DNA from: Acidobacteriota bacterium
GTDB lineage: Bacteria > Acidobacteriota > UBA6911
Length of the DNA stretch: 49,961 nucleotides
NCBI GenBank assembly: GCA_012719355.1
Contig: JAAYAM010000136.1
Span: 1-49,961 of the forward strand
Direction: 5' to 3'
Part shown: one piece after another, positions 1 to 49,961 of the stretch
Position numbering within the stretch: the first letter of the stretch is position 1
Layout: each line of letters opens with the position of its first letter
Position numbers and translations under genes: made by a program
The notes under the pieces: generated by a model
The model's database searches: none
What the model was told of the DNA's origin: nothing
The model's input: only the letters and a program-made list of their open reading frames with translations

Positions 1-290
1 GCACCTGCGCGATCCTGAGTCCTCCTATCGCCAATTTCATCAAGGATGCGGGGCACAACACAATCGAGGAGTTCGAGAAATGGCTCACTCCCCCGATGAC
101 GTTCCCGAAAGCCAAGGCCGGCGCCGCTCCCAAAGTGCAACCGACAGGCGGCGCTCCTCAGCCGAAGATGATGCCGCCGGGAATGGGATCGAACATATCG
201 ATCATCGTGACCGGAGGAACGAACAACAATTACTACAGCATTGGAGGGATGCGCTACTCGCAGAGCGTCAAGATCGACGACTGGAGATAG
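1..290 (+). CDS. C-terminal fragment of a paralogue of the selenoprotein at 3665-5413 (5' end outside window)
   Basis: An open frame enters from the left edge (first whole codon at base 3) and stops at 288-290, giving about 95 residues. Its last 30 residues match the C-terminus of the protein encoded at 3665-5413: both have an I-x-V/I-I-V-T-G-G segment and both end in V-K-I-D-D-W-R. A Pro/Gly/Met-rich stretch precedes this tail. I infer a second member of the same family. Whether it also carries a selenocysteine cannot be seen, because that region would lie about 400 residues upstream. No function can be assigned from this fragment alone. It converges with the permease gene, and a shared hairpin at 318-351 lies between them. 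Confidence 0.75.
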   Translation, partial: TCAILSPPIANFIKDAGHNTIEEFEKWLTPPMTFPKAKAGAAPKVQPTGGAPQPKMMPPGMGSNISIIVTGGTNNNYYSIGGMRYSQSVKIDDWR

Positions 291-317
291 GACGTGCCCT
301 GAACCATGAGACAAGAA

Positions 318-351
318 GACCGCGGAACTGCATCAAGGCGGCTCCGCGGTC
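318..351. terminator. Hairpin between convergent genes, probable bidirectional terminator
   Basis: A 9-bp perfect stem (GACCGCGGA at 318-326 with TCCGCGGTC at 343-351) lies between the stop codons of the left-edge gene (290) and the permease gene (370). On the minus strand it is followed by a T-rich stretch (TCTTCTTGTC). Its left arm and loop start (ACCGCGGAACTGC) are identical to part of the terminator at 3599-3639. Confidence 0.55.
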
Positions 352-369
352 CTGCCTCGAGCTTCAGAA

Positions 370-3111
370 TTACTCATACCGCAAGGTTTCGAGCGGATTG
401 ATCAGCGACGCCCGCCGCGCAGGCAGATACGCTGCGGCAAGGGCGGTAACTGCGATTGCAACCGTTGCACCTGCTGTCACAAACGCATCATGAGTCGTCA
501 CCCCGAACATGAGGCTCTTTGCGAGCTGTGACAACCCCAGCGCTGCGGGACATCCTGGAATCAACCCGATTGCCAGTAACGGCAGCATCTCACGAAGGAC
601 CATCATCCTGATCTTCGCCGGGTTTGCTCCAATTGCGATTCGGATGCCGAATTCGCGCGTGCGACGAAGGACGCCGTTGGCTGTGACCCCGTAGAGTCCC
701 ATCATCGCAAGGGCGGTGGCCAGAACGGCAAAAGCGGCCGCGAGCCTGAAGATCAGGCGTTCCATGAAAAGATTCAGACCTACCTGTTCATCCATTGTCC
801 GTACGGCCTCGAGCGGAATGTTCGAGTCCAGTGTGCGTGCCACCTTTCGTATCTGGGGGATTATCTGGTCCGGTGGCAGGGAAGAGCGCACGTAAAACGT
901 CATGGTACCTCCGTCGTCCTGCCGCCAGGGGACGTAGTAGGCCGGCATCGGTTCCTCTCTCACACCCAAAGTGTGGCTGTTCTTTACCACGCCCACGATT
1001 TCAGTGTCGAGAACTACATCCGGCCCCCAACCGGGAACGAATTTTCTGCCGAGAGGGTTCCGGCCGGGATAAAATTTCCTGACGAACTCCTCGTTTACGA
1101 TAGCGACCTTTTGACCCGCCAGGTCATCCCTTTCTGTGAATTCACGTCCCATCAGCAGCGGGATTCCCATATGTCTGAAGAATCCGGGCGAGATTGCGTT
1201 CTTCAGTATGGGGTTGCTGGGTTCAGCATAGCCTTCCATCGTCAGGCTGTTCCTCAGACCAGGACCGCCTCCGATCAGTGCGATCGAAGACGCGGTGACG
1301 GCTGTCACCCCGGGAATTGCGGCCAGTGCTTTTTCCGTCCGCTCGAACAACGACCTGCTCCACTCCGGCCGGTACAGGGTCGAGCCTGGAGAGATGCGAA
1401 AAGTGACAAGGTTTTCAGTCTGCAGGCCCAGGTTCACCCGCGAAAGATTTACCATGGTCTTAAGCAGGAGACCGGTTGGAATCAATAGTGCCATCGAGAG
1501 CATTATCTGTGCGCATACGAGGGTTCTTTGAATCCGGGTGGCGGTTCGCGCCTGTGTCGCATGTTTGGTTTCCTGGTTAAGGGCTTCTGTCGGCATGATA
1601 CGGGCCGACCTCAGAGCCGGGTACAATCCGAACATCAGGCCTGTAAGGAGTGCAAGTATGATGCCGTAGAACAATACCGGGCGATGGAGGTGTTGTACGA
1701 GATATTCTGCCGGAGCTCCGCCCTGCACCAACTGCCAGTTCACAAGGCGAAGAGCCAGTGAACTTACCGCGAGCCCCGCAATGCCGGCTGCGCCGGCCAG
1801 GATCACAGCCTGTGAAAGGAGTTGACCGATGATCCTTCCTCGGCTTGCACCAAGGGCGACGCGCATGGCCGTTTCTTTTCGTTGCGCCACGGAGCGCGCG
1901 AGCAACAGGCTGGCTGAATTGACAGCCGCAATCAAAAGAACCAGTCCGGTGCAGGCCATCATGAGATATATGGATGATTCAGCCTGGTCTGGAATTCCCC
2001 CCTTTCCGCGGCTGCCGTCCACCAATGACAAGCGGCTGTTGCGCAATCTTTTTACGTCCGCCGGACCCATAGGGTATCTGCCTGTCTGGATCCGCTTTTC
2101 CACGGTCTCGGCGTAGGCCCCGGCATATGTTGAGGCGGCTCGTTCGAACGTTACACCCGGCCTGACACGGGCGACCAGGTATACCCAATAGTTGTCATAG
2201 CGCTCTGCGCCGAACACCGCCGGGGACGGTACGGACTTTATGGCCAAAGGGATTATGACATCGGGCTGCATTCCGGCTTTGCTGGTTCCATTGAATCCCC
2301 TGGGCGTCACTCCGACGATTGTGAACGCCTGGCCCGCAATCCGCAGGGTCTGGTTCAGAATATCGGTTCTCGCGCCAAACCTGTCGCGCCAGAATTCGTA
2401 TCCGAGCACCACTACGGGGCTGCCGTCCCCTTCATCATCAACCGGAAGAATCGTGCGACCCAGAATGGGGCGAACCCGGACAACCGAGAAGTATCGGCCT
2501 GAAACCATCAGGATTCTGCATTGTGCCGCCTGGTTTTGATGCGACACGATGGTGTTCGTGTATCGGAATCCTGCCAGTTCGGCCAGGTTCTCCTGTTGCT
2601 GTCGCTCGAGATCACGGAAGGCGGGATAGCTGAAGAGATAATCTGCACCCCCCGAGTCGGTTCCCCAGACGCTTCCGACCTTGGGCGCCTTGGAGGTAGT
2701 CACAAATGCAAGCTCTTCGGGATTCTCGATCGGCAGCGAACCAAGGAGAAGCTGGTGCATCGCTGAGAAGATCGCTGTGTTGGCACCGATCCCCAGAGCC
2801 AGGGTTGATACGACAACCAGCGTGAAAATGGGTGTTTGAATCAGGGACCTGGATGCGTGCCGAAAGTTGCGCACCATGTCGAAGACGAAAGGGAGCCGGC
2901 TTCGATCCCTGTATGTTTCAAAAGTCTTATCGATGCCTCCGAGTTTGATGATGGCATTCCGGCGTGCCTCTTCCGGATTCATGCCGGAACGCAGGTTGTC
3001 CTCGATATGCATCGCGAGGTGACTTTCTATCTCTTCGGCGAACTTTCGATCCTGCGGCCCACCGGTGAATGGGCCGCACAGCCGCACAATCCAGGCTCTC
3101 AGGTGCCTCAT
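370..3111 (-). CDS. ABC transporter permease, duplicated FtsX/MacB type (acidobacterial duplicated orphan permease, ADOP)
   Basis: The 913-residue product starts with a soluble prefix of about 70 residues (E-E-I-E-S-H-L, then E-E-A-R-R-N-A near 50). A first transmembrane helix at about 95-115 has the L-A-L-G-I-G-A-N-T-A-I-F signature, followed by a MacB-type periplasmic domain and a three-helix FtsX domain (about 380-515). A second periplasmic domain and a second FtsX domain (about 780-905) end in the usual N-P-L-E-T-L-R motif. This doubled layout with no ATPase next door is the ADOP class, very abundant in Acidobacteriota; the substrate is unknown. Its start overlaps the padR stop by four bases, so the two genes are translationally coupled and probably regulated by that PadR protein. 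Confidence 0.9.
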   Translation of the reverse strand: MRHLRAWIVRLCGPFTGGPQDRKFAEEIESHLAMHIEDNLRSGMNPEEARRNAIIKLGGIDKTFETYRDRSRLPFVFDMVRNFRHASRSLIQTPIFTLVVVSTLALGIGANTAIFSAMHQLLLGSLPIENPEELAFVTTSKAPKVGSVWGTDSGGADYLFSYPAFRDLERQQQENLAELAGFRYTNTIVSHQNQAAQCRILMVSGRYFSVVRVRPILGRTILPVDDEGDGSPVVVLGYEFWRDRFGARTDILNQTLRIAGQAFTIVGVTPRGFNGTSKAGMQPDVIIPLAIKSVPSPAVFGAERYDNYWVYLVARVRPGVTFERAASTYAGAYAETVEKRIQTGRYPMGPADVKRLRNSRLSLVDGSRGKGGIPDQAESSIYLMMACTGLVLLIAAVNSASLLLARSVAQRKETAMRVALGASRGRIIGQLLSQAVILAGAAGIAGLAVSSLALRLVNWQLVQGGAPAEYLVQHLHRPVLFYGIILALLTGLMFGLYPALRSARIMPTEALNQETKHATQARTATRIQRTLVCAQIMLSMALLIPTGLLLKTMVNLSRVNLGLQTENLVTFRISPGSTLYRPEWSRSLFERTEKALAAIPGVTAVTASSIALIGGGPGLRNSLTMEGYAEPSNPILKNAISPGFFRHMGIPLLMGREFTERDDLAGQKVAIVNEEFVRKFYPGRNPLGRKFVPGWGPDVVLDTEIVGVVKNSHTLGVREEPMPAYYVPWRQDDGGTMTFYVRSSLPPDQIIPQIRKVARTLDSNIPLEAVRTMDEQVGLNLFMERLIFRLAAAFAVLATALAMMGLYGVTANGVLRRTREFGIRIAIGANPAKIRMMVLREMLPLLAIGLIPGCPAALGLSQLAKSLMFGVTTHDAFVTAGATVAIAVTALAAAYLPARRASLINPLETLRYE

Positions 3112-3452
3112 CGCGCTTCCTCGCCGAGCGTCAGGAAGCGGTCGAGAATCGATTTCGTCTGTTCCCAGCTCTCTGCACTCTCCTGGAGCTGCTTCCGTCC
3201 TCTTCGGGTGATTTTGTAATACTTTGCTTTTCTGTTATTGTCCGAGACGCCCCATTCGGACGAGATGCATCCTTCCTGTTCGAGCTTCAACAGCGCAGGA
3301 TAGACTGTCCCGTAGTTGAGCGACAGCACATTGCCGCTGATCTGCTCAATCCTGCGGGCGATGCCGTATCCGTGCAACGGACCCATTGTTTCCAGGGTCT
3401 TCAATACCATTAGTCCCAGCGTGCCCTGCATCACTTCTGTTTTCCGGTTCAT
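3108..3452 (-). CDS. PadR family transcriptional regulator
   Basis: The 114-residue product has a PadR winged helix: the G-P-L-H-G-Y-G-I-A-R-R-I recognition region at about 24-35, then N-Y-G-T-V-Y-P-A-L-L-K-L-E and a C-terminal helix for dimerisation. The ATG at 3452 has an AAGGA ribosome site seven bases upstream. A near-consensus promoter lies in front and the permease gene follows with a four-base overlap. PadR proteins usually repress their own operon, so it likely controls the ADOP permease. The inducing signal is unknown. Confidence 0.9.
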   Translation of the reverse strand: MNRKTEVMQGTLGLMVLKTLETMGPLHGYGIARRIEQISGNVLSLNYGTVYPALLKLEQEGCISSEWGVSDNNRKAKYYKITRRGRKQLQESAESWEQTKSILDRFLTLGEEAR

Positions 3453-3479
3453 ATCGATTCCTTCTATTGGATGGCCATA

Positions 3480-3508
3480 TATGTACCGCCCTTCCTATTG
3501 CCTGTCAA
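3480..3508 (-). promoter_or_regulatory. Sigma70-type promoter of padR-permease
   Basis: On the minus strand TTGACA (3508-3503) and TACATA (3485-3480) are separated by 17 bases, 28 bases before the padR start codon. Two short palindromes (CATATATG and ATGGCCAT) overlap or follow the -10 box and could be the PadR operator. That operator role is inference. Confidence 0.6.
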
Positions 3509-3598
3509 TATGAAGTCTCCTGATTGCCTTTGGCGGATTGCTTGTGAGGGTGGATCAGCGTCGAATGGAAGCAGGGTGAAACCGTCGTGCGTACAAAA

Positions 3599-3639
3599 CC
3601 AAAAAAACCGCGGAACTGCGTTCACGCAGCCCCGCGGTT
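3599..3639 (-). terminator. Rho-independent terminator of the selenoprotein gene
   Basis: On the minus strand, 26 bases after the stop codon at 3665, an 8-bp outer stem (AACCGCGG/CCGCGGTT) and a 5-bp inner stem (CTGCG/CGCAG) with a 4-base loop are followed by a run of seven T. This is a strong intrinsic terminator separating the selenoprotein gene from padR. Confidence 0.85.
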
Positions 3640-3664
3640 CTTACTTCTTACCTTAAGAGGCCTC

Positions 3665-5413
3665 TTACCGCCAGTCGTCGATCTTGACTCCGCGGCCGAC
3701 TCCAAAGTCCGTAACGAACCATGTAGTCTGTCCGCCGCCCGTCACGATCACGCCGATTCCTCTCGGCTGGAATGGCTTGATCATTGAATCCGGGGGAGCC
3801 TTCATGCGCGATGCATGCGGCTCAAGCCCCTGCAGGGCCATCGACGCCCACATGGTGGAAACGACGCCGTTGCCCCAGAATGAAGCGATTGTCTTCTCGA
3901 CATTCTCGGCCAGCCACTTGGCAAGGTCAGCCTTGGTGTTGAATCCCTGCGAGTCCTTGAGGAGTCCGGCGACGGCTGGATCCATGATGACCGAAGCCCC
4001 CATCCCGCTGAGCGACCGCATGTAGTCGCGCATCAGGAACTGCGGCGGATACCCACGCTGGACTTCGCCGACGCTGGAAATGTAGCTCCATCCCGTCGAC
4101 ACCGTCAGGACGCTGTCGGTGGGTTTGGCGCCCATCTGCACATGGACGGGATCCCATCCCGCCGGCAGAGCTTCCTCATTCTCCGCAATGCACAGGTTGT
4201 TGTACTGCAGGTTGCTCCCGAGGGAGCTGAAAGTCGTCTTGCCTGCGTGCAGGTTGCCTGCGGTCTTGGACATGAGAGTGAAAGAGCGTCCCAGCACCGA
4301 ATTGACTTCGTTGTGGGGCCCCATCACGTTGCCCTTGTAGTTCATCTTCACTTCGTTCCGTATCGGGCCGTTGACCAGGATCATGTTTGCCATGGAACTG
4401 GTCGAGTTTCCGAACGGCACGTACGTAGCCAGGGCAAGGATCAGCGGGAAGTGCTGAGGCTTGGCTCCGGCCATAACCGCGCAGACCGCGACTTTCTCTA
4501 CCGTAAGATTCCTGGCGCCGCCCGGCCAGGTGATCTTCTTGACGACTTCATCCGGCTTGCGGCTGGTTCCCTTCAGCATCGCCGCCACTCTCTCTTCGGT
4601 AGGAAGGATGATCGGGTTGTAGTCCGTCCAGTCCTTGTCCTTGAAGAGCTGCTGGAGATTGTCTTCGGTGTCCGGCTCGAGCAGGCGGGGTTCCGCGACT
4701 GCTTCAGGCGGCCGCCCCTGGAACTTCTCCTTCTCAGTCAGAGGCTTGGTGAATCCGTCCACGATGGCCTGCATCATGGGTTTGCCGCTGACCACGTCTT
4801 CTCTTTCGAAAACGTAGCTGTGGTGCACCGATTTCGGTTGTCCCGCTACCGGGAACGGGAATCCGACATAACGGATCGGCATGCCGTTGGTGTACTCAAA
4901 GTCGTATCCGATTGCGTAGTGTACGATGTTTGCAGCTGCTGCTCCCACTGTGGGGATGCCCATCTTTTCAAGAGTTTTTGCATGTTGGCTCACGGCCGAC
5001 GTACAGCCATCTCAACCGGATATGCCGATCAACGCGGCCTGTCCATTCTGCTTGATCTCCTTCCACAACGCCGGATCATCGTTGCTGTAGGAGCCGTATT
5101 TTCTCTTGATGACTATTTTGGCGCTGGGAATGTTCTGTTTGAACCAGGCCTGGATTTCTTCAAATACGCTGTAGGCGGCTTCCGGTCCGCCCCAGTTGAT
5201 GTCGACCAGATAGATAGTCTTCCCCTCGAGCGTGTCCAGCCGGGGTGACAAAGGCTCCCGGTCCACCATCTTGCTCTCGATGGCCGGATTGAGCACCGTG
5301 ATCAGAGGCTTGCCTGCGGCTTTCTGCTGGGCCTGCACCGGCGCGAGTCCCGCAGTCGCCACTGCCGCCATGATCAGCGCCAGACAGCATGTGAACAGTT
5401 GGTTTCTTCTCAC
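3665..5413 (-). CDS. Predicted exported selenoprotein related to the UGSC family (in-frame TGA read as selenocysteine)
   Basis: Two ORFs (5413-5012 and the rest down to 3665) share one frame and are separated only by TGA at 5014-5012. Read through, they give 582 residues. Residues 1-28 form a signal peptide (Arg-Arg start, hydrophobic core, A-Q-A end). Residues 35-133 have the layout of the UGSC family N-terminus, with strand I-Y-L-V-D-I and then A-L-I-G-I-S-G directly before the TGA. The codon sits in G-U134-D-G-C137-T-S, a U-x-x-C redox pair, followed by L-E-K-M-G-I-P-T-V as expected for that fold. A domain of about 350 residues follows and ends in V-K-I-D-D-W-R, as in the left-edge gene. 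Start is GTG with GGAAAGGA upstream. No ATG lies near the TGA to restart translation; only a weak GTG at 4993. The reaction is unknown; an extracytoplasmic thiol/selenol redox role is inference. Confidence 0.8.
4986..5009 (-). promoter_or_regulatory. Candidate bacterial SECIS hairpin after the TGA
   Basis: Two bases after the TGA, the minus strand can form a 5-bp stem (TGGCT 5009-5005 with AGCCA 4990-4986), a small GT/G internal loop, a 3-bp upper stem (ACG/CGT) and a TCGGC loop. Bacterial SECIS elements lie inside the coding sequence directly downstream of the Sec codon. Here the loop begins 12 bases after TGA, which is somewhat close compared with known elements. The fold was made by eye. 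Confidence 0.4.
5012..5014 (-). other. Predicted selenocysteine codon (TGA, residue 134)
   Basis: In-frame TGA with protein homology continuing without a break on both sides, sitting at the position of the U of the UGSC family and three residues before a conserved-type Cys (U-x-x-C). Confidence 0.75.
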
Positions 5414-5509
5414 GTTTTCCTTTCCTTCAATTCGTTGCGATTTCTTTCCGCATTTCTTCCATGACTAAAATGCCGCTAAGTTGCCTGTTTTTAACACGAA
5501 GGGATGTGT

Positions 5510-5537
5510 CGGCACAAGAACGAAAAGCCTTGTGCCG
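5510..5537 (-). terminator. Hairpin after nuoI, possible terminator
   Basis: A 9-bp perfect inverted repeat (CGGCACAAG 5510-5518 with CTTGTGCCG 5529-5537) with a 10-base loop lies 31 bases after the nuoI stop. No T-run follows on the minus strand, so it may be a weak terminator, an attenuator or an mRNA-stabilising 3' end. Confidence 0.45.
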
Positions 5538-5567
5538 TACCAATTCCCCCGGCTGGGCGCAGGATTG

Positions 5568-6083
5568 CTAGGGCAGGAGTGAGTGGATATCGACCGGCGG
5601 ATCTTCGTTGATGGCCTCTCCTTTGTCCTTTCCCCTGATGCTCAACCCTGCGACACGGTAGAAATTGTAGCCGTGATATTTCCCCTCACCACTGATCAGC
5701 AGGTGCTCCTTCTCATACACCATGTTCTCGCGCCTGTATTCCGACATCTCCATGTCGGGAGTCAGCTGGATCGCATAGGTCGGGCAGGCGTCTTCGCAAT
5801 ACCCGCAGTAGATGCACCGTGAGAAGTTGATGCGGAAGAACTCGGGATATCTGCGCCCGTATTCGTCCTGGGTCGCCTGCAGCGAAATACAGTCGACGGG
5901 ACAGGCGACGGCGCAGAGATAGCACGCGACGCACCGTTCCTCACCGTCCGGATCGCGGGAGAGAATTATCCTTCCCCTGTACCGCGGAGCAAGATACGGC
6001 TTCTCGTCGGGATACTGAACCGTGATCGGCCGCTGGAACATATGCGCCGCAACCTGCCAGAGCGTCCGAAAGATGCTGAACAC
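5568..6083 (-). CDS. nuoI: NADH-quinone oxidoreductase subunit I
   Basis: The 171-residue product carries two [4Fe-4S] ferredoxin motifs: C51-x2-C54-x2-C57-x3-C61-P and C90-x2-C93-x2-C96-x3-C100-P. These hold clusters N6a and N6b, which carry electrons from NuoG towards NuoB in the connecting arm of complex I. Start is GTG with AAGGAG eight bases upstream. It follows nuoH by 21 bases and is the last nuo gene here; nuoJKLMN do not follow. Confidence 0.95.
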
Positions 6084-6104
6084 AAGTCACTCCTTTGCGT
6101 CTAA

Positions 6105-7061
6105 TTATGTGCTTCGCCACAGCACGATCGCGCCGGTAACCAGAACGTTGAGCAGCGAAAGCGGCAGCATCACCTTCCAGCCGAAGGACATGAGCTGGTC
6201 GTAGCGCGGGCGGGGCAGCGATGCCCGCAGCAGCACGAAAAAGGCTATGAAAACCGACGTCTTGATCACAAACCACACGATCGGCGGGAAGAACGGTCCG
6301 AGCCAGCCGCCGAAAAACAGAGTCGTGATCATTGCCGAGATCAGGGTGACGCCAAGGTATTCGCCTACGAAAAACATTCCGAACTTCATTCCCGAATACT
6401 CGGAATGGAATCCCGCGATCAATTCGCTTTCAGCCTCGGGCAGATCGAACGGTGCGCGATGCGTTTCGGCGATGCCGGCACCCAGGAATATCAGCAGCCC
6501 CAGAATCTGGGGTATGCAAAACCACATTCCTTCCTGAGCTTCCACTATATGTCGCAGGTTGAAACTTCCGGTCAGGATCACGACTCCCATGAGCGACAAC
6601 CCCATGAATACTTCATAACTGAGCATCTGGGCGGTCGCCCGAAGGGCCCCTAGAAGCGAGTACTTGCTGTCGGAAGCCCATCCTGCGAGGACAACGCTGT
6701 ACGCGCTCATCGACGACATGGCCAGAAAGAACAGCAGCCCGACGTCGAGCTCCGCGACTGCGATTCCGGGAGCGAACGGAATCACTGCAAAGGCCGAGAG
6801 GACCGCGACAAAGACGATCGCGGGAGCGATGATGAAAACCTTCTTATCCGAAAAAGGGGCGATCCAGTCTTCTTTCGTGAAGATCTTGATCATGTCGGCC
6901 ACAACCTGGAAAAGCCCAAGTGGCCCGACGCGGTTCGGTCCATAGCGGTTTTGCCACACGGCCAGAAGCCTTCGTTCGACCCAGATCAGACCGGCGGCGA
7001 CCGTCATGAGGGCCGCAAGCAGTACGACAATCGTGATGGCAGTTCGGGCTATCTCGTTCAT
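6105..7061 (-). CDS. nuoH: NADH-quinone oxidoreductase subunit H
   Basis: The 318-residue protein is hydrophobic with about eight membrane helices. The family signatures W-V-E-R-R-L-L-A-x-x-Q-N-R-Y-G-P-N-R-V-G-P (about 27-47), P-F-D-L-P-E-A-E-S-E-L (about 204-214) and G-x-x-x-E-Y-S-G are all present. NuoH links the hydrophilic arm to the membrane arm and lines the quinone channel. It sits four bases after nuoG. It and NuoA are the only membrane subunits encoded in this operon. Confidence 0.96.
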   Translation of the reverse strand: MNEIARTAITIVVLLAALMTVAAGLIWVERRLLAVWQNRYGPNRVGPLGLFQVVADMIKIFTKEDWIAPFSDKKVFIIAPAIVFVAVLSAFAVIPFAPGIAVAELDVGLLFFLAMSSMSAYSVVLAGWASDSKYSLLGALRATAQMLSYEVFMGLSLMGVVILTGSFNLRHIVEAQEGMWFCIPQILGLLIFLGAGIAETHRAPFDLPEAESELIAGFHSEYSGMKFGMFFVGEYLGVTLISAMITTLFFGGWLGPFFPPIVWFVIKTSVFIAFFVLLRASLPRPRYDQLMSFGWKVMLPLSLLNVLVTGAIVLWRST

Positions 7062-7065
7062 TATC

Positions 7066-9753
7066 TCAACGTCCGGTAATCCTTGCCCAGGCCGGAACAG
7101 GGATTCCCGCCGACTCCGGCAACCCCGCCGGGAGTGCCGCCACTCCCGGTGGGAGCGATGGATTCATTCTTATAGCGAGACTGCGGCTGACGGCGCCGAA
7201 AGTAAGCGCCACTTCCTGTTCCGCTGATATGCCGAGTTTTTCAGCGTCGGAGGGATTCACCTCCAGAAAAGGTTTTTCGGCGCGTGCCGCGATCCCCGGC
7301 GCGTGCATGCTCAATTCTTCGCTTCCGAAAATCCGAAATGCGGGAACCACGAAGACCTTCCCGTCGCGGCTCCTGAACGGCTCGGGTATCCGGCTGGAAT
7401 AGGAAATATCATCGGTTCTCTTGCCTTCCCCGAGTCTTGATCCGGCCGGTCCGCCGCGCAGGGGGCCGCCGATTTCGCTCTGGTACTTGTTCACCGCCTG
7501 GTAAGAGTTCCAGCCCGGAGCCCAGAAGAACGACGCCAGTCCTGCCGGAGGAGGCCCCTGGTACCCTTCCATCGAAAACGCGAGAGCCGAGTCGGGATCC
7601 CGCGGCGGTGCCGGCTCGTGCACGGTGATATCCGCCATCATAGCGGTCCGGCCGCTGTAGCGGTGCAGCTGGCGCGGTATCTTCTGTCCCGCGATCCTGA
7701 ATGATGCTGCCGGCGCGGCTTTCGAAATCTCCTGGAATTGCGGCAATTCGGCTTCGATAGCTGCGATCACGGCATCGAGGCTGCGCCAGGAATCCTCGTT
7801 CAGCCGTCCTGCGGCTATCGCGATTTCCCTCAGCCAGCGCCAGCTTTCCAGAACGCCCTGCCGCGGCGGCATCACCTTGAAATAACGCTGCGCCCTGCCT
7901 TCGCTGTTTACCAGAGTCCCTTCCGATTCCGCGAAGGTGCCGGCGGGCAGTATCGTTTCTGCTTTCGCTGTGGTCTCGTTTTCCAGCGAATCGAGCACAA
8001 CGGTGCGGGCGGCCCGCAGAAATTCGTCGACCTGTTGCACGGCTGATCTCCTGTACAGGTCATTTTCCAGCACGATGATCGCGTCGGCCCCGCTGCGGGC
8101 CGCTTCGAAGGCGGCGTCCAGATCTTTCGCTTCCATGAGCGCCAGGCCGGCGGAATTGCACTCAGGGACCGTCAATGCCAGTCTCACCCGCTCCGGGTCA
8201 GGGTGTGTCCGGGCCAGGGCAAGCGCTACATTGGCGCCGGCTTCGATCAGCGCCGCGTTTCTGCAGCCGGTGCCGAAGATTACTGCAGGTCTGTTCGCCC
8301 CTTTCAGTATTCCGGCGATTCTTTCTGCAAGCTCGGCTTCTTCGCGGCCGAGTCCTTCAACACGCGGCGCCTGCGGATCAATGGCGCAGGCGATCGCATA
8401 GCCGAGTCTCGCCAGGTCTTCCGGCGCTCCACGGTACGATTCGGATGCGATTTCGTCGAGAGCCGTTTCGTACGGGGTGGCGATGACGAGCGGGCTCCTC
8501 TCATCCTGGGCCAGCGTCCTGACGGCATAGTCATGCCACGCCGGAATGTTCATCCGTGCGGCGGTTTCCATCGATTTCCGGCGCACCGATTGTCTCACGG
8601 CGAGCGCAAGGCGCGGCGCCGTGTTGATAAGGTCTTCTCCGAGCACGAGGACGGCATCAGAGACTTCGATGTCGTGCACCGAAGCGATCGGGCATGGGCT
8701 CCTGCGCAGAAGTTCGGCGACCTTTGCGACCGGCAGGCTTTCTTCCGCCCGCACTCCACTGAAGAAGCGGTCCGCTCCGACGAGCATGCGCAGCGCGAAA
8801 TTCGCCTCCAGCGACGCGCGTGGCGAACCGATGCCGATGACCTTCCTCCCGTTCTTTATTACCGAAGCGATATCTTCTATGACCTGCCGCTGAGGCACTG
8901 ACGGACGGATGCTGCCGATCCTGCGCTCGCTGTTTACGAATTCGTATCCGAAGCGGCCGCGGTCGCACAGGAAATAGCCGTTGATGTCGAAGTGAAAGCG
9001 GTTGACTATGCGGCGCAGCATGCCGTACCGGGCACGCGGGGAAGTGTTGCAGCCGACTCCGCAGTGGATGCAGATCGAGGGCGCGTCCTGGAGATCCCAT
9101 TTCCGCGTGTAGTGCCTGGCCAGAGTCTTGTCCGTGAACACTCCGGTCGGGCAGACCTCAACAAGGTTGCCGCTGAATTCGTTTTCCAGCGTCCCGTCAT
9201 GTGCCCGACCGAAGTAGACGTGATCGTGAACCGAGAAGACGTTCAGGTCGCGTCCGCCCGCATAGTCCCGGTAGTAGCGGACGCAGCGGTAGCACTGGAT
9301 GCAGCGGTTCATTTCGTGATTGATGAAGGGGCCCAGATCCTGGTTGCGATAGGTCCTTTTCCTGAACCGTGTGCGCCGGTAGGCGTGCCCGGTCATGACA
9401 GTCATGTCCTGCAGGTGGCATTCGCCCCCTTCGTCGCAGACGGGGCAATCGTGGGGATGGTTGAGCATCAGCCATTCGATCACGCTCGCCCGGAACGTTT
9501 TTGCCTCAGGGTCGTCGATTGAGATCCTGGTCCCGTCCGCCGCGGGGGTCATGCAGGCCATGATGATCTTGCCCTTCGTGTCATTCTCGTCCTTGAACTG
9601 CTTCACGGCGCACTGGCGGCAGGCGCCGACGGAACCCATTGCGGGGTGCCAGCAGAAGTAGGGAATATTGAAGCCCAGTGACAGGCATGCCTGGAGCAGG
9701 TTGTCGTCCGGATTAACCTCATATGGTTTGTTGTCTATGTAAATCGTCGCCAT
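7066..9753 (-). CDS. nuoG: NADH-quinone oxidoreductase subunit G
   Basis: The 895-residue product begins with a [2Fe-2S] ferredoxin domain (1-80; Y-F-C-W-H-P and G-A-C-R-Q-C). The His-Cys3 region follows (H-P-H-D-C-P-V-C-D-x-x-G-E-C), then a [4Fe-4S] motif (C-I-Q-C-Y-R-C), and a further C-x2-C-x3-C with a distal Cys, which fits the N7 cluster. The rest is a molybdopterin-oxidoreductase-like domain with a C-terminal extension. It conducts electrons from NuoF to NuoI in the peripheral arm. ATG start, three bases after nuoF. Confidence 0.95.
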   Translation of the reverse strand: MATIYIDNKPYEVNPDDNLLQACLSLGFNIPYFCWHPAMGSVGACRQCAVKQFKDENDTKGKIIMACMTPAADGTRISIDDPEAKTFRASVIEWLMLNHPHDCPVCDEGGECHLQDMTVMTGHAYRRTRFRKRTYRNQDLGPFINHEMNRCIQCYRCVRYYRDYAGGRDLNVFSVHDHVYFGRAHDGTLENEFSGNLVEVCPTGVFTDKTLARHYTRKWDLQDAPSICIHCGVGCNTSPRARYGMLRRIVNRFHFDINGYFLCDRGRFGYEFVNSERRIGSIRPSVPQRQVIEDIASVIKNGRKVIGIGSPRASLEANFALRMLVGADRFFSGVRAEESLPVAKVAELLRRSPCPIASVHDIEVSDAVLVLGEDLINTAPRLALAVRQSVRRKSMETAARMNIPAWHDYAVRTLAQDERSPLVIATPYETALDEIASESYRGAPEDLARLGYAIACAIDPQAPRVEGLGREEAELAERIAGILKGANRPAVIFGTGCRNAALIEAGANVALALARTHPDPERVRLALTVPECNSAGLALMEAKDLDAAFEAARSGADAIIVLENDLYRRSAVQQVDEFLRAARTVVLDSLENETTAKAETILPAGTFAESEGTLVNSEGRAQRYFKVMPPRQGVLESWRWLREIAIAAGRLNEDSWRSLDAVIAAIEAELPQFQEISKAAPAASFRIAGQKIPRQLHRYSGRTAMMADITVHEPAPPRDPDSALAFSMEGYQGPPPAGLASFFWAPGWNSYQAVNKYQSEIGGPLRGGPAGSRLGEGKRTDDISYSSRIPEPFRSRDGKVFVVPAFRIFGSEELSMHAPGIAARAEKPFLEVNPSDAEKLGISAEQEVALTFGAVSRSLAIRMNPSLPPGVAALPAGLPESAGIPVPAWARITGR

Positions 9754-9756
9754 CGG

Positions 9757-11034
9757 TCATCTCCAGGGGCATCGGCCGTCACTGACATGCCGCTCGAAAT
9801 CGCTGCGGAAGTATTTAAGCGCGCTCTGAAGCGGTTCAACCGCGCCCGGAGCCAGGGCGCAGAATGTCAGCCCCGGTCCAAGGAGGAGGCATTGCTGCTG
9901 CAGGATCTCGAGATCCTGCAGCGTGCCGCGCCCCTCTTCAATCGCGGTGAGCATCTTCTCGATCCATGGAAGCCCTTCGCGACAAGGGGTGCACCAGCCG
10001 CACGATTCCTGTGCGAAGAAATGCTCGAGGTTGAGCACCATTCCGACCGGGCAGGTGCGGTCGTCCAGAACGATCATGGTTCCGGTGCCGAGGCGGCTGC
10101 CGGCGCGCTGCACCGAGTCGAAATCCATCGCAATATCGAGGTGTTCCTCCACAAGAAAATCCGTCGATGCTCCTCCCGGAATCACGCCGCGGAACCTGTA
10201 GCCGTCGAGCATCCCTCCCGCATGTTCTTCCAGTATCTCGCGCAGGGAAGTGCCCATCGGGAGTTCCCATATCCCGGGCCTGTTCACGTTCCCGCTCGCT
10301 CCGTAGAGCTTTGTGCCGCCGTCTTTGCTCCGGCTGAGGCCGCGAAACCATGCGGCGCCGTTGTTGATAATGTGGGGAATGTTGCAGAGCGTCTCGACGT
10401 TCTGCACAATCGTCGGTTTGCCCCACAGTCCGGATATCTGGGGGAAAGGAGGTTTCGCGCGCGGATTCGCGCGTTTCCCTTCTAGGGCGTTCAGCAGCGC
10501 CGTTTCCTCTCCGCAGATGTAGCGCCCGGCGCTCAGGTGCAGGTAGATCTCCAGGTTGTATCCGGTCCCGAGAATATTCACCCCGAGATAGTTCTTCGCC
10601 CGGGCTTCGTCGAGCGCCTTTTCGATCCGGCGCGCGGCAAGCCTGTACTCATCGCGCAGAAAGATGTACCCGACGCTTGCCTGTATGGCATACGAGGCCA
10701 GGATCATCCCTTCGATCAGTTCGTGCGGATCGCCTTCGAGCAAAACCCGGTCTTTGAACGTGCCCGGTTCCATTTCGTCGGCGTTGCAGACGAGGTATTT
10801 CGGTTGGGGGGGCTCCGGGCCCATCGGCACGAAGCTCCATTTCATGCCGGTAGGAAAGCCCGCGCCTCCTCGCCCGCGCAGATTCGACTGCTTCACTTCC
10901 TCAATGACCGCTGCCGAGGTCATATCACGGAGGGCCTTCCGGACGGCCTGGTATCCTCCGGTCCTCTCGTACTCTGCAATGCCGGGAGGCTCTCCATCCG
11001 GTCTGATCCTCTGGGTTAAAGGTGTCTCTGCCAT
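9757..11034 (-). CDS. nuoF: NADH-quinone oxidoreductase subunit F (NADH- and FMN-binding)
   Basis: The 425-residue product has the NADH/FMN glycine-rich segment G-R-G-G-A-G-F-P-T-G-x-K-W at about 53-65, Y-I-C-G-E-E-T-A-L at about 170, and the N3 cluster motif E-S-C-G-W-C-T-P-C-R-E-G near 350. It accepts hydride from NADH and passes electrons to NuoE and NuoG. It is packed between nuoE (5-base gap) and nuoG (3-base gap). Confidence 0.96.
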   Translation of the reverse strand: MAETPLTQRIRPDGEPPGIAEYERTGGYQAVRKALRDMTSAAVIEEVKQSNLRGRGGAGFPTGMKWSFVPMGPEPPQPKYLVCNADEMEPGTFKDRVLLEGDPHELIEGMILASYAIQASVGYIFLRDEYRLAARRIEKALDEARAKNYLGVNILGTGYNLEIYLHLSAGRYICGEETALLNALEGKRANPRAKPPFPQISGLWGKPTIVQNVETLCNIPHIINNGAAWFRGLSRSKDGGTKLYGASGNVNRPGIWELPMGTSLREILEEHAGGMLDGYRFRGVIPGGASTDFLVEEHLDIAMDFDSVQRAGSRLGTGTMIVLDDRTCPVGMVLNLEHFFAQESCGWCTPCREGLPWIEKMLTAIEEGRGTLQDLEILQQQCLLLGPGLTFCALAPGAVEPLQSALKYFRSDFERHVSDGRCPWR

Positions 11035-11039
11035 CGCGC

Positions 11040-11504
11040 TTACTTGTAGTTCTCCAGAATCCGGTCGATCTTCTCGGGGTCAAGATTGACGTGAAGGTCG
11101 TTATCGACCATCATTGCCGGCGCGCTCCCGCACGCGCCGAGGCAGACAATGGGAAGGAGCGTGAAACGGTTGTCCGGCGTGGTCTCTCCCATAGCCAGCC
11201 CCAGCTTTGAGCGTAAATAGTCGCGCAATCCTTCGTATCCCCTGATCCAGCAGCTCACGCTGTCGCAGACCAGGATGACGTGTCGTCCCACGGGTCTTCT
11301 GTAAATCAGGTTATAGAATGTTGCCACCCCATCGATCTCTTCGACGGTCATTCCGAGGAATTCTCCCAGATCCGCCAGTGCTTCGTCGGAAATCCATCCC
11401 CGGTGTTTCTGCACGATCTTGAGCCCTTCAATGCACAGGGCGCGCCTGTCCCGGTAGCGCTCGAGTTCACGTTCGATTTCCTGCTGTTCTTCAGGCTTCA
11501 ACAT
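11040..11504 (-). CDS. nuoE: NADH-quinone oxidoreductase subunit E
   Basis: The 154-residue thioredoxin-like subunit has the four ligands of the N1a [2Fe-2S] cluster at C80, C85, C121 and C125, in the exact C-x4-C...C-x3-C spacing of the family. A-T-F-Y at 61-64 is also typical. It forms the NADH dehydrogenase module with NuoF. It is separated from nuoCD by 40 bases and from nuoF by 5. Confidence 0.95.
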   Translation of the reverse strand: MLKPEEQQEIERELERYRDRRALCIEGLKIVQKHRGWISDEALADLGEFLGMTVEEIDGVATFYNLIYRRPVGRHVILVCDSVSCWIRGYEGLRDYLRSKLGLAMGETTPDNRFTLLPIVCLGACGSAPAMMVDNDLHVNLDPEKIDRILENYK

Positions 11505-11544
11505 GTTCTCTTCCGTCTCTTTGCAGCATGTTCCATTTTCCCGT

Positions 11545-13281
11545 TTACCTGTCGACGTCTCCCATGACGAAATCGATGCTCCCGAGGATTGCGAGAAGAT
11601 CGGAGACGAGCAGCCCTCTGCTAAACAACGGGATCATCTGCAGATGCGGGAAAGACGGGGTCCGGATGCGCGCCCGATAGGCCGCGGTATTCCCGTCGCT
11701 GATGAGGTAATAGGCGTTGCATCCCTTGGGAGCTTCGACCTGCGTGATCGCCTCGCCCGGCGGAACCACCGGCCCCCAGCTGACCCCCAGGAAGTGGTGA
11801 ATCAACGTTTCTATATCCTGCATCGTCTTTTCTTTGATTGCCGGGACTGAGCCGGAGTCCGTTGATTTGTATGGGCCCTCGGGCATATTGTCGACGCATT
11901 GCTCGATTATCCACAGACTCTGTCTCATTTCTTCCACGTGGATCACGGACCTGTCATAGCAGTCGCCGTTCTTCCCAGTCGGGATGTCGAACTGGAACTG
12001 ATCGTAACCCGAGTATGGCCTCTGTTTGCGGAAGTCCCATTCCAGCCCGGCTGCGCGCAGTCCCGGACCGGTGACGCCCCAGTCGATCGCTTCATCGATC
12101 GTGTACTGCCCGATTCCCTGCGTGCGCGCCTTGAAAATGCGGTTCTTAAGCACCATCCCGTCGTATTCGTCGAGGTGCGGACGCAGATACTTGACGAAGT
12201 CACGGAACTGCCGGTCCCATCCCTGCGGGAGATCCTGCGCGACCCCGCCGATGCGAAACCATCCGGGGTGCATTCGTGCGCCGGTGACGGCCTGCACGAT
12301 GTCAAGTGCCCGCTCCCTGTCATTGAACATGTAGAAGACGGGTGACATGGCTCCAAGATCCTGCGCGAAGGTTCCGTACCAGACGAGATGGCTGATGATC
12401 CTGAACAGTTCCGCCATAAGGATGCGTATTACCTTGGCCCGGTCAGGCACCCTGATGCCTGCGAGGAGTTCGACCGACTGCACGTAGCTGAATTCGTTCT
12501 GCACGCCGGCAAGGTAGTCGATGCGGTCGGTGTAGGGAACAAAGGTATGCCACGACTGCCGCTCGCACATCTTTTCGGCGGCCCGGTGGTGAAACCCTAT
12601 GTCCAGAACCATGTCGACGATTTCCTCGCCGTCGAGCTGCAGAATGATGCGGAAGGGGCCGTGGGTCCCGGGATGTTGCGGCCCCAGATTGAGAAACATC
12701 AAATCGCTTTCTCCCTTGCGGCGCACCATCCCCCATTCTTCCGGATCGAACTGCAGGATCTTTTCCCGATAATCGTGAACCTCTTCGGGCATCGTAAAGG
12801 GGCCCATCTCGGTCGCCCTGGCAGGATGCTCTTTGCGCAGGGGGTGCCCCTTCCAGTCTCTGGGCATCAGGATGCGTCTGAGGTGAGGATGTCCTTCGAA
12901 CCGGATGCCGAACATGTCCCAGATTTCGCGCTCATACCAGTTGGCCGAAGCCCAGATTCCGGTTGCGCTGGGGACTTCCGGTTCCTCTCCCTCCAGCGCC
13001 GCCTTGAGCCTGATGTCCTCGTTCCTTTCGAAGGAGAGAAGATGGTAGACGACCGTGAAGTCGCCTGCGGGTTGCCCCCGGCGATGCCGGCGCGTGCGTT
13101 CGTCGATCGCGGTGAGGTCAAACAGCATCCGGTAAGGCTTGTCCACGCTCTTCAGGTAGCGCAGAACATCGAGAATCATCGATCGCGGAATCCATGCTGT
13201 GGGAATTCCGTCGCGGCCGGCCTGCGGCACGATCTGTTCGACACCGAATTGTGACTGCAGCTCTGCAATTATCGGTTCCAT
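11545..13281 (-). CDS. nuoCD: NADH-quinone oxidoreductase fused subunits C/D
   Basis: The 578-residue product is a fusion. Residues 1 to about 185 are NuoC (A-S[16 protein letters not shown], then R-R-I-L-M-P-x-D-W-x-G-H-P-L-R-K). From about 195 it is NuoD ([21 protein letters not shown], and the final D-x-V-M-G-D-V-D-R). NuoD forms the quinone site with NuoB. The C-D fusion is known from enterobacteria and several other phyla. Both halves are complete and the frame is unbroken through the linker. Confidence 0.95.
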
Positions 13282-13299
13282 TTGTCGTTATTGTCTGTC

Positions 13300-13899
13300 T
13301 TAGCTCTCGCCGGGCGGGCGAAGCAGGGTCATCTGCCGCCTCTCCTTCTGCTTCATGTCGCGACGTGAGACCGGGAGCGGTTCACGGACTTCCTGAGGGC
13401 CGGTCAGCCAGCTCAGAGGCCTCTTCTCTTTGCCCACTTTGTCGCGCAGAAGGAGCAGCCCTTCCATGAAAGCCACGGGACTCGGCGGGCATCCGGGGAT
13501 ATAGACGTCAACCGGAAGGAACTTGTCCGCCCCCTGCACAACGCTGTAGACATCGTACATCCCGCCCGAGTTGGCGCAGGAGCCCATAGAGATTACCCAT
13601 CGCGGTTCCATCATCTGTTCGTAAAGCCGCTGGACGACCGGCGCCATCTTCATGAAGACCGTGCCCGCGATAATCATGACGTCGGCCTCGCGGGGCGTGC
13701 TTCGAATCACCTCCGCGCCGAAGCGGGCGACGTCATACTTGCTCGTGATGCTGGTAGCAAGTTCCACGTAGCAGCAGGAGAGACCGAAATTGAACGGCCA
13801 CATGGAATTTGACCGGCCCCATGCCAGGAGGTCCTGCAGCCTTGAAAGTACGATGTTGCTTTTCACTTCCCGCGCAACGTCCGTTTCAGTCGAATTCAT
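13300..13899 (-). CDS. nuoB: NADH-quinone oxidoreductase subunit B
   Basis: The product is about 199 residues and binds terminal cluster N2. The tandem cysteines in F-G-L-S-C-C-Y-V-E, the later G-S-C-A and P-G-C-P-P-S-P ligands, and the D-V-M-I-I-A-G-T-V strand are all seen. I prefer the ATG at 13899, because GGAAAG lies seven bases upstream and the nuoA stop is four bases before it. An in-frame ATG at 13917 would add six residues. The C-terminal tail after P-L-S-W-L-T-G is basic and longer than in the core family. Confidence 0.93.
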
Positions 13900-13903
13900 T
13901 GGG

Positions 13904-14296
13904 TCACTTTCCGCCATCTGAGGGTCTTCTCTGAGACGGGCCCCAGTCGAGGGCGCCCGTCCTCCACAGATACGCAAGGGCGGCCAGGAGTACGGCCGTG
14001 AATATCATGATTTCTATGAAGCCGGCCCAGCCTGATTCCCGGACCGCCACTGCCCACGTAATGATGAACACGGCTTCCAGGTCGAAGATGACGAAGAACA
14101 TTGCAATCAGATAGAACTTTGCGGAAAAGTGGAGCCTTGCCGACCCTGTGGGGAGGATGCCGGATTCAAAAGGCTGCCCTGTAGTCCGGTCTTTGTGCCG
14201 CTGGCCCAGCGTCCATGAAAGCGCGATGACAGTGGCGGCCAGCAGGGCCACTACTGCCATGTATGATAAAAGCGGCCAGAGAGATGTTACGTCCAA
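13904..14296 (-). CDS. nuoA: NADH-quinone oxidoreductase subunit A
   Basis: The 130-residue product has three membrane helices. The conserved loop [13 protein letters not shown] and the [15 protein letters not shown] segment identify NuoA. The start is a TTG at 14296; the next ATG would cut into helix 1. An inverted repeat AAGAGT-AC-ACTCTT (14295-14308) sits right at the start and may affect initiation. It is the first gene of the operon. Confidence 0.92.
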
Positions 14297-14353
14297 GAGT
14301 ACACTCTTTCGCTAAAGGGGGGCCAGTTGTTAATGATCGATGTAACCGCTATT

Positions 14354-14382
14354 TAGTTATCATACGGCCGGGAGTTTGTGAA
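14354..14382 (-). promoter_or_regulatory. Candidate promoter of the nuo operon
   Basis: Minus-strand TTCACA (14382-14377) and TAACTA (14359-14354) with a 17-base spacer lie in the 150-base gap between hflX and nuoA. The match is moderate and was chosen by eye. Confidence 0.35.
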
Positions 14383-14446
14383 GGGAATGGGTCGGCCGAT
14401 CATCATTCTTATTTGGTTTGACTTCAGGACGATTGGTCCTGCCAGG

Positions 14447-16132
14447 CTAGCGGCCGATCAGGGATTCCGCTGCATCGAGAAGTCGCTCGAGGCCCCGCCG
14501 CTGCAGTGCGCTCACCGCGACGCCCTCGTATCGTCTTGTCAGTGCCTCCATGACGGCTTCGTCCACCATATCGGCCTTATTGAGCACGGTCAGCCGTGGG
14601 ATTGATGCCAGGTCGAGGTCGCGCAGGACCCGTGTGACCGCCTCCATTTTCGTTTCCAGGTGAGGATCGGAAGCATCGATCACATGGAGCAGAAGATCGG
14701 CATCCGAGAGCTCTTCGAGAGTCGCCCTGAATGCGGCGACAAGGTCCTGTGGGAGATCGCGGATGAATCCTACGGTATCGGTGATGATGACATCCCCCTG
14801 CTGAGGAAAACGAAGGCGGCGCGATGTCGGGTCGAGCGTCACGAACATCTGGGCGGCCGTATCTATGCGGCTCTCGGTGAGGGCGTTCAACAGGGTGCTC
14901 TTGCCGGCATTCGTATATCCTATTATGGAGAGCACCGGCAGTCCCTGCCGGATGCGCCTCTGCCGGCGCACGCTCCGCTGTCGGGACAGCTTTTCTATTT
15001 CTTTTTCGAGGCTCCGTATGCGGTCACGCGTGCGGCGCCGTCCGATTTCCAGCACCGTTTCTCCGGGGCCGCGCCCTCCTATGCCTCCGGTGAGGCGGGA
15101 AAGCCCGGCGTCTTCTTCGGTCAGGCGTGGGAGCGAGTATTTCAACTGTGCCAGCTCGACCTGGAGTTTGCCGTCGCGGCTGCGTGCGCGCTGGGCGAAG
15201 ATGTCGAGGATCAGCTGCGTGCGGTCGATCGCCTTGAGTCCGGTCATGTCCTCAAAGGCGCGCGCCTGTGCGGGTTTCAGATCGATATCGAAGATGGCGA
15301 CATCGGCGCCGCGGCGCATGGCGGTCAGGGCGATGCGCTGCAGCCGTCCCTGTCCGACGACAGTGCGCGGGTGGATCTTTCCTCCCGACAACTCCATTAC
15401 TTCGGCGATTTCGACTCCTGCGGCCCTGACCAGTTCGACAATTTCCGACCTGGCGGTGTCGCCCGGCGTTATGGAAAGCACCAGCGCGCGTTCTTTCTGG
15501 GTGTCGCCGGCGCCTTTTTCTCTCAGGCGCGAAAACTCGCTTTCGAGCGCGTGAATTTCGGCTTCGAAGTCGAAATTCAGCAGGTGGACATCGCGCGCCT
15601 CGATCCTGCGGAAAGGCTCGCTGTCTCCATCACCGTCGGCGCCCGGGATGATGTGGGCAAGCTGGATTTTTCCGGAACTGCCGTCTTGCTGCACCTGGAT
15701 CATGGCCACGAGATCGAGCCGGAGCAGGGCTAGATCGTTCAGGTCGTCCTGGGTAAGAGGTTCTCCGCGAAGATGGGTGTGGACCAGCCGGAGTCCGCGA
15801 AACCGCCCTGTCCCTCCGCGAAGTCTTCCGATATCGGGCAGCTCGAGGCGCGTGGCGTCTCCCAGGATGACGCAGCGGATAAGCCCGTCGCGTGAGAGAA
15901 GCACCCCTACCTGCCGCCCCAGTTCCCTGGAAATTGAAGAGATATGGCGGGCCAGTTCCGGAGAAACCACCTGCTGCGGCGTTACGCGCCTCCGGAATGT
16001 GCGCTCGAGCGCGCTCCGCTGCGACTGTTTGATTCCTAAGGTGTTTCCCTCTATCTGGTGGATAAGCCCATACTCCCTTCGCTGTTTTTTGTAACAGAAA
16101 AGTATAGCCAATTCGCGCCCGCGTATGAACAC
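14447..16132 (-). CDS. hflX: GTPase HflX
   Basis: The product is up to 561 residues. The N-terminal HflX domain includes G-G-K-I-H-P-R-T-V-V-G-x-G-R-L (about 245-260), followed by G-G-I-G-G-R-G-P-G-E-T before the G domain. G1 is G-Y-T-N-A-G-K-S-T, G3 is D-T-V-G-F and G4 is N-K-A-D. HflX splits stalled or heat-damaged ribosomes. The start is uncertain. The family N-terminus (I-H-x-I-x-G-N-T-L-G) begins near 16065, where a GAAGGGAG ribosome site precedes an ATG that is out of frame (16075). The only in-frame ATG, at 16132, adds about 23 unlikely residues. Confidence 0.9.
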   Translation of the reverse strand: MFIRGRELAILFCYKKQRREYGLIHQIEGNTLGIKQSQRSALERTFRRRVTPQQVVSPELARHISSISRELGRQVGVLLSRDGLIRCVILGDATRLELPDIGRLRGGTGRFRGLRLVHTHLRGEPLTQDDLNDLALLRLDLVAMIQVQQDGSSGKIQLAHIIPGADGDGDSEPFRRIEARDVHLLNFDFEAEIHALESEFSRLREKGAGDTQKERALVLSITPGDTARSEIVELVRAAGVEIAEVMELSGGKIHPRTVVGQGRLQRIALTAMRRGADVAIFDIDLKPAQARAFEDMTGLKAIDRTQLILDIFAQRARSRDGKLQVELAQLKYSLPRLTEEDAGLSRLTGGIGGRGPGETVLEIGRRRTRDRIRSLEKEIEKLSRQRSVRRQRRIRQGLPVLSIIGYTNAGKSTLLNALTESRIDTAAQMFVTLDPTSRRLRFPQQGDVIITDTVGFIRDLPQDLVAAFRATLEELSDADLLLHVIDASDPHLETKMEAVTRVLRDLDLASIPRLTVLNKADMVDEAVMEALTRRYEGVAVSALQRRGLERLLDAAESLIGR

Positions 16133-16201
16133 CGCCTTGGCGGCAAAGAATGGCTGCGCTTGATGCCGGCCAAGGTGTTTGATGAAGAAGTACGGAAGGG
16201 A

Positions 16202-16231
16202 GATCCCGAAGCAGATTTCCGCTTCGGGATC
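16202..16231 (-). terminator. Hairpin after the PD-(D/E)XK-like gene, probable terminator
   Basis: An 11-bp perfect stem (GATCCCGAAGC 16202-16212 with GCTTCGGGATC 16221-16231) and an 8-base loop lie 22 bases after the stop at 16253. On the minus strand a pyrimidine-rich tract follows. It separates this gene from hflX. Confidence 0.55.
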
Positions 16232-16252
16232 GGAAGCAAAGGCCGGCGACGG

Positions 16253-16777
16253 CTACCTGAGCTCGGCTAAATATTCGCAGATGGTAAAGTCCTTGAGGGG
16301 GATGAGCTGGAGTCTCCGCAGCTGATATTGCTTCAGGTGGTCTTCAAAATCCTTCTGGTATTGCTCTTCGTTCTTCTTGCACTCCGCGTTGTTGGTGTTT
16401 GTGAAAACGACGGCATAGCCAGAGCGGCCACCATTGTTCGACGTGAAGGCTTTGAGCTTTTCGCAATCCTTGCCATTGATCTCCTGCTTTTCTTTGCCGG
16501 TCTGCCAGCGTTTGAACTCAAAGGCCACGCGGGCCGGCCCCTGCTCCAAGATCAAATCTATTGGGCCGTCTTTCTCAGTATCAAACCGGACAACCTCGCC
16601 GGGATTTCGCTTATAGAAATGCCGGAGTGCCAGATACCGCAGGACGTGTTCTTGAAATACTCGGCTGAGAGCATGATCGCGGCAGGATTGTTTGAGCAGA
16701 CCACTTGCCTCAAGGGAGGACGTCTCTTCACGCAAGCCTTCGACCAGCGCCTCAAACAGTAGTGATGGAATTTCCAT
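16253..16777 (-). CDS. Uncharacterised protein with PD-(D/E)XK nuclease-like motif
   Basis: The 174-residue protein belongs to no family I can name. An N-terminal helical part (1-60) is followed by G-P-I-D74-L-I-L, a turn, then V-A-F-E87-F-K89 and later Y-A-V-V-F-T-N. This strand order with D and E-x-K at that spacing is the core of PD-(D/E)XK nuclease folds. It is shorter than most restriction enzymes and no methyltransferase lies nearby, so a stand-alone nuclease or an inactive relative are both possible. ATG with GGAGAAG upstream; a hairpin follows. Confidence 0.7.
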   Translation of the reverse strand: MEIPSLLFEALVEGLREETSSLEASGLLKQSCRDHALSRVFQEHVLRYLALRHFYKRNPGEVVRFDTEKDGPIDLILEQGPARVAFEFKRWQTGKEKQEINGKDCEKLKAFTSNNGGRSGYAVVFTNTNNAECKKNEEQYQKDFEDHLKQYQLRRLQLIPLKDFTICEYLAELR

Positions 16778-16937
16778 GAGTTCTTCTCCAAAGTGATTTC
16801 CCGTTTATCGACGCTTCACGGCCGTCCGTTAGGAAAAAAGCCGCGATCGGCTTGGGAACCGTGGCACATCTTTTCTTTCGGAGCGGTGTGATTTTTTCGC
16901 TCAAAAAGGCGGAAGGCAATTAGATATAGCGAAAGGG

Positions 16938-16952
16938 GCATGTGACACATGC
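16938..16952 (+). promoter_or_regulatory. Palindrome over the yifB start codon
   Basis: GCATGTG-A-CACATGC is a perfect 7+1+7 palindrome that contains the yifB ATG (16949-16951) and follows an AAAGGGG ribosome site. In RNA it can fold as a 5-bp stem with a TGACA loop and place the start codon in the stem. As DNA it could be a protein-binding site. Confidence 0.4.
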
Positions 16953-18484
16953 TGTTTCGCGTGCAGTCCGCCGCCGTCTTCGGCATCAAGGCGTATCCGG
17001 TCTCAGTCGAGGTTGACCTCAGCTCGGGACAGAAACTCAATCTTCAGACCGTGGGTCTTCCGGACACCGCGGTTCGGGAGAGCAGCGAGCGTGTCAAAGC
17101 CGCTCTGCGCAACTGCGGATTTGTTCTTCCGGCGCAACACATCACGATCAACCTTGCCCCTGCGGACTTGAAGAAGGAGGGATCGGCCTTTGACCTCCCG
17201 ATGGCCATCGGGATACTCGGCGCATCGGGGCGGGTGCGGACACAGAATCTGTCCTCCTTTCTGTTCATGGGAGAGCTCTCGCTCGACGGCTCGATCCGGC
17301 CGGTCAAAGGGACGCTCTCCATGGCCGCGATGGCGCGCGAAAGAGGGCTGCACCACCTGATCGTGCCGGAAGCGAACGCGCGGGAGGCGGCGGTCGTCGA
17401 TGGAGTTAGGGCTTTCCCGGTACGGAACCTCGTGCAGGTAGTGGAACTGCTGAATGGAAAGGAGCCGTGGATCCCGCTGGCCGTCGATCGCGATCAGTTG
17501 CTGGCGCAGCGCAGCGTCTACGATCTCGATTTCAAGGACGTCAAGGGGCAGTACCAGGCCAAGCGGGCGATGGAAGTAGCCGTCGCAGGGGGACACAACA
17601 TCGTACTGATCGGGCCACCGGGATCGGGGAAGACGATGCTCGCGCGGCGGCTTCCGACAATCCTGCCGTCCATGACTTTTGAAGAAGCGATCGAGACCAC
17701 AAAGATCCACTCAGTTTCCGGGCTCCTTTCGGACCAGGCGGGACTGATCGCCACGCGCCCGTTCCGGGCGCCGCACCACACCATTTCAGACGCCGGCCTG
17801 ATCGGAGGTGGGACGCTGCCGCGTCCGGGAGAAGTGAGCCTCGCGCACAACGGGGTGTTGTTTCTGGATGAGCTTCCCGAATTCCACCGCCACGTCCTTG
17901 ATGTGCTCCGGCAGCCGCTCGAAGACGGGGAAGTGACGATTGCGCGTGCCTCGATGTCCCTCACGTTTCCTGCGCGATTCATGCTCGCCGCCGCTATGAA
18001 TCCCTGCCAGTGCGGGTACTACGGGGATCCGCTGCATCAGTGCTCGTGCACGCCCCCGCTGGTGCAACGGTACCTGTCGCGTGTCTCGGGGCCGTTGCTC
18101 GACCGCATCGATCTGCATATCCAGGTTCCGGCGGTGAAGTACAAGGAGCTGGCACAGGATGAGAAATGCGAAGACTCGGCGACGATCCGGGAGCGGATAC
18201 TTGCCGCGCGCCACATTCAAAGCAAACGCCTGGAATCTTTCGGCATCTACTGCAACGCCCAGATGACGCCAAGGACGTTGAGACGCTTCTGCAAGCTGGA
18301 TGCTGAATCAGAGAAGCAGATGGAGAACGCCATAACGCGCATCGGACTATCGGCGCGCGCTTACGACAGGATACTGCGCGTATCCAGGACGATGGCTGAC
18401 CTCGAGAGGGTCGACAAAATTCAGGCGCGGCACGTTGCCGAGGCCATTCAATACCGCACGCTCGACCGCACCTACTGGCAGTAA
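16949..18484 (+). CDS. YifB/ComM family Mg-chelatase-like AAA ATPase
   Basis: The 511-residue product begins with the ChlI-like N-terminal domain (F-G-I-x-A-Y-P-V-x-V-E-V-D, [22 protein letters not shown]). Walker A is G-P-P-G-S-G-K-T at about 222-229, Walker B is F-L-D-E-L-P-E-F near 310, and the Cys-rich C-Q-C-G-Y-Y...C-S-C insert follows. The ComM member of this family is a branch-migration helicase in natural transformation; the role here is inferred from that. It is at the family's usual length and stands alone. Confidence 0.93.
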
Positions 18485-18579
18485 GGAATGACGCATCGCT
18501 CGGCACGGCGGCTCGGGAGTCTCCCCGGGGTACTCCCCTGACCGCCCATTTCAACCCCGGCCAACAGAGGAGTCATGAT

Positions 18580-19368
18580 ATGGAGAAACTCGCGCGAAGG
18601 ACGTTTTGCGGAACCGCATTGCTGGGATTCCCGCTGTTGTACCTGCAGGCAAAAGAGATCGGCGGTCTGCTGGAAGGCTCGAAAGGATCGGACCCGATCA
18701 TGGAAAGCATCTCGCAGGAGTTTTATCGGATAACAGCTGACGGCGCCGCGAACGGCTACAGGCCGGAGCACTTCCGGCGGTATGCCGGCATCATCAAGAC
18801 ATTCGACGCCCACATGGAGGCCACCGGAATAAACCGTGAGTTCGACCAACGGCTCGATGACAATGATCATCACAGGATGAATCCGCATCGTACCGCCCGC
18901 GACACGGTGCGGTATTGGGAGACACGGGGCATCTACCTCAATCAGGATGATCTTGCCGGCGGTCTTGTGATGGATCCGATAACGTATCGCCGGATGAAGA
19001 AGGCGATCAGGAAACAGGGAGGGATACGGAATCTGCATGACAAGATTGCCGCGGCGCTCGAGCAGAAGGCGAAGGAGTGCGAGAAGACCGCATTGAAGGG
19101 AGGCGCGGTGATCAGAAACGGACGGCTCGGCTTTCCCACATTGCGGCAGCCTGAGTTCGTGAACGCCCAGCTTCCTTTTGATCTCAGTATGAGTGCTCTT
19201 CTCGGTACGAACATGCATTGTCTGTGCAAAGCCATGCTTGTCGAGGGCGCCCTGCTGGCGGTGGTGTGCGCAGTGGGGATTGTGCCGGTCTGCGCTCCCG
19301 CCGCTGCGCTGCTCGTTGTCGAAAGGCTCCTCGAGAGCTTCAACTTCTGCGATCCGGGCAAATGCTAA
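18580..19368 (+). CDS. Uncharacterised exported protein, Tat-type signal, Cys-rich C-terminus
   Basis: The 262-residue product starts with A-R-R-T-F-C-G followed by a short hydrophobic run, which resembles a twin-arginine signal. The middle (40-200) is soluble and charged. The C-terminus has a hydrophobic segment of about 25 residues (V-E-G-A-L-L-A-V-V-C-A-V-G) with cysteines on both sides (C-L-C before, N-F-C and G-K-C after). I do not recognise the family. ATG at 18580 with GAGGAG seven bases upstream. A small membrane protein gene follows after 12 bases and is probably co-transcribed. Confidence 0.75.
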   Translation: MEKLARRTFCGTALLGFPLLYLQAKEIGGLLEGSKGSDPIMESISQEFYRITADGAANGYRPEHFRRYAGIIKTFDAHMEATGINREFDQRLDDNDHHRMNPHRTARDTVRYWETRGIYLNQDDLAGGLVMDPITYRRMKKAIRKQGGIRNLHDKIAAALEQKAKECEKTALKGGAVIRNGRLGFPTLRQPEFVNAQLPFDLSMSALLGTNMHCLCKAMLVEGALLAVVCAVGIVPVCAPAAALLVVERLLESFNFCDPGKC

Positions 19369-19380
19369 AAAGGAGGCGAT

Positions 19381-19659
19381 ATGAAGCACAAATATATGCT
19401 GTGGACCGGCCATCTGGCGGCCATTATGCTTCTCGCCGGTGGCGTCTGGTGGCTGATGGGGGATGCGTCGGGGATGCCGGATTACAAGATGGTGATTGCG
19501 CTTGCGGCGATGACGGCGCTTGTGGTGAACCATCTTCGCTGGTGGAACCTGAGCAGGGAAATCGGCAACAGGGACATACTCGAGAAAGTCGATCTCCTAG
19601 TGGTCGCCAACTACATGATCTTTATCCTCGTGTTCAGCCTTGCGGATTTTGGCGCATGA
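19381..19659 (+). CDS. Small three-helix membrane protein
   Basis: The 92-residue product has three hydrophobic stretches (about 5-25, 38-55 and 74-90) and a short charged loop (N-R-D-I-L-E-K). AAAAGGAGG stands a few bases before the ATG, an excellent ribosome site that supports it as a real gene. No known family. It forms a pair with the exported protein just upstream and ends five bases before the convergent pseudouridine synthase gene. Confidence 0.75.
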   Translation: MKHKYMLWTGHLAAIMLLAGGVWWLMGDASGMPDYKMVIALAAMTALVVNHLRWWNLSREIGNRDILEKVDLLVVANYMIFILVFSLADFGA

Positions 19660-19663
19660 GTGA

Positions 19664-20596
19664 TCAAGTGCAGGGGCGGTCATTCACCGCCCCTGAAGCG
19701 CGCAGCAGGGGCGGGAGAGAGCAGCTGATTTCAATCCATTCTCCCGTCGCAGGATGACGAAAGCCGAGCAGCGCGCCATGCAGGTGATAGCCCGGATCTC
19801 CGGGGAGCGCACGGCTGTCGTGCGCAGGAACTCCCCCGGTCTCATATAGCGGATCGCCGACCAGCGGATGCCCGGCAGCGGCGAGATGTATCCGTATCTG
19901 GTGCGGACGGCCGGTGGCGATCACGACTTCAACCAGAGTGCAACCGTCGCGCCGCTCCAGCACCCTGACATGGCTGTGCGAGGGCCTGCCGTCCGGAGAG
20001 GCCGCGTTGACAGTCTTCAGGATCGGGTGAGGAACCGGACCGATCGGGACGTCTACATCGAATTCGTCTTCAACCGGACTGCCTGAGGCCAGCGCTCGGT
20101 AAATCTTCAGAACCTGGCCTTGCGCCCACTCCCTTGAAACGATGGAAAATGCATTCCGGTCCGTAGCAAACAGCACAACTCCTGAAGTGGCGCGCCCCAG
20201 GCGGTGCAGCGGGCTGGCCAGTGGAAACCGTCGCCTGACAAGCGTCAGCAGCGTATGCTCCATGTAGCTGCCGCCGCCCGGCAGCGTGGGCAGCCCCTCG
20301 GGCTTGGCAACCCCCAAAAGATGCGCGTCCCTGTACAGGATGGCAAACGAAAGAGGCGCCTCTGGCTCTTCCCAGGGAGGACGTATCCAGCTCAGTACCT
20401 GCCCCTGGCGCAATACCGCATCGCACTGCGCGGGAATCCCGTTCAGAAGCACTCGGCCCGACGCAATGCGCGCCAGCCACTCGTCTTCCGACGCTCCGGG
20501 GTAGCGGCCCGTCAGGTACTCCAGAATTCCCATGCCGGCCGCTTTCCCGCCCAGCTCTTCACGATATTCGTATCCGCTGTTGAGTCGTGATTTCAC
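19664..20596 (-). CDS. RluA family RNA pseudouridine synthase, atypical active site
   Basis: The 310-residue product has an S4-like N-terminal region (W-L-A-R-I-A-S-G-R-V-L-L-N-G, 40-53) and the RluA catalytic domain (V-A-K-P-E-G-L-P-T-L-P, H-R-L-G-R-A-T-S-G at 131-139, G-R-P-H-Q-I-R-I-H-L, H-P-L-V-G-D). In most RluA enzymes the motif is H-R-L-D with the catalytic Asp; here residue 134 is Gly (codon GGG). From memory some plant and cyanobacterial relatives share this change, so it may define a subfamily rather than a dead enzyme. GTG start. Target RNA unknown. Confidence 0.88.
   Translation of the reverse strand: MKSRLNSGYEYREELGGKAAGMGILEYLTGRYPGASEDEWLARIASGRVLLNGIPAQCDAVLRQGQVLSWIRPPWEEPEAPLSFAILYRDAHLLGVAKPEGLPTLPGGGSYMEHTLLTLVRRRFPLASPLHRLGRATSGVVLFATDRNAFSIVSREWAQGQVLKIYRALASGSPVEDEFDVDVPIGPVPHPILKTVNAASPDGRPSHSHVRVLERRDGCTLVEVVIATGRPHQIRIHLAAAGHPLVGDPLYETGGVPAHDSRALPGDPGYHLHGALLGFRHPATGEWIEISCSLPPLLRASGAVNDRPCT
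19671..19695. terminator. Hairpin at convergent gene ends
   Basis: A 10-bp GC-rich perfect stem (CAGGGGCGGT/ACCGCCCCTG) with a 5-base loop lies 11 bases after the membrane-protein stop and within the last codons of the pseudouridine synthase gene. There is no T-run; it may serve as a transcription barrier for the plus strand. Confidence 0.35.
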
Positions 20597-20632
20597 GGCC
20601 GCATTGTAGCTCCGGATGCTATATTTCTGTCC

Positions 20633-21577
20633 ATGATGAAATCGGGCGACAGGCTGCGCTACAACGCCTACGGCAGTTTCCTCAAGGAGAAGTTCGGCTG
20701 CCGGGTCTACAAGGTCAGCGTCGACGGCGGATTCACCTGCCCCAACCGCGACGGCACCATAGCCACCGGAGGTTGCATCTACTGCAATAATGCTTCATTC
20801 CGCCCCCCGAGCGCCGACAGGATCAGTTCCGTCGCCGCCCAGATCGAGGCGGGCGTTGCCTACCTGCGGAAACGCTACCGGGCGGAGAAATTCATCGCGT
20901 ATTTCCAGCCGTTTACCAATACGCATGCTCCGCTTGACGTGCTGGCTCCTCTTTACGAAACCGCCCTCTCCCATCACGACGTAATCGGCCTGTCGATCGG
21001 AACGAGACCCGATTGCATCGACGAAGCCAAAATCGCCTACCTGGAGAGACTGGCCGCCAGAGCTTTCGTGACCGTGGAGTACGGGCTGCAGTCCATCCAC
21101 GACTCCACCCTGAAACGCATCAACAGGGGTCACGATGTTCAGTGCTGGATCAATGCGATGGAGCGTACCCGCAACCGGGGCATCTGGCTGTGCACGCACC
21201 TCATTCTCGGATTCCCCTGGGAGTCCCGCGAGCAGATGCTGCAGGGGGCGGAGTTTCTTTCCGGCAAAGGAGTGAATTTCCTCAAGCTGCATCACCTGCA
21301 TGTGACCCGGGACACCGAACTTGCCCGTATGTACCATGACCGGCCCTTCCCGCTTCTGAGTCTGGAAGAGTACGCAAATCTGATAGTCGATTTCGTGCTG
21401 CGCCTGGATCCGGAGATTCATATCGAGAGATTGTTCGGATCGGCCCCGGAAAACGAGTTGATTGCTCCGGTCTGGGGAAAAAGCAAGGCGGAAATCCGGC
21501 GATGCATCGATCAGACGTTCATCCTACGGGATGCACGGCAAGGCATGCATTTGTTCGGGCATACCTATGGGACTTGA
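20633..21577 (+). CDS. TIGR01212/YhcC family radical SAM protein
   Basis: The 314-residue product has the family's wide iron-sulfur motif C36-x11-C48-I-Y-C51, then N-A-S-F-R-P, a T-R-P-D-C region near 125-129 and V-E-Y-G-L-Q-S near 146. These fit a radical SAM TIM barrel of the Elp3/YhcC class. The reaction of YhcC-type enzymes is not settled. The length matches the family. Divergent from the pseudouridine synthase gene with 36 bases between starts. ATG at 20633 or 20636. Confidence 0.9.
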   Translation: MMKSGDRLRYNAYGSFLKEKFGCRVYKVSVDGGFTCPNRDGTIATGGCIYCNNASFRPPSADRISSVAAQIEAGVAYLRKRYRAEKFIAYFQPFTNTHAPLDVLAPLYETALSHHDVIGLSIGTRPDCIDEAKIAYLERLAARAFVTVEYGLQSIHDSTLKRINRGHDVQCWINAMERTRNRGIWLCTHLILGFPWESREQMLQGAEFLSGKGVNFLKLHHLHVTRDTELARMYHDRPFPLLSLEEYANLIVDFVLRLDPEIHIERLFGSAPENELIAPVWGKSKAEIRRCIDQTFILRDARQGMHLFGHTYGT

Positions 21578-21696
21578 CGGGACGCGTACGCCGTGGTCGT
21601 CCTACGTCATCGCGAATACAACGAACGACCGAAAAACATCCTTTTCAAGGTCGGGCATCCGGATGGGATGCGTAACGCCGCGGTTTGTGTCTAGGC

Positions 21697-23253
21697 TTAT
21701 CGGCTGATGTAGTATGCCCGGATCCACTGGTCCAGCGTCGCCCTGGGATCGCGAATGACGTCGGGCGTGATCTCAAATTGCTGTATACCCTGGGTTCTGC
21801 GGATCAGGTTCAATCCATGCTCGTAGTCCTTGAACGTCTCTGCGAAGACTTCCTCCGCCTCATTGCCGCTCTCCAGAGCCTTCTGGCTCAGAAGCCGGGC
21901 CGCTTCCGGCTGCAGCCTTATCTGGATCCCGTTCCGCTTCGACCATTCATCGGCAATCATGACGAACGTCGTTTCCATCTCGCTCAACTGACCGGCCTCC
22001 GACTCCTTCAGAATCCCTTTCAGAACCTCCTGAGGATTCTCGACGAGCTCCGCGGTCACTTCCAGCCGCTTGATGGATGAGTGGGGGAGATTGTATTTGA
22101 ACTCCCGAAAAGTCCGTTCGCAGACTCCCACCAGGCTTCGGGCGCCGGTGCGGTCTTCATATGCCTTCTGCGCGATCGTGAGCAGCCCCGGATCGGTCGG
22201 GACCAGCTCGATCCCGTAGGCGTCGAATGCGTTGATGTACTGGCGCACAATCGACCCCTCGGAGTTCTTCAAAATGGTGAACAGGTCGTCGACATTCAGT
22301 TCATGACAGCTGACCACCACCGGGAGCCGCCCGACAAACTCCGACTCGAATCCGTACTCGATAAAGTCGTTGCTCTTGGCATATTGGAAGAAATCCTCGT
22401 CCCGCGGCGCCGAACGGTAGGCGGAGTTGAACCCTATCGCCTTGGCTCCCATGCGTTTGCGGATGATATCCGCCAGGCCGTTGAAGGCTCCGCTGACAAT
22501 GAACAGGATATGGCGCGTGTTGATGACGGAACGCGACACCTTCCCCTTGGATTGGAATTCCATCGCCGCCTGAAGCTGCGAAGTCAAATCGAAGGGGGTA
22601 CGCAGACTTACTTCTGTTTCCTCCATCAGCTTGAGAAGACCTCGCTGCACTCCTCCGCCGCTGACGTCCCGTCCCAGGATGTTCGTCGGAGTGGCGATCT
22701 TGTCGATCTCGTCCAGGTAAATGATCCCGTATTCGGCGAGCCGCACGTCGCCGTCAGCCTTGTGAACGAGTTCCCTTACAAGGTCTTCGACATCTCCGCC
22801 CACGTATCCCGTTTCCGAGAACTTGGTCGCATCGGCCTTGACGAACGGAACGCCGATCAGATCGGCAATCGTCCTTACCAGGTACGTCTTCCCGACTCCC
22901 GTAGGGCCGAGCATAATAATGTTCTGCTTCGCGTATTCTCTGCACGGTCCCTTTACCGAGCAGCGCTTAATGTGGTTGTAGTGGTCGCAGATAGCGGTGG
23001 CAAGAACCTTCTTGGCAGCATCCTGTTTGACCACAAAGCGATCGAGATACTTCTTGATGTCCCGGGGCAGATAATCGAACTGAAGATCGAGCGGGGCGTT
23101 CTTTGTCTCCGTCCCTTCGTCGGCAGTGCGGGCCTGGTCAGGCTCGGTACTAAGGACCCCGAGTTTCACGCTATCCCCGTACTTCCTGGAGAAGAACTCC
23201 TCCATATCTTTTCGCAATTCATCAGGATTAGGCCATTTGGGTCCACAACGCAT
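21697..23253 (-). CDS. ClpX-like AAA+ unfoldase without zinc domain, with duplicated C-terminal small domain
   Basis: Numbered from the ATG at 23253 (518 residues; a TTG at 23295 would add 14). Walker A G-P-T-G-V-G-K-T 116-123, pore loop G-Y-V-G 149-152, Walker B I-I-Y-L-D-E-I-D 177-184, K-A-I-G-F 271-275 at the place of the ClpX loop that docks on ClpP, F-V-G-R-L-P-V-V 306-313 and sensor-2 G-A-R 370-372. The ClpX zinc-binding domain is absent. The small domain (347-414) is followed by a second, similar copy (442-511; G-I-x...L...S/A-Q-K-A...E-I/V-T) lacking the G-A-R. GGAGG lies 11 bases before 23253. It probably unfolds a special substrate set for ClpP. Confidence 0.85.
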   Translation of the reverse strand: MRCGPKWPNPDELRKDMEEFFSRKYGDSVKLGVLSTEPDQARTADEGTETKNAPLDLQFDYLPRDIKKYLDRFVVKQDAAKKVLATAICDHYNHIKRCSVKGPCREYAKQNIIMLGPTGVGKTYLVRTIADLIGVPFVKADATKFSETGYVGGDVEDLVRELVHKADGDVRLAEYGIIYLDEIDKIATPTNILGRDVSGGGVQRGLLKLMEETEVSLRTPFDLTSQLQAAMEFQSKGKVSRSVINTRHILFIVSGAFNGLADIIRKRMGAKAIGFNSAYRSAPRDEDFFQYAKSNDFIEYGFESEFVGRLPVVVSCHELNVDDLFTILKNSEGSIVRQYINAFDAYGIELVPTDPGLLTIAQKAYEDRTGARSLVGVCERTFREFKYNLPHSSIKRLEVTAELVENPQEVLKGILKESEAGQLSEMETTFVMIADEWSKRNGIQIRLQPEAARLLSQKALESGNEAEEVFAETFKDYEHGLNLIRRTQGIQQFEITPDVIRDPRATLDQWIRAYYISR

Positions 23254-23340
23254 CGAAACTGATACCTCCAGCCGATCGTAACGATCTTTGATCAATTAAG
23301 TATGGGTTTCCGTTGTGGAAAAATCAAACAGAGAATCCGG

Positions 23341-24000
23341 CTATCTGCTCCTTGCCCGTCTCCTCTGCAGGCTGATCTTCTCGACCATGGGTTTGGTGCG
23401 GCTGTGGCGCGACTGGACACGCTTGGCAAGGGTGCGTGCCGGTTTCCGGACGGGGCGCGCTGCGCGGGGCTTGACCTGCGGCTCGAGATCTCTGGCGTCA
23501 GGTTCCTGCACTTCCTTTTCAAAGGTCTGCAGCAATTCGTGTGAGCGCCTGATCATGGCAGGGTCTCCCGAGAAAGCTTCCGTTACCCGCACGATTCTGG
23601 CGAGATGCGCCTTCACCATGATGTAGAAATCGAGCGCCTGATCGGTCCAGTTCCTGCGCAGGCTGCGGATGATCGGGACATACAGCTTCAGGATCGTCGC
23701 CTCTTCGACCCGCAGAGTCCGTTCGAAGCAGCTCCTCAGGGAACGGTCCTCCGTTTTCTCAACTATCTGTTGCTTTACGGCCTTGAGGGTCTCGTCCGAC
23801 AGGCCATTGCTGTCATTTTTGAACTGGGTCCAGAATGAATGAGAGAGCGCTTTGAGGCCGCGGGTCTGCTGGCTCACATCATTGGCCATCGTGCCCCAGA
23901 GGTCGCGAATCAGGTGGTTTTCAGTAAAAGATTGTTCAAATTGGAGATACAGTTCGGCTATCTGATTTTGAAGCCCGGCTATGGAACCCTGCAAGCTCAT
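23341..24000 (-). CDS. Uncharacterised helical protein with basic C-terminal tail
   Basis: The 219-residue product is all-helical over residues 1-165, with E/H-rich helices (F-E-Q-S-F-T-E-N-H-L, F-E-R-T-L-R-V-E-E-A-T-I) reminiscent of a ferritin-like bundle, though I cannot show metal ligands. From about 170 the chain is rich in Lys, Arg, Pro and Ala (K-P-R-A-A-R-P-V-R-K-P-A-R), like histone-H1-type tails, and probably disordered. It lies directly upstream of the ClpX-like gene on the same strand, so the two may be co-expressed. The function is unknown; DNA or RNA binding by the tail is inference. Confidence 0.75.
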   Translation of the reverse strand: MSLQGSIAGLQNQIAELYLQFEQSFTENHLIRDLWGTMANDVSQQTRGLKALSHSFWTQFKNDSNGLSDETLKAVKQQIVEKTEDRSLRSCFERTLRVEEATILKLYVPIIRSLRRNWTDQALDFYIMVKAHLARIVRVTEAFSGDPAMIRRSHELLQTFEKEVQEPDARDLEPQVKPRAARPVRKPARTLAKRVQSRHSRTKPMVEKISLQRRRARSR

Positions 24001-24075
24001 AAGTCGCTCTCACTCGGCAACAGGCTGCGAACATTGACCAACCAGATAAAGCTTGGGGAGGATTTCGAAAAACAA

Positions 24076-24105
24076 ACTGTATCAAACTGTGTCGGCGGCT
24101 GTAAA
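24076..24105 (-). promoter_or_regulatory. Candidate promoter of the helical protein/ClpX-like operon
   Basis: Minus-strand TTTACA (24105-24100) and TACAGT (24081-24076) with an 18-base spacer, 76 bases before the ATG at 24000. Moderate match found by eye. Confidence 0.35.
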
Positions 24106-24137
24106 GCTTTTTAGTTATGTTATTTTGCACGAGGGGG

Positions 24138-25076
24138 TTACGTGCGAACGGCCACCGCGGCTTCAAGAAGCCGGACCGACCTCGTGTCTGCATCCATCTG
24201 GACCCGCGTACCGAGGGGAACCGCCCAGTTTTCGAAACCGTGACCTGCCGGGAAGCTCGCGATGACCGGCACTCCCGGTTCGCCAAGCAGTTCTCTCAGA
24301 ACATCCGCCGAGCGGTATTCACCTTTGTCGGGTTCGCAGTCCAGGAATGTGCCGAGCAGTATGCCGGAGACGGAGCGGAATTTTCCGGCCAGGCGCAGAT
24401 GGGTCACCATGCGGTCGATCCTGTAAGGAGGTTCACCGCAATCTTCAAGGAACAGAATCTTTCCGTCTGTCTCGATCTCATACGGAGTCCCGATGCTTGC
24501 CGCAACAATCGAAAGGCATCCTCCTGTCAGGCGTCCTTCGGCCGTCCCGGGGTGCCAGGCCTCCAGTTGAGTGAACTGCAGAACCGGCAGATATCCAGGA
24601 TCGCTCAGAAGGGAGAGAAGGTGCTGCTCCTGATCGTAAGGCATGCTGCCCAGTGTGGCAGTGGCGGCCATGGGCCCGTGTATGGTTATCCAGCCAAAGC
24701 GTTTCTGGAAGTAAAGATGGAGAGTCGTTATGTCGCTGAACCCGATGAAGGGTTTCGGGTGATGCCGCAAACGCTCTTCTTCGAGCAACGGAATCAGCCG
24801 CGAACAGCCGTATCCGCCTCTGAGCGCCATGACGGCGTGCACGGCCGGGTCTTCAAAGGCCGCCATAAGCTCCTCCGCCCTCGCTCTGTCGTCGCCCGCA
24901 AGATACCTGAAAGAATCGAAGATCCGTTCATCGTACTGCACGCGGAACCCCATTCTCTCCAGAGTGGAGATGCCGCGTTCGAGCGAACTCCGGTCTTCGA
25001 TGGTTCCCCCGGGAGCCACGATCCGGATGATTCCCCCTGGGCCGATATTCGGCGGATGGATGCTCGGAAAATTCAT
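24138..25076 (-). CDS. LD-carboxypeptidase, peptidase S66 family
   Basis: The product is about 312 residues from the ATG at 25076; a TTG at 25115 would add 13 poorly supported residues. The S66 signs are I-R-I-V-A-P-G-G near the start, A-L-R-G-G-Y-G, the nucleophile Ser in F-I-G-F-S-D-I-T, Glu in L-F-L-E-D-C-G-E-P-P-Y-R-I-D-R, and His in F-P-A-G-H-G-F-E-N-W. These enzymes remove the terminal D-Ala from murein tetrapeptides during peptidoglycan recycling. No export signal is seen, which fits a cytoplasmic enzyme. Divergent from spmA. Confidence 0.9.
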   Translation of the reverse strand: MNFPSIHPPNIGPGGIIRIVAPGGTIEDRSSLERGISTLERMGFRVQYDERIFDSFRYLAGDDRARAEELMAAFEDPAVHAVMALRGGYGCSRLIPLLEEERLRHHPKPFIGFSDITTLHLYFQKRFGWITIHGPMAATATLGSMPYDQEQHLLSLLSDPGYLPVLQFTQLEAWHPGTAEGRLTGGCLSIVAASIGTPYEIETDGKILFLEDCGEPPYRIDRMVTHLRLAGKFRSVSGILLGTFLDCEPDKGEYRSADVLRELLGEPGVPVIASFPAGHGFENWAVPLGTRVQMDADTRSVRLLEAAVAVRT

Positions 25077-25164
25077 GGCAGGTGATAAGATAGCGTACCT
25101 CAGCGGCAGGCGCAAAAGTAATCGGCAGCTGCAACAATCTAATGGACTAACGGAGACTCGAACT

Positions 25165-25776
25165 ATGCTGAACTATATCTGGCTCGCCATGGTCGTTCTC
25201 GCCGTCGTACTGGGAGGAATCAACGGCAGAATCCAGGAAGTCACGAAAGCGGCGATCGATTCAGCGGCAGGCGCAGTGACGATTGCCATCGGGCTGATCG
25301 GAGTCATGGCGCTGTGGCTCGGGATCGTGAAAATCGCGGAGGATGCCGGACTGATGTCGCTGCTTGCGAGGATTCTCACTCCGGTGCTGCGTCGGCTGTT
25401 CCCGGGGGTTCCCGCAGGCCATCCCGCCATGGGGAGCATGACGATGAATATCGCCGCCAACATGCTGGGCCTGAGTAACGCCGCCACTCCACTGGGACTG
25501 AAGGCGATGGAGGATCTGGAGAAACTTAACAGCCATCCCGGAGTCGCAACGAATGCGATGTGCACGTTTCTCGTAATGAACACTTCAGGAGTTCAGCTGA
25601 TTCCGGCCACCATGATCAGTATCATGGCTGCAGCCGGCTCCAAAGACCCGACCGTAATTATCGGGACATCCATTGCCGCGACCTTCACGGGTCTCGTTGT
25701 TGGAATTACAACGGTGAAAGTCCTGGAACGGCTTTCGGTGTTTTCAGTCGATCGTGCCGTCAAAAGGGGGGCGTGA
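25165..25776 (+). CDS. spmA: Spore maturation protein A-like membrane protein (nucleoside recognition domain)
   Basis: The 203-residue product is hydrophobic, with the Gate/nucleoside-recognition pattern: G-L-I-G-V-M-A-L-W-L-G-I near 35-55, H-P-A-M-G-S-M-T-M-N-I-A-A-N-M-L-G-L-S-N-A-A-T-P-L-G, and T-F-L-V-M-N-T-S-G-V-Q-L-I-P. The frame is open further upstream, but that part overlaps the divergent carboxypeptidase gene; the ATG at 25165 is the sensible start. In Bacillus SpmA acts with SpmB in spore core dehydration, yet homologues are common in bacteria that do not sporulate. Its stop overlaps the spmB start (TGATG). Confidence 0.9.
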   Translation: MLNYIWLAMVVLAVVLGGINGRIQEVTKAAIDSAAGAVTIAIGLIGVMALWLGIVKIAEDAGLMSLLARILTPVLRRLFPGVPAGHPAMGSMTMNIAANMLGLSNAATPLGLKAMEDLEKLNSHPGVATNAMCTFLVMNTSGVQLIPATMISIMAAAGSKDPTVIIGTSIAATFTGLVVGITTVKVLERLSVFSVDRAVKRGA

Positions 25777-26312
25777 TGTTCCAGCAAATCATCGGCGCAA
25801 TTTCGGTATGGGCTATTCCTGCATTCCTTCTTGGCATCCCGATCTACGCAGCGGCGAGAAAGGTGAAGGTGTACGAAAGCTTCGTGGAGGGTGCGAAGGG
25901 AGGCTTCCAGATGGCGATCCGGATCATTCCGTATCTGGTCGCTATCCTGGTTGCGATCGGGATGTTGCGGGCGGCGGGTGCCATCGACATTCTTGCTGCC
26001 GTGCTCGATCCGGTGCTTCGGTACGTCGGGTTTCCGGTTGAAATCCTTCCACTTGCGATCATGCGTCCGCTTTCGGGAAGCGGCTCGCTGGGCATGGTGA
26101 CGGAACTGATCAACGTTCACGGCCCCGATTCCTTCCTTGGGCGCCTTGCCGCGACCGTGTATGGAAGCACTGAAACGACGTTTTACGTGCTGGCTGTGTA
26201 TTTTGGTGCGGTCGGCATCAGAAAATCGCGCCATGCGGTAGCTTCCGGACTTGTTGCTGATTTTACAGCGATAGTCACGGCGGTGGTGCTGTGCCGGCTG
26301 CTGTTTATGTGA
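25776..26312 (+). CDS. spmB: Spore maturation protein B-like membrane protein
   Basis: The 178-residue product has four or five membrane helices and the matching half of the Gate domain: A-I-R-I-I-P-Y-L-V-A-I-L-V-A-I-G-M-L-R, P-L-A-I-M-R-P-L-S-G-S-G-S-L-G, and G-S-T-E-T-T-F-Y-V-L-A-V-Y-F-G-A-V-G-I. Start at 25776 shares a base with the spmA stop. SpmA and SpmB together look like two halves of one transporter-like protein; the substrate is unknown. Confidence 0.9.
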   Translation: MFQQIIGAISVWAIPAFLLGIPIYAAARKVKVYESFVEGAKGGFQMAIRIIPYLVAILVAIGMLRAAGAIDILAAVLDPVLRYVGFPVEILPLAIMRPLSGSGSLGMVTELINVHGPDSFLGRLAATVYGSTETTFYVLAVYFGAVGIRKSRHAVASGLVADFTAIVTAVVLCRLLFM

Positions 26313-26407
26313 TATGGCCCAGGTATTGCAATCACTTCCGGGGAGGTAGGTCTGCAGGAGACACCTGGATTTCAGGTCTGTTTCGCGTTTCGTGACATTT
26401 ATTATAT

Positions 26408-26445
26408 AATTTCGCGAAATTTCTGCTGGTGACCTGATATATAAT
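26408..26445 (+). promoter_or_regulatory. Palindrome and -10-like boxes upstream of the pyrophosphatase gene
   Basis: AATTTCGCGAAATT (26408-26421) is a perfect 14-base palindrome. TATAAT at 26440-26445 lies 19 bases downstream of it, and another TATAAT at 26405-26410 overlaps its left end. The site would cover the -35 region of the downstream box, where no consensus -35 is seen, which fits control by a DNA-binding protein. Confidence 0.4.
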
Positions 26446-26518
26446 CCCCCTTTTCTTTCAATCGTTGCAGCAATAGGAGTTGATTCGCGCCTCGTTTACC
26501 ACTCAGGAGAACCCATAA

Positions 26519-29029
26519 ATGGAAAGGAAAGTTTGTCGTTATCCGGAGAATATCATCGCCCGTGTCGGGGTGATGACTCTCATGGTTTTGTTGATCGGTG
26601 TGCTGGCAATCCCGTCGGCCGCCGCGGCTCAGAATACCGGGCAGGAGCAAGCAGCTGCATCTCATGGAGGCGGTGGTGAAGCCTCGCTTGTGCTTCCGGA
26701 CCTTGGACAGGTTGATTTTGGCGGAATCAACGCCAGGACACTTCTGATGGTGGGGCTTGGTGTCTGTGTCCTGGGGCTCGTGTTCGGGCTGGTCATTTTC
26801 ACCCAGCTCAGGAACCTTCCCGTCCATAAAGCCATGCGGGAGATTTCCGAGCTCATCTACGAGACCTGTAAGACCTATCTCATCACGCAGGGCAAGTTTA
26901 TCCTCATTCTCGAGGTCTTCATCGGGATCATCATGCTCATCTACTTCGGCTTCCTCCTGCATTTTGAGCCGATGAAAGTTGCCATAATCCTGATCTTCAG
27001 TCTTATCGGTATCGGTGGGAGCTATGGCGTCGCCTGGTTCGGGATCCGGATCAATACATTCGCCAACTCCCGGACCGCGTTTGCGAGCCTCGAAGGGAAG
27101 CCTTTCCCCTGCTATGCCATTCCGTTGAAGGCGGGTATGAGCATCGGGATGGCCCTGATCAGCGTAGAGCTGTTCATGATGCTCTGCATCCTTCTGTTTG
27201 TCCCCGGCGACTATGCGGGACCTTGTTTCATCGGTTTCGCTATCGGCGAGTCTCTGGGTGCAGCTGCGCTCCGCATAGCCGGCGGCATCTTCACCAAAAT
27301 CGCCGACATCGGGTCCGACCTCATGAAGATCGTCTTCAAGATTAAGGAAGATGACGCTCGGAACCCCGGGGTTATCGCGGACTGCACGGGCGACAACGCA
27401 GGCGATTCGATCGGGCCGACGGCAGACGGATTCGAAACCTACGGCGTCACCGGAGTTGCACTGGTGACATTCATACTGCTGGCGGTGTTTCAGGAATTGA
27501 CCCAGGTGCAGCTGCTTGTGTGGATTTTCGTCATGCGTATCATGATGATCATCGCGAGCGGTCTTTCCTATCTAATCAACCAGGCCGTCGCCAAAGCCCG
27601 CTACAGCAAGGCCTCCGAGATGAACTTCGAATCTCCGCTCACGCATCTGGTCTGGCTGACTTCGATCGTATCGATCGTCATCACCTATGCGGTTTCCTAC
27701 TTCCTGATTGCCGATCTCGGCGACGGGTCGCTGTGGTGGAAGCTGTCGACGATCATTTCATGCGGCACCCTGGCGGGAGCGATCATCCCTGAACTGGTGA
27801 AAGTCTTTACGTCAACAGAATCGCGCCACGTCCGGGAAGTGGTCACTTCCGCGCGAGAAGGCGGGGCGTCACTCGGCATTCTTTCAGGCTTTGTCGCCGG
27901 CAACTTCAGCTCTTACTGGCTGGGGATTACTATTGCCGCGCTTATGGCCGTCGCATACGTGGTCAGCACAATGGGCCTTGGAGCCCTGATGGTTGCGCCG
28001 CCCGTATTTGCGTTCGGTCTCGTCGCCTTCGGGTTTCTCGGTATGGGCCCGGTCACCATCGCAGTCGATTCGTACGGACCCGTAACCGACAATGCCCAGT
28101 CTGTGTTCGAGCTTTCCCTTATCGAACAGATCCCCAATGTGAAGCAGCAGGTCAAGAGCGACCACGGCTTTGAGGTCAACTTCGAAAGGGCCAAGGATCT
28201 GCTCGAGCAGAATGACGGCGCGGGCAACACGTTCAAGGCGACAGCGAAACCGGTGTTGATCGGGACCGCGGTCGTCGGTGCCACTACCATGATCTTTTCG
28301 ATCATCGTCCTGCTCACCGATGGACTGACGACCAACATCGAGAAACTCTCGCTGCTGCATCCTGAGTTCCTGCTTGGACTTATCGTGGGTGGAGCGGTGA
28401 TCTACTGGTTTACCGGCGCATCGACACAGGCCGTCACGACCGGCGCCTACCGGGCGGTCGAGTTCATCAAGGCCAACATCAAACTCGAAGGGGTCGAGAG
28501 GGCTTCGGTCAAAGACAGCAAGAAGGTTGTGGAAATCTGCACCCGCTATGCGCAGAAAGGAATGTTCAACATCTTTCTGACGGTATTCTTCTCGACGCTG
28601 GCGTTTGCATTTGTCGAACCTTTCTTCTTCATCGGCTATCTCATTTCGATTGCTCTGTTTGGGCTGTTCCAGGCCATATTCATGGCAAATGCGGGCGCCG
28701 CATGGGACAACGCCAAGAAGATAGTCGAGGTCGATTTGAAGGAGAAGGGGACGGCGCTTCATGCTGCCACGGTTATCGGTGATACCGTAGGCGATCCTTT
28801 CAAGGACACCTCATCGGTTGCAATGAACCCTGTGATCAAGTTCACGACGCTGTTCGGCCTGCTGGCCGTGGAACTCGCGGTTACCATGTCGGCTACCGCG
28901 GAGGGAATCAACCTGATCATAGCCGGCGTGTTCCTTGCCGTGTCGATGGTCTTCGTGTTCCGCTCTTTCTACGGCATGCGAATCCGTTCGGAAGTCCCGA
29001 CTGCAGTAAGAGAAGCGTTATCCCGCTGA
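26519..29029 (+). CDS. hppA: Ion-translocating membrane pyrophosphatase, divergent type
   Basis: The 836-residue product is a polytopic membrane protein with about 16 helices and an N-terminal signal-like helix plus a Gly/His-rich loop (1-60). Substrate-site motifs include E-D-D-A-R-N-P-G-V-I-A-D (277-288), G-D-N-A-G-D (291-296), P-V-T-D-N-A-Q-S near 520 and a late G-D-T-V-G-D-P-F-K-D-T. It hydrolyses cytoplasmic pyrophosphate to pump H+ or Na+. The usual D-V-G-A-D-L-V-G-K-V-E is D-I-G-S-D-L-M-K-I-V-F (263-273) and one residue shorter up to E-D-D. G-N-T-F-K has Lys where K+-dependent enzymes have Ala, so K+ independence is likely. The pumped ion cannot be told from sequence. Confidence 0.93.
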   Translation: MERKVCRYPENIIARVGVMTLMVLLIGVLAIPSAAAAQNTGQEQAAASHGGGGEASLVLPDLGQVDFGGINARTLLMVGLGVCVLGLVFGLVIFTQLRNLPVHKAMREISELIYETCKTYLITQGKFILILEVFIGIIMLIYFGFLLHFEPMKVAIILIFSLIGIGGSYGVAWFGIRINTFANSRTAFASLEGKPFPCYAIPLKAGMSIGMALISVELFMMLCILLFVPGDYAGPCFIGFAIGESLGAAALRIAGGIFTKIADIGSDLMKIVFKIKEDDARNPGVIADCTGDNAGDSIGPTADGFETYGVTGVALVTFILLAVFQELTQVQLLVWIFVMRIMMIIASGLSYLINQAVAKARYSKASEMNFESPLTHLVWLTSIVSIVITYAVSYFLIADLGDGSLWWKLSTIISCGTLAGAIIPELVKVFTSTESRHVREVVTSAREGGASLGILSGFVAGNFSSYWLGITIAALMAVAYVVSTMGLGALMVAPPVFAFGLVAFGFLGMGPVTIAVDSYGPVTDNAQSVFELSLIEQIPNVKQQVKSDHGFEVNFERAKDLLEQNDGAGNTFKATAKPVLIGTAVVGATTMIFSIIVLLTDGLTTNIEKLSLLHPEFLLGLIVGGAVIYWFTGASTQAVTTGAYRAVEFIKANIKLEGVERASVKDSKKVVEICTRYAQKGMFNIFLTVFFSTLAFAFVEPFFFIGYLISIALFGLFQAIFMANAGAAWDNAKKIVEVDLKEKGTALHAATVIGDTVGDPFKDTSSVAMNPVIKFTTLFGLLAVELAVTMSATAEGINLIIAGVFLAVSMVFVFRSFYGMRIRSEVPTAVREALSR

Positions 29030-29037
29030 TCCGCAAT

Positions 29038-29066
29038 TCAGGCAGGGCACTGGCTGCCCTGCCTGA
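29038..29066 (+). terminator. Hairpin after the pyrophosphatase gene
   Basis: A 12-bp perfect stem (TCAGGCAGGGCA/TGCCCTGCCTGA) with a 5-base loop lies eight bases after the stop codon and is followed by GCTTCTTCTC, a weak T-rich tail. Likely an intrinsic terminator. Confidence 0.7.
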
Positions 29067-29405
29067 GCTTCTTCTCCCCCTCGCTTGAAAAAATTCTGCC
29101 ACCGCTGTGCACTTTCTGGCGTATATTCAGAGTCGCGCAAGCCAGGTGCCCTCAAGCCTCAGTAAGCCATAGACTCAGGGCATTTTGTTTCTGGACGATA
29201 AAAAGATGCGATGGTACTATGGGGGGCGTTGGACCACGCGTCCGGCGAACGTAAATAAGGAAATCGGCATGGCTGAATTTCGTTTTCCAGCGAACATTCA
29301 CTCCAAGGGCCTGCCTCCCCCGAATTTCAGTGAAACCATTACCACGAGTTCGTATCTAATTAGTCGACGGTATGTGACGTGCGATAGAATTGTCATGCGG
29401 CAACG
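29067..29405. other. Non-coding stretch between the pyrophosphatase and TonB-family genes
   Basis: After the hairpin at 29038-29066 I see no convincing gene. A plus-strand frame from about 29185 runs into the TonB-gene region in another frame but has no ribosome site and low-complexity, unfamiliar residues. A TATATT at about 29121 could be a -10 box, without a good -35. The stretch probably holds the promoter and leader of the TonB-family gene. Confidence 0.4.
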
Positions 29406-30605
29406 ATGGAAATGGGAAGGGAACCCTTCCACTATTTGGCGGAATGCATCATGACTGGAAGCAATAAAGGGATGAAATTCTTCAGAAGATCTAAAACTCA
29501 GCCCTCTCTTTTCCATTACATCAAAGAAACGGATGATTCGAGCGTATTCAGGGACACGGACTGGAGTTTCCTGCGCCATCCGATTCGCTCTTTTGTCGAA
29601 GCATGGAAGGCCCCCAGAACGAAGCCCTCGTTGTTTCACTACGTCGAAGAAGAACCGAAAACGCCTTTCAGCTGGAAGGAATTTTTCAGGGATCTGATCA
29701 GCTTCAAGAATCCGGTGTTCATCCCTTCGGTCTTCTCTGAACCGGAACAGCTTGAGCAGGACCAGGCCCTGGGACGCACCCGGAGAATGGAAGCCGGGAT
29801 GATGTCGATTCTGGTTCATGCGATGGCGGTTGCGCTGGTCTGGGTGCTTATATACCAGGCTGAAGAGCCTCCTCCTGCGGAGGAAAACGTCGTCTTCATC
29901 AACAACCCGATCTATTCGCCCTTCGAAGGAGACGGCCGCGATGGCGGCGGTGGCGGCGGCGGTGGTAAGAACGAACAGGAACCGCCCGCGGCAGGACGGA
30001 TGCCCGAGACTACTCCTGTCCAGATGCTTGCTCCCGATCCGGAGAGCCCAAAGCCGTTGATGCCGGCCGAAGACCTGCTGGCACAGGTCGCAAGCGTTCA
30101 GATGCCCATCGATATTCCTCAAGATACCTCGCTGCCCATAGGTGACATATTCGCTCCACCCAATACTTCCACGTCCTCAGGGCCCGGGAGCGGCGGCGGC
30201 ATCGGTACAGGCCGCGGAACCGGTGTAGGTTCTGGAACCGGAGCCGGAGTCGGTCCTGGCAGCGGCGGTGGAATGGGAGGCGGCAGCGGCGGCGGAATCG
30301 GAAGCGGCCATGGTCCCTATGTGGTGGGCAATGGCGTCAAGTCTCCGGAGATCCTCTACCGGCCGGAACCGGCCTACACCGAAGAGGGTCGGAAAGCCCG
30401 AGTGGAGGGAATAGTCCTGCTGCAGGCCATCATTCGCAAAGACGGGACGGTGGACAGTTTCAAGGTCTTGCGCGGATTGGGCTATGGAATGGATGAATCC
30501 GTCATCCATACCGTCGCGACCAAATGGAGGTTCAAGCCCGGCACCTACAACGGGACCCCTGTGGACGTGCAGGCGACCATCGAAGTCACTTTCCGGCTTT
30601 ATTAA
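29406..30605 (+). CDS. TonB family protein with cytoplasmic FHY repeats and Gly-rich linker
   Basis: The 399-residue product has an unusually long cytoplasmic part (1-130) with three F-H-Y motifs (P-F-H-Y at 7-10, S-L-F-H-Y at 34-38 and 75-79), each followed by acidic residues. One membrane helix follows at about 133-150, then a Gly/Ser-rich linker (about 175-305) and a TonB C-terminal domain (R-P-E-P-A-Y-T-E-E-G-R-K-A-R-V-E-G through W-R-F-K-P-G-T). It should carry energy to outer-membrane transporters. Start at 29406 is preferred because it keeps the first F-H-Y repeat; an ATG at 29451 or 29472 is possible. ExbD follows; no ExbB is in the window. Confidence 0.88.
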   Translation: MEMGREPFHYLAECIMTGSNKGMKFFRRSKTQPSLFHYIKETDDSSVFRDTDWSFLRHPIRSFVEAWKAPRTKPSLFHYVEEEPKTPFSWKEFFRDLISFKNPVFIPSVFSEPEQLEQDQALGRTRRMEAGMMSILVHAMAVALVWVLIYQAEEPPPAEENVVFINNPIYSPFEGDGRDGGGGGGGGKNEQEPPAAGRMPETTPVQMLAPDPESPKPLMPAEDLLAQVASVQMPIDIPQDTSLPIGDIFAPPNTSTSSGPGSGGGIGTGRGTGVGSGTGAGVGPGSGGGMGGGSGGGIGSGHGPYVVGNGVKSPEILYRPEPAYTEEGRKARVEGIVLLQAIIRKDGTVDSFKVLRGLGYGMDESVIHTVATKWRFKPGTYNGTPVDVQATIEVTFRLY

Positions 30606-30656
30606 TACGATTCCAACGGCCTGCCCGGGCCTCAAAGGATCAGGAGCGTAAATTCA

Positions 30657-31100
30657 ATGGCGATGAAGGTGGGGACAAAGGGAGTCAAGGCAGATATAAA
30701 CATTACTCCCTATATAGACATTCTGCTGGTTCTGCTGATCATATTTATGACAACGGCACCGATGCGATCACACGATCATGAGGTAAGGGTCCCCCAGCCC
30801 GCTCCCAAGACCCAGCCCAAGGATGCAAAACCAGATTCCATTATAGTCGACATGGATCTGGACCATACTATCCGGCTGAACACCCAACCGATTACCCTCG
30901 ATAAACTTGAATCCACCCTTACCGAGGTCTTCAAACGGCGGGCGGTCAAGCAGCTGTTCATCCGCGGAGATTCGTCACTTCCTTACGGGGATGTGTTCGT
31001 GCTGCTGGATATCGCACGGCGTTCCGGAGCCGCCGATGTCGCCCTGCTTGAAAAGAGGATCGCCAATCCTGCCACCGAAGCCGCCAAGGGAAGTCATTAG
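30657..31100 (+). CDS. ExbD/TolR family biopolymer transport protein
   Basis: The 147-residue product has a short cytoplasmic start and one membrane helix with the key Asp (I-N-I-T-P-Y-I-D-I-L-L-V-L-L-I-I-F, about 18-34). A periplasmic domain ends near S-L-P-Y-G-D-V-F-V-L-L-D-I-A-R-R. The Asp in this helix carries protons in ExbBD motors. Gene 51 bases after the TonB-family gene, so one operon. The ExbB partner must come from elsewhere. Confidence 0.9.
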   Translation: MAMKVGTKGVKADINITPYIDILLVLLIIFMTTAPMRSHDHEVRVPQPAPKTQPKDAKPDSIIVDMDLDHTIRLNTQPITLDKLESTLTEVFKRRAVKQLFIRGDSSLPYGDVFVLLDIARRSGAADVALLEKRIANPATEAAKGSH

Positions 31101-31256
31101 GAAACAGGTCTTCCCCGCCTTCTTGTTTCGCTTGCATTCCGGTCCATGTGAATGGACTCGGAGACGTCGGGAAACCGGAGCGAACTTCCGCAGGGACGAC
31201 TGAAGTGAATATACCGGCTGTGAGGCGGGCGGAACCTGCTAGAATAAACGCCGGAT

Positions 31257-32867
31257 ATGAAACTTCCCTTCGTTCACAACACTCTGGCTACCATCGTCGC
31301 GATAGGTTTGATCGTCATCGCGACTGTCGCGTTGAGCTTCGTCAACTACTATTACACGGTGGGCAGGGAGAACCTTGTCGAGAACTCCCTCGTTCAGAGC
31401 AACATCAAACTCGCCCTTCATTACGTCGACCGCATCGAACAGAAAATTCTGGACAATGACCGGATACTCCTCGAGATGGTGGACGTCGATAACCCGGCCG
31501 GATGGCCTGCCATGGTCGACGCCATAAGAAAGGCTGACCTCAACGTTGACCAGGTGTACTTCCTCCGTCCCGACAGCAATTATCCCCTGTATCCCGAGTA
31601 TTCATACGAAATCAGAAACGAGTGGGGAAGATTCCGCGCCAACTTCAAAGTCAACGAGCTCGATATCGGTAATCTGCTGCCGAATCAGCCGCACCACCTG
31701 CACAAGGAAAGGCCCGACAACTACTTCTTTGTCACCTATGTGCTTCGCCACACCATGGACGGTTCACCCATACTGGTCTGCTATCAGATGAATTTCGACA
31801 GGATCGTGAGTCTGCTCGACAAGCATCTGCGCGACCTGCAGGACAGATTCTACGTGAGCATCGTAGACTTCGAAAACAACGGGGTGTTCGGCCAGCCGAT
31901 ATCGCGCTCGTCCAAGTATTTTTTCGAGGCACGGTTTCCGACAACCATTTACAAGTGGATTCTCCAGATCGTGCCGCGCAATTACACCGAGCTGGAGCAG
32001 ATGGAGAAGAGCCAACGCCTCACGAATTTGGTTTTTGTCGTGTTGAGCATGTCGACGATTTTCTTCAGCCTCGCGGTGATCTACGTGGCGTGGAGGCGTG
32101 ACCGGCAGCTGATACAGCTCAAGGAGAATTTCATCAGTAACGTCAGTCATGAGCTGAAGACGCCTCTTTCACTCATCCGGATGTTCAGTGAAATCCTGAT
32201 GACCGGGAGGGTGAAAAATGAAGCGAAGAAGTTGGAGTACTACCGGATACTGAACAATGAGAGCGACCGGATGTCCCGGCTGATAAACAACCTGCTCGAT
32301 TTCGCCAATCTTGTCCGGGGCATTGAACACAAGCATTTCGAAAGAACCAATATCGCCCAGCTGGTCACGAAATCGCTTGAAGCCTATCGGCATGAGATGC
32401 AGAAGGAAGGTTTTCAGTTGAACCTGACCGTGACCGATGACATACCGGATTCCTTTTCGGATCCGAACGCGATCACCATGGCTCTATTCAATCTCCTGGA
32501 CAATTCGGTAAAATACTCAACCGACAGGAAGCAGATCGACGTGCGGGTGGCCAGGAATAACGGGTTCATTGAGCTTTCGGTCACCGACTGGGGCATCGGC
32601 ATTCCTGCTTCCGAGCAGCAGAAGATCTTCGATCAGTTCTATCGGGGGAGTGAACCGTCGGTTCGACGGATTCGCGGGAGCGGGATAGGACTTTCGATAA
32701 CCAGGCATGTTGCAGGGATGCACGGCGGCGAGGTGCTCGTTGAAAGCGAACCCGGCCGCGGGAGTACGTTCATCCTGCGGATACCGGTGCAGGAACCTCC
32801 CGAAGATCGCCGGCAAAAGGATGAGGCGTCGCTTGAAGCGATGCCGGCAAACAGAAACGGCTGCTGA
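31257..32867 (+). CDS. Membrane sensor histidine kinase
   Basis: The 536-residue product has helix 1 at about 10-32, a periplasmic sensor domain of about 220 residues without a family I recognise, helix 2 at about 257-278 and no clear HAMP. HisKA follows with the phosphorylated His in S-H-E-L-K-T-P (near 298), then the HATPase domain: N box [10 protein letters not shown]1 D-W-G-I-G-I-P, and G2 G-S-G-I-G-L-S. The response regulator starts nine bases later and is the evident partner. The signal is unknown. Confidence 0.92.
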
Positions 32868-32876
32868 GCAGAAATT

Positions 32877-33554
32877 ATGCAGAGAATCCTCATAGTTGAA
32901 GATGAAAAGGAAATGGCGAACGGACTCAAGGACATCCTTGAGTTCGAGGGGTATGAGGTCGTCACCGCCGAAAACGGGAAGGAAGGGCTTCAGGCGATCA
33001 GCCGGAAAGAGCCCGACTGCATTATTCTGGACCTGATGCTGCCGGATCTGAGCGGGTATGAAGTCTGCGAGCAGATCAGGCGGAAACTGACAACCCCGAT
33101 TCTGATGCTGACGGCCAGGTCGCAGGACCACGACAAGATCCGCGGGTTCAAAGTGGGCGCAGACGACTACCTGACGAAGCCTTTCAGCGTAGGTGAACTG
33201 CTTGCAAGGGTAATGGCGCTCCTCCGCCGCCATACCAAGTACTCTCCGGAGGCGGATCTGGTCCGCGTCGGATCCAGTATCGTCGACGTGCAGCATTTCA
33301 CCGTGCGCCGTGGCAGGAGAGAGCATTCGATGTCGCACTATGAAGCCGAACTGTTCAAGCTGCTCTATTCCCATGCCAATCAGCCGGTCACGCGCGACGA
33401 AATCCTGGACAGAGTCTGGGGAACGGACAAATTCCCTACCAACAGGACGGTGGACAATTTCATCGTGAAGCTCAGGAAAAAGATCGAGGACGATTACCGG
33501 AACCCGAAACACATTCTCACGATCTATGGCGTCGGATACAAGCTCAGCCCATGA
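32877..33554 (+). CDS. OmpR/PhoB-type response regulator
   Basis: The 225-residue product has a receiver domain with E8-D9 acidic pocket, phosphorylated D52 in I-I-L-D-L-M-L-P-D, conserved T and K (L-T-K-P-F) and a C-terminal winged helix ([23 protein letters not shown]). It lies between the kinase gene and the membrane-TPR gene, whose start overlaps its stop by four bases. The target genes are unknown, but its own operon is a natural candidate. Confidence 0.94.
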
Positions 33555-34765
33555 CCTTCTTCTCTTGCATTCCCGGTATGCTGGCAATGCGGACGCAGGC
33601 GCTGCGGTCGCTGGCCGAAAAGCAGGTTCCGGTCGTCTCGGCGCTGTGCTTCTGCGTCGGTTTTCTCATCTTCGCGGTTGTCAGGAGCAGGGTTTACTCG
33701 ACCCTCCCTGATTTCGCTCCGGCAGCCACGGGACCGGTGGAATACTTCCTCAACCTGAACCTCATCCAGTTGCTGCTCTTTCTTCTTTTCATCTACATTC
33801 CTGCCCTCGCAGTTCTCGGCAATGCGATAGCCGGAGACGGTCTCGGACTGTCGGTTTCGGCACGGGAGTATCGTTCGCATGCGACAGTCCTGATGCCGTT
33901 GTGGGGAGCCCTGTTTCTGATCGATGCTCCTTTGCAGTACTTCTTCCCGCAGTTTCTTGTGGTAGGGCCTTTCGGTATCTCGATTGCAATGCTCGTGCTT
34001 CTGCTTCTGATCGCCGTGTATACCGTCTGGGCGATACAGAAGCTGAGTTACCTGTCCCTGGCGCAGGCGGTCGGGGTTTTCGCACTCTCGTGGTTTACAT
34101 TTCCTGTGTACGCCGTCTTGATGTCGTTCGTCGCCGCCCTCCCGCTGCTGGTGCTGCTCCTGCTCGCTTACCTTGGATTTCAGTGGATCCGTGGGCATCT
34201 TGCCGGCCGCGAAACCGAGCGCGCCTTCAAGAAGCATTTCCACGCCCTGACGGCGAATCCGCAGGATGCCGACGCACACTATCAGTTGGGCCTGATACAC
34301 CTGAAGAAGCGCAATCTCGCCGCCGCGCGGGAGTACCTTCACACCGCGGTGCGAATAAGGCCGGAAGAACCGGAATACCATTACTCGCTGGGCCAGGCCT
34401 TTGAGCAGGGTGGCGAATGGTCGGACGCTCTGGCGGAATATGAAGAGACCTACCGGCTCGATCCTGAGCATGGTCATGGAGACATAATCCGTGAGGTCGG
34501 AAAGGGCTACCTGCACGCCGGCAGCCTCGAGAAGGCGATCGAATTCCTCAACGCGTTTCTCTCCCGGCGCAACTCAGACCCGGAAGGACGATACTGGCTG
34601 GCGGTCGCGTTGGCGGAATCGGGAGATCAGGAACAGTCCAGGGTCCAGCTGGCGCTGGTTCTCGAGCAAGCCCGGGTGAATCCCCGCTTTTTCCGGAAGG
34701 AGCACCGGCAGTGGATTTTCAGGGCCCGGACCATGCTTAGAAGCTCCCGTTCGCCACGGCAGTGA
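33551..34765 (+). CDS. Membrane protein with C-terminal TPR repeats
   Basis: The 404-residue product has about five membrane helices in residues 20-220, then a soluble part with three or more tetratricopeptide repeats (D-A-D-A-H-Y-Q-L-G-L-I-H-L-K, P-E-Y-H-Y-S-L-G-Q-A-F-E-Q-G, P-E-G-R-Y-W-L-A-V-A-L-A-E-S-G). The ATG overlaps the response-regulator stop (ATGA), so it is coupled to the two-component system and is either its output or an accessory protein. No enzyme motif is visible. Confidence 0.85.
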   Translation: MTFFSCIPGMLAMRTQALRSLAEKQVPVVSALCFCVGFLIFAVVRSRVYSTLPDFAPAATGPVEYFLNLNLIQLLLFLLFIYIPALAVLGNAIAGDGLGLSVSAREYRSHATVLMPLWGALFLIDAPLQYFFPQFLVVGPFGISIAMLVLLLLIAVYTVWAIQKLSYLSLAQAVGVFALSWFTFPVYAVLMSFVAALPLLVLLLLAYLGFQWIRGHLAGRETERAFKKHFHALTANPQDADAHYQLGLIHLKKRNLAAAREYLHTAVRIRPEEPEYHYSLGQAFEQGGEWSDALAEYEETYRLDPEHGHGDIIREVGKGYLHAGSLEKAIEFLNAFLSRRNSDPEGRYWLAVALAESGDQEQSRVQLALVLEQARVNPRFFRKEHRQWIFRARTMLRSSRSPRQ

Positions 34766-34817
34766 AGGCGAGAAGGCGCCGCTCGATTCTTCCGGAGTTT
34801 TGTGCTAGTTTGTGCTG

Positions 34818-35198
34818 ATGCGAGGATACACTGAAGTACATGCCAAATCGGGCATCAATGCCCAACTCCCGGCCATAGAATGCTGGGAAAACCAGTTCCC
34901 GAACTACGAGATCGAAATCGTCGTTCCTGAATACACCGCAATCTGTCCCAAAACAGGTTTGCCTGACTTTGGCACCGTCTACATAAGGTACGTTCCCGAC
35001 CAGTGGTGCCTGGAGCTGAAATCGCTGAAGGAGTACTTCAACTCGTACCGCAACCTTGGAATTTTCTATGAGAATGCGGTCAACCGGATCCTCCGGGATC
35101 TGGTTGAAGCCTGCAAGCCCGTTTCGATGAAGATCCGCGGCGAATTCACCCCCCGTGGCGGCATCCAGAGCCGCGTCGAGGCAAGCTACACCCGCTGA
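34818..35198 (+). CDS. queF: NADPH-dependent 7-cyano-7-deazaguanine reductase, short type
   Basis: The 126-residue product reduces preQ0 to preQ1 in queuosine synthesis. Catalytic Cys43 and Asp50 stand in I-C-P-K-T-G-L-P-D-F-G, the substrate Glu region in E-L-K-S-L-K-E-Y, and Y-R-N-L-G-I-F-Y-E-N-A-V-N follows, with Tyr at the place where the Bacillus enzyme has His before Glu. The length fits the unimodular class. A GTG six bases upstream is an alternative start. No other queuosine genes are near. Confidence 0.93.
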   Translation: MRGYTEVHAKSGINAQLPAIECWENQFPNYEIEIVVPEYTAICPKTGLPDFGTVYIRYVPDQWCLELKSLKEYFNSYRNLGIFYENAVNRILRDLVEACKPVSMKIRGEFTPRGGIQSRVEASYTR

Positions 35199-35246
35199 CG
35201 AGGACAGCAGGTTGACCGGAGGCGGGAGGGGGCCTACTCTGGTCTT

Positions 35247-37313
35247 ATGTCGGAACCCAAATACACCAATTCGCTCGTCAATGAAACCAGCCCTTACCTT
35301 CTCCAGCATGCCCACAATCCGGTGCACTGGTATCCCTGGGGTGAAGAAGCGCTGTTAAAGGCCAGGCGGGAAGACAAGCCGATCCTGCTGAGCATCGGCT
35401 ACTCGGCCTGCCACTGGTGCCACGTCATGGCGCACGAGTCGTTCGAAGATGAAGAGACGGCCCGGCTCATGAACGAGCACTTCATTAACATCAAGGTAGA
35501 CCGCGAGGAGCGCCCGGATCTCGATACGATCTACATGACGGCGGTTCAACTCACGACCGGAAGCGGCGGCTGGCCGATGACGGTATTTCTCACTCCCGAT
35601 CAGATGCCGTTTTACTGCGGCACCTATTTCCCTCCGGAGGAGAAATACGGCATGCCGTCATTCCGCCAGGTCCTTCTCGCTGTCGCGAAAGCATATCGGG
35701 AGAAGCGGGAGGTCATCAGTCAGGATGGCGCTTCGATCGTCACAGAGATTCGCAGGCCGTTCATTTCGGAAGCAGTCCGGGCGGATCCGAACGAAGAGAT
35801 TCTGAGGAGGGCTGCGTCCGGGTTGAGCGCCAACTATGATCCGCAATACGGGGGCTTCGGCCGGGCGCCGAAATTCCCGCCGTCGATGGCCCTGAGCTAC
35901 CTCATGCGTTCATGGCTGCGCGAGCGCGAGAAGCGTTACCTCGAAATGGTGGACCAGACCCTGACGAATATGGCATGCGGAGGCATCTACGATCAGATCG
36001 GGGGCGGATTCCACCGGTACTCTGTTGATGCTCAATGGCTGGTGCCGCATTTCGAGAAAATGCTTTATGACAACGCTCTCCTGAGCAGGGCCTATCTTGA
36101 AGGTTACCTGCTGACGAAGAATGACCTGTACAGAAGAGTCTGCTTCGAGACGCTCGATTATGTAATCCGTGAAATGCGGACTCCGGAGGGCGGTTTCTAT
36201 TCGTCTCAGGATGCCGACAGCGAAGGGAAGGAAGGATTGTTCTTCCTGTGGACTGTCGGGGAAATCAAGTCTCTCCTTGGAGAGGAAGACGGCGACCTGT
36301 TCTGCAGCTACTTCAACGTTACCCCGCAGGGCAATTTCGAAGGCAGGAATATCCTCCACGTCACCAAATCGGTCGGTGAGGTTGCGCGGCTTAACCAGAC
36401 CGATACATCGTCTCTGCTTGCAATAATCGAGAGAGGACGGCAGTTGCTCTTTGATGCCAGGGAGAAGCGGGTCAGGCCGGGGCGCGACGAAAAGATACTG
36501 ACGGCATGGAACGGCTTGATGCTGCGGAGCTTCGCCGAAGCTTCCAGTTCATTCGTCCGGGAAGACTATCGGGACGTTGCGGTAAGCAATGCCGAATTCC
36601 TCCTCGGCCGGATGTTTCAGAACGGACGCCTTTTCCGCAGCCACAAGGACGGCCGGACAGGAGCAGGCGGTTATCTTGAGGACTATGCCTTCCTTGTGGA
36701 TGGATTGATTTCGCTCTATGAAGCGACGTTTGACCCGCGCTGGGTCCGGCAGGCGGAAGATCTGTCGGATCTCATGATCCGCGGATTCTGGGATGACCAG
36801 GAGGATAACGGTTTCTACTTCACTTCAGGAGATCACGAGACCCTGATTCACCGTCCCAAGGAGTTTCTCGACAACGCCACTCCGGCCGGCAACTCCGTCG
36901 CGGCACACGCCCTGCTCCGTCTTGCGGAACTGACCGGGGACCACCGGTGGCGAAAGTATCCGGAAGCGATTCTGAAAAGCCTGTCCGGAATCATGGCGCA
37001 GCATCCGTCGGCCTTCCCGAATATGCTGTGTGCACTGGATTTTTATGTCGGCCGTCCCAGAGAAGTCGCCGTAATCGGCCGTCCGGAGGAAGAAAAAACC
37101 AGGAAGCTTCTTGACCGGATATTTGGGGAGTACCTCCCAAACAAGGTGGTCGCATGCGGACTGGATGGCGGCATTTCTCTCCTCGAAGGGAAGCCCCAGA
37201 TTGATGGGGATCCGACGGTCTACGTATGCGAGAACTTCGCATGCAGCGCGCCTGTGACCGATCCCGAGGCGCTTGCGCAGGCCCTACACCTGGATGCTCT
37301 GAAACAGGATTGA
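35247..37313 (+). CDS. DUF255 thioredoxin-domain protein (YyaL/spermatogenesis-associated protein 20 family)
   Basis: The 688-residue product begins with the DUF255 thioredoxin-like domain: [14 protein letters not shown] and the redox site S-A-C-H-W-C-H-V-M at about 52-60, then K-V-D-R-E-E-R-P-D. The rest is an alpha/alpha barrel of the glycosidase-like type ([23 protein letters not shown]). The family's biochemical role is unknown. The length is standard. Its 3' end overlaps the convergent cysK gene by 30 bases. Confidence 0.92.
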
Positions 37314-38252
37314 GGAGTGATAGCGGTCGCCCGCGTCAGGTAGAATGACGACGATGATTTTGCCCTTGTTCTCGGGACGCGCCGCCACTTTCGCCGCGGC
37401 CGCCATTGCGGCTCCGGAGGAGATGCCGGCCGTTATCCCCTCTTCCTTGTGCAGGCGGTGAGTCATTTCCAGCGACTCTTCGCTGCTGACCGCGATCACT
37501 TCATCCACAATACTGAGGTCGAGCACCTTTGGGATGAATCCCGCCCCGATACCCTGGATCTTGTGCGGACCGGGTTTGAGCGGCTCACCTTTTCTGGCGG
37601 CGGTGATAACCGGGGATTCAACCGGTTCAACGGCGATGCTCCACAACGGTTTCTTCTTTGCCTGCTTAAAGTACCTGCTGACCCCGGTGATGGTGCCGCC
37701 GGTTCCGATCCCCGAAACCAGGATGTCGGCTTTGCCGTCCGTGTCGTTCCAGATTTCGGGACCGGTTGTCTGGAAGTGGATCTCCGGATTCGCCGGATTG
37801 TTGAACTGCTGCGGCATCCAGTACCTGTCCTTGTCAGATGCCACGATCTCTTCAGCCTTTGCAATGGCTCCGGGCATTCCCTTGGTCCCCTCGGTCAAGA
37901 CCAGGCTGGCTCCGAAAGCCTTCAACATGCGGCGCCTCTCGAGAGACATCGTATCGGGCATCGTCAGGATAAGGGGATAGCCGCGGGAAGCCGCTACGAA
38001 CGCCAGTGCAATCCCGGTGTTGCCACTGGTGGGCTCCACGATTGTGACACTGGCCGATCCCGGCTTCAGAATTCCCTCCCGCTCGGCAGCCCAGATCATC
38101 GATGCGCCTATGCGGCACTTGACCGAATACGATGGATTGCGCCCCTCGATCTTGGCTGCTACGGTTCCGGGCAAGCCTGACGTGATGCGGTTGATCCGAA
38201 CCAGGGGAGTATTGCCGATGGAAAGCGAGTTGTCGTCATAGATTCTTGCCAT
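37284..38252 (-). CDS. cysK: Cysteine synthase A
   Basis: The 322-residue PLP enzyme joins O-acetylserine and sulfide to cysteine. The PLP Lys45 lies in [11 protein letters not shown], the substrate loop is T-S-G-N-T-G (75-80), and the G-I-G-T-G-G-T-I phosphate loop and the S-S-G-A-A near the C-terminus are present. The N-P-S-x-S-V-K-C-R form matches the enterobacterial CysK type. A good promoter with an overlapping palindrome lies 68 bases upstream of the ATG. Confidence 0.95.
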
Positions 38253-38315
38253 ATTGGTCTCCCGGCGGTCTGGAGGGCTGGGTGCAGCAAGGTGGGCCGC
38301 TGAAATACATTATTA

Positions 38316-38348
38316 CTGGTATTTACCAGCTGCCCCCCGCCAAGTCAA
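38316..38348 (-). promoter_or_regulatory. cysK promoter with palindromic operator candidate
   Basis: Minus-strand TTGACT (38348-38343), 17-base spacer, TAAATA (38325-38320). The inverted repeat CTGGTA-TT-TACCAG (38316-38329) covers the -10 box, placing it well for a repressor. Which regulator binds is unknown. Confidence 0.6.
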
Positions 38349-38447
38349 CTGCCGGCCGGCGTCGGCGATTTTCCACCTTGAGCACCGGTCGGCCCAAATG
38401 GTAGCATTTTTGATTCATTGCAAGCGAAATTCAAACAGGTGTGTGCT

Positions 38448-38852
38448 ATGACGAAAGAACAGGAAGAACAGGGGTTCAGAGTTACGGACAAACGAGGGTT
38501 CAGCGAGGAGGGCGAGCCGCGTAACCCGGACGTTTCCGGAAAGCCTGAGGAAAAGCCTGACCAGACCGGCTCTTCACAGCAGCAAGCCTCTCCACGGCCA
38601 CCTATCGATTTCCCTTCCTATATTCTGTCCTATTACACCCAAGGGCTTGTTCTCCTTGGGGAGGTTCCCAATCCCTACACCAACAAGAAGGAAGAGGATG
38701 TCGAGGCGGCGAGGCATACTATAGATATCCTCTCGATGCTCGAGGAGAAGACCAAGGGGAATCTGGGCCAGGAGGAGCAGCAGCTGCTCGAAAGCGTCCT
38801 TTATGAGCTCCGGATGAAGTACATGGCCAAGACAAACCGGATCAAGATTTAA
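38448..38852 (+). CDS. DUF1844 domain protein
   Basis: The 134-residue product has a charged, disordered start (1-55, rich in E, K, P, Q) and a compact helical DUF1844 domain: I-D-F-P-S-Y-I-L-S-Y-Y-T-Q-G-L-V-L-L-G-E-V-P-N-P, then A-R-H-T-I-D-I-L-S-M-L-E-E-K-T-K-G-N-L. The function is unknown. It heads a run with ribF, gatC and gatA on the same strand; the ribF ATG follows after seven bases. Confidence 0.9.
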   Translation: MTKEQEEQGFRVTDKRGFSEEGEPRNPDVSGKPEEKPDQTGSSQQQASPRPPIDFPSYILSYYTQGLVLLGEVPNPYTNKKEEDVEAARHTIDILSMLEEKTKGNLGQEEQQLLESVLYELRMKYMAKTNRIKI

Positions 38853-38859
38853 GGACGCC

Positions 38860-39819
38860 ATGAAGGTAGTCAATCGGCTGGAGGACCTTGCTCCTGAATA
38901 CCCGGCTCCGGTTGTTACAATAGGGAACTTTGACGGAGTCCATCTGGGTCACCAGAGCCTGATGCGCGACCTGGTCGAGCGTGCCGCCGAGCTCGGCGGC
39001 ACCCCGACCGTCATCACCTTCTATCCTCATCCGCTGCAGGTCCTTGCGCCCAACAATGCGCCGCTTCAAATCCAGACACTGGACCAGAAGATCGAAACCA
39101 TCGGCTCATTCGGCATCGAGCTGCTGGTCGTGATACCGTTCAATACGGAGCTTGCCCAGACAAGTGCGATCGATTTTGCCACAAAGATACTGTGGGACAG
39201 GCTTCATCCCAAGGAGATCTACGTGGGTCCGAACTTCGCGTTCGGGCACAGAAGGCAGGGGAGTTTCAGCCTTTTGAAGGAAATCGGCGAGGAAAAAGGA
39301 TTCCTCGCGGCCAAGATCCACCAGGTGCAGTTCAGGGGGAACCGGGTGTCGAGCACCGCGGTAAGGCAGGCGCTCCTTTCCGGCCAGATCGGACTGGCAC
39401 GGCGTCTGCTGGGACGCCCTTTTGCCTTGAAGGGAGTGGTGACGCGCGGGAGCGGACTGGGAACCAGGCTCGGCATTCCGACCGCGAACCTCCATACTCC
39501 GAACGAGTTGATTCCGAGGAGAGGTGTTTACGTAACATTCTTCAGCGTCGAGGGACGCAGACACAAAGCCGTCACCAACATCGGCTTTCGCCCCACCGTC
39601 AATCCTGACGTTTCCTCTCTCAGTATCGAGACGCATCTGCTGGACTTCAACCAGGATATCTACGGGAAGGAAGGCGTTCTGGAGTTCCTGGTGCGGTTGC
39701 GTGATGAACGACGCTTTTCGGGCAGCGAAGACCTGGTCGCGCATATCCGAAGTGACAAGGAAAACGCATTGCGCTATTTCCGGTGGCTGGACCGGAAGTG
39801 CGGTTCCGGTGGAGATTAG
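38860..39819 (+). CDS. ribF: Bifunctional riboflavin kinase/FAD synthetase
   Basis: The 319-residue product has the N-terminal FAD synthetase nucleotidyltransferase (I-G-N-F-D-G-V-H-L-G-H at about 28-38, G-P-N-F-A-F-G-H near 122) and the C-terminal riboflavin kinase (G-T-R-L-G-I-P-T-A-N-L near 206, R-R-G-V-Y, and the later N-I-G-x-R-P-T). It makes FMN and FAD from riboflavin. AAGGA stands a few bases before the ATG. The length matches the family. gatC follows after four bases. Confidence 0.95.
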   Translation: MKVVNRLEDLAPEYPAPVVTIGNFDGVHLGHQSLMRDLVERAAELGGTPTVITFYPHPLQVLAPNNAPLQIQTLDQKIETIGSFGIELLVVIPFNTELAQTSAIDFATKILWDRLHPKEIYVGPNFAFGHRRQGSFSLLKEIGEEKGFLAAKIHQVQFRGNRVSSTAVRQALLSGQIGLARRLLGRPFALKGVVTRGSGLGTRLGIPTANLHTPNELIPRRGVYVTFFSVEGRRHKAVTNIGFRPTVNPDVSSLSIETHLLDFNQDIYGKEGVLEFLVRLRDERRFSGSEDLVAHIRSDKENALRYFRWLDRKCGSGGD

Positions 39820-39823
39820 ATCA

Positions 39824-40120
39824 ATGGCAATAACACGTGAAGAGGTTCTGAAGATCGCCGATTTGGCAAAGCTCCGCTTCAGCGAAGAAGAGCTGGATAC
39901 CTTCGTCGTTCAGTTTCAGCACATCCTCGACTACATCGAACAGCTGAAACAGGTGGATGTGGAGAATGTGCCGCCGACAAGTCACGTCTCACTCACGCCC
40001 GATTTCGAGAAACACATGTTCCGGGAAGACGAAGTTCAACCGTCGCTCCCGGTTGAAGAGAGTCTTGCAGATGCCCCGGACCACGGTTCGGGACACTTTC
40101 GCGTACCCAAAGTTATCTGA
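39824..40120 (+). CDS. gatC: Asp/Glu-tRNA amidotransferase subunit C
   Basis: The 98-residue product has the GatC pattern: [14 protein letters not shown] near 12-25, I-L-D-Y-I-E-Q-L, then T-S-H-V and the D-E-V-Q-P-S-L segment. It wraps around GatA and GatB in the complex that turns Glu-tRNA(Gln) or Asp-tRNA(Asn) into the amide forms. The longer upstream frame belongs to the ribF overlap; ATG at 39824 follows the ribF stop closely. Confidence 0.93.
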
Positions 40121-40134
40121 TCTGGACGGTCGGC

Positions 40135-41583
40135 ATGAATCTCAGAGATGCTCATCAAATACGGGATGCAGTCAATTCAGGCGAGATCACAGCAAAGGAA
40201 GTCGCCGCGATGGCGTTGCGGCGCATCGAGGAGGCAAACCGGAAGCTGGGCGCATTCATTACATGCGATTCGGAAAAGGTTCTGGAACGCTCCGGCGAAA
40301 TAGACCGCAAGGTGAAGAACGGACGATTACCGCTTGCAGGAGTTCCGGTGGCGGTAAAGGACAACATCTGCACGCGGAACCTGAGAACCACCTGCGGTTC
40401 CCGGATCCTGGAGAACTACGTTCCGCCGTACAATGCCACCGTTATCGAGCGGCTCGAGGAAGCCGGAGCCGTAATCATAGGAAAAGCGAATTGCGACGAA
40501 TTCGCCATGGGCTCCTCCACCGAGAATTCGGCGTTTCATCCGACTCGGAATCCGTATGATCTCGACCGGGTTTCAGGAGGGAGCAGCGGCGGGAGTGCTG
40601 TGGCCGTGGCCGCCGAGATGGCCCCTCTTGCGCTCGGGTCCGAGACCGGAGGCTCCGTCCGGCAGCCGGCATCGTTCTGCAATGTCGTGGGCTTAAAGCC
40701 CAGCTACGGAAGGGTTTCGCGTTACGGCCTGGTGGCCTTCGCTTCTTCTCTCGACTGCATATCTCCGATAGCGCGGAATCCTCGTGACGTGGCACTGCTT
40801 CTGACCTACATCGCAGGCCGCGACCGGCGCGATTCCACCTCCGTCCCTCTCCCGGTGCCCGATTACTTTGCCGAAATGAGCAAGCCGGTCAGAGGAATGC
40901 GCCTCGGAATTCCACGAGAGTTTTTCGGCGAGGGCCTCGATCCGGAAGTAAAATCGATCATCGAAACGGGAATCCGGAATACGGAATCCCTTGGCTGCGA
41001 GCTGGTCGAGATCTCTCTGCCTCATACAAAATATGCGATCGCGGATTACTACATAATCGCTCCGGCCGAAGCCAGCTCAAATCTGGCCCGGTACGACGGT
41101 GTTAAGTACGGTTTCCGGGTTCCTGATCCTGCGGACTTGCAGGATATGTACCGGCGCACGCGCAGCATGGGATTCGGCGCCGAGGTCAAGCGGCGCATCA
41201 TGATCGGTACCTATGCACTTTCATCAGGCTATTACGAAGCGTATTACGGCCGTGCCATGCGCGTCAGGACGCTCATAAAACAGGACTACGACCGCGCCTT
41301 TGAGAAGGTCGATGCCCTGCTGAGCCCTGTCAGCCCGACGCCGGCCTTCAGGCTGGGGGAAAAGATGTCGGATCCGCTGGCGATGTATCTGTCCGATATC
41401 TACACCGTGACGGCGAATCTGGCGGGAATCCCCTCTCTTTCGGTCCCCTGCGGATTTACCAAAGGCGGCCTTCCTGTCGGGCTTCAGATGCTCGCCAACC
41501 AGTTTGAAGAAGGAACCCTCCTGAGACTGGCCGATGCGTATGCCCGTGCCTGTCCTGTGGATGCTCCCCCACTGAAGATCTGA
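40135..41583 (+). CDS. gatA: Asp/Glu-tRNA amidotransferase subunit A
   Basis: The 482-residue amidase-signature enzyme has catalytic Lys in P-V-A-V-K-D-N-I (near 79), the glycine/serine-rich G-G-S-S-G-G-S-A-V (cis-Ser) and [12 protein letters not shown] (nucleophile Ser) at about 150-185. It releases ammonia from glutamine for GatB. Fifteen bases after gatC. gatB is not in the window and must be elsewhere. Confidence 0.96.
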
Positions 41584-41642
41584 TTCTTCCGACGGATCTG
41601 CACTTTCTTTGGCTCAAAAACGGAAAACGCCGTTAAGTAAGC

Positions 41643-42170
41643 ATGAGCATCTCGGCGAAATGTCTTGCCGTGATCTGTGCGGCGTTCCTGCTGCAGTCTC
41701 TGGCGGATTTTGCGCGGGAGGAAGCGGCGCGGAGGAAACGGCTGGAGCAGGAGGGAATCGAGGCGAAGGTGATTACTGAAGCGGCAGAGGATTCGCAGGG
41801 CAACCTGAGCACATCGGAAGAACGACCGCGGCAGTCTTCCAATTCTGCCAAGTCCGTGTCAAAGAGCGAATCTTCCGTACGCAGCTTCAGACGCGCCATT
41901 CAAAAACTGGACAGGAGAATCAGGCAGGAGGAGAACCGCCTCAAGCTTCGTCGGGCACGGCTGCAGTCGTTGCACCGGGAATCGAGAAAGAAAGGAGAAG
42001 CGCCCGGGAGCGGCAAGGGCGCTGATGCGCAGAGCCGCCTGACCGAGGAGATCGAAGAACTCGAGATGAACCTGAAACAGCTGCGGCGGGAGCGTGCCGA
42101 AGTTTACGACGAGGGGAGAAAAGCCGGATTTCTGCCGGGCGAGCTCGATGGGAAGGGAATCATCCCATGA
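41643..42170 (+). CDS. Uncharacterised exported or membrane-anchored coiled-coil protein
   Basis: The 175-residue product starts with a short hydrophobic run (about 4-20, A-V-I-C-A-A-F-L-L) that may be a signal or anchor. A Ser/Glu-rich stretch follows, then two predicted coiled coils (about 80-115 and 130-160: R-L-K-L-R-R-A-R-L-Q-S-L, E-E-I-E-E-L-E-M-N-L-K-Q-L-R-R-E-R). No family recognised. It lies 59 bases after gatA and converges on rsmI. Composition is highly charged, so the reading frame alone is only moderate support. Confidence 0.6.
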   Translation: MSISAKCLAVICAAFLLQSLADFAREEAARRKRLEQEGIEAKVITEAAEDSQGNLSTSEERPRQSSNSAKSVSKSESSVRSFRRAIQKLDRRIRQEENRLKLRRARLQSLHRESRKKGEAPGSGKGADAQSRLTEEIEELEMNLKQLRRERAEVYDEGRKAGFLPGELDGKGIIP

Positions 42171-42189
42171 ACTGGACTGCGGCGGAGAA

Positions 42190-43083
42190 TCACTCCGGCT
42201 CCTCGCGGTTCGCTTCCTGTTCCCTGAGCAGTTCCTGATACGCCTCTCGACGAGAGAGCCCTCGCTGCCTTGCGACCGATTTCAAAGCCTCGTTGCGTGG
42301 CAGACCGGTTTTCTGAATCTCTTCCGCGAGGTGCTCCCTGATTGATGTCGGCCATTCGGCAGGTTCCGGCGTGTCCCCGCCGCGGTCGATCACCAGGGTA
42401 ATTTCTCCTTGAACCGTGGCGCGGGAGCGGAATTCCTCCAGAAGTTCGGGAAGCGTTCCCTGGGCGAATTCTTCGTGGATTTTGCTGATCTCCCGCGCAA
42501 TACAGGCGCGCCGTGATCCGAGCACCCCGATCATGTCCTCAAGGGATGCCAGGAGCCTGTGCGGCGCTTCATACAGAACGAGAGTTGCTGGAATTCCGGA
42601 GAGTTGCTCGAGCCTGCGTTTGCGCAGCGTGGACTTAGACGGAAGAAAGCCGCCGAAGAAGAAGCTGTCGGCGGGAAGGCCCGAACCTGTTAACGCTGCG
42701 ATCGCCGCGGAAGGTCCCGGAATGGGAATTACGTCTATTCCTTCGCGGCGGCAGGATGAGACGAGTTCGTATCCCGGATCCGAGATCAGGGGCGTTCCCG
42801 AATCGCTTACCAGTGCGATATTCCTGCCTTCGCGCAGCATCTGGATGAACCGCGGCGTGCGGCTTTCCTCGTTGAAGTCGTGATAGCTCGCCCTGGGGGT
42901 GGCGATTTCGTATCTGCTGAGGAGCCTGGCTGTATACCGGGTGTCTTCGCACGCAATCAGGTCCGCTTCCTTCAGGATCCTCAGCGCACGGAGCGTGATA
43001 TCCTCGAGATTTCCCACCGGAGTGGCAACCAGATAGAGTTTTCCCCGGGGCACCATGGCCGCGCGATTCCGGGGCGGGCTCAT
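42190..43083 (-). CDS. rsmI: 16S rRNA 2'-O-ribose C1402 methyltransferase
   Basis: The 297-residue product has the tetrapyrrole-methylase fold: [18 protein letters not shown] (16-33), [19 protein letters not shown] and the [11 protein letters not shown] stretch near 120. The C-terminal helix-turn part ([20 protein letters not shown]) is normal for RsmI. Its ATG overlaps the pdxJ stop (ATGA). Confidence 0.95.
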
Positions 43084-43814
43084 CTCCCCATCGCTTGAAG
43101 CATTTCCCTGACTGCTCGCTCCATTCCGACGAGGGCGGCCCGCGCAATGATGTTGTGGCCTATGTTAAGCTCTTCGATTTCGGGAATGTCGGAGATCACG
43201 CGCACGTTCCGGTATGTGAGACCGTGGCCGGCAAGAACCTTGAGCCCCTTCTTTCTGCCGCGCTCCGATGCCTGGACTATCTTGGTCAGTTCGCGGGACA
43301 ACGCCGGTCCTGCCAGATCCGGACTCTTGGGAGACGCTTCCGAGAAGGCGCGCGTGTTCAGTTCGATCATGAGAGCTCCGAGATCGGCTGCGGCGTCAAC
43401 CTGCTCCTGCTCGGGATCGATGAACAGGCTTACCTGAATACCTCCGTTTGTGAGGGTTTCAATCGCCTTGAAGACCGATTCCGGAGTTCCGATTACGTTC
43501 AGTCCACCTTCGGTGGTGATTTCACTTTCCCGTTCGGCGACGAGCGTGGCCTGATCGGGTTTCAGCTCAAGCGCCATCTGGATCATCTCTGCCGTTGCCG
43601 CCATTTCGACGTTCAACCGGGTTGTCACGGATTCGCGCAGCCGCAGCACATCGCTGTACTGTATATGTCTGCGGTCGCCGCGCAGATGTACCGTGATACC
43701 GTCGGCTCCCGCAAGTTCGGCAAGTACGGCAGCCGCGACCGGATCAGGTTCGATGGCTCTGCGAGCCTGCCGGATGGTAGCGATATGATCGATGTTTACC
43801 CCTAGCTTGGTCAT
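43080..43814 (-). CDS. pdxJ: Pyridoxine 5'-phosphate synthase
   Basis: The 244-residue product condenses 1-deoxyxylulose-5-phosphate with 1-amino-acetone-3-phosphate to pyridoxine phosphate. The signatures are [36 protein letters not shown] and [10 protein letters not shown], all complete. The ATG is 19 bases after the gltX stop and the gene is coupled to rsmI. Confidence 0.96.
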
Positions 43815-43833
43815 GGAAGCCCCTTTTGAACCG

Positions 43834-45234
43834 TCATTGGTCCTGGAGATATTCTGCGAGACGTTCGATCCGGGAGAGGGTTTTTTCCCGGCCTAGAACC
43901 TGCATGATTTCGAACAAACCGGGAGCAACTCCCTGCCCGGTGAGTGCGACTCGCAATGCGTTAATGAGCAGTCCTGCCTTGACACCCTTGTCTTCGGCGA
44001 AACGGCGCAGCGTTTCTTCGGTCGACTCGAGGGCGAACGCGGCATCCTGCCGGTATCTCGACAGCAATTCCGGAATGAGGTTCCTGAGCGCCGGTTCCTT
44101 CAGAAACCTGGCTGCGGCAGCCTCATCGTATGGGTAATCGTCGGCAAAGAAAGCCCTGAAGACCGTGCTGAAGTCTTTCACCTTGCGGATACGGCTCTTC
44201 AGAAGCGCAAGCGCCGCATCAATCCGGCCGGGGGAAAACGGCATAATACCTTCGGCCTGCAATTCCTCCATAGCAATCCGGCGCAGGACCTCCGGTGATG
44301 CATTCCGGAGATACTGGCTGTTGAACCAGTCGAGTTTATCGAGACCGAATACGGCATCGGCTTTCCCGACTCCCTCGAGAGAGAAGAGTCGTATCAGCTC
44401 CTCACGTGTGAGCATTTCACGATCGTCTCCCGGCGACCAGCCGAGCAGCGCCAGGAAGTTGAAGAACGCATCGGGGAGGTAGCCGGCTTCTGCATACGCC
44501 ATGACAGACGTGGCACCGTGCCGTTTGGAGAGGCGCTGTTTATCCGGACCGAGAATGAGCGGGAGATGCGCGAACTCAGGGGTCGGGCAGCCGGCGGCCA
44601 GGTACAGCAGGATCTGCTTCGGTGTATTGGAAATATGGTCGGCGCCGCGGATCACGTGCGTGATACCCATATCGACATCGTCCACCACGACTCCGAGATG
44701 ATAGGTGGGAATTCCGTCCGACCTGAGCAGGACGAAATCCTCGAGGACCGAGTTGTCGACTTCAATGCTTCCGAAGACATGGTCCTGAAATGTCGTTTTG
44801 TCTCCGGGAACTTTGAAGCGGACGGCAAATGCTTCGCCTGAGTTCGCCCTTGCCGCCGACTCGGCCGGTGTCAGGGATCGGCAGGGGTGCCCGAGGCCTC
44901 CGGCGCTGTTGTTTTCAACTCTGCAGAAACAGCGGTAGGCGCTGCCGCCCTGGAGTAGCTTGTCGGCGAATTCTCGGTAGCGTTCGATCCGTTGCGACTG
45001 GAAGTAAGGACCCTCGTCCCAGTCAAGTCCGAGCCAGCGCATGCCCTCCAGGATTCCTTCCACCATCTCTTCTGACGAGCGGGTAAAATCGGTGTCCTCG
45101 ATGCGGAGGATGAATCTGCCGTTGTGATGGCGTGCGAAAAGCCAGTTGAAGAGCGCCGTGCGGGCTCCTCCGACATGAAGGTATCCGGTGGGACTCGGGG
45201 CAAAACGGACTCGAACCTCTTTGTGCTTTAGCAT
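43834..45234 (-). CDS. gltX: Glutamyl-tRNA synthetase
   Basis: The 466-residue class I synthetase has its HIGH-type motif as G-Y-L-H-V-G-G (17-23) and its KMSKS-type motif as [18 protein letters not shown] is typical. Together with gatCA it implies the indirect route to Gln-tRNA(Gln), in which GltX also charges tRNA(Gln) with Glu; that is inference, since glnS could be elsewhere. AAGGGAAC precedes the ATG. Confidence 0.95.
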
Positions 45235-45384
45235 TTAGTTCCCTTAAAGATTGCAAGCTTACCATATCCTGGCCGCGATAGTCAGGGTCGATCAGATGTG
45301 TCTTCCCTATGAGCGCTTTTCTGCTTTCAGGGTAGATTTTGAGGTATGAATCAGATACTATGAGTCCGCTCAAGCAAAGGCTGC

Positions 45385-45477
45385 GGAGAGGTGCTGGAGT
45401 GGCCGAACAGGGCTGCCTGCTAAGCAGTTACACTGGCGAAACCGGTGTCGAGGGTTCGAATCCCTCCCTCTCCGCCA
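45385..45477 (+). tRNA. tRNA-Ser, anticodon GCT
   Basis: Acceptor GGAGAGG pairs with CCTCTCC (45467-45473), discriminator G and an encoded CCA (45475-45477). The anticodon loop CTGCTAA gives GCT, which reads AGC/AGU. The long variable arm (ACACTGG-CGAAA-CCGGTGT) is class II, as for Ser, and the T arm is GAGGG-TTCGAAT-CCCTC. All arms fold by eye. Confidence 0.96.
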
Positions 45478-45627
45478 CGTTTTAGATCCTGCTTTAGATT
45501 CACCAATGTCATCCATGTTGCATAGCTGGAATGCTCCGCTTGATTTGGGCAATGAAGGCCAACCGCTTCTTGTCAGCACAGGATCGCGGACATCAGGTCA
45601 TGGGAGCGCAAAATCGGTTCGGTAGCT

Positions 45628-46425
45628 TCACCAGGATGGCACCGCCACAATGCCTCTTTCCTTTACTCTCAACTCCACCTCGAGATGAAGATTTAGTCGC
45701 AAGGCCGGAATCAGTTCCCACATCTTTTCTATCAGCTCGGGGGATGTATCGCCTTCCCTCGGATAGTAGTTCCTGACTGTCTTTGCTTTAATCGTGATGA
45801 AATCAGGTGAAAGCAGCCGGAAGTAGTGGATCAGCTCCCGCTTACTGTACTCTCGCCAATGATGACCGTAAGTTCGCATGTTAATGATATCATCGACCGA
45901 AATACCACCCCCACATCCACTGATAAATCGCCACAGATTCCAGGCCCGACCCTTCCAGGAATAGTAATTGGGTGTCGTAACGACGATTCTTCCTCCAGGT
46001 GCCAGGAGGCGGTATATTCTTTTCCAGAACTCGACCGGATTGAAGGTGAAGTGCTCGATTACTTCAGTCAGTAGAACGACATGAAAATGGCTCTCCGGCA
46101 GTTCGCCGAGAATTGTGGCTTGCTCCAAATCGGGACAACAAAGAAGCTTGATACCTTCTTCGCGCGCCAGAGCTTGTACGCTCGAGAGCTCAAAAGTTGA
46201 GGGAAGATCTACCGCAGTGACGTCAAACCCGGCCCGGCGCCAGAGAATACTCTGATGCAGCCAATGCGCTCCGATGTCCAGTACGTTCTTTCCTTGATTC
46301 GTGTCCCAAGTCGAGTTGAATTCATGCAGCGTCGACAGGAATCTGCCATAGTGGTGGCGCAGATAACCTACATCAGTTTCTCCATGGCTGGAAGCAATCT
46401 CTATGATCTCTTCTAGCGAAACCAC
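45628..46425 (-). CDS. Class I SAM-dependent methyltransferase
   Basis: The 265-residue product has motif I as V-L-D-I-G-A-H-W-L-H (near 50), the acidic end of strand 2 as V-T-A-V-D-L-P, and post-I V-V-L-L-T-E-V-I-E-H-F followed by L-L-A-P-G-G-R-I-V-V-T-T-P-N-Y, as in the Methyltransf_11/23 families. GTG start with GGAGAACCT upstream. The substrate is unknown; the neighbourhood at 47570-49961 hints at surface glycans. The Gly-poor motif I (one Gly) is a mild oddity. Confidence 0.85.
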   Translation of the reverse strand: MVSLEEIIEIASSHGETDVGYLRHHYGRFLSTLHEFNSTWDTNQGKNVLDIGAHWLHQSILWRRAGFDVTAVDLPSTFELSSVQALAREEGIKLLCCPDLEQATILGELPESHFHVVLLTEVIEHFTFNPVEFWKRIYRLLAPGGRIVVTTPNYYSWKGRAWNLWRFISGCGGGISVDDIINMRTYGHHWREYSKRELIHYFRLLSPDFITIKAKTVRNYYPREGDTSPELIEKMWELIPALRLNLHLEVELRVKERGIVAVPSW

Positions 46426-46664
46426 AGGTTCTCCTTGTCAGTCTTTGCACCGACTTTTTGTTACATAGAACCAGCTGCCCCTCGAGGCCCAGCGAGAACC
46501 TTACTCGTTTTGATAGGAACTAGAATACAATCAAAAGCAGCTCATTTCAGTTGAATAAAAGAGACCGCTGGAATTCGCGGGAGGATGGGGGCTGAACTCT
46601 TTCTACTCAAGAAAGGTTTGCGCAAAGATGTGATTTCTCCGCCACCGGAGGATCCTCACTCTCG

Positions 46665-47291
46665 TCATCTGGTTTTCAGCCGGTCTTTGAAAACCGACTC
46701 GAACTTTTCAATCTTCGGAGTGATGACCACGGAGCAGTAGGGTTTCGTGGGATTGTTATCGTAGTAGCCCTGATGGTAGTCTTCCGCCGGCCAGAACCTA
46801 GTGAACGGGACGATCTCACTGACGATCGGGCGATCCCAGATACCTTCCGCCTCGAGCTTGTCCTTGTATGACTGCGCCAGCTTCCTTTGTTCCTCGTCGT
46901 GATAGAAAATGACGGAGCGGTACTGCGGACCTATGTCGTTCCCCTGGCGGTTTCTGGTGGTCGGGTCGTGAGTTTTCCAGAAGACCTCGAGGAGCTGATC
47001 GTAGGACACCTCTGCCGGATTATAGGTAATCTGGACCGATTCGGCGTGTCCGGTGGTACCGGAGCACACCTGTTCGTAAGTGGGGTTGTCGACATGGCCG
47101 CCGGAGTATCCTGAGACGACTTCCTTGACGCCTGCGAGCCTTTCGAACACGGCTTCCGTGCACCAGAAGCACCCGCTCCCGAACGTCGCGACCATTGTTG
47201 TCATCGTGGCCTCCCGATCGTTTGCTCCGCAGCCCCGACACAGCACGACTGCCAGCAAGATCCCGATTCCATTTAATCCTGTTCTCGTCAT
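46665..47291 (-). CDS. msrA: Peptide-methionine (S)-S-oxide reductase with export signal
   Basis: The 208-residue product has the MsrA active site F-G-S-G-C41-F-W-C44-T-E-A-V-F, the G-Y-S-G-G and H-A-E-S-V segments, and P-Y-C-S-V-V-I near the end. It reduces methionine S-sulfoxide in proteins. Residues 1-25 form a hydrophobic signal ending in L-C-R-G-C-G, a loose lipobox, so the enzyme may be exported or lipid-anchored. An internal ATG at residue 30 would give a cytoplasmic form; the ATG at 47291 keeps the frame open from the signal. Confidence 0.92.
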   Translation of the reverse strand: MTRTGLNGIGILLAVVLCRGCGANDREATMTTMVATFGSGCFWCTEAVFERLAGVKEVVSGYSGGHVDNPTYEQVCSGTTGHAESVQITYNPAEVSYDQLLEVFWKTHDPTTRNRQGNDIGPQYRSVIFYHDEEQRKLAQSYKDKLEAEGIWDRPIVSEIVPFTRFWPAEDYHQGYYDNNPTKPYCSVVITPKIEKFESVFKDRLKTR

Positions 47292-47569
47292 TTCCGGACT
47301 TCTGGATAAATGTTACCAATCCTGGCAATAAATGCCAGGATGCGCGCAAAGCTTGAGACAGGCATGACATGACTCTGATTTTCATAAGGGGAATGGCCTC
47401 CTTGGACAGTGAAGGAGTAGATGCGTGAAGGCAAGGATTTATCTTTGAGAGACTCGAAACATCCTGTATGCTAGGCGTTGCAAATTGCCCGTTGCTCGCG
47501 AAAACGGGAAAAGTCACAGCTAAGTTATCACAGGAGTCTCTCAAACAAGGTTTGTTAGGGCGAAAGAAC

Positions 47570-47797
47570 ATGAAGAGCAGCAGGTATTTCCCGGTGTTTC
47601 TTGCGTTGGTAGTTACCCTCACCGTATCTGTTCCGGCATATGCGTATCTGGATCCCGGAACAGGAAGTGTGATTTATCAGGCTCTGATCGTCGCCTTTTT
47701 GGCGGCTGCGGCGGCCGGAAGATTCTGGTGGGCCAAGGTGAAGGGATTGTTCGGCCGCGGCTCATCACAGAGTACCGATGAAACCGAAGTCGAATAA
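47570..47797 (+). CDS. Small exported membrane protein with LDPGTGS motif
   Basis: The 75-residue product has a signal-like helix (about 6-23) ending in P-A-Y-A, then Y-L-D-P-G-T-G-S, a second hydrophobic segment (about 32-48) and a basic/acidic tail. Small Y-L-D-P-G-x-G-S proteins are found, to my knowledge, beside sulfatase-like and methyltransferase genes for surface polymers; their role is unknown. An ATG at 47468 opens a longer frame, but the signal peptide argues for 47570. Its TAA shares a base with the next ATG. Confidence 0.8.
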   Translation: MKSSRYFPVFLALVVTLTVSVPAYAYLDPGTGSVIYQALIVAFLAAAAAGRFWWAKVKGLFGRGSSQSTDETEVE

Positions 47798-49206
47798 TGG
47801 CTGGGATGACGATCGTAGCAAGTTCGTTTCGCGATCCTGATGGATTTGTGTTCCTGCACGATGGGGTGTTGTATCGCCAGGTTAATGATCGTTGCAGGGC
47901 GGATTACACCAGGTTGATGGACTCCGGGTTGTATGGCGCTCTCACGACAGCCGGCTTGATGGTAGCCCACGAAGACGCCGACGTTCCTTCACCACAACCC
48001 GATAAAGCCTTCAGGATTATCAAACCAGAACGTATTCCGTTTATTTCCTTTCCTTATGAATGGAGTTTCAGTCAACTGAAGGCGGCGGCACGCGCAACGC
48101 TTCGGATACAGGAGATTGCATTGCGCCATGGCATGACCCTGAAGGATGCCAGCGCCTACAACATTCAGTTTCGGAACAGCAAGCCGCTTCTGATAGATAC
48201 CCTGTCGTTTGAAGAGTACAAGGAAGGCGAACCCTGGATTCCATATCGCCAGTTCTGCCAGCATTTCCTGGCGCCGCTGGCTTTAATGGCTTTTGTCGAC
48301 ATTCGGCTTGGTTTGATGTTGCGCGACTTTATCGACGGCATACCCCTGGACTTTGCGTCAAAGTTGCTTCCAGTCAGATCAAGGTTGAAAATGTCGCTTC
48401 TCATTCATATTCACCTTCACGCTCGGAGCCTGACAAAGTACGGCGATTCTCGGCCGGACACCGAGCTTGCTGCAAAGAAGAAGAAGATGTCTGGCAGGAA
48501 GGTGAAGTTGCAGGCGTTGCGGGCATTGCTTTCGAGCCTCTCTTCTGCGATAGGCGGGCTCAGCTATAAGCCCGAGGGGACGGAGTGGGCGGATTACTAT
48601 GACAACACCAACTACTCCGACGGCGCGTTTCAAGACAAAGCCGCACTGGTAAAGGAATTCATTGCACGAATGGCACCGGATTCCCTGTGGGATTTCGGGG
48701 GCAATACGGGGGTCTTCAGCCGCATTGCCAGCGAGCAGGGGATCCCAACAGTCTCGTTTGACATAGATCCCGCGGCGGTAGAGAAGAATTATCGTGATTG
48801 CGTTGCACGGCGGGAAAGCAATCTTCTGCCTCTTGTGTTGGACCTGACCAATCCGAGTCCCGCTTTGGGATGGCAAAATGAAGAACGGGAGTCTGTGGTC
48901 CAAAGAGGGCCTGTGGATGCCGCAATGGCGCTTGCGCTGATTCATCATCTGGCGATATCGAACAATGTGCCGCTGGAAAAAATCGCCCGCTTTTTCGCCT
49001 CTGTCTGCCGCTCCCTCATAATCGAATTCGTTCCGAAGAATGATTCGCAGGTACAGCGTCTTCTCTCTTCACGGGAAGACATTTTTCCCGACTACACGAG
49101 AGAAGGCTTTGAACGCGCTTTTGGCGCCCTTTTCTCGATCATTGATTCCCGAGAAGTGAGTGGATCAGACCGGGTACTGTATCTTATGGCAAAAGCCGGA
49201 ACGTGA
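47797..49206 (+). CDS. Kinase-like/methyltransferase two-domain protein
   Basis: The 469-residue product has an N-terminal half (1 to about 260) with a catalytic-loop-like L-K-D117-A-S-A-Y-N122 and L-L-I-D134 at protein-kinase/aminoglycoside-phosphotransferase spacing. The C-terminal half (about 265-469) is a SAM methyltransferase (L-W-D-F-G-G-N-T-G-V-F-S, V-S-F-D-I-D-P-A-A-V, A-L-A-L-I-H-H-L). Proteins of this build are often labelled nodulation protein NoeA-like or class I methyltransferase. The kinase reading is my inference; no clear ATP-binding Gly loop is visible. It is translationally coupled to the small LDPGTGS gene. Confidence 0.82.
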   Translation: MAGMTIVASSFRDPDGFVFLHDGVLYRQVNDRCRADYTRLMDSGLYGALTTAGLMVAHEDADVPSPQPDKAFRIIKPERIPFISFPYEWSFSQLKAAARATLRIQEIALRHGMTLKDASAYNIQFRNSKPLLIDTLSFEEYKEGEPWIPYRQFCQHFLAPLALMAFVDIRLGLMLRDFIDGIPLDFASKLLPVRSRLKMSLLIHIHLHARSLTKYGDSRPDTELAAKKKKMSGRKVKLQALRALLSSLSSAIGGLSYKPEGTEWADYYDNTNYSDGAFQDKAALVKEFIARMAPDSLWDFGGNTGVFSRIASEQGIPTVSFDIDPAAVEKNYRDCVARRESNLLPLVLDLTNPSPALGWQNEERESVVQRGPVDAAMALALIHHLAISNNVPLEKIARFFASVCRSLIIEFVPKNDSQVQRLLSSREDIFPDYTREGFERAFGALFSIIDSREVSGSDRVLYLMAKAGT

Positions 49207-49278
49207 GAAGGCCTGATGAAACGCTGATCAAGAGTGCGTTTTTCGGAGCTGCTCGATATCTGGAATAGATCAATACAC

Positions 49279-49961
49279 ATGGAGAAAAACAATCATCCTT
49301 TCTTCTTGGACAAGCTCATATCAGCGCTGCTTTTGCCGCTCATTTTAACGCTCGTTGCGCCATTCACCTTCTGCTTCGGCAACTCAAACGAGCTGTCATT
49401 CTCGCTGTCCGACGTTGTGCTTCCCGCAGTCGGTGTTTTCATCGCACTTTCGATTGTCTTCTTTTCGGTTCTGTCTGTCCTGTCGAGGTATCCAACAGCG
49501 TATCGAGTCGCGAGAGGCTTGTCATTGGGGGTGGCCGCCTGTCTGTGGATTCAAAGTCAGGTTTTAATTTGGCCATTCGGCCCTCTCGATGGGCGAGGAA
49601 TGGACTGGGCTCGCTGGCGGCTGCATATGTGGATGGAGGCGGTCATATGGATCGCTCTTCTGATTGTCGCCATATACATTGCGATCCGAAGCACGAGAAC
49701 CATTCGTCATGTGGAGCGAGTCACTGGGCTTTTGGCCGTCCTCTCGTTGGCAAGCGGCTATTGGTTTGATTATCAACCCCAACCCAAGAAGGATACGGTC
49801 CAATTCGATAATTTGTTCGAGTTCGGGAAGGAACACAATATTCTGGTGATTATCCTCGACTCGTTTCAGTCGGACTATTTTGACCATATAGCTAATCTGT
49901 ATCCTCGTGAGGTTGAATTTCTGGACGGCTTCACTTATTTTCAGAACACCATAAGCGGTTA
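49279..49961 (+). CDS. Membrane-anchored sulfatase/alkaline phosphatase superfamily protein (3' end outside window)
   Basis: An open frame from the ATG at 49279 runs to the right edge (227 residues, no stop). It has about five membrane helices in residues 10-180 and then a soluble part beginning H-N-I-L-V-I-I-L-D-S-F-Q-S-D-Y-F (about 187-202). This matches the first strand and metal-binding Asp of the sulfatase/LTA-synthase/phosphoglycerol-transferase fold. The nucleophile and other metal ligands lie beyond the window. Such enzymes move phosphoglycerol, phosphoethanolamine or sulfate groups on surface glycans or lipids. It follows the kinase-like/methyltransferase gene by 72 bases. Confidence 0.8.
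   Translation, partial: MEKNNHPFFLDKLISALLLPLILTLVAPFTFCFGNSNELSFSLSDVVLPAVGVFIALSIVFFSVLSVLSRYPTAYRVARGLSLGVAACLWIQSQVLIWPFGPLDGRGMDWARWRLHMWMEAVIWIALLIVAIYIAIRSTRTIRHVERVTGLLAVLSLASGYWFDYQPQPKKDTVQFDNLFEFGKEHNILVIILDSFQSDYFDHIANLYPREVEFLDGFTYFQNTISG

Follow-up and report, generated by a model that had tools for sequence, protein, structure and literature searches.

An in-frame UGA joins two open reading frames into one gene for a two-domain, UGSC-type selenoprotein with many paralogues in Acidobacteriota

Two adjacent reading frames in the genome of an Acidobacteriota bacterium form a single gene encoding an exported protein that contains selenium, and the in-frame UGA between them is almost certainly read as selenocysteine (Sec). 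This gene is not a lone oddity, it is one member of a large family of paralogous selenoproteins. UGSC proteins, with which it shares its N-terminal domain, belong to the selenoproteins met most often in aquatic metagenomes, and we know of no function for them. The gene lies on the reverse strand of the stretch of 49,961 nucleotides analysed here, which covers positions 1 to 49,961 of contig JAAYAM010000136.1 of assembly GCA_012719355.1 and is referred to below as the window.

Results

The upstream frame (5413-5012, reverse strand) ends with the TGA at 5014-5012, beyond which it remains open as far as the TAA that terminates at 3665, just as a preliminary description of this DNA, made from its letters alone, had placed them (Table 1). 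When the TGA is read as Sec, the joined frame encodes 582 residues and contains this one TGA only, corresponding to residue 134 in the stretch GISG-U-DGC-TSAV (residues 130-141). The U-D-G-C motif forms the U-x-x-C pair at residues 134 and 137 that had been pointed out earlier, and the literal U-G-S-C motif is absent from the protein. The GTG at 5413 is preceded by GAAGGAAAGGAAAAC, and the GTG at 4993 is without a Shine-Dalgarno-like sequence upstream. The genetic code is not reassigned, since TGA is the ordinary stop of nuoG, nuoF, nuoA and padR within the window.

Table 1. Coordinates of the selenoprotein gene, its parts and a second family member in the window
Feature	Position	Strand	Details
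Selenoprotein gene, GTG start 5413, in-frame UGA 5014-5012, TAA stop 3667-3665	3665..5413	-	582 residues
Predicted signal peptide, residues 1-28, cleavage after VQA28	5330..5413	-	by inspection
UGSC domain PF24696, residues 40-195	4829..5296	-	E 1.1e-13, 52.1 bits, gathering 25
UGA almost certainly read as selenocysteine, residue 134	5012..5014	-	
Cys137, partner Cys of the U-x-x-C motif, invariant	5003..5005	-	
SECIS-like hairpin inside the coding sequence just after the UGA	4979..5005	-	covariation, synonymous constraint
C-terminal domain, residues 240-582, about 340 residues	3668..4696	-	
Second family member, C-terminal end only, truncated at the contig edge	3..287	+	matches residues 476-582

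The genome of the window (4.57 Mb in 377 contigs) encodes SelA, SelB and SelD as well as a tRNA-Sec (selC) with the anticodon TCA, and the search for selA, selB, selC and selD suggested in the preliminary description consequently returned all four. Its SelD (L017) has one in-frame TGA of its own and is itself a selenoprotein candidate. Codon 134 is TGA in 11/11 close homologues, drawn from Acidobacteriota and two gammaproteobacterial MAGs, so that each of them has the anticipated Sec at residue 134, and no close homologue starts independently at 4993. Synonymous sites are saturated among the 11 orthologues (dS about 1.3), and dN/dS is 0.136 before the UGA, 0.124 just after it and 0.131 in the C-terminal domain. 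Codon identity at conserved residues reaches its maximum of 0.77 right after the TGA (gene mean 0.55, SD 0.07); the peak of synonymous constraint for the whole gene spans codons 133-148, and of the 537 eleven-codon windows, the six that rank highest begin at residues 133-138. Judged from these homologues, UGA134 is preserved as a translated codon, and the genome's set for Sec decoding is complete. SelB was present in 40 of the 40 genomes with any family match and in 215 of 356 others (P = 7e-9, without correction for relatedness).

Directly after UGA134 comes a covarying, putative SECIS hairpin, and its site coincides with the strongest synonymous constraint in the gene. The inner arms lie at 5000-4995 and 4989-4984 and enclose the loop CGUGA (4994-4990), which in 27 related sequences follows the first base of the UGA at a distance of 20-24 nt. 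Changes on both sides of the helix occur at 4/6 pairs among these 27 sequences, and the covariation (0.257 versus 0.102 in shuffles, with 0/500 reaching the observed value) was lost when the arms were slid. RNAalifold alone retained only 3 of the hairpin pairs. As a single sequence the window hairpin is not more stable than its shuffles (z -0.9), and the case for the hairpin rests on covariation.

Inspection of the N-terminus points to a signal peptide, in agreement with what had been proposed, and some orthologues carry a lipobox at this end. It is very probable that the protein is exported, in either a periplasmic or a lipid-anchored form. The proposed membership in the UGSC family stands for Pfam, where PF24696 scores well above its gathering threshold (52.1 versus 25 bits), but not for NCBIfam, where the 35.7 bits obtained with NF041046 are below the curated cut-off of 125. 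Across 25 diverse UGSC domains, invariance is limited to the U, the Cys three positions after it and a single Pro. An AlphaFold2 model of the N-terminal part (mean pLDDT 75) is Rossmann/flavodoxin-like and has Sec at the start of a helix following a strand, and thioredoxin is absent from the top 50 PDB structural matches of this model. The thioredoxin-like fold assumed in 2008 would on these two grounds not be favoured.

The additional C-terminal domain, earlier estimated at about 350 residues, is real and slightly shorter (Table 1). No sequence match to it was found in Pfam, NCBIfam or PDB, and a fold search with its AlphaFold2 model (pLDDT 79, pTM 0.80) returned no PDB neighbour below E 0.001. 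Cyclic amide hydrolases were considered as relatives and rejected, their resemblance being faint (TM about 0.2). In other Acidobacteriota families the UGSC and C-terminal domains are separate neighbouring genes, running in the same direction or divergently. The stand-alone C-terminal domain is there mostly found behind a TlpA-like CPTC domain, and two of the scanned proteins of this TlpA-like/C-terminal-domain type have AhpC-TSA/Redoxin matches, while the stand-alone UGSC neighbour gene has a TGA within the motif D-U-G-S-C. The occurrence of the same domains as a fusion and as split neighbours suggests that both domains and a thioredoxin-like donor are tied into one system.

A profile of 25 UGSC domains was compared by hhalign to 13 PF07355-type proteins of the phylum, the latter extended through their own UGA. 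UGSC and the extended GrdB/PrdB-type proteins aligned with a probability of 94.7% (E 5.8e-8) over about 70 columns around Sec, with U on U and C on C, and the controls were negative (reversed, 1.5%; unrelated, also negative). Unextended PF07355 regions gave no match because that model ends just before Sec. Family members display weak matches around Sec to the selenoproteins of glycine, sarcosine, betaine and D-proline reductases, and 10/25 have weak GrdF matches. The Pfam scan of the window protein yielded UGSC only and no PF07355, and PF07355 (GRDB) had no match at 1e-10 in the genome of the window. On profile evidence the UGSC domain shows remote homology to the Sec region of GrdB/PrdB without being a member of that family. 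Small GrdB/PrdB-like proteins with V-U-P-x-C or similar motifs, broken at the UGA, are also found in other Acidobacteriota (L162-L176).

The profile of the two-domain protein, searched against ten genomes of the genus, matched 12-37 places per genome. Exactly one TGA was present in about 6-18 of these per genome, roughly 130 overall in a hand count of the matches listed. Some 12 one-TGA copies belong to the window's own genome, and the U..C motif is present in those that were retrieved. Three MAGs labelled Gamma- and Deltaproteobacteria, all with tRNA-Sec, have 9-21 matches, mostly with exactly one TGA; these and the preceding copy counts may be inflated, since some MAGs are contaminated up to 7%.

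The motif contexts among the paralogues comprise UDGC, UDSC, UHGC, UWGC, HUSxC and DUGSC. No Cys-for-Sec copy was found among the copies read. Most Sec-less copies have Ser or Gly with both U and C lost, as in most of the two-domain paralogues without Sec of the same genus (L138-L145), and a quick tree requires at least 4 changes to account for the Sec-less copies. The single copy with Leu at the Sec position and the Cys kept (L140:2781-4598, forward strand) branches inside a clade of Sec copies and looks like a case of UGA decay. On a long branch, a divergent copy near 9574-12657 (reverse strand) of L156 reads SW-U-GAA and is without the partner Cys; its UGA may encode a Sec that lacks a resolving Cys, or the stop may be unrelated. 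One family member has two in-frame TGA codons (G397:C13:1589066-1590721). Orthologous loci have convergent HUSxC copies on the side that matches positions 3-287 of the window.

The window copy is flanked by the nuo operon upstream and by PadR and an ABC permease downstream. No functional lead came from the neighbours of the window gene, and the neighbourhoods of its orthologues are not conserved. An HflX-like gene upstream in several orthologues was judged to be housekeeping and set aside, and a search of an anti-phage library gave nothing. Other copies are accompanied by genes for a tannase/feruloyl esterase, a tungsten aldehyde oxidoreductase, a xanthine-dehydrogenase-like protein and an aldo/keto reductase, each beside two copies, which is suggestive only as a clue to function. 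Tungsten aldehyde oxidoreductase-like or tannase-family genes adjoin family members at L154:4202-6265, L056:2530-4611, L100:7423-9009 and L110:3142-4797.

Discussion

The selenoprotein that the preliminary description had suspected is borne out by the Sec machinery of the genome, the UGA in all close homologues, the low dN/dS on both sides of it and the covarying hairpin, and we have very little doubt, from sequence comparison, that Sec would be inserted at this UGA. Calling of open reading frames with table 11 gives two separate genes, a short UGSC-like frame that stops at the UGA and a downstream frame from the GTG at 4993, but the UGA falls in the middle of a conserved UGSC domain, it is retained by all 11 orthologues with equal dN/dS before and after it, 4993 is without a Shine-Dalgarno sequence, and over 100 paralogous places likewise have exactly one TGA. 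The two-gene interpretation is accordingly very improbable. Even less credit can be given to a stop created by pseudogenization or by a sequencing error, an idea that the conservation refutes. The only point in its favour is one in-frame stop in a MAG of draft quality, whereas the same TGA is found in independently sequenced genomes and phyla, together with strong purifying selection and the covariation of the hairpin.

The function of the protein can be approached with graded confidence. As an overall explanation, an exported two-domain selenoprotein with UxxC chemistry and recycling of the TlpA type is probable. That the UxxC motif performs redox or nucleophilic catalysis with recycling by thioredoxin is favoured somewhat less firmly, and a reductive cleavage specifically like that of GrdB/PrdB is put forward tentatively. 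One may instead envisage a periplasmic thiol-disulfide oxidoreductase or peroxidase engaged in redox balance or folding, without any such substrate cleavage. UxxC is typical of redox selenoproteins, TlpA domains are linked to the family, and a thioredoxin-like redox role was assumed by the 2008 authors (PMC2398784). The Rossmann/flavodoxin-like model, with no thioredoxin in its top 50 structural matches, the profile link to GrdB/PrdB, and the size and conservation of the second domain together with the abundance of paralogues, which suggest substrate-specific enzymes, argue against this role, leaving it a conceivable but somewhat doubtful candidate. It is unlikely that the protein acts with neighbouring enzymes in the conversion of aromatic or plant-derived compounds; the esterase, oxidoreductase, dehydrogenase-like and reductase genes noted above are in keeping with such a role, but each association was seen only twice, the subfamilies are mixed and no such gene is present at the window locus.

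The protein is most likely a selenol enzyme of the periplasm that uses its UxxC motif and is recycled by a partner resembling thioredoxin. In such an enzyme, the alpha/beta UGSC domain would hold its selenocysteine selenol at a helix N-terminus, in a position like that in the Sec region of GrdB/PrdB, and Sec134 could attack or reduce a small substrate held between the UGSC and C-terminal domains. Cys137 would next resolve the selenium intermediate to a selenenylsulfide, and a periplasmic reductase of the TlpA/thioredoxin type, fused to the C-terminal domain in other lineages, might reduce this selenenylsulfide back. Binding of the substrate or of a partner most likely falls to the C-terminal domain, and the paralogues with differing motif contexts have probably become specialised for different substrates.

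Standard annotation would cut every Sec copy of this family in two at the UGA. It had been suggested that the protein may be undescribed. For the architecture this is only partly right, as a fusion of UGSC with a domain termed Unknown_1, which may or may not be the present C-terminal domain, was reported in 2008 from ocean metagenomes (PMC2398784, Fig. S1A), and the two-domain architecture itself is not clearly new. The suggestion fares better for the copy-number expansion and the motif variants, which appear undescribed in the searchable literature, where no paper was found on either of them, on the TlpA link or on Acidobacteriota in the context of UGSC.

Bacteria with at least 6 selenoprotein genes have been termed selenoprotein-rich (PMC5029168), and the largest reported bacterial sets comprise 57 and 63 genes (PMC13188914). 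The set of 63 was described in a Methylomirabilota MAG by Deng 2026, as related in that review, and going by this account it might include the present two-domain UGSC family. It is a tentative proposition that there exists a large superfamily of exported selenoenzymes, each composed of a GrdB/PrdB-like Sec domain and a substrate domain of new fold, with a dozen or more substrate-specific reductases per genome, whose members went unrecognised because annotation breaks each of them at the UGA. If so, these Acidobacteriota and their relatives would be among the most selenoprotein-rich bacteria. The window leads to a two-domain sister family of UGSC with a link to GrdB/PrdB and with TlpA as probable electron donor, and the family offers concrete candidates for exploring the function of the UGSC domain and why its copies keep selenocysteine over cysteine.

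Among known systems, the UGSC family (PF24696; NF041046; the 'UGSC-containing protein' of Zhang and Gladyshev 2008) has the homologous domain with the same place of Sec, the UxxC motif and mostly Sec forms, whereas the window protein has a U-D-G-C motif, is predicted to be exported, carries a second domain of 340 residues and falls under the NCBIfam equivalog cut-off. The UGSC/Unknown_1 fusion (PMC2398784) likewise combines a UGSC domain with a conserved domain of unassigned function, and the text passages of that paper report neither genomic expansion nor export. GrdB, GrdF, GrdH and PrdB (PF07355), of the glycine, sarcosine, betaine and D-proline reductases, can be aligned to the UGSC domain over the approximately 70 columns of their Sec region, but these reductases are cytoplasmic and work with other partner subunits, and the window protein lies outside PF07355. 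In other Acidobacteriota, the thioredoxin of TlpA/ResA type that is joined to the C-terminal domain brings the same two parts next to each other and has a UGSC partner with Sec; in contrast to the window gene, those parts are separate genes, with an additional TlpA domain and the motif D-U-G-S-C.
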